DNA from: Xestospongia bergquistia
Taxonomy: Eukaryota; Porifera; Demospongiae; Haplosclerida; Petrosiidae
Reading direction: 5' to 3'
Assembly (NCBI GenBank): GCA_963965975.1
Contig: OZ014418.1
Coordinates: forward strand, 3,670,775-3,734,774
DNA: 64,000 nucleotides
The position numbers and the translations under genes are program-made. Positions within the stretch are counted from its first letter, which is position 1. Every line of letters starts with the position of its first letter. Under the pieces are notes generated by a model, which ran no database searches, was not told the DNA's origin, and was given only the letters and a program-made list of their open reading frames with translations. Of the stretch, positions 1 to 64,000 are shown one piece after another.

Positions 1-28
1 ATTTTATACTGTTTATAAATAATTTTGT

Positions 29-1275
29 GTCAGTTAGCGAATGCTTGTACAAGCTTTCATTAATAATATATAGACTATTTGTGACATCAAATCATTGTGG
101 TATGCAAAGAACACAATTTGTTTTATATGAGATTTCTAGTTTAGTACTTCCACGACAACTTGTGTGTATTGAATGGTATAACGTATTTCTCTGTACCTTA
201 TTCCTAGCCTGAGAGATAACACTGAGTCAGAGGTCAAACTGAAATTTGACAGCGTATAACATACTTGCCACCCATGATCATGTACAATAAAGTAAAAGAT
301 ACTATAGTTAGTGTTACCTTAGGAACATTTACAAGCTGTGAAAGTCCTAGTGTTAGTTTATTTTTATACTCTATAGAGTCTGAACCAGAGTTTAACTAAA
401 CGTATCAAAGATCATCACAACATTTGTAAATGAGTAGTTCTACATACTTGTATATATTTTTATCATTTTGTTGAAAGAAGAGGTTACCTTGGAACACTAA
501 ATTTTGATTTTTGATAAGAAATCATTAGAAATCATTGTGAGTTCATTCCAATTTAAGTTTACTTGTAATATTACTTACATTCATTTGTGGATAAGCTGTA
601 TATTTCTGTAACTTCAATTTTGCAGCACATGTATAGGCTAGAGTGAAATTTATTGGCACATTATATATAAATGAAATGCTCTTTCTCATCCAGGCTCTAG
701 TGTTTTAGGTGACATACCATCTTTAGAAAGTTTCGGGTTCAAATTCATATCTAGTATAGTTTGTGCTCATGTTGTGCCACGTATCTGTTTCCAAATTTAA
801 TGAATTACAGTAATTAGTTGATTTAGTCTTATATGTATTAGCAACTTTAGTATTTTTAAGTTTAAAGTGCACATTTACTGTTTATATTCACAACAAAGTA
901 CCTAGCTATTACAAGTTATTGCCATAAGATGTTGTCCACTTTAGAAGAGCAACTTATATTTTTATTTTAGGTCAATGTGAACAAACAGCAAGCTACAAAA
1001 ATATCCAATCTATTTTTGGTGGTGAGCGCTCTTTTGCTATTGTTCCTTTCATAATGGCTCTTTGGGAGGCCACGGAAAATCCGTTTCATTGTCTTGATAA
1101 ATTTGGTGTCTTTATGGATCTTGTGAATCGTCATAATAATATGTTAGGAGGACCTGAATCAATGCAAACAAGGCAGTTTATATTTTGACTCCACAGAACA
1201 TGAGGTTTGGACTAGATTTTGTAAACATTAAATAGACCTTGTTTACTGTCTTACTGAGTATTAATGCAGAATAGT
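29..1275 (+). repeat. Left copy of a duplicated block (partner 8511-9720)
   Basis: Bases 29-677 match 8511-9132 at high identity, for example the shared stretch gacatcaaatc-ttgtggtatgca near 83 and 8565. The match resumes at about 1108-1235 against 9140-9270, and again at 1225-1275 against 9660-9720. Copy 1 keeps about 430 bp (678-1107, including the SMC6 ATPase exon) that copy 2 lacks. Copy 2 has about 390 bp (9270-9660) that copy 1 lacks. This is direct sequence evidence of a local same-strand duplication followed by independent deletion or insertion. Confidence 0.9.
971..1235 (+). pseudogene. SMC6: SMC6 C-terminal ATPase exon, copy A (broken)
   Basis: After a tttattttag acceptor the exon reads SIFGGERSFAIVPFIMALWE, then NPFHCLDKFGVFMDLVNR. 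This is the ABC signature and Walker B region of SMC6, the SMC5/6 genome-maintenance ATPase; the family form is LSGGERSF followed by LDEFDVFMD. Two functional positions are changed: the signature LS is IF, and the Walker B acid after LD is K. The C-terminal motif RQFIF breaks into a stop by loss of one base at about 1185; the next frame gives TPQNM, the expected continuation. No other SMC6 exon is visible beside it on this strand. I read it as an orphan, inactivated exon. Confidence 0.85.
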
Positions 1276-2042
1276 GTAACACAAAGAATACATTGACTGA
1301 ATATATGTTACTAGACAGTAGTTATAGTCATCACTAACCTAGCCTGTCTAAGAGATAGTTGACATAATAGAAAAGTTATCTATTGGAAGAGATTGGTCTT
1401 GATACACTTCTGTATGTATTACCTGACCATAGAAATGATACCTCATATTATCTTATATAAATTAATTCATTAGTCTTACCTCTTGACCTTTTCTTCTGGG
1501 CTAGAGATTGGGGGTCTCCTCAAGTCCTTAATCAGATGAGACTGGTTTAGGGATGAGACTACTACTACTAGGAACATTAGTAATATCTAAAGTAGGTTTG
1601 TATACTTCATTATAAATTATCTGTAAAATGTGTATATAATAGTACAACACAAGTATATATTTGCTGTTATATTATTTTAATGTATTAATCATTAATTTTG
1701 TCATGATTATTTTAGTGTCTATACCTCTTTCTCTCTCTTATCTCTTATCAAGGATAACTTTATCTCCAATTTGTAACAAGATCAATCCAATATTAAAGAG
1801 ATATGATTGCCTTGTCTTTTCCATTTTCTCTAGTACTCTCATTAGTGGTTTAGGAACACACACAGTAACAAAGATAAAACCTTCAGCAACTTTATAAAGG
1901 TGAATATATTAAGAGTATAGTCAAAGAACAATTTTTTTACAATTTTTCAAACTCTTTAACTGTGAAATGATTAGTTGGACAACCACTTTAATTTAAAAGC
2001 TATAGTTTGTTCTCATAGAGGTTTATGACCTATTATTTCAGC
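1276..2042. other. AT-rich stretch, no supported gene
   Basis: A 78-codon hydrophobic reading frame at 1661-1897 (+) has no recognisable motif and no matching splice signals. I see nothing else here. Confidence 0.5.
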
Positions 2043-2354
2043 TTATTTTTGTAGCTCTTGCACAAATGTAGTACTCAGAAATTTCTCATGGTAGTTTTGT
2101 TTTTCAAGCTTGTATGGTTGAATGCCGGTTAGTGTATTTGTGAGGTTAAAATGATCAGTAATGTTAACTGGTAAACAATGTTTATAAACTGCAACAAAAA
2201 CATGTGCAAAGCTGTTTGCTTCTTGAATCTCTTTTTCAAGTGGATAAGACAGAATTAGTAACTGCTTGAGGTTGTCAAATTCAATACCAGCTGATTTGAC
2301 CTCTTTTTGAATTGTTAACACTAGGCTACCTAATTTTATTTGCATTATAGTCAA
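2043..2354 (-). CDS. Helical death-associated module, sponge type (partial)
   Basis: The frame encodes about 100 residues, with LLILSYPLEKEIQEANSF then YKHCLPVNI, and ends EKFLSTTFVQELQK. From memory of sponge gene models, this pattern (LEKEI..A, then HCS/LPVNI, then DHF.L, then YK....Y..) belongs to a helical module that often precedes death domains in demosponge proteins. Its biochemical role is unknown to me. It may be an exon, since no upstream or downstream partner is clear. It lies just downstream of the truncated beta-helix gene on the same strand. Related modules are at 14360-14650 and 52584-53420. Confidence 0.5.
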   Translation of the reverse strand: MTIMQIKLGSLVLTIQKEVKSAGIEFDNLKQLLILSYPLEKEIQEANSFAHVFVAVYKHCLPVNITDHFNLTNTLTGIQPYKLEKQNYHEKFLSTTFVQELQK

Positions 2355-2732
2355 ATCATTATACTTTATATATCCCCTAGTAGAAGGAATAAAACTGTCA
2401 GTATTACTAGTAACTGTTGCTACAGATGATCCACCCTTCTTGTTTTTTTACAACTTTTAGAGACACGTCCATTAGTGGAGGTATAAGGACACACCCTTCA
2501 CTGGAGGTCTATTACTATATATGGTATATCAAACAATTATGATTATAACATGTCAAAAGTACATTGTTTTACATGTCACTGCATTTAAGATTGATCATAA
2601 TCTTAAGGTATCATTGAACTAAACAATTTCTTGAACTTATAATAGTTGCCATGTATCACTATAGTAGTTACCTTCATTGACTTATCTTATGATAGTACTT
2701 CATTTGATTAGTATTAAAAATGTTGATTAGTA

Positions 2733-3368
2733 TTAAAAATTACTAAAATACAAGATAAGTCCTGATCCACCACAACTTGGAAGTAGATTTATAGACCACT
2801 GAAAACTGGTAGAAAAAGAACTGATGTTGACATTAATAAGAGTTGTGTTTTTATTAGGATTAATTAGAAGAATAGCAAAACCATAATAATCATTAATATT
2901 TACCCCAAGTATTGTGATATCAGAGGAATAACTGATAAATAATGTTACTGACTGATCCTTATGAAAGTAAAAAGCTGTATCATTAGGATAGAGGGTACTA
3001 GTTGATGGCATTGGTCCTCCACACTGTGTTATGTGTACATTTTCAATCAATAATCCACTAACATTATAGAAACCAAAGCCAACAGATACATAACTATTAT
3101 TATGATGACTGCAAGTAATTGTTGCAAGAGTTTCTGATGTACTACATATGGTAATATTTGATGTGTTACTAACCAGACAAAAGGAACTTGAAGACAGGAT
3201 GTGGTGTACATCAGTAGAGAGGAGTAGCTGAGTGTCTGGTAGAAGAGCGTAATCTTGACCACAAAGATAATTATTCAAAGATTCACTTTCTGTTAGTAAA
3301 AGACTGTCAGAAAGAATTACCAGTAGACTAGACACAGGTAATAATAGTAACCACTGTACAGGAACCAT
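2733..3368 (-). CDS. Beta-helix-type membrane protein, N-terminal part only
   Basis: The 211-residue frame starts with a clear signal peptide (MVPVQWLLLLPVSSLLVI). It continues as short Ser/Thr/Asn-rich strands with many NxS/T sites, for example FGFYNVSGLLIENVHITQCG and SDITILGVNI. That pattern fits a right-handed parallel beta-helix ectodomain. The larger paralogue at 4680-7650 shows that the full family continues into a Cys-rich segment and several membrane helices, so this copy is C-terminally truncated. It stops at LILYFSNF where the paralogue continues LYFSNLNN. It may be a genuine first exon or a truncated duplicate. Function unknown. Confidence 0.6.
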   Translation of the reverse strand: MVPVQWLLLLPVSSLLVILSDSLLLTESESLNNYLCGQDYALLPDTQLLLSTDVHHILSSSSFCLVSNTSNITICSTSETLATITCSHHNNSYVSVGFGFYNVSGLLIENVHITQCGGPMPSTSTLYPNDTAFYFHKDQSVTLFISYSSDITILGVNINDYYGFAILLINPNKNTTLINVNISSFSTSFQWSINLLPSCGGSGLILYFSNF

Positions 3369-3780
3369 TGTTTGTCTAATATGATAGGACTAGTTGTAAT
3401 AACTTGAACAATCATCTTATTTGGGTCTTTTTATAGTAAAATAGATGTTAAAATTTATATTTTACAAAGTTTGTATGAAGAGTGCAAACATTAACAATTA
3501 AAACCTTTTTTCATGTTTACCTATAATGTAAATTGCAAAAACATTTACCATTAATAAACTAACTGTTTGAACAAGCACACTCAAAATAAACAATTAATTA
3601 CTGTCTTTCAGTTTCACTTTAAGGAGTACTTAGCCCTGAACTTAACTACTACTTAAAGTTTTATTATATTATAACACTTAATAAGCAATAAATTATTCTA
3701 AAGGCAATTAATGCATATCAAATTTAAACATTAATTTAAAAGTATTGCTATAAAATGTAAAGCAAAAATGGCCTATACTA

Positions 3781-4044
3781 CAAGTTGACATAACAAAGTT
3801 TCTGATGTACTACATATGGTAATGTTTCATGTGTTACTAATTAGACATAAGGAACTTGAAGACAGGATGTAATATACATCAGAAGGGAGGAGGAGGAGCT
3901 CAGTGTCAGGTAGAAGAGAGCAACTTGGAGCTCAGAATAATTATTTAGAACATGATGTTTTGTTAATGAAATGGCTAGAGAATTGCTGGTAAACTGGACA
4001 CTATGGTAACAGCAACCAAAGTGCAGAAACATTGGGCATCTCAA
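3781..4044 (-). pseudogene. Degenerate N-terminal copy of the beta-helix membrane protein
   Basis: Nucleotide blocks such as gaacttgaagacaggatgt (3850) and tctgatgtactacatatgg (3800) repeat the signal-peptide and early ectodomain region of the copy at 2733-3368. Frame shifts scramble the protein and the ectodomain is missing. It is a partial duplicate of about 260 bp. Confidence 0.7.
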
Positions 4045-4679
4045 GACTATATTGGTAATTGAAATACTGTATTAAATCATTCATGCAGACATTACCTGCT
4101 TTGATTTTGTCTCGGATGTTAACACGAAGCTGGAATTCTATCTTTGATGATACATAAAAACAACAATATATCTTCTCAATGACAATTACATTAAATTCTA
4201 TATCTTAATAGAAATACAATCTCTCTTTTAAATTTAATTGAAGTATAAGCACATACTTCCATCCTTTAAGTATCCTAGTTTTATTGAAAAAAGTGGAAGG
4301 AAAAACAAATTTACTTGCTTCTACTATTATAACATTGTATGAATGTTTGAATAATGAGATTTAATTTTATAAATAAAACTACAACAATATATAAAACTCA
4401 AAGCTCACCAGTTATAAAACATATACAGATCCACAATGACACAAATTATGTCTAATTCTGTCTATTTAATATGTTAATTATCTGGTGCCCAATCTTCCTA
4501 CTTTAAAGAATCATCATATCTCAGCAATGGACTATCATCAGATTGTTTCTCACTCTTCCTACTAGTTTAGTCTTTATAATAAGTTGGCAATGTTCTATAC
4601 ACTTCCTGACACATCAGAGATGACTCATTGATATACAGATGTGATACAATAAAATGACAAAGTTAGTAATGGAGCAGAG

Positions 4680-7650
4680 AACAATCTCTAGTGTTCTCAT
4701 AATAGCATTAGCTGTACTGTTCTCTGATGAGATGCAAGAAAGAAAGAGATGTGATAAAATTGATCATCAGAAGTGCCATAAACCACAAGTCTAATGCATT
4801 TAATATCTTGTTCTTACATGGGAAGACAATAGCTTGTACAATAGTAAATGAAACCAATATAAATATCAACAGTAACAGTTGTAGAGTTATGTTGCTACCT
4901 TGTAGAACAGCAATAACAATATAGATGAGAGGAGAACAACCAACCTCACTCCAAACCAGTATCTTAGCTTGTCTTTGTAAGGTCCATGTATAGCATCAAT
5001 AAATGGACGAAAGTACTTGACAATGAAATGACTCATACGCATTTTAACTCCAAATAATCCAACCAATGTAAAAGGAATGATGAAGAGAGATAGTAGTCCA
5101 ATACTCACACATAATAGAACAATATGGTAAGGATTGTGACCATAATGAAGACTATCATCTTTAAACCAAACCAGTAACTTACCAGTACTATTGATACTAT
5201 TAAAATAAATATGTGCTGGTGTGGGAACAATTAATGATATGGATAACAGATCTGAACCTGAGATGTTACAAGTACTTGTACAAGAGGACCCAACAATGAG
5301 ATTAGCAATTCTTGTAGAAAATTGACTTAAGAGAACAATGACAACAACTATTATACCAAAATAAACAGGGTAAATGTACAATATATCAGTCTTGCCTAGC
5401 TCATTGAGATCACTTGCTATACATACAAGTATATTCCAACGATGGAAATCAACAAGTGCATCATCTATTGTAGAGCTGTATTAGTGAATGCCATATCAGA
5501 TGTGGTATAACAGTTGGCCAAATAATATCTAGTCAAAAAATGAATCTTCCATTCATTCCCAAGTCAATGGTAAGTCTCAATTTAAACAACACTAGTACAT
5601 ACACTATACTACTTAGTATACCAAATGTTAGAGCAAGTAGAATATGTAGTGTATTAAAACACTTGTAGCAACCAGCATTACCTAAGACAACACTGTAGCC
5701 CTCCTTACATTCACCACACATATGATTTCCTCTACAAATAATGTCAAGTTGTGTTATGTTGATAGTTGTGTTTGTTAGACAATATGCTGGAGGACAGCAT
5801 TTAGTATAACCAACATTGTTGCCATTATCAACAACCCCCAGCCATGATTGAGGTGGAATATAAACAGATGTAGTATCATCTCACATTATGTGATACCAAA
5901 CTATGTCAGAAATGACTACACACACATGCTTACTATTGTATACAAATCCTGGTGGACAGGTTTGTGGAACCAATTTGATTAAAGATGTAGGAATATATCC
6001 CAAGACCTCAAAATATAAATGCATTATTTTACTTGTACTTTCTAGGAATATTGGATATTTAATAGTATACACCTGTTGCTGTAGACAGTTTCAATTTGTT
6101 GCTCAATTTGTAACAAATATGTGATGTCATATGTCCATGAATAACGCTTATTATAGTGCCACCATTTTCTAAATCTGGTTAATCTGGCAAAAATTTGTGC
6201 ATAAGTACAATTTCTATTCAAAAATCAAATGCTCTCAAATCAGTTGCAATTGTTTTACCTGGATACACTTTGATCTGAACATTATTAGTTGAACTATTGA
6301 TGCTACAAATGTGTGTGCTCACAACTTCTGATGATATTTCTCCATTATAATCGGAATCCTGGAGATACATAGTAGAGTTACCAGCAAGTATAGTACTGTT
6401 TTCTTTAAAAATCAATTTGGCCTTAAGTTGGAAAATAGTTTTGCTCACTACTTAAATACCAGAAAGTGGGTTTATATTTTGAAGATTTCTGTCCAGTGAA
6501 AGTAAATTGCACCACCATAAAATGTAGCACTATTTTTTATGAAAAATGCATTACTATAGATTCATAAATAAAGAGATGTGATAATGAATCAAGTCTAATA
6601 GCAGCTCCATGACTAGCTTTGTTGTAGTAGAAAACCATTATACCATTCAAACAAATATCACTGTTTTATGCTTGTATTACTGAACTCATCAAATAATTGA
6701 AAGTATTTGTGTTTACAAACACCAATTTACCAGTATTTAGAGTTGTGTTTAATGAATAGTTAAATGTTTCAAACATAACAACTGATTGTACAAATTTATA
6801 AACTGACTTTTATGGCCCTTAGTGGTTTCTTTGAGGATAAGTGGATTAAGTACTCCAACATAACCTTTTTCATAATTTAAATGAGATATAAGAATTGCTA
6901 ATTTTTTAGATACATCTGAAGATGTAAAAACATGGAAAATGGAGTGATTTTATTGATTTGAAGTGTAAGAACAGAAGTTTTTGCTATTAGTGCATCACTA
7001 AATATTAATGCTAAACCATCAAAGACCACCTGTGTCTGCATACAAATTTGTATCTGATAAAACTATATTAGCACTGTAGACCCCTTGACTAAATATAACT
7101 GTCATACCAGCTACAAAAGCACTGATTGTTTTAGGCTCCTCAGTATGGACTTTAGCAGCATTTGCTATATCATTATATGGTACTAAGTTTTGCAAATTAT
7201 TTTTAAGAGTACATATGCATCAAGCACTTCACTTCTGTTGTTCAAATTACTGAAATATAAGTTCTCCCACAACTTGGAAGTAGATTTATAGAACACTTCT
7301 CAGTGCTAGAATAAGAACTGATGTTGACATTAATAAGAGTTGTGTTTTTATTAGGATTAATTAGAAGAATAGCATAACAATAATAATTGTTAAAATTTTG
7401 TGTTTTTATTAGGATTAATTAGAAGAATAGCATAACAATAATAATTGTTAAAATTTACACCAAGTATTGTGATATCACGGGAATAACTGATAGGTAATGT
7501 TACTGACTGATCATCATAAAAGTAACAAGCTATATCATTACAATAGAGGTTACTAGTTGATGGCATTGGTCCTCCACACTGTGATATGTGTACATTTTGA
7601 ATCAATAATCCACTAACATTATAGAAACCAAAGCCAACATGTGTCAATTA
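4680..7650 (-). pseudogene. Beta-helix plus multi-TM membrane protein, full-length but broken
   Basis: Read from high to low coordinates, fragments follow family order. First is the ectodomain (7647-7390, with FGFYNVSGLLIQNVHISQCG), near identical to the 2733-3368 copy. Next is LYFSNLNN near 7240, then Asn/Ser-rich strands (6448-6218). A Cys segment with TCPPGFVYN follows (about 5960), then CGECKEGYSVVLGNAGCYKC (5721-5660) leading into a membrane helix. The tail (5381 to about 4690) is a multi-TM region including SIGLLSLFIIPFTLVGLFGV. Many stops and frameshifts separate these pieces, so no intact protein remains. I infer a surface protein in life; the ligand is unknown. Confidence 0.75.
7341..7458. 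repeat. 59-bp exact tandem duplication
   Basis: The unit beginning tgtgtttttattaggattaa occurs twice back to back, at about 7341-7399 and 7400-7458, inside the broken beta-helix gene. The two units look identical, so the duplication is recent. Confidence 0.9.
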
Positions 7651-7659
7651 ACAATGTCG

Positions 7660-8086
7660 TGCACTCTAATTGTGAAAAGGTCCAAAACTTTCCAACTTCT
7701 TAGTAAAAGTTAGTGATTCTTCAATGACAGCTATGGTGCTAGTATTTTTAGTTCCCGCTCAATGTATCGACAAAGATAACTGCCAAAAGTTAGTAATACT
7801 GTCATCACTTTCCAAAGAAGTATTTTGGCAAAATTTTACTTTAAAAAGTTAGAAAATGTCATAAGTTGTATGCAGGAGGTTTTTATTGAATTTGCGAGTC
7901 TTCATTGAAAGCTGTGCTTTTTTTCAAAGGTTTTTCAGACTTTTAAAGCTTTTTGTTCTTTTGACGCTTCTTTTGGCAGTATTTTTAAGAAGTACAGAAG
8001 TTTTGCTACCATGCACTATAGTTTGGTGGATACCAGTGCCTTGTTTGTCGAGTTAAAGCCGTTTAAAGCCATTTGCCGTGGTAACA

Positions 8087-8139
<53 letters not shown>

Positions 8140-8142
8140 ACA
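7660..8142 (+). repeat. Dispersed repeat ending in an (AC)n tract, copy 1
   Basis: About 480 bp (from gtccaaaactttccaactt through gagttaaagccgtttaaagcc) is repeated in inverted orientation at 43150-43620. Both copies end at the same side in a CA/TG microsatellite. That suggests a non-autonomous mobile repeat with a simple-repeat tail. I see no coding region and no clear terminal repeats. Confidence 0.8.
8086..8137. repeat. (AC)n microsatellite
   Basis: About 26 uninterrupted AC units at the end of the dispersed repeat. The His/Thr-rich frame across it is a translation artefact. Confidence 0.95.
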
Positions 8143-8162
8143 GACTATCGCTATGCGCCCAC

Positions 8163-9270
8163 GCACAGCGAGGTTAAAAATGAGAGAGAGAAATTGAAAA
8201 GAGACTAAATGAAGAAGCAGACAAGTGAGATATACATTAAGTATATAGTTGTAATTGTGTCTGATATAGGAGAGTTAGCCAAGATCAGATAATAAGGCAG
8301 AATTATCTTGAAGCTCAGGAACAATTAGATACTGTTCATACTGACATTAAAAGAGAAGTGGAACCATTAAAGGTTGGTATGCTCTGTCCAATTTGTGTTT
8401 GACAGCAGTATTCTTAAATTCAAAAATGAAAAATGTCATCATCCTATGTTGGGTTTGGTCTTGTAGTTTACACTTTTGCAAGTTTCATTGAAGCATTTCT
8501 TAGCTTTGCTTCAATTAGTGAATGCTTGTGCATGCATTCATTATTAATATGCAGATTATTTGTAACATCAAATCCTTGTGGTATGCAGAGGACAAAATTT
8601 TTTTATATGAGATTTCTAGCTTTTTACTTCCTGGACAATTAGTGCTGTATTGAAGTATTCCTATGTACCTTATTTCTAGCCTAAGTCAGAGGTCAAACTG
8701 AAATTTCACAGAGTATAACATACTTGCCACACATGATCATGTACAATAAAGTAAAAGATAATGTAGTTAGTGTTACCTTAGGAACATTTATAAGCTGTGA
8801 AAGTCCTAGTGTTAATTTATTTTTATACTCTACAGAGTCTTAACCAGAGTTTAACTAAATGTATCAAAGGTCATTGGGACATTTGTAAACAAGTAGCTCT
8901 ACGTACTTGTATATATTTTTATCACTTTATTGAAAGAAGAGGTTACCTTGGAACACTAAACTTTGATTTTTAATAGAAATCATTAGAAATGATTGTGAGT
9001 TTATTCCAATTTAAGTTTACTTGTAATATTGCTTACATTCATTTGTGGAGAAGCTGGATATTTCTGTAACTTCAATTTTGCGGCACATGTATAGGCTAAA
9101 GTGAAATTTATTGGCACATTATGTATAAATGATCATGAAATGTCTTTATAGATCTTGTGAATTGTCGTATTAGTATGCTACTAATGTTAGAAGGAGTTGA
9201 ATCAATGCAAACAAGGCAGTTTATATTTTGACTCCACAGGACATGAGGTGTGCACTCGATTTTGTAATCA
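8163..9270 (+). pseudogene. SMC6: SMC6 distal coiled coil plus C-terminal stub, copy B (broken)
   Basis: A coiled-coil exon (EREKLKR, then LNEEADK after a frameshift, about 8163-8227) is followed by an exon at 8279-8372. That exon reads RQNYLEAQEQLDTVHTDIKR and ends at a gt donor. The pattern RQ.YLEA matches the SMC6 segment just before the C-terminal ATPase lobe. The ATPase exon itself is mostly deleted here; only its end (tctttatagatcttgtgaat, 9141 onward) survives. The coiled-coil exons also match, inverted, 11290-11065. Confidence 0.75.
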
Positions 9271-9720
9271 GTCATCTGTGAAGTGATTGCTACAAAGACT
9301 ACTAATTTCTGATGGACCAATCCAACAATCTCTAGTGCGTTTAACTTGCTCTATCCATTTCTTTCTCATTACTGGATCTTTAGGAAACCTATAGAGGGTA
9401 ACGTTATCACTGAAAATGCTAGAATAACCACACCTGTTAGGCATTTCTTAGTCCCATGTACAGAAATGTGTTACTATTATGACGTCAACGGAAATAACGT
9501 CCACGAGACTGGGCAATATAATTATTTCACTAATACATTTTGTTTAGATAATAGATCTCTGCAATAGCATGACTAGTATTGCACCAATTTTTTTTACATA
9601 TTTGTATATTACTACAAGGTCATTCAGTTTAATCAGAATATGAACACCATTTCTGTTACCCTTTAAATAGACCTTGTTACTGTCTTACTGAGTATTAATG
9701 CAGAATAGTGTAACACAAAG
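8511..9720 (+). repeat. Right copy of the duplicated block (partner 29-1275)
   Basis: See the left copy. This copy has lost the SMC6 signature-motif exon and carries an extra ~390 bp (9270-9660). The 73-codon frame at 9346-9567 lies in that extra piece and resembles nothing I know. Confidence 0.9.
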
Positions 9721-10159
9721 TAACACATTTATTGTTTCTTATAGTACTTTGGACATCAAGTACCCTGATCAATGTAAAATCTTAAGGCTAAATGCTCCTG
9801 ACTGTACACAACGTACACTAGACTAATAATGTCATAGGTATAATATATGATATGGTAAGTTAGTAATTTTATGTTTTATTACTTTTTCCTTATAGCAACC
9901 AAAGAAACATTTATGACCTCCTTTATTTTTTTTAACAAACATAAAATATTTTGATGATGTATATTCTTTATTATTCTATTATTATTCTATTATTATTTTA
10001 TTATTATTCTATTATTTGTATACTATTGGTGATAACAAGATTGATAAGTCTTGAGCAAACTGTGTTTTGACATTGGGGGAAAATGTCAAGATAGAGGCTG
10101 TATAGTACAGTTCAGCATAATTGTACTACTGAATATGTGATTAAAAGCTATTTGCTGTT
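9721..10159. other. AT-rich stretch without a gene
   Basis: It contains a short run of ttattctattatta repeats at about 9968-10018. I see nothing coding. Confidence 0.6.
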
Positions 10160-10870
10160 AGTCATTTGTTATTTATTTTAGACAGGACATATGCATTTAC
10201 ACTTCAATTTGTACACTGTGTATCATGTGCACGGGAAACATACCTACTTATGTAAAGAGCAAATTTAAACTCTCATCTCAACTTAGTGTTTGGTTTGCTT
10301 CACCTGGACAAATAGTTAGTCTGTACAGCACAGAGTTTCATTCAGTCAATACAAAGTCTATTTATAGCAAAATATGTAATAAAACCAAGCAGTGTACATT
10401 AAGTGAAATGTGATATTCATATGTTAACACATATATGAAATTATATGTGATATACGATCAATATTATATACATCTCCAATAAACTACAGCTGTCTTGATG
10501 TTTGTTGACTTCACCATAGTAATGAAAACTGGACAATTGACAATAAGGTGTGTATATCAACTGGTATGACACACAGCTATATATAGTCAAGGGGACTACA
10601 GTGCAAATCTTCTTTTGTTAGATACATATTGGTTTACAAATGCAGGTGGTGTCTTTGATGATTTAGCATTTATATTTCGTGATGCACCTGAAGGAAAAGC
10701 TTCTGTTACAGTTATGATTATTGTACTATTATTCTGAACTCACAATGACATCTAGTTTCTTCTTGTTTTACTATAGCCTCTTCTTCCAACAAACGATTGG
10801 AAACACATACAAGCATGATGGGAAATTCATTTACAATATCTTTACAGTCAGCTATATGTCAGGTTAGACT
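10160..10870 (+). other. Exon-like fragments, unassigned
   Basis: Three short plus-strand frames are bounded by plausible splice signals. One follows tttattttag at 10180 and includes a 62-codon frame (10225-10413). One, at 10625-10740, contains YWFTNAGGVFDDLAFIFRD. One, at 10780-10860 after ctatag, contains TSMMGNSFTISLQS and ends caggt. I do not recognise a family, and frames do not join without breaks. It could be a decayed gene or chance. Confidence 0.3.
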
Positions 10871-11064
10871 ACAGTTTAGGTTCTATAGGGTAAAAAGGTA
10901 GGCATGAATTGTTAGTGTCTATTTACTTAGTAACAATGTATCTTCTAGGACACACATATTAATTTACAATGAGTATATAGCTTTATTACCACATGCTCAA
11001 TTTGTTATTAATACAGTATGAAATCTCCGTCCTATATGTCTAATACATTATATTGCAAAAACAA

Positions 11065-14000
11065 TTTATTGCTATAACTGAATTTCAATGGAACTTTTTA
11101 CTTTTAAATAGCAGTGTCAGTAGCTTCAAATTATTCCACAGCTTCAAGATAATTCTTCCTTACCTGATTGATCTTGGTTATCTCTCCTATATCATAACTA
11201 TTACAACTATATACTGAATATATCTCATCTGTCTGCTTCTTCAGTTAGTTCTTTTGAATTTTCACCATCTCTCTTTCAATACTAGCAGAAAACGTTCAGT
11301 CTCAATTTTAGGACAATGCTGCTCTACAGTCTTGACAATATCTTCATTTTGACCCCTAGCTTCTTCATATTTTCTCTTAGCTTCTTGTAGTTTTCTCTTT
11401 ATTTGTTCTCCCTTTTCTTTAAATCAATAACCATTCTAGTAGCTCTCCCTAGCTCATCAGAAAGAAGCAAACTAATATAATATGACAAAAATTAAACAGA
11501 TACACACATCATGTAAATATATCAATACAGAAAATATTACTTCCACTAATTTCAATATTAAGCACAAAAATTAGAAGACATATTTTTATGGAAATCAAGA
11601 GTTCTATTAAGATACTTTGAAAGCAGCCTTCGATTCTTCTACATTGTTAGCTACTTCTTGTACTCTTTGATCCTATCTATCAATGTCTTCTAAATGATTC
11701 TTTAATTCTTCTCTCTTATCAGATATTCGAGTCATGACTTGGTCAAGTTCACACCATTGACCCTATAGTTTCTCTTCTAGTTCTGGTATCTCACTCTTCC
11801 AAGTGTCTATATCCTCTTCCTGCATCAATTTCCTCAATTTTTGCTTGGAGCTCTTCTATTGATTTTCTCATTTCTTGTTGTCTTCTCTGTTCTGTACTGA
11901 TGTGTCTTTTCATTCTGTCCTGCTGTCTCTGAAAATCACAATATCACAACAATTATCTAATTTGGAAAACACATCTATATGCATGACTGTAATTAACTAG
12001 TCTACTACATATCTACTGTACTTGCATAGTCAATAATAAAGGTGAGTGGTAATAAAACAAAATCTATTGTTCCATTGAAATAAATCATTACTTCTTATAA
12101 TTATAATTCTGTTATATGTTGAGTCATATATCAAATAAAATGAAGAAAGCACAAATATATAAAGCAGTATTTGTGGTACTTAAATAACTTCTATAGTTGA
12201 ACTCTACCTTGATATTGATAATTGCTTCTGAGACTTTTCTTTCTTCTTCTTTGTATCCTTTCAATTTTTCACTTAGTTGATTTTTAAAATGACGTTGTTG
12301 TGCTATACTTTCTGCTTTACTAGCATGTAATATACCATAAGGATGACAAATTTTATTTGAATAGTAATGACATAGGGAAGTACTTGATTACCACATATAG
12401 TGTAACCTTAATGGCAGGAATTGGAATGAGTTCTAAGAAGATTTTTGAAGTTTTTTTAAATAGTAAAAACCTGTCTTGGCAGAACATAGCTTTAGGAGGT
12501 ATTACAATAAACAATAGAATTCCTTGATTTATATTCTACTATTTATGGAACACTATGATGTCATGATGTACTTGAAGAAACTGGTCTGGTCAAAGCTTGG
12601 CAAACCAGATTAGTCCTATACTATTAAAACAATAAGATGATCGAAATTGATTGTTCAACTGGAGAACAGTACTGCCATTAAAACCCTATATATATGACTT
12701 ACTGATCTGGCATTTGTAGGTGGATTTAATCATGACATAAGCTATACTAAATACATATACATGATGGTTTATGAACAAACTTACATTTCTCACAAAATCA
12801 TATACTTGTTCCTAAAGAGACAATACAGACTCTTTAAAAGAAGTAACATATATCAATTTCATAATACATTCACTACAATTGTGTAAGTCTGAATATCTCT
12901 ATAAATACTACCTAAAAATTTACTCTTAAAACAAGTCGGAACGTGTTTTCCTGGGTAGCAATGTATAACCTGTTTAACAAAAGACTAAAATTTAAACTCA
13001 CCTTCATGATTATCAACATGAAAACCACACAAATTACCAAATCCAATAGCACATTCATTAGCAAAACACCATTGCTGATCTTTAACTTTTATCAATGATC
13101 CTAGCAGTTGATATTAGTATAAGAATCTTGAGTTATACATAAGGAGGGTTTTATACAGTAATTACCAATAGGTCCTTTGGGTAACTGTTTGAATTCTCTC
13201 TTATGTTGATGAAATGTCTGGACCAGGTCTGTCGTCCATTGACCAATGCACTGAGAGGATTATCATTAGAAGTAATCATTGTAAAGACTCCTCACATTCT
13301 CTAAGTTTCTTTCTCTATCTGAATTACATTAGACATACAAAACAATAGGACAATTAGCAAACTTAAAAATATGACTAATTTCCATGAAATTGTAACTAAG
13401 TACCTTGCAGACTGGTATTTATCATTGACTTGTCAAATCTCTGCTTCTTTTTGCTGATAGTCACGATGAACTGTCTTCAATTTGCACTGTAAATGTGCTA
13501 TCTTTTCCTTTACACTCTCTAACTCAACTGTTAGAGCTACACATTGATCGACTATAGCTTGTGAGTTTCTAAGAAAGGGAGGAAAAATTTTGTAATAATA
13601 TATAATTAACAAATTATAATCTCAACTAAATAAAATGAAATGACAACCTGTTTATAAGTTCATCAAGTTTAGCTTCAAATTCTTTCTTCTCATTTCTCAC
13701 TTTAGACATCTCTTAATTGATAGTCTGTGATCGTTTCTATACAACAAAACAATAAGACTCCACCCACTGATGACACACTCAACAGCTCATTTCTTTTTGT
13801 ATTAGTAACACTGACTTTACTAGTGCCCTCTTGTAACTCTCTTCTTTGCTTCTTCTTGCTTTTCTTTCTTACTCTCCTGTTTCTCTTGAAGTATAATAAT
13901 CTAATATAGCATTTCACAAGATAGAGATGAGTGGAATCAATTCTAAATTCATCTCAAAATATTAACAGTCATCCTGAATAATTATACTGACTAAAGATTC

Positions 14001-14140
14001 CATGTTTTTTTACTTACTTTTCTGCCAATGTTCTCTAGTCTCTCTGTCTCATTTGATACTTCATCTTAAGCAATTTTGGCAGAGAGTTTTGTTTCTCTAG
14101 TTAATGCCCATATATTAACTGGTCTTCCTTAACTTTTAGT
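11065..14140 (-). pseudogene. SMC6: SMC6 hinge and flanking coiled coils, copy C (broken)
   Basis: Minus-strand exons read in order. First come pre-hinge coiled coils: about 14130-14030, 13910-13800, 13700-13650 (KVRNEKKEFEAKLDELINR) and 13570-13440 (DQCVALTVELESVKEKIAHL). The hinge is at 13262-13166 (HKREFKQLPKGPIG) and 13101-13003 (SLIKVKDQQWCFANECAIGF, then NLCGFHVDNHE). Post-hinge coils follow at 11935-11630 and 11450-11250, with EQHCPKIETER, the conserved CP..IE motif after the SMC6 hinge. The hinge resembles the family pattern KP.GPLGACI.L.D. Stops and frameshifts are frequent (for example at about 11830, 11760 and 11690), and both ATPase lobes are missing. The last part (11290-11065) matches copy B inverted. 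SMC5/6 function is DNA repair and chromosome maintenance; this copy cannot encode it. Confidence 0.75.
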
Positions 14141-14359
14141 GTCTGAAGACATTCAATAACTAAGGAGATGAACATGTAATGATTACAAAGTTAAAAAATT
14201 AATTTGACACATATATAATTTCCTATGCTATTATTAGAGTATTAACAGTAGTCATAGTACTTGTATTACAATCCATGTTTAATTAGAATGGTTTGAGATT
14301 ATGCAATTGCTAGTGATGGCTCCACAGTATATTTGCACTATATCACTCCTATGTACACA

Positions 14360-14650
14360 TTAAATAGCTGCAACTATGCTTTCAAGTGTGGCCCACCCAT
14401 CAATTGCATTACTGCTGGAATGTGCTAACTGAGGGGCAAGGTCAGGATAACAATCATGGAGAAATGTTTTCAAGTTTTCTGAAGTTACAGACATCACTTT
14501 GATAACATTTAAAATTTTGTTGAAGGTTACTCCAAATTTTACTCTGATTGAATGAAATGTAGGGCTCATACTTAATGGAACAATCCCATCTATGAAATTT
14601 AAATACTTCTTGATGAATATAAAGGAGATTTTACATATTACCTTGAACAC
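14360..14650 (-). CDS. Helical death-associated module, sponge type (partial)
   Basis: The frame includes DGIVPLSMSPTFHSIRVKFG and LKTFLHDCYPDLAPQLAHSS, and ends WATLESIVAAI. This resembles the same class of helical module as 2043-2354 and 52584-53420. The N-terminal 20 residues may be intronic. No death domain is attached downstream on this strand. Exon of unknown gene or remnant; family assignment is from memory and moderate. Confidence 0.45.
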   Translation of the reverse strand: MFKVICKISFIFIKKYLNFIDGIVPLSMSPTFHSIRVKFGVTFNKILNVIKVMSVTSENLKTFLHDCYPDLAPQLAHSSSNAIDGWATLESIVAAI

Positions 14651-15559
14651 TCATTGCTTATATGAGACAGACTATGGGTAGATGCTACAGTAAGAGACAT
14701 AACAGGATTATCAATATTAACAAAATATACCTTAACTGAGTCATGGTTTGTTTTGTGTTGTTCTGACTTCATATGATTGCTCTACAAATTCTATAATTGC
14801 TGTATCCACTATATAGTAATTATGGACGTGGCTCTTTCTTAAATAGTACTATCATCTGTGGGTGTGGCTCTTTCTTAAATATTAGTACAATATGTAATAC
14901 ATAATATTTTTCCTCATTACAGTATATATAAAGAGTATCGTTGGTGATCAGGTCATGAAGGATAGGGAAATGGAAAAGAGGTCTTATTAACAAAATAACC
15001 TTTGTATGATTTTGCAGTGTCAAGAGATCCAGTGAGGTGTGTCTTTCCTAATGCTGATGTCACCTAGAAAGCTGGTGAATATTATTATTTTGTTTTTTTT
15101 AGTAGACAACTACTAACTACATGTAGTTCTGTATCAACCTCTATAGACAACTCCCTATAATAAAATGTTTCCAAGACTTCTTAAAAACTGTCATTTATAG
15201 AGAGTCCACTTGTGTTAAAATTAATTGTCCTAATTAAAGGGTTGTCCCAATTTACATTATAGGACAAAGAGTTGATATGAACATGATGAAGAGGAAGGCA
15301 ATTTATTTTAAAGCAGGAAAATACAAGTCAATGCTAAAGGTTTATAAACTAGGGTATGATCTAGTAGATAATATCTCCATTTATATAAATAAAATATGGC
15401 AAAGGTAATCTTCTAATTATTACTTCACTTGAAATTCTTTTATGTTTACTAGGTACAAGCATGCCATACATGAATTAACCATTGATGGTAGAACTAGCGG
15501 GAAACATCAAAATTATCCAGGAAATAAAAAATTGTCAAACCTTCATATCATGGACTACT
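14651..15559. other. Mostly non-coding
   Basis: A ~27-bp direct repeat, gtggctctttcttaaat, occurs at 14826 and 14863. Short frames at 14820-15023 (-) translate this repeat and look meaningless. Confidence 0.5.
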
Positions 15560-15712
15560 ATTCTTAGATTGTAAATCATTCTGGTGTGTTCTTCAACAGC
15601 TTCCTTCACTAAAGCATCTAGAACTTGTCTTCTAGTAGCATGAGGGTTGACTAAAGCATTTTTAATCTTCGTAGTTATGTAACTACATGTGAGGATATAG
15701 ATTGTATACAAT
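15560..15712 (-). other. Exon-like helical segment, unassigned
   Basis: Following a tgtag acceptor, the frame TKIKNALVNPHATRRQVLDA continues to VEEHTRMIYNLRIVVHDMK and ends near a gt. It looks like a real amphipathic helical exon, but I cannot place it. It could belong to a gene with the 14360-14650 module. Confidence 0.35.
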
Positions 15713-15867
15713 AATACAATAAGGACCAGAACGTTTTGCCAAACTATTATTTGAAAGAATGTGTTTATTATAATAATAATGTTGGCTTTATAAACCTTAA
15801 TAAAATTATGATGAGATAAACATAATGTTAATAATTATATAGTACAGTTAAGTAAGTTTCATATGCT

Positions 15868-16430
15868 TCACTTTGGCACAACATGATAAGGCATATTAAC
15901 ATTGGTGGCTAGATCTGGTTGCTGGTACACTTGGCTAGTGTTTGAGAGTGCTGAAATGGTATCAGGAGTTGCCTCTACTGGTCTAGAGTAAGTTGGTACA
16001 GATGTAGGTGGAGCATGTGAGTTGTTTTCAGTGGATGAGGCGGAGCTCTGAAGGAGAGTATGATGTGCAGCTGAAGACTGATGTACAAGGTCCTTTTGAT
16101 GTGGGAGCTGATTGGGCATTGGTGTTAGTGTGGCTGAAGACTGTTGAGGCATAGGGTGTTCTGCTGCTATTTGTATTGCAAGTGACTTATGATTAACTAG
16201 TTCTTTACATAATGCATAGCAAAGAGTTCTCCATGTGGGACGGCTTGGTGAGGATTGCATCCATTTTTCAATCATTGCTTTACGACATTCAACTACATCA
16301 CCTCGATGTGTTTTTTCAATTTCTGTCATTACTGGAGGCTTAAGTTTTAGAGCTAATCCTAATTCAGACCAATTAGTAACACCAGCAACAGCTACTATAA
16401 CATCATAAAAGTCACTGCTTGAGTTATAGT
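15868..16430 (-). other. Death-domain exon with Ser/Thr/Pro-rich tail
   Basis: After the acceptor ctcacag the exon encodes VTNWSELGLALKLKPPVMTE, then RKAMIEKWMQ and PTWRTLCYAL. These match helices 2-6 of a death domain, including the W..LG.AL and W...L pattern. About 110 low-complexity residues rich in S, T, P and Q follow to the stop at 15868. Death domains build oligomeric platforms in innate immunity and cell death. Confidence 0.85.
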
Positions 16431-17146
16431 CTGTGAGAAAGGTAAAATCAAACATCAATTTAAATCTAAGTGCCTTATATGCAAGTACATGTATTTTAGG
16501 GCACTCTCTCATTAAATGATAAAGTGTGTAAACTGTACAGTGTAGTTGAGGTTACAGTTATGGTAGATTATATACATGAATTTATATGAAGGGGTATGAA
16601 TTAGAAAACAATTACTTGTGAATGCTATCATGGATACTAAAGCAATGAAGAGGTTAGAAATGCTTCCATAATCATCTATATAAATTCATTGACAAAATAT
16701 ACTATAGTACATCTGTTTATTGTTGAGTAATTGGTACTGGTACTAATCTAGAGACAACTTTGGTCTTTCCAAACTGCCTCTTTGGATAATTAAAATTACA
16801 TAGATGATGTTTCTCTGTCCATATTTTTTAACAGCTGCTGACAATGGCAGACATGTATGCATGACTGTCTTTTATTGTGTGTGTAGGATGTGATAATTTC
16901 ATGAATGAGATAAACACATGTAATTATTATTCATATCAATTATTAATAATGAATATTCAATTTTTCGAAGAAAAATTGGTCTGGGCAAAGCTTAACTGGC
17001 AAACTGACCCCTACGCCCATGTGTGTATATTATACCAGGAGGTCATAATTACAGAGAAAGAGGAACAGAGATGAGTATGAAGTGTCCAATACAATAATTG
17101 AATGTCTAATTTATCCCATGTTGTCTAGTCTCTTCCTTGCTCTAAC

Positions 17147-17340
17147 TACAAAGCAACATATCAGGCAAACTGATAGAAATCTGTCAATGCCTCAAAGAAC
17201 ACCTGAAAGCTGTTGACTTAAGAGACACAAACACTAGTACTGTAGCAGAACATGTCTACAAGACAGGTCACACCATAGATTGGGAGAATATAGTAATCTT
17301 TGAACATCATCCCAATCTCTGGAAATGATGCTTAGAAACA
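17147..17340 (+). mobile_element. Penelope-like GIY-YIG endonuclease remnant
   Basis: The frame reads RDTNTSTVAEHVYKTGHTID, then WENIVIFEHHPNLWK. Upstream, in another frame, is RQTDRNLS, a decayed form of the Y.GQTGR.L motif. The S.VAEH...GH..DW pattern is typical of the GIY-YIG domain at the end of Penelope-like retroelements and related RT proteins. No RT is next to it. It sits inside an intron of the ankyrin-death gene, on the opposite strand. Confidence 0.65.
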
Positions 17341-17617
17341 TCTAGCCACTAATGAAGATAGCGGCACTAGCTGTCCAAACATCTGGCAAAAATGTTTATC
17401 TACATTTTCTTGGTACAAAATAAATTATGTCTCAAGTATTCAATTATTTGTGTTAGTGCTTCACACTCTTCTCCACTATTTCTGTAGTATGGACCCCAGT
17501 TATACTTGTAAGTTTATAACAATACTTTCCTAGTATAGTCACATTGTGAAAATACTATATTGATTAATTAATACTCACAATCTAGTGTTGTGTCATCAAC
17601 AGCTTCTATCCAATTAC

Positions 17618-19397
17618 CTATACAATAAGAAACCAATCAGTTATGATAGTTATAATAATTGCAACATTAATAATAGACATAATTATTAATGCACATATAC
17701 ATGTTGTGTATAGGACAAGCTACTAGTACATAAAATTAATGCTAAAATAATAGAATGTGAAGGAACTGACTAAATTTAATAATTATCAAGTAAAATTGAA
17801 ATGTGTACAAATGATGACAAAACATCACAGACACAACCATAATGATAGTAATCCCTATAGCAAACAGATATATTAAGTATTAACAAAATAGATCAAAACC
17901 TTAGAGTGACACTCAATGAGTACTGGAGTATTGGTTATTATGTAGAATACAAAATGTTCCTAGTCTAGCTGATTTAGTTTGTGATGTTTTGTTATTTAAC
18001 TTCTGTTACTTGTTTGTGAAATGATTAAGATAATTCTAATAAATAAAATAATGGATCTATTAAGAAATTGTGTTCACATAGTGAGTAGGTGTGGTTAGTT
18101 TCATCTCAAAACTGCTACTCTTAACAGCAAAAGGTAGTCTGGTATCTTTGTCAATTTCAACAGGCAATGATGCATATTTATATCAATGTGTTTAATGAAA
18201 TATCTCCATTCATATTAGGGAAATAAATATTATTATTATCACATGACATATAAAAGTTAGATCTGGCAGGAAACAGGACATAGACAGGTAAACATCATAA
18301 TTGCAACATTTAAGTTTACCTGTCTCAATAAAATCAGTCAAAGACACCATACTATACCTTTTGCTTGGGTATGGTAGTTTGGGGATAAGACTAAAGCATA
18401 GTTACTTTTCCATATTGAACAATAAGCAACCCAAAGTCAACCTTAATTATATACAGTCATAAAATTATGCATAGACATAATAATCATATTTAAGTAATAG
18501 TTACAAGGAGAAAACTAAGGTGATTTATAAGCATTGAGTTTTACTTCTAAGGAAGTAACTACCTACATATTATTATATAACAATATCAGTAGTACAGGTA
18601 ATTGAGAGCAATTAAACTACCATAAAGTCTGATCAATCTACATTTCAACTTCATGACTTAGAGTCATAAACAGCTATCAAATCTTAATAATTGTATCAAA
18701 CAATACTATTTAGACAAATAGACACTACCAAAACACTTTAAAAAGACAGTTGAGTTCAGTCAATACATAGATATTTAACATGGAAGGTTACATATCATGG
18801 ACAGAGATTCTAAACATTTAATTGACTTAGCCCTTATTATTATTCCGTGACTCCACATTAAGGTAATTAACCTGGAGCTTATGAATAACAATACACCACA
18901 TTGTTATTAAAGTAACAACATCCATCATAAAATTCAATTAGAATAAAAATTTTTACCACTTTGGTTCATGACCCAGTAATATAAACCTTATTCATTTTAT
19001 AAGAACCCCTTCTCAAATTTCTAAGTCTGCTCCCTATACAAGTATTCAGTAACAATATTATTTGGTATCATACATAGCTCTCAGAATCTGCTAATCTGAG
19101 ATTAATTGTTTCTTTGTTAAACACACATCTACTGAGATTTATTGGCAAGATCACAATAAAAAATGTTAAGATTGAAAAAGTGAACAAAAGCTATAATTTA
19201 GATGAAGAAACACTTTTAAAATGAACATTTTCACAATATACAAAATTATTATGTAACAATGTGTATTCATGTCCATAGAGGTACATGCATACCAAAGCAA
19301 CTAATCATATTCATTGGTTACTACAGTATGTGTCAAAGGTCAATATAAGTAGTCTAATATTTATTCATATCCCACCATTAGAACAAATGATAAACAG

Positions 19398-19398
<1 letters not shown>
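17618..19398. other. Long AT-rich intron (1.9 kb) of the ankyrin-death gene
   Basis: No conserved reading frame is seen. The intron also contains the (TA)n tract that follows, and is unusually long for this gene, whose upstream introns are mostly 50-315 bp. Confidence 0.6.
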
Positions 19399-19437
<39 letters not shown>

Positions 19438-19449
19438 TATATATATATA
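19399..19449. repeat. (TA)n microsatellite
   Basis: About 50 bp of alternating TA with one slip, inside the long intron. Confidence 0.95.
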
Positions 19450-22038
19450 CATATAACATAACCTATGATTTATGGGACCATCTGACTTGTTAGGTAGACA
19501 ATAGTAATTAAAGGATTAATGCTAAAAACTCACTGTCAGAAGAGTGAACTTCTCTTTTGAAATTATCAACTGCTTCTAAGAATAGACATAAACATTATCA
19601 ATTATACACTAATCTATCTATCTATCTGTCTGTTGTCGTTTAAAGATTACTCAAAATTCTCTTTGTCCAGCTACATTTATTACCAATCTTATTTATTAAT
19701 TTAACTACCATCCATAATTCACTAGTAATTCACACATTTATCATCAATAGTTATATCATATGAACTCACCAGTAAACCAAGGACATTTACGATGACAAGA
19801 AATCAAATTGTCATGTCCTTGACATGTCAAATAGATGTCATCATCATGGTGAACATAATCAATGTCTTTACATCTTTCACAGTAAAACCTTGTTTAAGTT
19901 CTTTAAGACAGCTGAGTTGGTAATGATATCACTCAATAGCAGTTTTAATCCCCTCAGAAATAGCTTTTAAAATTGTCAGGACAGTGCTTAAGTAATCCTG
20001 TATAGTAGACTTCAATGTAGTACGTACAATCTACCAGTAGCAACCATCCACTGGAAGAGCATTCAAAACAGATTGTGTTCCGTTGTTGCTGGAATACATT
20101 GTCCGGTTTCTTTAAAGAAAATATTGGTTTCACTTGACGTGTTGTTAAAAAATTTATTAAAGCTGGAAATAAGCCATAAGGAATGGGCTCTTTATCCCAG
20201 GACAAAATAACAGGGTCAAAATTCTTGGTAAAGTGTTGACGTTGGTTGTCAGACAACTGTTTCCAAGGTAGGACACATGGCATGAAGTATTGAACAACAC
20301 TATGTGCTGATGACTTAGAAGGAAGAATTTCAGCAATGATAAGAAGATACTTTAAAAGTTTGATAAAATCGTGTGGTGAGAATATCTCAGTTTGTTCATC
20401 AAGAAGCATCTTGACAAGATCATCTGTAAATAAACCTTCTTTTTTAAATTTGTCAAAAGCATTTGGTAAGAGATACATGTGCAAAGTTGGTAAATCTCCT
20501 AGTGTAGTTAAAAATGAAAGTGATATTAACTTGGACACTTTGTTCAGCAGTGGTTCAGGATGAGTGAACACTATGTTTGGCAGAACTGATGGGAAGTAGA
20601 ATAGCATACCTAGGCCATCAAAATGTATTAAAGCACCCTCAACATCTTCAGGTGTCATGTGAAGATCATTACCAACTTCAAGACATTTATTGCGATTAAT
20701 AATATTATATGACGTAGCTTGACCAAGCTTGGATATGTTGAGCTGAAACAAAAACCATTTGACAGGTAAATCAAATTTTACCATTGTACCAGGAGAAGAT
20801 GTGATCAGCTGATTTAATTCGATTGATTTACTTTGACGGCCAGGACCTTCAGAAATGAGAGTATTAACAGGATGAATAAGCTCTCCCTGTGGTGTAGTAA
20901 TACATATATCTTTGAATTTGGCTAATGATGAATTCAGTGTCCTGTTTTTTTCATCAAGAGATTCAGGACATTCATGAGCTCTGTCTTGGAATGTACCAAA
21001 CACAAGAAGGTGTGGTCGATATGAACAATAGCTTGTACATGTAGTAGGAACTACTGAAGACAGAGAGCGGGCAAAACCAGTGATCATATCAATGTTTGTA
21101 AGTTCTCTTGTCTCTTGAATCTTGAAATGTCTGCCAGCAAGTACAAACCCTGTGTTAGGACAGCTACGTAACTCATCAATAAGTCTAAATAAATAAAATG
21201 ATTTGTAAATAGTGTTACAATAATGGGTTAAAATTCTACTTTCTAATCGACACAGACAATGCACAATTAACAAACTGTTTTGTTATTAAGGAGCCAAAAA
21301 TTACACAATATATTACATCATACCTTAATGTCATAATGTTTAATGAATTACAACGCAAGAATGCAGGAGCAATATCTTGAAAAGCAGCCTGACCTCCTGA
21401 GTCAATACAATAAATCCAACGGACACGATAGAACTCATCCGAACTAGACTCAGAAGAAAGATGAGATACAATCTCGTATCGTATTGACTGAGATGGTGGG
21501 ACTGCTGTTAGCTCAGATGATGAACTTGCTTCAGACTTTGGTGTAGCTCCAGATTGTTGTGATCGCATACGAGGCAAAAATCTACGCCATTTCCTAGTTG
21601 ATTCTGATGAGTTAGTTTGAGTTAATAGCTCAACAGAGGAGTTGCTTACAGATTCATTTAGTCCACGAGACAATCTAGCAATAAACTCATCCTCTTCCAC
21701 TCGAGTAATACCACATTTATCACCTTTAAAGACATTGTCACTTGAGGCTCTGACTGCTGGAGTGACTACGCCAGTACTCTCTCTAGTTTCGGGAGGAGGT
21801 TCATTTAGTAATAGGTGCTGTAGACATGTCTTGCCACTCCCAGGAGCTCCATGAATAGATATATGAGTGATTTCAAGCTGTACCACTTTGCCTTCAGATA
21901 ATGCTTTTTGTAACCGTTTCTTAGCATCATCTACAATGATATATGAGTAACATCTATTGTGGTTACAATGTCCATGTGTTTATATCCATGTACACATTAT
22001 GTATAACATAGTCGTTGAGTAAACACATTGTGTCCTAC

Positions 22039-22990
22039 CTAGACCAGCAAGATATTCTTCAATTTGGGCTTGTCCCTCTTTCCTTGCAATTTGAATGGGA
22101 GTCAAACCCTCCTACATTAACATAATAGAATATTAAACTTATTATTACAAGTACAGTAACTAACTGTGTTTGAGACATTCCAACTTGCTCCTCTGCTAAC
22201 AAGTAACTTAACAATATTCACTTGTCCAGTAGTGCATGCTATCATAAGTGGGGTTGACCTTGTAATCTAATAGTCAAAGATATCATTTATTATAGGTAAT
22301 GTAAACAGGTTTGTCACCTTTGTTTGGATATTGATATCAGCTCCATGATCAATAAGAGCAACAGCAGTTGAGTATCCACCATGCATAGCAAGCCAATGAA
22401 TAGTACTGCGATTTAACTACAACAATGATATTGACATGTACAATATCAGTTATGAGACAATGGGTCATTTGTAGATTATCATTATGCTAACCTCATCAAT
22501 TTCATTGGGATCAGCTCCATGATTTTAAAGTATTTTGACAACTTCAGCATTGTCACAGTAAGCTGCAATACCCAAAGGAGTTTTGCCTCCCTATAACAAC
22601 AAATCTCTTTTGACAAACACAGTGAATCTTTAGTTATACTCTTGACATAATAGATTTTAGTTTGAATATTATAACAAAAAGTAAAGGCTATAATATCCTC
22701 ATATATTTAGTATCAATTCAGTTTCCTTCTGCTCTATATCAAGTGTCACTCAGAGTCTCAAACATATAATTAAAGAAAGTGCTATGATATTGTCAAGAGT
22801 ATCAAGATGATCTAAGTTAGTGGTGGGACACAACAGAAAATTGGATTTTAATACAATAAGAAACAGCTAACAAAGATGTAAATTACATACAAGTATGAAT
22901 TACCTGTCCTTTGAAGTAAATATCAGCTCCCTGATGAATTAGCTGTTCTACTTTCTCATGATCACCATCCAGACAAAGCACCCCAAAGTG
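22039..22990 (-). other. Ankyrin repeat array of the gene above
   Basis: Five exons of 87, 99, 99, 102 and 73 nt each hold roughly one 33-residue repeat, for example TIHWLAMHGGYSTAVALIDH and STPLMIACTTGQVNIVKLL followed by GA. Junctions are phase 0 except the last, a modular exon-per-repeat design. The second unit contains the in-frame TAA at the position where a polar residue follows VVKIL. Confidence 0.8.
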
Positions 22991-23087
22991 CTTCATTCTT
23001 TAATCAAGATAAAATTCAATGAATTACGACCACATTACTCATTTTACATAACCAAATAATAATTCTACTATTAAAAAGTTTTGCTTT

Positions 23088-23110
23088 GGGGGAGTGGGGG
23101 GGGGGGGGGG
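23088..23110. repeat. Homopolymer G tract
   Basis: A G-rich run ending in 15 consecutive G lies inside intron 1 of the ankyrin-death gene. It could form G-quadruplex structures and is a likely spot for sequencing error. Confidence 0.9.
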
Positions 23111-23181
23111 ATAATGAGCCAAATACAAAGCAGTTTCTACTTGGTTACTTCTAAACCACTCACCAAAGCATTTGAGGCCAT

Positions 23182-23285
23182 ACTCTCCTCTTTCGTCTGT
23201 GTAAAGTCATTTCAACGACAAAGGGGTGTAACTTATTAATAGTTTTTATACCGCCTGCATTGTCAGCTAATTTCAGTTACAAATC
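23182..23285. promoter_or_regulatory. Putative bidirectional promoter
   Basis: Only 104 bp separate the start codon of the minus-strand ankyrin-death gene (23181) from that of the plus-strand protease-like gene (23286). Head-to-head spacing this short implies shared regulation. No certain TATA box is visible; a tttttata at 23246 is a weak candidate. Confidence 0.45.
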
Positions 23286-24342
23286 ATGGGACAAGGACAG
23301 GCAAAACTGACTCAAACAAGGCAGGATCAACAAAAGAAAATAGACTTGCTTCAACCACAAGAGAACTGCCCTCTACCTCGTGAAATCATATTGCAATTAT
23401 CGAAATCATTTTGTGGTATTGTTGATGATAATGACTGAATGATCAGAGGAGTTCTCATCTCATTAACAACCAATAATAGCACGACCCTTTATGGGTTTGT
23501 AAGCCACTGCAATGAGCTCCCAACTAATATTACAAACGTCAAGCTAGAGTTCAGTGATCCTGATAGTAAGAATCAACACTCATTTCCCTTAGATTTGAAC
23601 TCTGTACTTTATTTTACTTGCCCAATCATTGAAGTTGTCTTCATTCATCTTGATCAGCAACTACTATATTGCACTAAAACAACATAATAGATTTTTCTTT
23701 GACCTTAACCAAGACATACACAGTGCATCAAATGAGGACACAGTTTATCTATTTTCTTTACCTGAAATCAACCATGAAATTGAATATGCATCTGGTTGTT
23801 TTAAGGAATATTATGGCCAAGACTTAGTATACTCCATGAATTGTTCCTTTGTTTCTCCTGGACTTCCAGTGGTATCATCGAGTGGTCAGCTATTAGGAAT
23901 TCATAAAAACGTTCAAATTGACACTTTTATAGCTATATCGATAACCACTGTCTTCACAGCAGTTAGCAAACTTGTAAACACACTTGATGCCCCAGCTACA
24001 AGGATTATTAGTAATCCTATTGATTTAGTTCCTTATGGATCAAACCTACGTGAAAATGGATTGGAGCCATTGTCTATTTCAGGTAACAAATATGAACGAT
24101 GTACGTTTTGTATCAGTCCTGCATCCCCATACATCACTCCCATCTGGTTTGCACCAACATATCTTGGTTGGTATTGGAGCCCCACCGATCCCACTGGTGA
24201 AACTCAAAGCAATTGGATGTCAGTTTCAAGACTAGAAGTAATCGGTGGAGAGTGGCATGGCCAAATACCTGTACCTAGAAATGTAACAATCATTCACTGG
24301 TTAGATCAACATAACATAGTATGTGGTAACTGTTCTTTATAA
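23286..24342 (+). pseudogene. Trypsin-like peptidase-fold protein, nucleophile lost, two lesions
   Basis: The start MGQGQAKLTQTRQDQQ has a Gly-2 myristoylation-type signal. A TGA at 23436-23438 (codon 51) is followed in frame by LYGFVSHCNELPTNI and LYFTCPIIEVVFIHLDQQ. A +1 shift near 23640-23700 leads to the frame containing SFVSPGLPVVSSSGQLLGIH. The family shape (VSHC-histidine region replaced by HCNEL, D..FIHL, then GxSGxPV..GQL.GIH) suggests a trypsin-like/HtrA fold. At the nucleophile site the expected GSSGSP reads SPGLP, so it would be inactive even unbroken. A C-terminal domain has GWYWSPTDPTGE and PRNVTIIHWL, unassigned. It is paired with the ankyrin-death gene. Confidence 0.6.
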
Positions 24343-26234
24343 GGAGACTAAACTTTTTGTACACAGCTCTAATCCTATAACCATTTTTATATATTACATT
24401 TAGTTTTATTAAAATTTGATTTATGAATATAGTCCTCCAAACAATCACAGTAAATTTTCCAAATAATTTTGTGGTTGTCTTTGGAGGTCAATCAAATAAA
24501 ATTTCAAATTTTAGTCTGTTGTCAAATTAAGGTCCATATAACATAACCTTAGCCAGTAAAATATGATGAAGTAACCTTAGTACTAGATTTAGTATTTCAT
24601 CTATAAATTTATATTCCAGCAGTATAGTCAGAAATGCATATATATTCCATATAGAGGTATAGCTGTATTAGTTCCCCTATTATGTACCCTTCATATAAGT
24701 GCATTCAGTGTACATAGTAACAGTTGCCATTGTAATTATTCATATTACTGATATTAGCTAAACTTTATTCAGCTTATAATTTAGGAACTTCTCATAAAGG
24801 ACTCCCTCTATATTTATGATCAGAACAATGATAATACATTACTGATTTAGATAATTCTATTATATTGTATTATATATAGATTCTGATCTATATATAATAC
24901 AGGCTCACATTAAACGAATACAGAATTAAACCATTCCCTTGAAAATATCTATAAAGACTTCATACTTTAAATCTTTGTAATCTTTGTATCTACCCACACA
25001 AATATTTACATAATGCTACACATCAAAGTCTAGACTTTGTTCATATTATAATAACTTCTATAGTGGACAATGTTCTACTGTTATAAATTTCTTAAAGAAT
25101 TACAATATTACGACTAAATGTGTGAGAGTTTATAGTTATTTATATGACAAAATTACTATTAAAATCACTACAGAATAATTCCTAATTAATTATTATATTT
25201 CATAGTTTTCTTCCAAAAACTCTCAAGCATGTCTACAAGCCAAAGTTATTTATTACCAAGTTGTCTACATAAACTGTACAGTCTGTTCTATTGAAGATCA
25301 ATTGTATCAATACTTACATTGTTAATTAACAAAAGACTGTCAATAAAAATTGACAAATATAGTTCTGGACATTTTGACATGATTTTTAATGTACACCAGC
25401 TCATAGGCTTTGAAAGGTGTTGGAAGTTGTAGGTTGATAATAATGACAAAACAATAATTATAAATACATTAATAACTTATTATAAACATAGACTAACATA
25501 ATCTGTTGAACTAGACAACACATTAATTATGGAATGCTATAAGGTCCCACTTAATGTCCTTCGTGGTCTGTTAACTTTGAGGTAACTAATGACAATGACT
25601 GCATGGTATTGATATGAGGGTTATACTCCAAATACTCCAACAAAGATTATTTCAGTTAATAAATGTCTTTAAAATATCAGATTATATATATTAATAGCAT
25701 AAGTTTATCCAGAAACCAAAAAAGGGAAAATCTGATCCTCTGGGTTCTTGCTATTACTTGTATTAATTTCTGATTGTGTGTGACATCAGCCAGACATATA
25801 AAGCAATCAACTTCTTTATTGTAAAATATTGTATAATTATTAAGTCAAATAAAATAAATAAAAATTATATATATATATATATATATATATTGTCCAATAT
25901 GTTCTGTCTTTATATCTGTAGTCTTGTAGTTCTGTCTGTTCTTCACAATCCTTCCCTTGTTCATGCTTATCCCATGATCTCCCTATTTACCTATTGAATG
26001 TATGGATACATTTAGTGTACTACTTAGTGGTATGGACTTCTTTCATTGGCACAGGCCTGCCATTGTAATGATAAAGCAAATTGTATACTACAATTAATTA
26101 AGGTAACTTATATGTTTTTCTCTAGGAGTTATATCTAACATCCAACTTTTGAAAGATTCATCTGATGACAAAACATAACTAGTATCTTAGATGTATATAT
26201 TTATTGAAATATCAAATTAATTCTTACCTTCAAT
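24343..26234. other. AT-rich, no supported gene
   Basis: It contains a short (TA)n at 25868-25890. I see no coding pattern on either strand. Confidence 0.5.
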
Positions 26235-26460
26235 TTGATATTCTCTTTTCTTCCACATCAGTTCTTGGATGTTTTCAATATACCCAGTTCTAATTACAGT
26301 AACAACCACCTTCCCCAGGCCAGGAGCTATCATAACAATGCTTTAGCCAGTACTCACACACCTTTCACTTATATATGGTATCATGGTACCCCTCATGCTC
26401 TTGTTCAATTTGAATAAGTACATCTACTGGTACTTTCAATCCCATCCCAAGTAGGAAAGA
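26235..26460 (-). pseudogene. Decayed death-domain exon
   Basis: The minus strand reads LGMGLKVPVDVLIQIEQEHE, then a stop in YK*KVCEYWLKHCYDSSW. This fits death-domain helices 2-5 (LG..L......L..I...H........V...WL......SW). The end breaks down into stops. A possible upstream exon is DFYVPDFVIDIEYISD at 27279-27232. It is probably a remnant of another sponge death-domain gene. Confidence 0.5.
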
Positions 26461-27287
26461 GTCTAGACTGATATAACTTAACTCAACATGTAAGTCATAA
26501 AGTGTAGGTTTTTTAAATGTAGTCTTACTTACCTATTGTATGAAACAATACAATAAGGTCATGCATATGGACTTACGGTATAATGCTATCATATACCTAT
26601 AATATTTATATATATAAATGTTATAGGTATCATTTACATAAGACCACAACTACAATAAAAGTATTGTGTATAAATATGTTCACTTTCACAATTTCAATAT
26701 ATTTTTGTATGTGACTTTAGAGATCAACAAATGAATTTAAATCACATCCATTAACTGATAACACATATAGCAACCAATGGAATTTACTAAGACTAACCAC
26801 AAGTGTTACAATGATGGGTATAACTGATAATACCTCCTTCAGGCTATATTTTTCTAGCCATATAATCATCCACAGATACCCCTACTAAGTATACACTCTT
26901 TGTATCTCTAGTCTGTCTTTTATTATAAAGTCAGTAATTTGCAAAGCAATTACAGAATGCAAATATAAATAAATTGTTATAGAATCGACTAAATAGGAAT
27001 TGATGTCATATGAGCATAATCAGTCCATGAACTACCCAAAAGATGATGAAAAGTCTTGAGCTTCAATACAAACCAACAACTATCATCATTCCTCTTGAAA
27101 ATATTCATTTGTATTAAAAGAGTGAAAGACCTCAAGTATCTATCAAAATTTGATTTTATATATTTTCTGTGTGATTTATGTGTATTTGGTTACATATAAT
27201 ACATAGAAATAACTTACAATCACTAATGTATTCAATGTCAATGACAAAATCAGGTACATAAAAATCCTGTAAATAATAATTGATTTC
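26461..27287. other. Non-coding, apart from the possible upstream death-domain exon
   Basis: Aside from the 16-residue exon candidate at 27279-27232 (minus), I see nothing. Confidence 0.4.
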
Positions 27288-27600
27288 TTAACACGTTATT
27301 ACATAAAAATGTGTACAATCATGTGAACATAATCAGATAATTTATGTGAGCCTACAACAAGTATAATTTAGTCACAAGTGCTTCCATAAATTTCTTCTGT
27401 GTTTAGATTCAACAAATTGATACAGCTATGACCTCAAGCAAACCACACAGTAACTAACTTTAACAAAAGTATTACTGTTGTATGTTAATGCCTTACTTTA
27501 TAATCAGTGGGATTTTCTCACTGTAGATGTTTTTATTGTTCAAAATATATGCTAGGACTTTTGTATTTTAAACACAAAATCAGTGAATGCTGTGAATGTT
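27288..27600 (+). repeat. Direct repeat, left copy (~313 bp)
   Basis: It begins cacgttattacataaaaatg and matches 27832-28142 with few differences (about 95 percent by eye). About 230 bp separates the two copies. Confidence 0.9.
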
Positions 27601-27831
27601 AACATCAGACTTTTTGAACTATAAACCTAGCAGACAAATTATAGATTGTTAGAATACTAGCAAAAGCTTCAAATTTAACTTTCATTAATGAGAGGTGTGG
27701 TGATTACAATCTAGAAAATATAATTGCTGTATTGTACAGTCTCTCACATGATAAAACATAACAATACATGTTGTATTTCCACATCTTTACAGCAAGTTTC
27801 TTTGTGGCCACTGTTGTCAACAGCAGTAACA

Positions 27832-28142
27832 CACGTTATTACATAAAAATGTGTACAATCATGTGACACATAATCAGATAATTTATGTGAGCCTACAACA
27901 TGTATAATTTAGTCACAAGTGCTTCCATAAATTTCTTCTGTGTTTTAGATTCAACAAATTGATACAGCTATGATCTCAAGCAAACCACACACTAACTAAC
28001 TTTAACAAAAGTATTACTGTTGTATGTTAGTGCCTTACTTTATAATCAGTGGGATTTTCTCACTGTAGATGTTTTTATTGTTCAAAATTTATGCTAGGAC
28101 TTTTGTATTTTAAACACAAAATCAGTGAATGCTGTGAATGCT
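27832..28142 (+). repeat. Direct repeat, right copy (~311 bp)
   Basis: It is the partner of 27288-27600. The pair could be the LTRs of a very small element, but the ends are not TG...CA and no target duplication is clear. The right copy abuts the first recognisable Pao sequence. Confidence 0.9.
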
Positions 28143-28199
28143 AACATTGGACTTTTCAAACTGTAAACCAAACCAAGCACCTTATCTATAACAAAAACA

Positions 28200-29400
28200 G
28201 CTGGGAGGAGACTAGAACACTTGTATAAAAGTTTCACTAAGGTTAGTAATGCTGTTGGTGAACTGGCTGAGACTGATGATGTTTGTATGATCCGTTTGCA
28301 TGATGAGCAGTTGAACAAGTTCAAATGTGAACTAGAGGATATCAGTAAATCTATTTTAAGTTCTGATGAAGCCAAAGATGAAACATCGTCTTGTCAGCAA
28401 ACAGAAATCAAGCAACAGTTGTTTAGCTGTTCGTTAACTGTGAAATGTCTTTTAGAGAGTCATAATCCTTCTACCACATCTCCTTCATCGTCTTCTCGTG
28501 AATGGGTGTAGCTACCAAAATTTGAATGTCCCAAGTTTCAATGTTAATATCTTCAATTGGAAGACGTTTGGGACCAGTTCTGCATATCTGTTCACAACCA
28601 TACCATCTTAACAGATTCCGGGAAACTTGTCTACCTTCAACAATCGCTGAGAGATGGTCCAGCTAAACATTCCATAGAAGGGCTTTCTCGATCTGGTGAA
28701 TGCTATTCTGAAGCTTTTGACAGTTTGAAATCTCGATATGACTGACCAGGACTAATTCACCAGACCCATGTGCATATGATATTAGAAGCTTCTTTGTTGA
28801 AGAACAGTGATGGTGTGCAACAACATATTCGAGCACTAAAGGCAATGTATTGTGAGCCTTCAGGCCCATTATCGCTTCTGTTGTTGAACTCAAGTTGGAC
28901 ACAGCAACTATGTTTTAATGGCAGAAGCATAGTCAAGACGCTACCAGTGTGCCACACTACCAGGATCTATTAGACTTCATAAATCTTCGTGCACAAGTGT
29001 CTGAAACTTCTAGTTCAGAGAACAGAAAACCATCAAAGGATGAGATCATAAAAAATTTCCAATCCAGTAAGCAAGTAACTTCATTCGATACCAACACCGA
29101 CACCTTTGTGATCCAAGTGTGTGTACTGTGTAAACCAGAAAGACATCTCTTATTCAATTGTAACAAGTTAAAGGAGTTGCCTCGTGACGTTAAGCTATCT
29201 ATCCTAAAAACTCACAAGCTATATCATAACTGTCTGCGAGCTGGTCACTATGCTCGACAGTGTAAATCTATTCATCGTTGCCAGAAGTGTCATGGTCAGC
29301 ACCACACTATCTTACACATTGAACAAATTGCTAACACCTGCTCCAGGGAAGAACAGCTAGGTCAAGTCACCACTCATGCAACCATGGGCACCAAGTCTTA
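28200..29400 (+). pseudogene. Pao gag with zinc knuckles
   Basis: A coiled-coil start (about 28200-28500) is followed, after stops, by ESHNPSTTSPSSSS and then VWDQFCISVHN. The nucleocapsid at 29120-29320 shows CRAGHYARQC and CQKCHGQHHTILH, two CCHC-like knuckles. Frames break at 28509, 28743 and elsewhere. It would have formed the particle shell and bound element RNA. Confidence 0.75.
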
Positions 29401-30743
29401 ATTGCTGTTGATGACCTGTCGTGTACTGATCCATTCCATTATTTGATTCAGGATCATCAGCATCGTTCATTTCTGATCAATTGTCTCAAAGTTTGTACCT
29501 TCCTCAGTCTCATCATAAAACAAAGATCATAAGTGTTGGTGGACTCACTCACAACTCACCCATGAAGTCTGTTACCAGTTTTCATGTCTCTCGTATTCAA
29601 TCACCTAACGAAAGGATCAATATTACGGCAGTAGTTGTTCCAAAAGTAACATGTGATATTCCTCATTATCACATTCCATTTGATAGTTCTTGGGATCATT
29701 TATCAGACCTTGAACTAGCTGACCCTGAATTCGGGACACCAGGACGAATCGATATGTTCTTGGGTGTTAACGTGTTCATTGAAGTACTGTTGCATGGCCA
29801 GTGGGTGGGTCCACCTAGTTCTCCCGTAGCTATTGCAACCAAACTTGGTTGGATTATCGCTGGCGCAACCAACACCCAAAACACAGAAGTAGTGTCATGT
29901 CATACCATAGCCACATCAGATGACATCCTAAAGAGATTTTGGGAAGTTGAAGAACCTCCCAATCAAGCGGACTCAGTTTACTGGTCAAAGAAAGAATGCA
30001 TGGTAGTTGATCATTTTCAAACTCAGCACAGTCATTCCTCGATTGGACGATTTGTCATTCCATTGCCACGAAGAGTAAATGCATCTACTATTGGAGAGTT
30101 CAGATCCCAAGCAATACGAAGGTTTGTGTACAGTGAAAGATTGTTGTCATCGAAGGGACTATCTGGTCAGTTCAACGATGTAATACATGAGTACTTTGAT
30201 ATGGGTCACGCTGAACCTGTTCCTGAAATTGATTTTAAAAAAACAGCATATCAAGTATTCTACCTCCCAATCCAGATTGTACAAAGGGATTCGAGTACAA
30301 CCACCAAGATCAGAGTGGTGTTTGAGACATCTGCTAAATCATCAACCAGGGTCTCACTGAATGACATGTTACTTGTTGCCCCAATGGTGCATTCTCCACT
30401 AATTGATGTTTTGCTCAGGTTTCGTTCTCATAGAGTTGCTTTGACAACAGATGTCAGCCAAATGTATCGTGCTATAGAGCTAGCAGAGTCTGATCGTGAC
30501 TACCACAGGTTTGTGTGGCGAAGCCATCCCAACGAGCCTATCCAAGAATACTGAATGACTCAGGTAGCGTTTGGAGTGTCTGCCTCTCCATTTGCAGCTA
30601 ATATGGCTGTAAGACAGAACGCAATCGATCATGCCTCTGAGTTTCCATTGGCTGTTGAAGCTGTATTCAATTCATTCTACGTAGGTGACTGTTTGATTGG
30701 TGCTGGCTCCAAAGATGAATTCATTATACTTCAGAAGCAGTGA
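29401..30743 (+). pseudogene. Pao protease and reverse transcriptase
   Basis: The protease region shows FDSGSSASFIS (29440-29470), a DSGS-type aspartic motif, then the DUF1758 signature FGTPGRIDMFLG. The RT begins near 30240 with KIRVVFETSAKS and DVSQMYRAIEL. A TGA at 30552-30554 splits it from QVAFGVSASPFAANM. The catalytic box is YVGD (about 30680) where Pao has YVDD, so it is inactive. Confidence 0.8.
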
Positions 30744-31039
30744 CAAGATCTATTTGCCAAAGGAGGATTTCTATTGAGAAAGTGGAATTCCAACATTGCC
30801 TCAGTCATTAAGAGTCTGCTCCTGAACTGAGAGACTCACGAAGTATCCTCTCCATCACAGAGTCACAAGGTTACAATAAGACACTGGGTGTTTAATGGGA
30901 TTCTAAGCTGGATCATTTTCGATTGACAATAAACGAGCTACCTCAGTGTGTTAAACTCACAAAGCGAGGACTGGTTTCTGATATTGGAAAAAACTTTGAC
31001 GTACTAGGATGGTTTTCACCTGCCATTGTATAAGCAAAG

Positions 31040-33235
31040 GTCTTATTGCAGCGAGTGTGGGTAGCAGGAATTGACTGGGATGAAGATGCACCCCAGCACA
31101 TTGGTGAAGAATGGATGCATTGGAGGACAGAACTTAAGCTTCTGTCACAGAAACATGTCAATCGATACTACTTTCCCAGAGATGCTGTGATCCAAGACTT
31201 GCAGCTTCATGGATTTTGTGATGCCTCTGAGAATGCATTTGCAAGTGTTGTCTATCTACGTATGACCGACTCTAAAGGGAAAGTACATGTTTCATTGGTT
31301 CTGGCCAAGACCAAAGTTGCCCCCATCAAACGGTTGACGATACCATGTCTGGAATTATGCGGAGCACATCTACTGGCCAAGGTTTTCCATCATGTGAAAG
31401 GAGTTCTTGAGATCCCATCATCATCGCTATTTGCGTGGACTGATAGCACAATTGTCTTAGATTGGTTGAAAGGTAATCCACAACAATTCAAGCAGTTTGT
31501 CGGCAACAGAATATCAGTCATAATGGATCTTATCCCACCTGAAAAATAGAATCATATGAATGGGGTTGACAACCCAGCTGACTGAGGACTATTTCCAGCC
31601 GAGCTTGTGAATCATAAGATGTGGTGGTCTGGCCCAGGTTGGTTGAAATTGCCTCCTGCTGAATGGCCAAAGAGAAACAGTAATAATGATCCGACACATG
31701 AAGACATCTCTGAAGAAATATGTCATCATTCAACTAGTAAATGTTATCACCTGTCATCCCATTGAATCGTTATTCTGATTTCCATAATCTGAAGCGAATT
31801 ACAGCATGGGTGATTCATTTCTTTAATCACTGTTGAAAGAAGAGTACCACTACAGATTGTTTGTCAATTGAGGAACTGAGACATGCCGAAAATTACTGGA
31901 TCAAGTATTCACAGAGTGATTGTTTTGAAGTTGAACTAAAGAGGATAGTGAAGGGGAAACGACTTCCATGCTAGAGCAATCTTCACTCACTGAACCCATT
32001 TAATGGCCCTACTGGCCTCCCATGTATAAGTGGACGTCAGGATGATTGCAACTTGACCTATTCTCGTAGGTATCCTGTGATTGTACAGGGTAAACACCAA
32101 CTCACTTGACTAATTATTTGTCACGAGCATCTCCGACTGCTTCATGTTGGACCCATGTTGTTGACTGCATCACTGAATCGGAGATTCTATATCATTAGTG
32201 TTCGTAGATACGTTCGATCCATTACTCGTGGTTGTATTGTGTATCGTAGAGAGGCAGCCAAACCACAGCTACAGAAGATGGGAAAACTACCTGCAGAAAG
32301 GATCACACCTACTTACCCAGGCAATGTGTTTGCTACTGTAGAAGTTGACTATGCTGGTCCTGTTAAGATAAAATGCAGTCTTGTATGCAAACCCACTATA
32401 CTAAAGGCCTACATTTGTGTTTTCATATCAATGTTGGTTAAAGCAGTTCACATTGAAGCTGTGTCTGATTTAACAACTGAAGCATTCCTAGCTTGTCTCT
32501 GATGGTTCATGGCTCGACGTGAGAAACCAAACGTAGTTTGAAGCAACTATGGTACTAATTTCATCGGAGCAGCTCGAGAACTGAAGGAACTTACAGAGTT
32601 TCTGCAAGAGAGGAAAAATCATGAAGTTATAGCTGATTTCTGTCCTTCCCAGGCTGTAGAGTGGAGATTCATTCCAGAAAGAACACTTCATTTTGGGGGT
32701 TTCTGGGAGGCTGCAGTTAAGACCCTAAAGACATGTCTAAGGAAGGTCATTGGAGAAACCAAACTGACATTTGAAGAGTTGACAACAATACTTGCGCAGA
32801 TTGAAGCCTGTGTTAACAGTCAACCTTCAACCCCGATACCAGCTGAGTGTGACGGAGTGGAAGCTCTCACACCTGGTCACTTTCTTGTTGGCCAACCATT
32901 GGAAGTGGTACCAGATCATGTTGATTAGTATCGATCATTATCAACTCTACGTCATTGGGACTTGTGTCAACGCCTGATGCGACACTTTTGGCAGAGGTTG
33001 TCCAATGAATATGTTGTTTCTTTATGCCAGTATAATAAATGGTGACACCCAACGAGAAATGTTCGTGTTGGGGACATAGTCACGGTTCAAGATGAGGCTT
33101 TAGTCCCATGTAAACGGCCACTTGGAAGAGTAATTGAAGTCCACAAGTGTAAGAATGATTTGATCCGAGTCGTAACTGTAAAGATGAAATTGGCTATCTA
33201 CAGACAGCCAATCACCTAGATAGCCATGTTACTCC
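31040..33235 (+). pseudogene. Pao RNase H and integrase
   Basis: RNase H region: LQLHGFCDASENAFASVVYL, RLTIPCLELCGAHLLAK and FAWTDSTIVLDWLKG (31200-31500). Integrase: ATVEVDYAGPVKIK, KAVHIEAVSDLTTEAFL, then SNYGTNFIGAARELK after a stop, and WEAAVKTLKTCLRKVIGE. The C-terminal part has GHFLVGQPLE and RVGDIVTVQDEAL. Stops occur, for example, at 31547, 31834 and 32500. Confidence 0.8.
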
Positions 33236-33254
33236 CAGAAGAAAAAGACAACTA

Positions 33255-33500
33255 ACTGTATAAGTAATTCGTTATTCATTATTAGTTGTTTGTAAGACCG
33301 CCTGGTCTTGGTCGGCAGTATGGACACGTCAAGTTAATTATTATAGTTATAACCTTATTCTTAGTTTTAAAAAAAGCATGTTTTTTGTTGTTGAAAAAAG
33401 TAAAAGAATCTGTTCTAATCAAGGAGAATACAATCCCTCCACCTATAATTCCAGGCAATAAACTGTTTCTGATAGCACCTTCCACAGGCTGCATATAGTG
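33255..33500 (+). repeat. Pao 3' LTR (approximate)
   Basis: It starts tgtataagtaattcgttatt directly after the coding end. The first ~190 bp recurs at 42029-42220 after the second Pao copy, including tttttgttgtt...aaag and aatc-aagg. The right edge is uncertain. Confidence 0.65.
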
Positions 33501-33615
33501 CAGTATATTAATAGTTGTATGAGTAAGAAAAGTATATTTATTATAGAGAAAGCATAAGTGAGACCTACAAAGGCAGCTTGGGGGTATATCGTTGTAATAG
33601 TGGTGAGATCTTTAA

Positions 33616-33652
33616 TCACTTGGGACTTTGTACTTAACAAAGTCCCAAGTGA
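33616..33652. repeat. Perfect 16-bp inverted repeat (hairpin)
   Basis: tcacttgggactttgt and its exact reverse complement are separated by 5 bases (actta). As RNA it would form a strong stem-loop. It stands alone in non-coding DNA near the end of the Pao element. Confidence 0.95.
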
Positions 33653-33659
33653 AGATAGT

Positions 33660-35440
33660 ACATCTGAGTGCAGATCCTAGATATAGTCTTCCTTTATCAG
33701 TTATTTGAATATTGGAACCTTCAAAAGTACTGATTGTGTTAGAGAGCTACTCCTTCTTCACTAACAGCCACAATTTGCTGAAGTTGGCATAGTAACCATA
33801 GGCAGGGTCAAGAGAAACAATCATGTCCCACCATCTATAAAGATTTAAAGTGACACAACTGCAGAAGCATCATCTGCATACCAAATCTTTTTTAAGGTGA
33901 CCTGCCTTCTTTAGAACTAATATTCCCAAATCATACATAGGAATTGTCTGGTATCTCCCTATGTAGTCCCTTCGTATGAGTACATAATTTCACCATCAGT
34001 GAATAGCTTCGAACTCTCATAATTACAGCTGTTGCAAACTGAGGACAAATGACCTGTATATTTCTGAGTACTGCATATTGGTAAAAGCATGCACATTTGA
34101 AGCATTGACTGGTAATTATCGTTCAGAATCAGCCTCTTAGAATATTTTACACATAGTGGGTATGGCAGCTTCATTTACAACCTCCCTCCTGCTCTACAAA
34201 GTGTTGTACAGAGTCTGCAGCTTCTTGAATATATGTTGAAGCCAAATACACTTAAGATGTTCTTACCAATTACATGATAAATGATTTCACGTACTTCTAA
34301 CTTCAATGACACTATACCATATATTGTTATGATGTCATAGTCTTTTAGCACACAATACTATGAAATTATAACATTGTAGAATTATCTGTGAAATTGAGTA
34401 TAAGAATAGAGCTCTGAAATCTAATGAAATCCATCATAAATCCTTAAACCTATTTTTTTCAAGGTTATATGATTTTTAAATGGTTTCAGTTACAAATCAC
34501 AGAAAGCTAAAACCTCATTTGGAATTTGACTATAAGAAATCATGAGGATCACATGAAATTTTATTAATAACTTTAATCTTGGTAATATTCTTGTTAATAC
34601 AATATGATATAAAATATACAGAATATAGACTGAATATAGTAAATGACTAGAATATACTGTACTACTACATGTATAGTCATTGATAATATAGTATCTATGA
34701 TATATCATACATACAGTATATATATTAGTATATTCTAATATCTAGTAGTATTTACTTAGTATCTATGATATATAATATAAACAGTGTATATATTAATACA
34801 GTGCATATCTGCTCACTAGTGTATTAATTATTATCATATCTCTCTATATGTGATAGTAGTGAATATTATAACTTGAGATATTGTATTTATAAATAAATAA
34901 CAAAAGAGGTTAGAAACTATTATTAAGACAGCTCTATAATAAATAAAACTAAAATAAACAGAGTAATAGTTGCTGATGATCAGTAAAACTAATATTCTGT
35001 AATGAGTCTGATTTCATTGCTTAAATTATCATCATTTTAACTGATGCCTAGTGTCGTTGCACTAATCAAAATCTATATAAATCAAGTCAAAGTCCATGAA
35101 CCTCTCTGTACAGACACAGCAGCCTCAGCATAGCCTACATATACTAAATGTTATAATTTCACTCACATTATTTCTAGACTTACTTGACTAGATTGTATAC
35201 AACAATTAAAAGGAAGATCAGTGACGAGTGACTGTTACAGTCATCCATCATCATTGTCATTGAATTTCTACTAACAAAAGGTTATTATCGGTGGATATTA
35301 TTAAGTGTCAAAAAAGTTTACAAATAATGTATAATTAAAACTACAATTTGACAATTATAAAAACATTATGGACATCTGTTTTAAGAATGAATAGTAATTG
35401 CTTTAGTGTCAAATTGTCAACAGTGATACATTCTCTGTAA
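33660..35440. other. AT-rich non-coding stretch
   Basis: A ~38-bp motif starting agtatctatgatatat occurs at 34690 and 34758. Several palindromic TA-rich runs lie between 34600 and 34870. No gene is supported. Confidence 0.5.
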
Positions 35441-35466
35441 ATCTATATAGAGGTTATGTCCACTAT

Positions 35467-35846
35467 CTAGTGGACCTCCATTACTGGACTATCTGGACTA
35501 CGGGTCTTGTCTTCATTAGACAATGAACTACTGCGGAGCTCAACATCAGCTTGAGATAGATCTGATACCAACTTCACAAATGTAGGACGACTAGAAGTCT
35601 CTGGATGCCTTTCATAGTAGTACTAGTACAATATAGACACTGTTACCAACATTGTATCATCATCGTATGGATAGTTCTGGGACAACCAGGAGGAGGAAGA
35701 CGATAACCACAATCTACTAACTTCAAACACTAAAATAATCTCACATCTTTACTCATTATATACTTTATATTTTATCTCTTGATTGCTACAATTCTGAAAT
35801 GGTTGGTGTCCTAGACTCTATATTTCATAGAGCACTACACCAAAAT
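35467..35846 (-). pseudogene. Tyrosine kinase, last part of the catalytic domain
   Basis: The minus strand reads FGVVLYEI, a TAG at 35820-35818 where kinases have W, then SLGHQPF. The next exon gives CGYRLPPPPGCPRTIHTMMI, then QCW. The third part is RHPETSSRPTFVKLVSDLSQ, and the tail ends SPVMEVH at the stop (35467). This is subdomains IX-XI of a metazoan tyrosine kinase. The intron between QCW and the HPE segment is only ~24 bp, probably collapsed. Everything upstream is missing: the homology ends abruptly at 35846, where hAT-like sequence begins. Likely a truncated gene. Confidence 0.8.
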
Positions 35847-36513
35847 CAAGTAATTGTAATGTAATTGTAATCAGCATTTTCTATAGGGAAGTAATTATAA
35901 TGTAATTGTAATTACACTAAGTAATTGTAATCAATTAGTAATTCGGTACTTTATAGTTTAATGTGTTAAATATGTCAGCACTTTTTGCTGGACAATAAAT
36001 CAAAGCAAGTGTGTAAATGTGAGTTTAACATTCTTTACATGTTGTGCAATGTGTAATTGTGCATTGTGCACTAAGCAGTCACATGACTGCATGTGGTTTC
36101 ACACTGAATCCAGCTGTATCAATTGCAGTCACACTGTGTGAAACAAATGACATGGCTACATGCAGCAAAGGGAAAAGTTCACGTGTTTACCACTTTTACA
36201 CTAATATAACTGTACATGACAGCAAACAAGAGGGACAGTGTACTTTCTGCAAGGAGAAAATCAAAGGAAAAGTTGGAATATCATCCAACTTCATAGTTCA
36301 CTTAAAAAGAGCTCACAAGAAGGAATACGAACTTTCTTTTGAGGGACCTACAACAGAAAAAAAAACTGACAATTGATCAACCAGTAACTGAATTTACTAA
36401 AAGTACCAAAACCAAGTATAAACTCAGTAGCAGGAATGGTTGTTTGTGACTTGCAACCAGCCAGTATTGTTGAAAAAAAGGGTTTCGACATTTGATGCAT
36501 GTGATGGATCTTA
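35847..36513 (+). mobile_element. hAT transposon left part with BED zinc finger
   Basis: It starts with repeated agtaattgtaat motifs (35848-35960) like hAT subterminal repeats. It then encodes a BED-type finger (36149-36376): CTFCKEKIKGKVGISSNFIV, then HLKRAHKKEYE. After stops it reads DLQPASIVEKKGF and, in another frame, GFRHLMHVMD, the hAT motif before the catalytic core. It is cut at 36513 by the Harbinger end. Confidence 0.7.
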
Positions 36514-36748
36514 TACTGTGTTCACACTATACCATTGACACGGTTCCATCTATACCAGGGCCCAGCACAGCGCAGAATTTCATCAGTATGAACCAGAGCC
36601 ATGCCAAACCGATCCATACTGGACTGGCACACTTGAAAGAAGCATGCTGCATGGCACAGCACACCTAATTAAACTTTGAACCAGCAGCTGGCTCTACCAA
36701 ATTCTAATTTCACCTACCATTTTGTTCTAAAAGAAGTGTTGAACATAA

Positions 36749-37454
36749 ATGGTCAGTGCTTCTGGGGCTACCTGGAGCAAGACAGAGACTTTCAAATTGA
36801 TATCTATATGGGGCCAGGAAGAAGTACAGCAGAAACTACAGGAGTGCAAGAAGAACAAGTCTATCTATGAAGAAATAGCAAAACAAATGAAAGAAGCTGG
36901 ATGTGAAAGAACCTTTCAGCAATGCAGAGACAAAATAAAGAAACTGAATGTTGACTATAAGAAGGTGAAAGATAAAAAGAAGAAAATAGGTGAAGGAAAG
37001 ACCAAGTGGGAGTTTTTTTGATGGAATGGATAATATTCTTGGTGATAGACCTTCTACAGTACCTCCTGTGGTCCTTGATTCCCTGGAGACTGAGAAAGAA
37101 GTAGCAGCAGAGCTTGAAAATTCAGACCTTGAAGATGAAAGAGATAAAGAAGTAGAGGAAAGAGATGAAGCAGATTACCGAGATGAAGATGAAACTGCCT
37201 CTTTGACCTCTTCCACTGCCTCCATAAGTTCTTCAAACACTTCAAAGGCCTCTACTGACACTATCAACAAGAAGCGCAAGAGACCAAGGCAGGATAGTGC
37301 AGTCTCTGAATTGCTTCAACAAATTATAACTATTCAAAGCAAGAGTGATGAACGCATGATTGATTTACAAGAGAAGCAAATGAAGATGGAAAAGCGGCTA
37401 ATGGAAAAGAGGCACAGCAACGTCGAGAAGAGAGAGAGTTTCAAATGCAAATGA
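36749..37454 (+). CDS. Harbinger accessory Myb/SANT-like DNA-binding protein
   Basis: Frame 36749-37021 encodes ATWSKTETFKLISIWGQEEV and FQQCRDKIKKLNVDYKKVKD, a trihelix/Myb-SANT-like domain (W...E...LI..W; C..K.K.L...Y). A shift near 37015 moves to the frame GMDNILGDRPSTVPP. An acidic segment, a basic KKRKRPR signal and a coiled-coil end follow (37320-37454). This is like NAIF1/MSANTD partners that carry the transposase to the nucleus. It is broken by one frameshift. Confidence 0.75.
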
Positions 37455-37697
37455 TGAGAATGATGATGATGGGTCCAGGTTCATTTTAATTCCCTTCTGC
37501 TAACACCCATGCTAACACCCATGGTCAATATACTTTTGTTCACCCCTCCTCCATGGATCAATCATCTTCTTCATTTGCATTTGGTTCTCAAGAAAACTAT
37601 AGTACTCCTTTCAAACCTATTAAAGATTAGCATTGATTTTTGTACCAGTAAATAGCAATTTATGGATTGTTGTTGAAGTAATGCATTAATGAATCTC

Positions 37698-38896
37698 TTA
37701 TTTCCTTTCATCTTGTGCTGTTACTATCTCTAGCATTACTAGATGGAGGTTGAGGTAAAGTGGGATTTCCTTGTATCTCCCGGAGCCATGAATCGTTAAA
37801 ATACATCTTGCAGATGTTGTGATTACAGTGAGAATGTTCTCTATACTCATATCATTCTTTTTCATAAGCCTGTGCCATCTTCCCTTTAGTCTTTCATATG
37901 CATTTTCTACCACTATACGAGCCTTGGATATCCTATAATTATACGTCTTTTGCTGGGCTGTTAAATCAGTCCCATGTGTAAAGGGTTTCATCAACCACTC
38001 CATAAGAGGATATGCGGAATCTCCAATTAGATAAAGAGGTATATTCACTCTATTCACAGTAATTGTTTGATTAGGAAGTAAACTGCCATCATTCATCCTT
38101 TTGTATATCTTTGAATGAGAAAAAACACGGGCGTCATGCACGCTTCCTGGCCACCCACCATTAATGTTCATGAACCGATAAAAGTGATCAACAACACCTT
38201 GTAAGATGATGGAATACCACCCTTTCCTGTTATAGTAGTCTGTATGGTTCATGGCTGGGGATGCAACAGGAATATGACTACCATCTATTGCTCCCACACA
38301 TTGTGGTACACCCCATTTACCTTTGAAGGTATCAACCAATTCATTCAGTTTATCACCAGTTGGAAACTGTATGTATTTTCCAAAGAGAGTCTTAACAATA
38401 AGTTGACAAGTTTCTTGAACAATTTCACAAACTGTAGATCGAACAATACCAAAGAGATGAGAAATTGTTCTGTATTCACAGGGAGTTGCTAAGCACCAAA
38501 GTGTCACAGCTACTCTCTTTTGTACAGAAATTGCTCTTCGTAATACTGTGTTAAGTTTTCAATCCAGTCACGTTCTGTAAATTCTTTCATTACAATATCG
38601 CACCACCAATGATCAGACCTTGAAAATACAAAGAAAGTGATCCATTAACCATATATACCATAGTAGCAACTGATCACTAACCTAGGAAAGGACCATATAC
38701 TTCTTGGTCTTGATGGAGTGAGTAAACTAACACTAACAGCACTCAGAAGAATGGCAATCTGCAGTAGCTTTCTCCTGGCTACAAATCTCTTCATCATACA
38801 CCTTCTAGAGGCTTTCATCTTTCTTTTTGAAAGCTTCTCTCTATGTTTACTTGCAACTAGCCACTGAAAATGTACAATGTTCTTCATTGTGCACAC
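37698..38896 (-). pseudogene. Harbinger (HARBI1-like) transposase
   Basis: Exon 1 is 38896-38682 and ends RSIWSFPR at a gt donor. Exon 2 starts at 38623 with SDHWWCDIVMKEFTERDWIE. A frameshift or deletion near 38515 leads into the 269-residue frame ATPCEYRTISHLFGIVRSTV. Catalytic D residues are visible in CVGAIDGSHI and LIGDSAYPL, and the acidic third residue in ARIVVENAYERLKGRW. The DDE core is otherwise intact. About 50-60 residues between WIENL and KRVAVTLW seem deleted relative to the family. Confidence 0.8.
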
Positions 38897-39139
38897 TCTT
38901 TTTTTCTAGTCACATGATATAGCTCCACCTTTGTGCATTTATCCTGATGCAGCACACTTGCAAAAGTGATAATGTGAACTGGTGCCAGAACCGTGCCCTA
39001 GCACTGTTCTACATCTGATCTCACAAGTGTGCTTGAGTACTGGTACTAGTGTGAACACAGCATAAGTGAAATATTACATGATAACCATGCATAGACAATA
39101 TATATAAATTACAAATTATGTTTATTTACAAATGTACCT

Positions 39140-39519
39140 AGTAACAATGATTTGTCAACAAACTCATCAAGAGAATTATCTGAGTGATTATTGTCCACAC
39201 CTTGAGTGATTTCCTATAGAGTCTATGTATGTTATACCAAACTTGAAAATAATCTTACAGTAGGGTCACTTTCAGACTCAACATCAATTATTTGCAATTC
39301 ATTATAGTGGTCTATGTCAGATATCTTACTACTTTCACCTACATCCATTATTTATGACATACGCTGTTTGCATTGATGAGATACACTATTACAATGCCAA
39401 TCATATTTTGATCTGAATGAAAATGTAAGCCTACAAAGGTCACAATGAAAACCTGCTATGGAAATAATAAAATGAGCTGGTTGAGTATACTATAACACAG
39501 TACCTTCAGAAGAAGCCAT
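39140..39519 (-). pseudogene. C2H2-like zinc finger gene, first exons
   Basis: Exon 1 (39519-39504) encodes MASSE and splits a Gly codon. Exon 2 starts at 39453: GFHCDLCRLTFSFRSKYDWH, then C and SVSHQ. This gives a C-x2-C...H-x5-H finger, but TAA follows at 39354-39352. A further exon (39215-39140) reads EITQGVDNNHSDNSLDEFVD. The reading ends at the Harbinger element 78 bp further on, so the transposon may have removed or displaced the rest. Gene identity unknown. Confidence 0.5.
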
Positions 39520-39904
39520 GATCACTGATTTGTCACCTTAGGTTGATCTGTAACATGGCATTGTAATAGAATTAATAAATAAGGTAAACATAGACTTTCT
39601 AAAAATGATACAGAGAATAGGAATCGTCAACAACCTCAGACGATGACACTATTGACTCAATAAAGGTTCAGCTTTTCCTAACATGTCATATTAGGCATAT
39701 ACAGGAAGAGCTAACATATATATACATATAGAAAACAATCTCTATTAAACTTTCAAGAGATGGAATGACAGACGAAGACCCGTTCCTCTACAACTCAAGT
39801 TGCTCAAAAAGTAAAATTTAAAAAAAGGTGCTTTGTGTTAGGGATCACGTGACAACCGACACGTATGCTGAGAAACAATAAGCATGGTTATATGCACAGT
39901 TCAC

Positions 39905-40990
39905 AGTTGTCAGCCATTAGTAATGAGGAAAGGATCTCCAGTAAAGCCAGATCTCATCCATAGTTTCCAGTATTGCAGCATATTGCAGTTTCTGTGAGGA
40001 ACTGCAAAATCCAAATTGAATCAATTGATACCAGAACAAAGAAAATTGAACAAGACCTAAATAGCATTGTAAGTGTTCAGAGAGAGCTAAACATTTCTTT
40101 TTCAGTCCAAGGTTCAGCTGAGCTTTAGTTAATTCCTGCTTTCTTTTGCAGCTCATGGAAAAAGCACTAACAATTTTTCAGCACAAGCTAATAGCTCGAG
40201 TACATTGAGGATCGTCTCTTATGGACTTGGTCATGGCTAAGTGCAAATTATGACCAAAGCATGAAAGTCTACAAATGCTAAGTTGATTGGCTGCTGAGGT
40301 AATATTAGTTCCGTTGTCAGTTGTTAAACATATTTGATTATTCGTATCTAAATCCCATGACTCCAAGTTACCTTTATGGCCTCAGCTAAATTCTCCCCAG
40401 TGTGGTCTTCGGGAAGAAACTGTGTCTCCAAGCATCTGTTCTGCATCTGCCAATCATTATCTAAGAAGTGGATGGTATAACTCATATACGGCAGCATTCC
40501 TTCACTTGACCATAGATCTGTTGTGGCGGAGAAATTGTTTATATCACAGATTTCCCGTTTGATCTGGTCTTTTGTGGCTGCATAAAGATTTGGCAGAGCA
40601 GTCCTGGAGAAATAACTTCTGGACGGAATATTATATCTTTCATCGAAAGCCCAGACAAGACGTTTGAAGCCATTCTTTTTGACAGTATGTAGTGGCTGGT
40701 CATCTTTGGCTATGAAGAATGTTACAGCATCAGTTAGTTGTTGCCATCGCTTTCCTTTCCATTTCGTATGATTGACAGCTTTCTACTGTTTCCTCAATGG
40801 TAGGTTGACTGACCACAATTTTAGTAACAGTTGTTGAACTCCAAGGCTGTCTTTGTGACATGGCCTCTTTCGCTTCAGCATACAACTTCCCATGATTGGC
40901 TTTTAGGTGTGAAAACTATATTTGATGTGTTCCCATGTTTGGGTAGCACTCTTTGACGGCAAGTATGACAAATTGCTGAACTATTGTCAA
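39905..40990 (-). mobile_element. hAT transposase remnant (ZBED1-like)
   Basis: Minus-strand motifs in order: a truncated BED region (about 40980-40900), DAVTFFIAKDDQPLHTV, NGFKRLVWAFDERYNIPSR, DLWSSEGMLPYMSYTIHFLD, FLPEDHTGENLAEAIK, LTTDNGTNITSAANQL and CFGHNLHLAMTKSI. These are the standard hAT catalytic blocks, with several shifts and stops between them. The C-terminal dimerisation domain is not visible. It abuts the second Pao copy at about 41050. Confidence 0.8.
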
Positions 40991-41049
40991 CGTGCTTCCT
41001 ATCTCTACCTTTTTCTAGCCCAAAATAAGTTCAAACAGGGCTTTTTGTT

Positions 41050-42225
41050 TCAAGTTTAGTCCTTGAAATCCCATCATCATCACTATTTGCATTGACTGCA
41101 CAATTGTCTTAGATTGGTTGACAATTCAAGCAGTTTGTCGGCAACAGAATATCAGTCAGAATGGATCTTATCCCACCTGATAAATGGAATCATGTGTAAC
41201 CCAGCTGACTGTGCATCTAGAGGACTATTTCCAGCCAAGTTTGTGACTCATAAAATGTGGTTGTCTGGCCCAGGTTGGTTGAAATTGCCTCTTGCGGAAT
41301 GGCCAAAGAGAGACAGTAATAATGATCCAACACATGAAGACAGCTTTGAAGAAATGTGTCATCATTCAACTAGTCAAGTGTTATCACCTATCATCCCATT
41401 GAATTGTTATTCTGATTTCCACCATCTGAAGCTAATTACAGCATGGGTGATTCGTTTCATCAATCATTGTCGAAAGAAGACTACCGCTACAGATTGTTTG
41501 TCAATCGAGGAACTGAGACATGCCAAAAAATACTGGATCAAGTATTCACTGAGTGATTGTTTTGAAGTTGAAGTGAAGAGGATAGTGAAGGGGAAACAAC
41601 TTCCATTCAAGAGCAATCTTCACTCACTGAACCCGATTATTGGCACTAGTGGCCTCCTGCGTGTAGGTGGATGTCAGGATGATTATAACTTGACCTATGC
41701 TCATAGATATCCTGTGACTCTATAGGGTGAACGCCAACTCACTCAACTAATCATTCGTCATGATCATCTTCAACTGCTTCAAGCTGGACCCACATTGTTG
41801 ACAGCATCACTGAATTGTAGATTCTATATCATGGGTGTTTGTAGATATATTCGATCCATTACTTGTGGTTGTATTGTGTGTCATAGAGAGGCAACCAAAC
41901 TACAGGTGCAGAAGATGCCTGCAGAAATGATCACACCTACCTTCCCAGGCAAAGTGTTTGCTACTGTGACTATGCTGGTCCTGTTAAGATAAATTGCGGT
42001 CCCATATGCAAACCACCATGCAACTAACTGTATAAGTAATTCATTATTCATTATTAGTTGTTTGTAAGACCACCCTGGTCTTAGCTGGCGGTATGGACAC
42101 ATCAAGTTAATCAAATAGTTATGACAATTAATAATAGTTTTTAAAAAAAGGCAGTTTTTTGTTGTTAAAAAAAAGAAAAAGAATCTCTTCTAATCAAGGG
42201 GAAAATGATCCCTCCAATAATATTG
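41050..42225 (+). mobile_element. BEL/Pao copy 2, internally deleted
   Basis: 41056-41990 matches 31407-32396 of copy 1 (RNase H end to integrase start), then jumps at about 42016 to the LTR start (caactaactgtataagtaat). The rest of the integrase is deleted. The 203-residue frame at 41114-41725 keeps HKMWLSGPGWLKLPLAEWPK and CFEVEVKRIVKGKQLPFKSN, and is less damaged than copy 1. Confidence 0.85.
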
Positions 42226-42648
42226 CTGACTTAGTAGTATATACTCACATGAAGAACACAATGTGTTACTGTGGTTACTATTGCATGTCATTTTGTTTAG
42301 GATTTGTTATCTTGAGGTGCTTCAACTACAGTAATTCCCTCCATTGATTTATCTGATGATAGTACCTCATTTAATAATAGCTTGGATGACACTTAGGTCA
42401 CGTACAGTGAGGTACACTCTCCTCTAATAATACTCAGATGCAATGTCATTTCTATATTATTATTTTTAATGTTTTAGGTATTCCATAGCTGCCATCACTC
42501 ATAGCCACTGTCTACTGTAATAGGTGACTTATCCACATCAACCTAAAGAACTCAATGACTAACTGATAATTTAAGTGATAAGTTAAAATTCATATATTTG
42601 GTACTATCACACTTTGACTGAACATATCATTATCTCATTATAGATTAT
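42226..42648. other. No gene seen
   Basis: AT-rich spacer after the Pao remnant. Confidence 0.4.
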
Positions 42649-43080
42649 GTCTTTTTTGAGAATAGAATCAACAAAGCATTAAGATTGGCTGGTCTAGTAA
42701 GTTGTCCATTACTTATCTGTACATCAAATACTACATTTTATAGTTATCAATAAGAAAGAGATTGGGAGGAGTTGATGTGATTTTTCATGGTAACTGGTGA
42801 GTTACTATTACTAGATTAAGTGAATGACTCTCTCCTTCTTTTTCTCTTGTCAGGGATGGCTATATATCTCCAGGAGAATTGCAAAAAGAAGCATTTGCTT
42901 GACTCTTCTACCACAAACTTTCCTTTGCTAGTAAGTCATTATAAATAGTAGTAGAGACTTCATATAAAGGTTGTATGATGAGACTATTGAGTGTTTTCTA
43001 ATTCTAGTACTTGATGAGGTTACTTCAGCACTAAATGAAGAAGATGAACATTATTTCTATACCAGTATTCATCAAATGGG
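42649..43080 (+). other. EF-hand-like exon fragments
   Basis: After cttgtcag (42850) the frame reads DGYISPGELQKEAFA, a good EF-hand loop, then a stop and LFYHKLSFA. A preceding candidate exon (42650-42698) reads ENRINKALRLAGL; a following one (43008 onward) reads LDEVTSALNEEDEHYFYT. This is probably a decayed calcium-binding protein gene that I cannot name. Confidence 0.4.
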
Positions 43081-43149
43081 TACTACTGTCCTTTGTTGGT
43101 CATAGATCCTCTAATAAACAGGTATTATCATTAACCTTGCAGTGCGTGG

Positions 43150-43620
43150 ATGCATAGTGAGTAGTCTGTCAGTGTGTGTGTATGTCTGTCTGTCTGTTAC
43201 CCAGGCAAATGGCTTTAAACTGCTTTAACTCATCAAATACGGCACTGGCAGCCATCAAACTATAGTGGAGGGTAGCAAAACGTCTGCACTTCTTAAGAAT
43301 ACTGCAAAAGGAGCGTCAGATGAACAAAAAGCTTTAAAAGTCTGAAAAACCTTTAAATAAACAGCCTTCAGTGAAGACTCGAGAGTTCAATAAAAACCTC
43401 CTGCATATAGCTTATGACATTTTCCAACTTTTTAAAGTGAGAATTTTTGCATAAATATTTTTTTGGAAAGTTATGACAGTTTCACTAACTTTTGGCAGTT
43501 GTCTTTGTCGATACATTGAGTGCGAACTAAAAACACTAGCTGTCATTTGAAAATAACTAACTTTTACTAAGAAGTTGGAAAATATTGGACCTTTGTCAGA
43601 CGCATTAAAAGGCAAAGCTT
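43150..43620 (-). repeat. Dispersed repeat, copy 2 (inverted relative to 7660-8142)
   Basis: The reverse complement matches copy 1 throughout, from the TG-rich end (tgtgtgtgtatgtctgtctg) to ggtcca/ggacc near 43590. The simple-repeat end is short here. Confidence 0.8.
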
Positions 43621-43811
43621 TTTTCCCTTTTGATTGAAGAGAAATGCTGAGTCATCAATGATTATCATGTGCATCACGTCACTTGAGGAGGATAAGAAAG
43701 TCTCTGGACAAGAGGTTGAGCACTTCAGTGCATTTTATTAGCTATATACTTTGAGGTTTATATTAAGTAGTAATTGCTGATGACATATTGACACAATACA
43801 AATAACATACA

Positions 43812-44009
43812 CTAATATTCTGGATCATTATATGACTTAAATCTCAATTTACGTATAATATCAACAGGAAGGTCTTGTCCCCCATCCAGGACTGTACCAT
43901 AATCAGCAATGTCTATAATCCCAGTTGTAATATTGACATTGAAATCCTCAATTTTATCTTCATTAAGCAGTACATAAAGCCAGGTTTGGTTTGCTACTTT
44001 CTTCACCAC
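43812..44009 (-). other. Conserved-looking small frame, unassigned
   Basis: It reads ANQTWLYVLLNEDKIEDFNV, then DYGTVLDGGQDLPVDIIRKL. The same frame extends upstream through a TAG (44013-44015) into YSMPFFVHFLKSD. Composition looks like a real protein, but I do not know the family. Another exon-like stretch, RRRLIYEGALSEVIDTGAVA, lies at 44228-44150 (-). Confidence 0.35.
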
Positions 44010-46997
44010 AAACTAGTCTGACTTGAGAAAATGGACAAAAAATGGCATGCTATAGGTGTAGTTACAGAGACCCTGTGTAAGGGTTTCGTCTGTTTTTAAG
44101 CTGATTGCGCTTGTTTCAACTGCCTACATGGTTGTGATGGGCACTGCCTTAATCCCTTGAGTTCATCCAATACTGCTACAGCTCCTGTATCTATCACTTC
44201 ACTGAGAGCTCCTTCATAGATCAGTCTTCTCCGTGGATGCCAGACTGAAACACATCTGTTTCTCCATGTACTGACCCTGTGTCTCCTTGCTCCAACGTTT
44301 CATCTCTTTCAGATAGAGAGTGCATTTATGGTCAGGCTCCTGCCTGTAGGTTGTCTTGTTGCACTAATTGCCATTTTGTAGCTTGAGCATGTGCGGCTCT
44401 CATATAGTCCCTGACTTTGTTAATTTTTCACCTATGGCTGAACCAAACTTTCTGTGGAATGACATTGATGGTGAATCCTTTTCATCTCTTGTTAAGTCAT
44501 GCTATGATGAGGTTGTTCAATGGAGAAGGAATGTTTTCAAAGTTCCCTGTGAAAAGATTTGTGCTTCATTTGAACGTGAACAAGCCAAGTTGTTTCAAGC
44601 ATACTCAGACTCCTCTGCTGTCGAATTCATTGCTTTATACGCTGCTATGATAATGCCTACTCTCCTGCTACAAAGGTGCCCTGGTAATCTACGTGCTAAA
44701 GAACTTTCCAGGCTCCTTGATCACCATCTAACCATTTGGTTGAGTGGAGGTCTGGGTTCTCTACTTCACGAAGGTCGTGCCATTTAGGCTCATCTCACTA
44801 TTACCCATCCTATAAAAAATACAGATAACCTTTCCCGAAACCTAATGTTCGTAGGAAATGTGAAAGCCGCTATTAGATTATTATCTGATAATGAAAGTAA
44901 TGGCATTCGCTATTTGGATACCATGATCGATAATCAGTCAGTGAATAATATACTATTAGAAGAGATCTAATTAACTCTGGGGAGATAGAATCAAACCGAA
45001 CAGAGTGAAGGATATTAGGGGTATGTGAAGTCACAATTGTAGATGGATGAGGAGGTTGAGCAGGAGGATCCTTACACTGAAGATTAATGGTTCTTCTTGT
45101 CTGTCAGGACTTGATGCTGCTGCTTGGAAAAAAATGTGTACCTCATTCTAGTCTTCTTCAGATGACTTATGCTATGCTCTCGTTTCATTGACAAAACGAA
45201 TATGTATCTCCTATAACCCAGCTGGTTTTCACCCACTCCTTACCAATAGATTGATTGCTATAGACAAGCATCCTGGAGTACGCCCGATGGGAGTTTGTGA
45301 GGTTCTTAGTCACATTATTGGTAAGGCAGCACTTCAGGTTGTTGGGCATGATGTAGTAGAAGTGGCAGGATGTGAGCAGCTTTGTGCTGGCTAACCCGGA
45401 GGCGCTGAGGCTGCGGTTCATTCTATTAGACACCTATTTGAGTCAGTGGACTGTGAGGCTGTTTTACTAGCCGATGCGAGGAATGCTTTTAACTCACTCA
45501 ACAGACATGCAGCTCTATTAAATATACACAATCTCTGTCCATCTCTGGCAATAATTCTAACTAACTGCTATCGATCTGATGTTCCCTTATCATTGATGAC
45601 AATATTATCTTCTCATCAGAAGGAACAACACAAGGCGACCCTTTAGCAATGGCTATGTACGCAATAGGGATACTCCCTCTCATCCATCATCTTAATCGAA
45701 CTTCAGTCCACCAAGTCTGGTATGCAGATGATGCTGCAGCCTTGGGAAAGCTGTTCACAATACGATCCTGGTGGGAGGAGCTTCAGTGTCATGGTCCTTT
45801 ATTTGGATACTATCTAAAGTCCACTAAGTCTTGGCTCATAGTGAAACGTGAGATTGAGGAAACTGCCTGCTCTGTTTTTGCTGACATAGACATCAATATT
45901 ACATCTGAGGGTCATCAATACCTTTGGAGCCCGATAGGATCGGAACATTATATATCTAACTTTATTAAAGATAAGATCTCTGAGTGGGTGTCCCAGCTGG
46001 AGAAATTCACTACTGTGGCTCAAACTCAACCACATGCTTCACTTTCTGGCTTAATTCACGGATTCTTCAATAAACTTGTATATCTTTGTCGTACTACACT
46101 TGGTGTGTGTCAACATATTCACCCCTTGGAAGACTGCCTGAGAAGGAGATTAATCCCATTCTGACGGGTAGGAATGCTGTCAATGATTCTATACGCTCCC
46201 TTCTTTCTCTTCCAGCTCACCTAGGAGGCCTTGGACTAACTAACCCAATTAGAGGAGCTGATACTCAATACCATGACTCAATTTCCATTCTCTCTCCCAT
46301 AGTAGAATCAATTGTCACGAGAATTCAGACTCTTGTTTTTACACTTCTATCTGAGTCACTGATATGAAAAAACAAAGTGAAATCAAACCACCGAGCTCAC
46401 GTCAGTACACTCTTTTCTAATTTCTATAAGTCTTTCTCTGACCCCTGTCTAAAACAGTGTCTTGTGGTTGCTCGTGAGAAAGGTGCTTCTTCATGGCTTA
46501 CAGCTCTGCCTATAGTTGAACATGGTTTGGCCTTACACAATGGAGCTTTTATAGATACCATCTGTCTTAGATATGGTTGGACACCTCCTCATCTTCCCTC
46601 TCATTGCATACTTGTCTCCTCTTTTAATATTGACCATGCCATGAATTGTAAGTGCGGTGGGTTTACTTCCATTTGTCACAAATTGGATAGAGCTTTTTTT
46701 GATGTTAGAGTTTATAATCCATTTTCCACCACTTACATCAGATTGACCCATAAAACATCCCACAGGAGAAATGAACAAGAGAAAAGAAAACAGTGTGACT
46801 CTAGAATTTGCACAGTTGAGCATGGAACTTTCACATCTCTGGTATTCACAACTGCTGGTGGGATGGGACCTGCTGCTACTACCTTTTGCAAACATTTAGC
46901 TTCTAACCTGTCAGACCATCATAAAAACTTATTCACGTGTTTTGAATTGGATCTGCTGTCGACTGTCTTTCTCCCTTCTTAGATCCACTATCCTATG

Positions 46998-47244
46998 TGT
47001 TACAGAGTGACTCAAATAGTTTTAAACTTTTAATAGTAATGATAGTAATAATGCATTTACAAAACAAAACAACAACTATTACTCTATAAGTATTAGTTTT
47101 TTATATAGTCCTGGCCAGGATCACGGGATCGCTGGACCGCTTTGGAATTCCATTTCTGGTCTTGTAATTGGTCCGCTCTGTTCTTGATTAAGTGATCCGC
47201 TAGCTCGACCCGATCCACTAGCTCGACGTATATTATCCGTCACA
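46998..47244 (-). repeat. Gypsy 3' LTR
   Basis: It starts tgttacagagtgactcaaat and ends ttatccgtcaca in plus orientation. It differs from the other LTR by a few substitutions and a ~9-bp indel (agctcgacc near 47203), so the insertion is not brand new. Confidence 0.9.
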
Positions 47245-47789
47245 TTACTCACCTCCTTCTCTAGTGCGAAGCACTGGTCTGTTTTGACTTTTCCGGGAAG
47301 TCTTGATAAGGCATCTGCATTGGCGTTGTCTTGTCGATTTTGGTGTTGGATTTCAAATGTATACGGCTGTAGTGCCAACCTCCACCTTGGCCAGTCTCAT
47401 GTTTTTGTCTTGGAAGGTCCGTAACCAAGTGAGTGCAGGGTGGTCCGTTTGTAGTATAAAGGGTTTTCCGAAGAGGTATGTAGCGAAGGCCTTAATCCCC
47501 AAGACTATGGCTAAGCATTCCCTTTCTATTGTTGAGTAGTTCCTTTTGCAATCCAATATCTTGCGATAGGCTGATCTTGATCTCCTCCTTTACTTAATAC
47601 TGCTCCTATTCCCACGTCTGAAGCATCGGTTTGTAATTGAAATGGTTTACTGAAATCCAGGTTCTTCACCATTACTTCGTCGATGAGGTCCTTCTTTAGG
47701 AGTTGAAACGCTTCTGCTTCCCAACTGGTCCAAGTCACTTGGTCTGGTTGTCCTTTCTTCGTTAAGGCGGTTAGCGGTTCTGCTTTCAT
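47121..47789 (-). pseudogene. Gypsy RNase H
   Basis: It reads KPFQLQTDASDVGIGAVLS, NYSTIERECLAIVLGIKAF, FILQTDHPALTWLRTF and DNANADALSRL. These are the standard D/E/D/D blocks of Gypsy RNase H with the terminal ADALSR motif. Frame changes near 47540 and 47370. There is no integrase after it, confirming the unusual order. Confidence 0.85.
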
Positions 47790-47857
47790 AGCAAAGTGAG
47801 GAATGAACCTCAGGTGGTATCATACCATTCCTAGAAAATCCTTGGTTCGGCTATCTT

Positions 47858-48406
47858 TCAAATTGCTTGTACTTTAGCATCTTCCTGCAGTACTCCTCTA
47901 TTTCCAATCTTGTGTCCTAGGTAGGTGCATTCTTGCGCTCCAAAGGTACACTTCTTGAGTTTGATTGTGAGTCCTGCTCTACTTAGTCTTTCGAATACTC
48001 CTTCCAGATTCTTTAGGTGCTCTTCCCAGTCTGTTCCATAGACAATTATGTCATCTAGGTAGACTCCTGCATTATCCTCTGTTCCTCTGAGAAGTTGGTC
48101 CATCAGTCTCTGGAATGTTGCTGGGGCTCCACTTAGTCCAAACGGCATTGTTGTAAATTGTAGCAGTCCCAACGGGCTCATAAATGCTGTGTTTTCTTTG
48201 TCTCTTTCATCCATCTGAACTTGCCAATACCCTTTCATCAGGTCTAGTGTGGTGAGATACTTTGTTTGTCCGATATTATCCAGTAGATCATCGATCCTTG
48301 GCATCGGATGTGCATCAAACTTAGTTTTGGTGTTCAACCTCCGGTAGTCAACACAGATTCGGTTACTTCCATCCTTTTTCTTTACTATCATAGTGGTGAC
48401 GCCCAT
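47858..48406 (-). pseudogene. Gypsy reverse transcriptase
   Basis: It contains KKKDGSNRICVDYRRLN, TKYLTTLDLMKGYWQV, TTMPFGLSGAPATFQR and the catalytic AGVYLDDIIVYGTDW. The catalytic aspartates are intact. It joins upstream to the integrase frame by a short gap with a shift (48447-48406) and continues to RNase H after another shift near 47860. Confidence 0.9.
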
Positions 48407-48447
48407 TCACTGGTTGTCTCCTCTACGATTCCATCATCTTTCATTTC

Positions 48448-49968
48448 TTATAGTTCCTTGATTACGTCTCTTTTGATAGCCAGAGGTATCTGATAGGATC
48501 TCTGTCTTATGGGCTGTTGATTGGTTGTGTCAATTCGGTGTCTCACTTGAGTTGTGACAGTATTTCTTGCTTGTATAACCTGTGGGAACCTTTTGATTAG
48601 TTGTTCTACCTTCTCTTTTTGCTTCTTTGTTAATTGCTCCCCATACATAGCATCCTGTATATTCTGTTGCTCTTTCTGGTAGTAGGGAACCTCCTCCTGT
48701 TCGTCAGATATCTGATTCACAAACATCTCCTCAGGTTCGTTCCACTTTTTCAGCATGTTCACGTGAAAGAGCTTTTGTCCTTTCCTTCCATTTGTCATTT
48801 CCAGTTCATAGTTAACCTTCCCTACTCTCCAAATTACGTTGTAGGGTCCTTTCCATTTGACTAACAGTTTCTCTGTATGAGTGGGTAGCAATACTAACAC
48901 TTTATCTTCCGCCTCAAACTGGGTCTCTCTGGCCCTCTTATCATACCATGTCTTCTGTTTCTGTTGTGCTTGTCGCAGATTCTCCAATACGATCTCCTTT
49001 GCTGCTTCCAGGTGTTCATGGATTTGTATAACATATGTAATTATGTCGTCTCCTCCTGGTTTTTCTCCGATGCATCTTTCTTTTAAGATGTCCAGGGGTC
49101 CCCTAACATCTCTTTCATAAACCATCTAGAAAGAACTGAATGCCGTGGATGATTGAGGCACTTCTCTGTTTCTCTGTAGGCAAATAGGATGTAGGGAACA
49201 AGCTTGTCCCAGTCCCGTCCTTCTTTGTCAATCATCTTTTTTAAGCATCTGTCTGAGGGTTTGGTTGAATCTTTCCACCAGTCTGTTCATTTGAGGGTGA
49301 TATGGTGTTGTCTGGACAGGTTTTACTCCCAGCATTTTATACAGCTCCTGCAGCAGCTGAGATGTAAAATTGGTCCCTTGATTGGTGAGTATCTCCTTTG
49401 GTACCCTGTGCCTAGAGAACAGTTCCATCAATTGTTCAGCTACAGCTGGTGCTGTGAACCTTCTCAGTGGCATTGCTTCAGGGTACCTGGTGGTGTAATC
49501 ACAAATGACCAATATTTATCTGTGTCCTCGAGCTGTTTTGGGCAATGGCCCCACTATGTCCATGGCCACTTTCTCAAACGTTTCCCCTACTATTGGAAAT
49601 GGTACTAATGGTTCTCTGCCTGTCACCCTTCTCCCAACCAGCTGATACTCCGGGCATTGTCGGCAATACTTCTCCACGTCTTTGAAATCACTAGGGCAGT
49701 AAAATCATCTCAGGATACGTTGGGCTCTCTTCTGTTTTCCCAAGTGTCCTGCTAATGGTAAAGCATGTGCCATCCTCAACAGCTGTACCCTGTATTCGTC
49801 TGGTAATATGATCTGGTTATACTCGGTTCCTTTGTTCCTGGCTCTCCATACACAAAGCAACACTCCCTGCTTTTCTTTGACTCTAGAGGGGTCCTCCTCG
49901 CAGCTCCAATGTTGGACTTTTGGATCTTCCTGCTGAGCCCTGCTCAGCATTACTCGTGTCCTTTTCAT
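48448..49968 (-). pseudogene. Gypsy integrase
   Basis: A zinc-binding N-terminal region (ALPLAGHLGKQKRAQRILR, 49780-49705) is followed by the catalytic core DYTTRYPEAMPLRRF, TNQGTNFTSQLLQELYKMLG and NRLVERFNQTLRQM. TNQGTNF stands where TDxGxxF is expected: the middle acidic residue D is N. The C-terminal part (49125-48600) has DKVLVLLPTHTEKLLVKWKG and LFHVNMLKKW. It runs directly into RT N-terminal sequence (RHRIDTTNQQPIRQRSYQIP). Confidence 0.85.
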
Positions 49969-50404
49969 CAGACAGCACTCATGATTCGTTGGCCTTCCTC
50001 CTCCTCTTCTGTCCTCTCAACAGGTTCTGTCTGGCTGGCCTGCTCCTCCCGAGCAGGTCCTCCCAGAAGTCAAACTCCTCTCCTAGAGTCGGTTCTCGTC
50101 TCTGACTTTCTGACTGATCTTTCTGATCATCCTTGTTATTCAGCTGCTTGTCTCGAATCACAGTCACATCTCACTCCCTGTGCTCAACAGCTTCAATGTC
50201 CTGCTTGTCTGTCTCCTTCCGAGGTGTTTGCTCCTCTGTGATCGTCCTTGGTTGGCCTTAAGCTAGTGCTTCCTCTTGAAGCCTCTGCTCCTCCTCGATC
50301 CCCTCTCTTCGAGTCCGTGCTCTCGTAGTCACCACAAACTGTTGCTCCTGTCTTTTCTGAAGTATCTCCCTGAGTTCCTCATCAGACAGACATTGGGCAA
50401 TTAT

Positions 50405-50659
50405 TTAGTCAATCGGTAGGTCTCTGCCCAGGAGAACAGGTACTGCTAAGCATTCCGCTACGGCCGCTTCCATTGAGTACTTTTCTCCTTCTATCTCCAG
50501 CTCCACTTCGGCCAGCTTGCAGTTGATCCACTCACCGTTTGCGATCTGTGAATCCCTGGTGTTCCCTTGTACTTTACTTGGACTCACCAAATCCTTCCGA
50601 ATGGTAGTCCTAGAACACCCAGTATCGACTATCATCTTGACTTTCGGTCCACCATCCAC
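50405..50659 (-). pseudogene. Gypsy aspartic protease
   Basis: It contains KMIVDTGCSRTTIRKDL (the DTG active site) and AVPVLLGRDLPID, the usual second LLG.D motif. It shares the reading frame of gag, so PR is part of a gag-pro fusion. It matures the element polyprotein. Confidence 0.8.
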
Positions 50660-50725
50660 TCGCCCCAGCCAAAAGTGATCCTCGCTTCATTCCTCACAAG
50701 CGAAAGCCTCTTGTTTACATTCTCA

Positions 50726-51616
50726 GGCATAGTGTCCCTTCTTATCACACTTGTAGCAAGTACTTTCCCATTTTGGAGTGATCTCCCTCTTGAATGCAGC
50801 CTTGGGTGGAATAGTTCCATTCCTCGGAGGAGGTGTCTTATACTCGGGTTTTACCCCTGGTTTTCGATATGGTCGTCCTTCACTCGCTTTTCGTTCATGT
50901 GGGTGGTAAGTGAGGTACAACTGTATTAACTCCACCATCTGGTCAGTTTTGACTGGCTGCCGCTCTCCCACCCAGGTCTGCATTTCCTTCGGCATTCCAC
51001 TCAGCAGTTGTTCAATCACAAGCTGTTGACGTATGTCATCTGGAGACATATCTTCAGTTAGCCATCTTCGGATCAGCTGTTCTGCTTCCTGTACATACGC
51101 CTCGGGAGTTGACTCAGTCATCCACTTCTTTTCTTTGAATTCCAAGAAAGAAGCAATATCTTCTCCTTCCTTATACTCGGCAACGCTTATTTTTTCACTC
51201 CTAGCCGTAGGTCACTTGCCCACCTCTTTCAAGATTTTCTGAAACTCTTTCTGTTGTTTTTGTTGCTGATCCATTATTTGCTGTTGTAACTCCTGTTGTT
51301 GTCGTTGTTGCTGTTCCTGTTGATCCATTAATTGTTGTTGTAACTCCCTTTGTTGTACTTGATTCTGGTGTTGCATTTCTTGTTTTAATTGCTGGAATTG
51401 TTGTTGACTATTGACCAATTGTTGTTGGAACTGTTGTTGACTACTGGCTACCTGCGCCATCGCCACTGCGAGTTTTTCCATATCAGTTTCGTCTTTACTC
51501 TGTACACTTGTTTTTTCAGAACTATACGTTAGCCTAGTGGGCTTTTGGTTACGCCTTCTATTTACCTCTGTCCAGGGCTCTTTATGGTACTTCCACAAAT
51601 TTGGTAATCGTGACAT
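50726..51616 (-). pseudogene. Gypsy gag
   Basis: A Gln-rich coiled coil (51480-51230, QQQ runs) is followed, after a single TGA at 51214-51212, by TEDMSPDDIRQQLVIEQLL and MPKEMQTWVGERQPV, a capsid-type helix bundle with SCAN-like character. The zinc knuckle CYKCDKKGHYA is cut by a TGA at 50725-50723; the same frame continues with EC. Both stops leave the frame unchanged. Confidence 0.8.
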
Positions 51617-51692
51617 TTTGCTTCCTGTTTAGTTGGTAGGGTCCTCAAATGTCTACTGTTTCTCATTGGATCCCACCGCTGCCACCAAATAA

Positions 51693-51932
51693 TGTCACAG
51701 AGTGACTCAAATAGTTTTAAACTTTTAAAAGTAATGATAGTAATAATACAGTTTCAAAACAAAACAACAACTACTACTCTATAAGTATTAGTTCTTTAAA
51801 TAGTCCTGGCCAGGATCACGGGATCGCTGGACCGCTTTGGAACTCCCTTTCCAGTCTTGTGATTGGTCCGCTCTGTTCTTGATTAAGTGATCCGCTACCG
51901 ATCCACTAGCTTGACGTATATTATCCGTCACG
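51693..51932 (-). repeat. Gypsy 5' LTR
   Basis: It starts tgtcacagagtgactcaaat and ends ttatccgtcacg. Next to it is the target duplication ctatg at 51933. Confidence 0.9.
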
Positions 51933-52031
51933 CTATGCTTATGTGGAGCTTGCTCTTCATATCATAGACCTGTTTTCTCTAGTATCAATTGTCTGGATTG
52001 GGCCTTCTATGAAGGAAGAGTGGCTCATTAA

Positions 52032-52583
52032 CATGTTTTTTTTTCTTCTTTTTTCATTGTTTTGTTTTTGGTGTATTATTATGGGAGTGTACTGTAGTAT
52101 TTTCTCACTGACCAGTATAATATTACAAGAAATATTCTTATTGTCTTAATTATATATATTAAAAAAAGATCCATGTCTCTAACCTTTATACCCACATCTT
52201 GTTTATAGTTTGGTGAGTATACTATTTTGCAACTTAGTAAGTTTTGTTACAGTCTAACAAATACTTTTTAAATTTTAGTCATTCAGAGTCTTTGGCAGGT
52301 TAACTGACGTGAATGAGTACTTGTCCTTTTTAGTACAGAGTATAGGTAAGAGTTTACATAACATATGTCATGATCAACACATAATATGTCCCAAGATTGC
52401 TGTATAAAATTTATTTATTTATGTTTTTAATGAACAGTACAATGAAAGACCAGAGACAGTCACTTATCAGTTCGCATCTATCTTCATGTCATAGCACCTG
52501 CAATACTGAATCCAAACAGAAATGTTGGAATGCTAACATAAAGCATCTAATAGTTATTTTTCATAAGAAAATCACAAAATTTT
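52032..52583. other. Retroelement 3' flank, T-rich
   Basis: It contains runs such as gtttttttttcttcttttttc at 52035-52055. I see nothing coding. Confidence 0.4.
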
Positions 52584-53420
52584 TCCTAAAAATTCAGCTG
52601 GATTATTATCAGCTTCTAACTGTCTCTCTAGTTCTTCAACTATTTTGCTGCCTTTTTGATATAATGTAACATCACTCATACTTCCAACATCCTTCTTAAC
52701 GTTTGATGGTAATAGTCTGTCAGCAGTGAGATTGTTGACAATGCAGAGAGGGTTGGCTTCAAACCGATCACAAAGTTTGGCAGAATGACCTTAAAATATT
52801 TCTGATGGATTACATATTATCAGAAAGAAATAGAACAGATACTTACTTACCTATAAGTTGTTGTGTTGTTAACTTTGTTTCTGGGGCTAAAAATAAAACA
52901 AATTTATAAAATAACAAACTTATTGTTATATCATTAGTCAAGTGGTGGAACATGAGCAGTGCTATAATGAGTGGAGCTATAGCTTTTAGCAGCTGGTTGA
53001 AATCCTATGCTTACAATTTGCTATAGAGTTTAATTAGTGGTGACAAGTGTCTTTTAAAGGAATGCTCATCTTTTAGATAAAGGCTGTTAAAAGGTGTTAC
53101 GTTATTAAATAGTACAACATATAGGCTTATAAAGTTTGTAATTACCACATTTTCTCTTCATTGTGTTAGCAATAGCAACAAATGAAGAATGAGATTGCAA
53201 CACTGATATAATTTTCATAAGGTTAGCAGGATTTTTGGCCACTGCAGTCTTCAATTCCTCCAGTAAGTAATAATTTCTGACTTCATAACTGCTATTCTCT
53301 GAGGTAGCTTCTACCAGAGTATGTCCTGAGATGAGCTTAGCTCAGTATAGGTCCTTAGCCAATGTGTCTTTCAACTCATAAAAGTGCTCTTCTAGTACCT
53401 GTCATTCCTTAGTATGTGGT
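52584..53420 (-). pseudogene. Helical death-associated module gene, three exons
   Basis: Exon a (53408-53146, after a gacag acceptor) reads VLEEHFYELKDTLAKDLY, TGA (53344-53342) where relatives have R, then AKLISGHTLVEATSENSSYE and LKTAVAKNPANLMKIISVLQ. Exon b (about 52888-52853) reads PETKLTTQQLI. Exon c (about 52792-52600) reads AKLCDRFEANPLCIVNNLTA, then YQKGSKIVEELERQLEADNN. The final frame runs to a stop at 52584; removing two T restores KICDFLMKNN. This is the same class of sponge module as at 2043 and 14360, possibly CARD-like. No death domain is visible. Confidence 0.6.
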
Positions 53421-53429
53421 ATAAAGCTT

Positions 53430-53818
53430 TTAGTATTCTAATGAATAAAGGATATATTATGTATGATTAATATGTATTCACAAATACAGCTATCAGATAT
53501 GTAGTAGTAGTGCCTATATCTATGGTTGATTATATGTTCACGAAACAAGGCAGTAAATTATCATATTAAGGGTCTTCTCTAGCCTTGGGGCCTGGGTAAT
53601 TTGCCTATATTATGATTAATGTACAATTCTATGTACCTCTTTTCTCTGATTATCAAGTATAATTTCATTTATCATATGTACCAATTGTGATGGTTCCTAG
53701 GTAAGTAATATCATTATTAAAGTTGTGTTTTAGCAGACTTCATCTGTATTTGTTGCTGGTCTGTAGTTTGAGTACTATTTTTAGCCAACTAGGAACTTGC
53801 TTCTTCTAACAAGAGATT
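53430..53818. other. No gene seen
   Basis: AT-rich spacer before the pogo-like element. Confidence 0.4.
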
Positions 53819-56400
53819 TTGGACACCCACTTTAATACAACAACTGGGATGATGAAAGACTGGGGAGGGCTTGTGATGTACCAATTGTGCGTGGCCATCA
53901 GGAGAGCAGCTGAGGAATATGGAGTACCCCATTCCACCCTCCATGATCATGTTAGTGGGAGGATTCAGTTTGGAGCTAAGAGTGGACCGAAGAGGTACTT
54001 GAATAGTAGCAAAGAATTCAAACTCTTTAATTTCCTTTCTGGCATGTCCTCACTTGGCTATTCTCATACAGTGAAGGAAGTCATTGAAATTGTCCAAAGT
54101 GTTGTTGACAAAAAAATGTCTTGATGTAACCGTCTCAAGTAGTTGGTGGAAATCATTTTGTAGTCGACACAATGACCTCACACTTCGTGATCCAGAGACA
54201 TTGACTCATGCTCATGTGACTGGTGCCTCTGATGCAATGCTTGAAAGCTATTTCGACCTTCTAGAAACAACACTCATTGAAGTAGAACTAATGGAGCGAC
54301 CTTGCCAGATATCTAACCTCGATCAATCAGGTTTTCCCTTAAGCCCAAAACCACCAAAAGTTATATCAAAAAAGGGAGCAAAGACCCAGTGTGCATTGCA
54401 AGTAGTGAAAAAAGTCAGATCACTGTTTTATCATGCTGTAATGCTGGTGGATATATGATTCTACCCCTTGTCATTTATGACAGAAAGTCTCTCAAGCCTA
54501 AGATGTCAATTGGTGGAAGTGCCAGGAATGATGTACGGGTTAAGTGGAAGTTGTTGGATTGATAGTGAGATATTTGAGTCCTGGTTGGAAACATCCAGAA
54601 TGTCTAATCCCATAATGTCTAATCTCAGTATGTCTAAAGGTGATAACTGAGGTGGTAATGAATTCATTGTAAAAATATCAAATGAAAGTGTCTAATTGCA
54701 GAAATGTATGATTCAATGCTTCTATTCCAATTAGTAAGTTCATCTTTTAGCAATTTTATCTTCACTTCTCTTTGAATTACCTTTCTTCTTTTAGCTTTGT
54801 GAAATCCTCCTGCCTGTAACTGTAAAATAGTGACTTTAGTAGCCTCTCCTTTTATACACATAAAAAATTGATTATATATGTCTCTTGAACTGTTTTCCTG
54901 ACAATGTTTTCTGCCATCTGCCTTCAATGACAATGTCTTCTTGTTGCTATGGGAGAGGTGGTAACTGGGTTTGTCAAGCTTGATACAAGGAAGACTTAAG
55001 GCTTGGAAATGTTGGAAGCTTTGAAGCAACATCCTTATTTTCAACCAAATTGGTAGCTAAGTCTACTAATACATTTCAGGATGATTATGACCATTAGTTT
55101 TTTACAAGACTTCATCTCCCTCTGTTGTAATTCTAGTTGGGCAGCTCCTCTTTCCACATGTCCAATATCTCTTACCATTAGCCATCTTGTGATTGAGACT
55201 AAATTTACATCCATGCCAGATAAGGATTCTCCACTTTTTGTGTAGTGATGAACTCCATAACTGCATTTAGTTATTAATTTCGCATGCTGCATTTATGTAT
55301 GCACTTAGGTAACTGATATAACACTTTCTAGCTATCTAATCTACAAAAGTCTATTGCTCTTGAAATACTCTTTGTTATATTAACACCTTAGTTATCACCT
55401 TTAGACATTTTGGGATTAGACATTCTGGGAATGACTCTCCTGGTTCACTAGCCATTTTTTAGCTTATGCTCCTCTGACACGACCATTCCTCCTTCTCATG
55501 GATGGCCACTCAAGTCACTTTAGTCCTCTGTTTGTGAACAAGGCAGCTGAAGGACAAGTCATTGGATTTTGTTTACCCCCTCACAGCACACATAAGACAC
55601 AGCGTCTTGACAAGGGTGTCTTTGGACCCATGAAAAGAGCTTGGAGAGAAGAATGTCACACCTACTTGCTCAATAATCCTGGGAAAGTTGTCACCAGGTA
55701 TCAGGTTTCATCCTTGTTTAGACAAACTTGGATGCAAGCAATGACACCACAGAATATCACCAGCGGGTTCAAAGTGACAGGCATATGTCCAACTGATCGT
55801 TATACAGTTTTGCCCAAAAGCCCACCTTGTCCTCCTACCTTGTGTGAATGAACCTGACTTAAGTTTATCCCATTGTTTACTCCACTACATCGCTCATCGT
55901 GTTCTCTCACTTCTACTTCATACAGTCGTAAAATTCGGATTCACTACGATGATTCTCTTCAGGGTGACGAATCAATGTCAGCTAACTCCACAGATTACCT
56001 TTAGAACCATCAGTTCAGTCAAGCACATTGCCGTGTCCTGTTTTTGAAAATTCTTGTCTTCATGTGCCTTTTACCCAGGAGGAGGTTATTCGATTTACAA
56101 GACGGAAAGAGGAGGGATATGATATCACAACAGATGGGAAATACAACTTTTGGTTGTCATTACTGGCTAAGGAAAGTGTGGTATTGCTACAGCCTCCAGT
56201 TCAATCAATTGTATCCAAAGGTCTTTAGATCTACTAGTGTACCACCAACCATAAAGTATCCTGATATGTCAAAGTCATCTGCCGTGTGTTAAGAAGTGAA
56301 AAATGTTGTCAGGAACTCAATGAAAAACAAAGAAAAAAAGCTGAAGATCTTAAACAAAAGGAAATGAATGTGAGAGGAAGAAAGAGGAAAAAATGAAGGA
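53819..56400 (+). mobile_element. Pogo/Tigger-like transposase, split by an 851-bp insertion
   Basis: The N-terminal helix-turn-helix (AIRRAAEEYGVPHSTLHDHV, 53900-53960) is followed by a CENP-B-like segment (SSWWKSFCSRHNDLTLRDPE). The DDD core is visible as QISNLDQSGF, LLLMDGHSSHFSP and QRLDKGVFGPMKRAWREE. The C-terminal part (56070-56400) is RRKEEGYDITTDGKYNFWLS and a Lys-rich tail. Frame breaks occur at 54122, 54510 and 55852, besides the insertion at 54587-55437. Confidence 0.85.
54587..55437. mobile_element. Non-autonomous DNA transposon with 8-bp target duplication
   Basis: The direct repeat tcctggtt flanks it (54579-54586 and 55438-55445). Near-terminal inverted repeats are ccagaatgtctaatccca on the left (54594) and the same on the complement of 55426 downward. 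Both then continue into aaaggtgataact. The left repeat carries one extra ~15-bp unit with atgtct. An 8-bp duplication fits the hAT or P superfamily. Two minus-strand frames inside (55044-54664, 55292-55041) are unassigned. Confidence 0.85.
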
Positions 56401-56586
56401 GTTAGTGAAATGCAAGGAATTGAAGAAGGAAAAAGAGACAAGTAAATTCAACATACCATAACATATTGTATTATTGTCACTTTTAGACTCCACATCTTCC
56501 AAAGCTACTGTGACTGGTTCAAGAAAAGGCACAGGTATTGTATAATTATACAGTATTAATCATAGTTATTTAAACAACTAGTATCA

Positions 56587-56850
56587 ATTTGTACTAGAAG
56601 TGAAGTCAATTTTGGTCATACTGCAAATGGAGTTTCTACAGAGCAAGGTACATTTAGAGCAAGTATTGTATTATATTTGGTTTGCTCAAGTTTAGAGTCG
56701 ATTTGTACTAGAGGTGGAGTCAATTCTAAAGGTTGTACTAGAGGTGGAGTCAATTCTGATCATACTGCAAATGGAGTGTCTACAGAACAATGTACATTTA
56801 CAACAAGCATTGTAGTAATTTTGGTTTGCTCAATTTTAGAGTCAATTTAA
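56587..56850 (+). repeat. Imperfect tandem repeats
   Basis: The unit tttgtactagaggtggagtc ... catactgcaaatggagtgtc ... tttggtttgctca occurs twice (56590-56695 and 56700-56850), with a short extra repeat of tactagaggtggagtcaatt. A frame with GVNSDHTANGVSTEQ stays open across it. Confidence 0.75.
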
Positions 56851-56947
56851 TCATATTAGTCTGCTTTGCTTAGAGAAGAAAGGAAAGTGCAATCGTGACA
56901 CTGAAAAAGAAGAGTTCTAACTTCCATTTCATTTAGATTTAAAAATC

Positions 56948-57711
56948 ATGGAAAAAAGTCAGCCTGCAAGAAGAAAGCACTGCCCAACTGTCTATGAAGA
57001 GAGGTATGACCTAGTTAGTTTCTGGGTGTAGTCTTATGCCAATGGTGGGGCTGGGCTTGTCCATTTATTAGGAGAGGTATGAGCTAGTTAGTTTCTGGGT
57101 TTAATGCTTAGGCCAAGGGTGGAGCTAGGCAGTTAATAATTTTGATGTTGCTTTATTAGGACTGAAAAGAAAAGCCGAGGAGGAGAACAAAGAACCAGAT
57201 AGCGATAACAAAATTGAACAGAAAAAAGGACCAGGATACACTATGCTAAAGAACAATTACTCCATTTAGAGTCACTATTTGATCAAAATAACTACCCTGC
57301 TATATTTCAAAAGAAGACTTTGGTGTTAAGTTAAATATCAAAGAAAAGAACGTACATGTAAGTCTAGATTACATATATATATATATAACTAAACTAAAGC
57401 ATGGTAAGTATATTTTCTTTTGTTTTCATACAGGATTGGTTCCAAAAAAGACATGCCAAGAAAAGGAAAATTGCTGCTCAACATGGTCCACATGTACCTC
57501 TTGTTTCTGGCTCAATACCAGCAGTTCTGGTAAAGAAAATCTCAGTTTTATCTGCACTACCACTAAACAATTATCTGAGCCTCCATACATCCCATTAAAG
57601 TGTTTCACATCACAGCCAATCACAGCCACTAGAGCTTTTCCATTAACCTACACACCTACTGCTAATCCTGTCTTATCTTCGTTTGATCAACTTTTCTATT
57701 AGCCTCCTATC
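56948..57711 (+). pseudogene. PRD-like homeobox, copy 1 (broken)
   Basis: The start exon (56948-57003) is followed by an exon from about 57161 to 57357 and one from 57434. The homeodomain reads KRTRIHYAKEQLLHLESLFD, then QNNYPAIFQKK; a 2-nt insertion shifts the frame before KLNIKEKNVH. After an intron comes DWFQKRHAKKRKI. The NYP..., L...LNI.E..V..WFQ pattern is PRD-class, and the intron falls between homeodomain positions 46 and 47, a typical PRD-class site. Residue 51 is K instead of N, which would harm DNA contact. The A6 run before RTRIHY is also one base short relative to the upstream frame, and this is shared with copy 2. Confidence 0.8.
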
Positions 57712-57785
57712 GAAGATACAACCCATTAATAATGTTAGTATATACAATACTTTGATTTTATTATATTTTATATTATACTATCTTC

Positions 57786-58716
57786 TCAGATTTTTGCATA
57801 TATTAACACAACAATATCAACATTATTGATTGGTCTTCCATTTCTCAGAAGCTTCTCTCTTTGCTTCTTTACTTCACTCAACACATGTTGAGTTGCTTCT
57901 GAAGCGAAGATGATAGGATGCACTATGTTACCTGGTAAATGACCCAGGACTGCACCCACAGCTTCCCAAACGATATGTCCATCTTCTTGATATTGTTGTA
58001 CCGGTAACCACAACAAATCTACTATACCTTGAACTGAGAGAAAAAGAGAAGATGATAGAGTTCATCATATTATTTTCTCATACATAATTGGGTGACATGA
58101 TACAAGGGACCAACTCCTATAAGTATGCGTGGCAACTGATAAGTTTTAGTATCCTCTAACCATTCTGCAACAACCTGATCCAGTAACTGGTTCAATCCTA
58201 ATATCCTGAGGCAAAGAACAAAATGAGTACCTTCATCAATAGCTATTGTTGATATTGTACATACAATAATGGCTAATAACTGACCCTTGTTTATAGGTAA
58301 TAGCTTTCAATGTAATCTCAGAGTTATCCAAGTGACTTAATCCTAGGAGTATCTCTGCTAGAGTGCCCTATCATGTGAAGATCACATGACATATGTTAAA
58401 TTGATGTATAAAACTAACCACTTGTTCAGAGTATAATCTCTTAGCTTCATAGTCTATGTGTATTGGTACATTAGGATAGAAGACAAATGATTTGATGAAG
58501 ATAACTGCTGGAGTATCAACTTGATGTTCTTGTGAGCTTTAGGTTGTAACAGTGACATGATGTAATTGATTGATATTCTAATTTGTTGCTCCTGTTGTTA
58601 GAAATTAATATTAAGATAATATGATGTGTATAATTTACTTTACCTTCTTGTTTGGAAGAGAATTGATAGGATGGTATTACTTGTTGAAAGAATTCATAGA
58701 GAAAGAAAAAAGTGTC
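57786..58716 (-). pseudogene. ATG2: ATG2 C-terminal region, six exons, one frameshift
   Basis: Exons are 58716-58644 (DTFFFLYEFFQQ), 58591-58422 (ISINYIMSLLQP, then after a one-base shift TPAVIFIKSFVFYPNVPIHI), 58367-58283 (GTLAEILLGLSHLDNSEITL), 58205-58084 (ILGLNQLLDQVVAEWLEDTK, RILIGVGPLYHVTQLF) and 58033-57786 (QGIVDLLWLPVQQYQEDGHI). The order and motifs VP..DY..K......GT.A..L.GL..L, QLPGLL.GVGP and QLFQG..DL.WLP..QY..DG match the conserved C-terminal part of ATG2, the lipid-transfer protein at ER-phagophore contacts. Splice phases work at each junction. Only the shift near 58555 breaks it, so this may be a live gene with an error. Confidence 0.8.
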
Positions 58717-59364
58717 CTATGACAGAAAGAGAGATTAGAGAGAATGATTACAGATAATGATTACAGCACATAACATAGTTAATTTATAATGATATTATAG
58801 TCATTGATATATAGCATATAACATTTGATTTATATAAGCATATACATAGTTAATTTATATTGCTAGTGGCTAAGGACTATGCTGACCAAATGAATCTCTC
58901 TAAAAGGGATACTCTGAATTAATAAAACCATACAGTCACGTTTAATCCCATGCTAACATCAAGTTAGTACTATTAACTTCCATATTGAAGACACCTCTAT
59001 AACTCGGACAGTTTCTAAAGATATAAACTATCACTATAGATATAATCCTTACTACTCATTGTATAGAATCTAGTATTGTTTTTTAGTATTACATGATGGT
59101 TTTGTAGTAATGAAGACCAATCTACAAACATTTAGTTATATTATATACTAGTAGGTGACTTTCTTCTTAACTTTGCAGTCCAGTATGGCACTCAAAGGTG
59201 TCAAATTTTAATAAAATATTTCACTTTTTATGATTTTATGATGTACATAGTTGAGTAAAGTACTAAATATATTAAAATTCACATCATTGAACAGAAAATA
59301 ACATTACCATATACAGGTACACATACATGTACAAAATGTATTATGAGAGATAGATAATTGAATG

Positions 59365-59366
<2 letters not shown>

Positions 59367-59410
<44 letters not shown>
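59367..59410. repeat. (TA)n microsatellite, unit 1
   Basis: About 44 bp, matching 61716-61744 in unit 2. Confidence 0.95.
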
Positions 59411-59413
<3 letters not shown>

Positions 59414-59415
<2 letters not shown>

Positions 59416-59497
59416 TTGTGGTATAGGAGATACGATATGAGAGTTAGTGTCTTCTACTGTCTCAGGTTGAGTTAACAAAACCTTGATAGAAAACTAA
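59414..59497 (-). other. Candidate upstream exon of the ATG2-like gene
   Basis: After a tttag the frame reads FSIKVLLTQPETVEDTNSHI, then VSPIPQ and a gt. A shortened copy exists at 61745-61800 in duplication unit 2. Another possible exon on this strand (about 59955-59835, with GDVLLLQVLVMAIQLDEPPS) is also duplicated (62210-62110). Confidence 0.4.
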
Positions 59498-60109
59498 ATG
59501 AGAAAATGGACAATGATTGTTATTTCATAATTCAATTAATATCTAGTCAAATAAGAGAAGAGTTAATACTAAAACAGGTTCATTATGTGTAAAACTACAT
59601 TTTGTTATATAATACTCTTCTTTAATTTTGTCTTACTATGTAAATTGCTGGTATTGTTTCACAAAAAATGAACAAGAATAAAATTCACCAAGTGGTACAG
59701 AAACTTAAAGTAAATCAAAAATGAAATTGCTTTAGTACTAACTGACCTAGCATATCGTATTACTACTTAGTCAATATTAAATGTTTAATCGAAGAATAAA
59801 AAATATTTTATAGCTACAGAGATCTAGTTGACTTATCATCACACAGACTAGGAGGCTCATCTAGTTGAATAGCCATCACAAGTACTTGTAAAAGCAAAAC
59901 ATCTCCCATTATCTTGACACATTGGGACTTCTACAATGTGAATGGCCACATATTACTCTTGGTACTTACTCTTACTACTGGTAAACAAGACAGTTATAAT
60001 TTACAATTTTATACATAGTGTCTTTAACATACTACAATAGTGATATCAATGACTATTAATTATTTCGTTGTTATAATCATAACTTACATTGATTGGTTAG
60101 TTTTAATTG

Positions 60110-60313
60110 TCAACATATAACAGCAGCATCATTGCTGTCCCATCCTTGTCTGCATACACCCACGTAATAACTACCATTACATATTTCAACTGCTCCAATA
60201 TTATCGTTACAACCATTCACTAGTCGGACATCTCCCACTGAACAGAGTGGCTGTTGAACTAATAGAATACAAAGGTTGACAGTAACTATAATGGTGTTAT
60301 AAATCTTCCACAT
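60110..60313 (-). CDS. SRCR protein, first exon, copy 1
   Basis: A signal peptide (MWKIYNTIIVTVNLCILLVQ) is followed by VGDVRLVNGCND, GAVEIC and YYVGVCRQGWDSNDAAVIC, the start of a scavenger-receptor Cys-rich domain (VRLV.G...G.VE......VC..GWD..DA.VVC). No later SRCR exon is found downstream on this strand, so it may be an orphan exon. SRCR receptors are very numerous in sponges. Confidence 0.8.
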   Translation of the reverse strand: MWKIYNTIIVTVNLCILLVQQPLCSVGDVRLVNGCNDNIGAVEICNGSYYVGVCRQGWDSNDAAVIC

Positions 60314-60824
60314 GGTATATTTACTAAATAGTTTAGTATTTTATGTTTTAACATCAGAGCTCAAGAGAACAATGGAATATAAACAGAAGCTGTTAGTATA
60401 TAACACTCAAATTATCATTTTGTAGTCACATGCTCATATTATTAATCTTACAATCTTAATTATCTTAATTAATCTTTATTAATTATTAATCATACTATTA
60501 TTATAGGTTTTATTAATTTTTATAATATTTTATGTATATTTATTTTTGTTCTTTGTCGGTTTATCAGTTTTCATTATAATAGAAGTGTCAACGAGCTCAG
60601 CAAACTCAACAAAGTAATACCAGTCATATTTTAAAGAGTAATCTAACGGAATGTTACTTTTCACAGTACAAACATTAAGAACTCACGTATGAATATAAAA
60701 TAGTCAGCAGAAGTGTTGTCTATTAGTCTGCTTCACTTAGAGAAGAAAGGAGAGGGTGGTGATCACAATCGCGACACTGAAAAAGGAGTGTTCTAACTTC
60801 AATTTCATTTAGATTAAAAAATCA

Positions 60825-61490
60825 TGGAAAACAAAGTCAGATTGCATGAAGAAAGCACTGCCCAACTGTCTATGAAGAGAGGTATGACCTAGTTAGTTTC
60901 TGGGTGTAGTCTTATGCCAAGGGTGGTCACTTAATGATTTTGATGTTGCTTTATTAGGACTAAAAAACCGATGAGGAAAACGAAGAACCAGATAGCGATA
61001 ACAAAATTGAACAGAAAAAAGGACCAGAATACACTATACGACATAACAATTACTCCATTTAGAGTCACTATTTGATCAAAATAACTACCCTGATATATTT
61101 CAAAAAGACCTTGCTGTTAAGTTAAATATCAAAGAAAAGAACGTACATGTAAGTCTAGATCACATATATATATTTTCTTTTGTTTTCACACAGGATTGGT
61201 TCCAAAATAGATGTGCCAAGAAAAGGAAAATTGTTGCCCAACATGGTCCACATGTACCTCTTGTTTCTGGCTCAATACAAGCAGTTCTGGTAAAGAAAAT
61301 CTCAAGTCTCGCTATTATCTAAACAATTATTACCACTACCACTAAACAATTATCTGAACCCCCTATTTCCCATTGAAGTATTTCACATCACAGCCAATCA
61401 TAGCCACTAGAGCTTTCCCATTAACCACCACACCTACTGCTCATCCTATCTTAACTTCGTTTGATCAACTTTTCTATTAGCCAAACTACA
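60825..61490 (+). pseudogene. PRD-like homeobox, copy 2 (broken)
   Basis: Same exons as copy 1: start at 60825, middle exon about 60960-61148, third from 61194. The homeodomain reads KRTRIHYTT, a TAA at 61044-61046, then QLLHLESLFDQNNYPDIFQK and DLAVKLNIKEKNVH. Exon 3 reads DWFQNRCAKKRKI with canonical WFQN (Q50, N51). The lesion differs from copy 1, while the split at 46/47 is the same. Confidence 0.8.
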
Positions 61491-61712
61491 GTTCACCTCC
61501 TATTGAAGATACAACCAATTAACTAATTTACCTATTAATAATGTTAGAATTGAAATTATTTTTTGACTTAGTGTATTAGTATATTTCACTTTTTATGATT
61601 GTATGATGTACATAGTTACTAAATATATTAAAAATCACACCATTGAACAGAAAATAACATTACCATATACAGGTACACATACATGTACAACATGTATTAT
61701 GAGAGATAGATA

Positions 61713-61715
<3 letters not shown>

Positions 61716-61744
<29 letters not shown>
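61716..61744. repeat. (TA)n microsatellite, unit 2
   Basis: The same position in the duplicated unit, shorter. Confidence 0.95.
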
Positions 61745-61748
<4 letters not shown>

Positions 61749-62325
61749 TTGTGGTATAGGAGATACCATATGAGAGTTAGTGTCTTCTCAGGTTGAGAAA
61801 ACTAATTGAGAAAATGGACAATGATTGTTATTTCATAATTCAATTAATATCTAGCCATATAAGAGAAGAGTTAATACTAACACGAGTTCATTATGTGTAA
61901 AACTACATTTTGTTATATAATACTCTTCTTTAACTGTGTTTTACTATGTAAATTGCTGGTATTGTTTCACAAAAAATGAACAACAATAAAATTTACCAAG
62001 TGGTACTCATTAAAGAAAGTTAAACTAAATCAAAAATGAAATTGCTTTAGTACTAACTGACCTAGCATATCGTATTACTACTTAGTCAATATTAAATGTT
62101 TAATCAAAGAATAAAAAATATTTTATAGCTACAGAGATCTAGTTGACTTATCATCACACAGACTAGGAGGTTCATCTACTTGTAAAAGCAAAACATCTCC
62201 CATTATCTTGACACATTGGGACTTCTACAATTTGAAGGGCCACATATTACTCTTGGTACTTACTCTTACTACTGGTAAACAAGACAGTTATAGTTTACAA
62301 TTTTATACATAGTGTCTTTAACATA

Positions 62326-62535
62326 CTACAATAGTGATATAACAGCAGCATCATTGCTGTCCCATCCTTGTCTGCATACACCCACGTAATGACTACTATT
62401 ATATATTTCAACTGCTCCAGTATTATCGTTAGGACCATTCACTAGTTGGACATCTCCCACTGAACAGAGTGGCTGTTGAACTAATAGAATACAAAGGTTG
62501 ACAGTAACTATAATGGTGTAATAAATCTTCCACAT
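62326..62535 (-). pseudogene. SRCR protein, first exon, copy 2 (3' end deleted)
   Basis: Near identical to copy 1 up to DSNDAAVI. It then jumps, by an ~88-bp deletion between two atat motifs (60118 and 60038 in copy 1 coordinates), into the downstream region, losing the exon end and its splice site. Confidence 0.8.
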
Positions 62536-62579
62536 GGTATATTTACTAACTTGTTTAGTATTTTATGATTTAACATTTA

Positions 62580-62839
62580 ATATAACGTGTTTAAGTAGTA
62601 CAATGAAAGGTAGTCTTGGTAATTACAATATTGTCATTTATGTAATACAATAAGGTGCTATATTCTTAAAGGACATATGAACCAGTCAAACACCCCTTAG
62701 TAAACTGGGAATGAGAGATGATCACTTGAAAGTAGTTCAAATTTGATAATTAGTTCATTTACAACTTGTTAGATTATCTATCTGTCTGCATCCATCATTT
62801 CTGCTTTTCTCAAACAATACCTGGTTGACATGTTAAGGA
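62580..62839. other. Spacer, nothing recognised
   Basis: AT-rich DNA between SRCR copy 2 and the Ig-like remnant. Confidence 0.4.
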
Positions 62840-63272
62840 CACAGGTTCACCAGAATTTAATGTTCCTCTGGAGTCCATAGAATGTTGTAATATTACAGGA
62901 TCACCTTAAATTGAAATTGAACACATTGCCCAAATCCAAATTCAATTTGTATTTAATGGTTCATCTTCTCCTGTTGTATCAGCTGTAATTAGTTCTCTTG
63001 AAAACTTCAATGTAAGAATGCTATTAGCAGAAACAACTGTTGTGCCTCTCATAACTCCTGCTATGACAATATCAGCAGGGAACTGGAAATTAACGAGAAA
63101 TATTTCAAGGGATACTCACAATTCACTTACTAAACAACCACAAACTTTTCATCACTATTTCAGTGCCATTCCAAGCCATGGCGAGTTAATCTACAACACT
63201 TACAAATGTGAACTGTATATATCTTATGACTCTTTCTCTGCAAAGAACACTTCTTTGATATTGACAGTTTAA
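62840..63272 (+). pseudogene. Ig-like domain remnant
   Basis: The frame reads EFNVPLESIECCNITGSP, a TAA at about 62907, then IQIQFVFNGSSSPVVSAVIS. The end is YKCELYISYDSFSAKNTSLI then LTV, a plausible Ig-fold F-G strand (Y.C, then S.......LTV). The stop at 63270 ends the exon. The family fit is by pattern only. Confidence 0.45.
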
Positions 63273-63374
63273 AATAGCTATCAGAGTTCAAGAAAACAAT
63301 GGAATATAAACAGAAGCTGTTAGTATATAACACTCAAATCATCATTAATTTTGTAGTATTATTATTAGTAGTAA

Positions 63375-64000
63375 TACAAAAATGGCGGTCAGACCACGTT
63401 GTCAGAGCAATGGTTCAAATGCTAGTGCCTCCGCTGTTCTTGTGTCAGGTCAAAGAGCCCTGCTCTTCCTACAATCCCAGTCGATCACGAAGATGTCGTA
63501 ATATCACAAGTACCCATGTCCCTTCCAACCAGGCTCCATCTTCAACCGTAACTCTCTCCGCCACGTGCCCTGCTGCAAGTCCTGATCCAGTTTCTCCCTG
63601 GCCGAATCAGCAAGCAAGGGATGGTCCTCTCCTATCATCCTTGTTTAGCCTCCCTTCTCTCCTTTCAATCTCCTGTGTCCATGTTTTCATGCTTCAGCAC
63701 GTACCCAAAGGCGCCCGTGACACGTGGTCAGGTCTGGTCACCACTGAATTGAATTCCAACTCTTGGTGCAAGTTCATGATGCTGGCTAAATGAATTTTAA
63801 TCAACCCTTCTGGTAGACACTTTTCCTGGGAAGACACTCTAAGAATTGTCAAGGACCGAGCAAAGCACTGGTCTGAGAGTGACTTTAAAGGTCTTTGGGC
63901 GGAGGTCATTGCTGAAGAGTCCAAGGCCAGCCATAGAAGTGAGGGAAGACCAATTTTTCTAACAACTCACTGAGATCCAACAATGTGCGTCGAGCCCGTT
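63375..64000 (+). mobile_element. Second copy of the RT retroelement family, 5' part, cut by the window end
   Basis: After a Ser/Pro-rich leader the frame reads LQHVPKGARDTWSGLVTTEL, then WCKFMMLAK and a TGA (63791-63793). The same frame goes on with WEDTLRIVKDRAKHWSESDF, then LWAEVIAEESK, and in another frame NSLRSNNVRRAR. From memory, this HVPKGARD...W.K..MLA.C.L pattern is the N-terminal region of the same family as 44368-52031. No RT is in view. Confidence 0.6.

Follow-up and report, generated by a model that had tools for sequence, protein, structure and literature searches.

A probably dead Roco-type gene with ankyrin repeats and a death domain, and its expanded family, in the sponge Xestospongia bergquistia

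The minus strand of the window (the whole 64,000-nucleotide stretch analysed here, C8:3670775-3734774) contains, at 23181-15868, a Roco-type gene of 11 exons and 10 GT-AG introns. It probably belongs to a Roco-type family that combines ankyrin repeats, a Roc-COR module and a death domain and that has living relatives, and it probably died recently; most likely no full-length protein is made from the window copy. The position and strand are those of the original prediction, which was made from the DNA letters of the window. A dead copy alone is ordinary; the size of the living family and its mixing of domains look like the unusual part. The genome searched comprises 146.46 Mb in 21 contigs.

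Exon plan and domains of the window gene

From the 5′ end, the predicted order of parts is ankyrins, Roc-like GTPase, COR and death domain, and the ankyrin, GTPase and death exons appear to be linked by splice logic. Exon 1 (23164-23181) supplies the start codon and the peptide MASNAL and is followed by a GT donor; it is identical in both sister copies keeping it. The next five exons carry one ankyrin repeat each, as had been predicted: exon 2 (22904-22997) the first ankyrin-like repeat, exon 3 (22492-22590) a repeat of 99 bases flanked by phase-0 introns, and exons 4 (22318-22416), 5 (22165-22266) and 6 (22039-22111, the last ankyrin-like repeat) three further units, bounded by GT-AG introns, which together match Pfam Ank at 3.6e-13 (49.4 bits, cut-off 21.1).

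Exon 7 (21324-21930) encodes the Roc-like GTPase with the P-loop GAPGSGKT, a Ser-rich insert and the DSGGQ switch. Both motifs were part of the original prediction and align with the family, and the exon is homologous to intact paralogues at no more than about 40% identity. Exon 8 (19770-21184) contains the remainder of the GTPase (GTFQDR), the COR region and a Cys-rich tail. Exons 9 (19534-19575) and 10 (17579-17617) are short linkers: the former is bounded by GT-AG introns and has the same phase in all four copies of the gene, while the latter shows an AG acceptor and a donor in the window and in copy C8b, and is longer by 9 bases in C8b and C8c. Exon 11 (15868-16430) encodes the anticipated C-terminal death domain, followed by a Pro/Ser/Gln-rich tail and the stop codon, and is homologous in all four copies (87-100%).

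The exon plan goes beyond chance, since C8b reads 1,052 codons under it with one stop. Applied to C8b, with exon 11 of the model taken from L067, the window plan gives 3,159 bases, that is 1,052 codons plus the terminal stop, with 10 GT-AG introns. The agreement of splice phases noted in the original prediction is confirmed.

The 139-base intron at 21185-21323 lies within the GTPase region. It is present in all four copies and was found nowhere else by DNA search of the genome. Since GTPase and COR share a single unbroken frame in each of the 16 relatives of alignment A1, the intron of the window clade is regarded as extra, and its restriction to the four-copy clade makes it a candidate intron gain.

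Some features around the exons were also recorded. A poly-C run in intron 1 (about 23096-23110) varies in length among the copies. The intron preceding exon 11 holds a plus-strand open reading frame (17146-17325) with no Pfam family at 0.01, reminiscent of a piece of a GIY-YIG element, and at 17333/17334 the other three copies have about 168-203 additional bases. On the plus strand at 23271-24342 lies a neighbour gene, seen as divergent open reading frames, two pieces of which are separated by a stop near 23436. It has no Pfam family at 0.01 and was duplicated together with the window gene in C8b and C12.

Sister copies, lesions and timing of the loss

The gene is part of a segmental duplication with four copies: the window, C8b (C8:3.89 Mb, 0.2 Mb from the window gene), C12 (C12:3.485 Mb) and C8c (C8:4.046 Mb), with aligned identities to the window of 97.5, 97.0 and 94.8%, respectively. 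DNA comparison shows that introns are included in all three further copies, and the upstream neighbour in C8b and C12. The match of C8c begins only at 21519, and this copy therefore lacks the ankyrins and the P-loop; a DNA search of the genome located the ankyrin block at three places, in the window, C12 and C8b.

The window copy has five lesions. A one-base length change near 22977 breaks the frame of exon 2, which has 94 bases versus 93 in C8b and C12, the two sisters that keep this exon and in which it is open. Exon 3 contains an in-frame TAA (22527-22525) that neither of these sisters has. Near the end of exon 8, the copy alignment places a frameshift near 19974, a TGA at 19931-19929 and a second frameshift near 19890. 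The original prediction, which spoke of few lesions and named the TAA and the exon 8 end as the only breaks, had missed the frameshift in exon 2. Four of the five lesions are private to the window among comparable copies, and the TGA is common to the window and C8c. All four copies are broken, mostly at different sites: C8b has a single internal stop (codon 420, a TGA common to C8c), C12 has several lesions including a stop in exon 11, and C8c has several. One shared stop unites a different set of copies from the other, a conflict that could stem from recurrent change or gene conversion.

Private codon changes were compared with a neutral expectation of 0.78 nonsynonymous. The window has 20 nonsynonymous and 6 synonymous changes and one stop, which is near that expectation (P(X<=20) 0.53); the corresponding counts are 27 and 8 with three stops for C12, 12 and 4 for C8c, and 3 and 4 for C8b. 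C8b alone departs from neutrality: 3 of its 7 changes are nonsynonymous, which is below expectation (P 0.047 in four uncorrected tests). Pairwise dN/dS among the copies ranges from 0.55 to 1.00. The older stem of the clade was under constraint: the window retains 80 of the 102 aligned columns that are invariant in the family, as against a match to the majority residue in 143 of the 456 other columns. A tree built from 32 rows unites the window with C8b (100/100), their stem measuring 2.41 changes per column; where the clade belongs among its relatives is uncertain, since long branches come together there. The lineage appears to be deep, with all four copies found in it broken.

The identity of 94.8-97.5% among the four copies, together with window-private changes as expected under neutrality, leads us to read the loss as recent, as the original prediction had it, with C8b as the last copy to fall.

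Two other readings of the frame breaks were weighed. They might be sequencing errors, which the original prediction had also raised, or assembly errors, or this animal might carry a broken allele while others keep the locus intact. Three of the five lesions are indeed single-base length changes, and C8b has one stop only and a low count of nonsynonymous private changes. However, the other two lesions are substitutions, one of them the TGA found again in C8c, while C12 and C8c are broken as well and C8c is without its 5′ part. Error alone is unlikely to account for the breaks, since those of the four copies fall mostly at different sites and 93 of the 105 family rows have no in-frame stop (12 do), though it may apply to some of the single-base changes; we consider this reading, the allele included, improbable.

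Slightly less probable still is that a shortened decoy protein without the death domain continues to be made. A start at the ATG at 22996 combined with skipping of exon 3, which preserves the frame because the exon has 99 bases between phase-0 introns, would avoid both upstream lesions and leave 734 codons open through the ankyrins, GTPase and COR. The near-neutral proportion of private changes in the window copy speaks against such a product.

Probable assignment to the Roco family through paralogues

The domain search suggested in the original prediction recovered the ankyrins in the window exons, while Roc in exon 7 (13 bits, cut-off 27) and Death in exon 11 (18.9 bits, cut-off 22.6) stayed below threshold and no Pfam family was matched by exon 8. 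With neither Roc nor COR passing its Pfam cut-off in the window exons, it is the paralogues that support the GTPase/COR reading, a comparison that the original prediction had also put forward.

A search of the genome with exon 8 gave at least 105 rows (105 of 460 candidates scored), or at least 104 places after the two halves of C8c were joined. COR-A was matched in 6 of the 16 relatives of alignment A1; among ten relatives scanned singly it was found in four, of which only L020 passes the cut-off (37.1 versus 35.3). The profile of the A1 family aligns over 492 columns with a protein of the same genome, L056, with probability 99.3 and an E-value of 2.6e-20. L056 passes both Roc (36.8 bits, cut-off 27) and COR-A (59.5, cut-off 35.3), its Roc match spanning profile positions 46-107 and leaving out the P-loop. 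In view of COR-A in the paralogues and the alignment to L056, the family is read as Roco, and by homology through these paralogues the window gene would belong to it; the COR-like region of the original prediction is borne out in the same indirect manner.

A P-loop NTPase unrelated to Roc, with a likeness to COR that arose by chance, is a very improbable reading and already largely refuted: weak AAA and ABC family matches do outscore Roc in the window GTPase exon, and among PDB structures the family profile finds no Roc-COR with a meaningful E-value (0.44 for the best match, 2.1 for LRRK1 through the P-loop only), but COR-A over cut-off in paralogues and the alignment to a Roc-COR protein speak against it.

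In bacterial and archaeal genomes, 46 pattern matches contained no relative by tblastn, which with two short patterns is weak evidence of absence. Separately, three near-identical LRR-Roc-COR-kinase genes (L053, L054 and L055; Pfam for L053 only) are adjacent on C8 near 7.28-7.30 Mb.

Size of the family and mixing of domains

Genome-wide, COR-A is found at no fewer than 146 places, at least 105 of them over cut-off (150 of 171 candidates scored), five of which pass only with neighbours in frame. COR-A is matched at 38 of the 104 exon-8 places, and merging the 146 COR-A and 104 exon-8 places within 1.5 kb gives at least about 212 Roco-like places; these are exon places and not annotated genes, and include pseudogenes and broken copies. 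For NACHT, scoring 103 of 156 candidates gave a minimum of 95 places, of which 94 exceed the cut-off. Both the Roco and the NACHT counts are lower bounds, and it is therefore not claimed that Rocos outnumber NLRs. The original prediction described the layout as of a kind expanded in sponges; the large expansion is confirmed, as seen in this one genome. No report of a comparable Roco expansion was found in the open-licence papers searched.

Relatives carry ankyrin exons, caspase domains or death-like exons ahead of the GTPase. Ankyrin exons over the Pfam cut-off precede intact GTPase-COR exons in L063, L064 and L065, three of the four relatives examined with 6 kb of upstream sequence, and the possibility that ankyrins are limited to the window clade was thereby ruled out. 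A caspase-family match lies 642-1743 bases upstream on the same strand at 34 of the 104 places, as compared with 5 downstream and none on the opposite strand in the control. His-Gly is the active-site motif of caspases. By eye, it is missing in the 12 genes with a readable region, and the upstream caspase domains therefore look inactive. In L052 a caspase domain (90.8 bits, cut-off 21.4) precedes the GTPase-COR exon and four death-like open reading frames, three of them over cut-off, follow it. A suspected CAP-Gly domain ahead of the caspase domain in L052 was not confirmed (0 families, CAP_GLY E 0.092).

Death-domain neighbours occur at 18 or more of the 104 places, counted in selected rows. 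In L066, death-like open reading frames lie upstream, none reported by Pfam at 0.01, and one of them sits where the window death exon matches at 5.1e-4. The closest outside relatives of the window death exon, L061 and L062, are 42-45% identical to it; GTPase-COR is absent from the open reading frames examined in these two.

Proposed mode of action

Known Roco and death-domain biology suggests how a living member of the family might work. The ankyrin repeats, as the proposed sensing or binding part, would bind a partner; binding would alter the state of the Roc-COR module, a putative nucleotide-controlled dimer switch; and this change would cluster the C-terminal death domains, which would recruit a death-fold partner as output. 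On the same grounds, the family may serve immunity or cell death. More tentatively, in a reading whose chances seem nearly balanced, Roco proteins form in this animal a receptor or cell-death arm about as large as its NLR set or larger. Its front modules (ankyrins, inactive-looking caspases and death-like exons) would be exchangeable and joined to one Roc-COR switch and to death-domain outputs, and the window gene would represent a deep lineage of it with all four copies found broken.

Comparison with known systems

The original prediction called the layout Roco/NLR-like. The Roco part is supported, as a layout of ankyrins, GTPase, COR and death domain, while the NLR part does not go beyond analogy. 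Sponge NLR repertoires, as presented in PMC12909245, are similarly a large receptor-like family with death domains, and a figure legend there includes COR among the domains of sponge NLRs. They differ in having NACHT and LRR, neither of which was found in window exons 4-8 and 11 by a Pfam scan with E up to 1.

The bacterial and metazoan AP-GTPase systems (PMC8195603) likewise join an AP-GTPase with COR to repeats and variable partner domains; in the portion of that account at hand, however, the expansion in Amphimedon is one of TRADD-N proteins and not of GTPase-COR proteins. The ROCO genes of brown algae (PMC11378527) also form an expanded Roco family with one repeat per exon, and are candidate immune receptors with some pseudogenes among them. 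Their repeats are LRRs, and the accessible text of that study reports no other domain combination. It gives up to 47 ROCO genes in one species, said to exceed other organisms reported to date; the 105 or more COR-A places over cut-off in this one animal genome would surpass that number.

The window gene, with its ankyrins, putative Roc-COR and predicted C-terminal death domain, resembles the DAPK1 group; DAPK1 itself has ankyrins. As described in PMC6337361, this group of Roco proteins has a death domain and no LRR. The Roc part of the window gene is strongly diverged in comparison and carries a long Ser-rich insert. In DAPK1 a kinase precedes Roc-COR, whereas no kinase is among the Pfam matches in window exons 4-8 and 11, and the minus strand upstream of the ATG at 23181 holds only short open reading frames. 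The intact ankyrin-bearing relatives on C1, C2 and C9 are testable proteins with which to ask if a kinase is dispensable for Roc-COR to work as a receptor switch.
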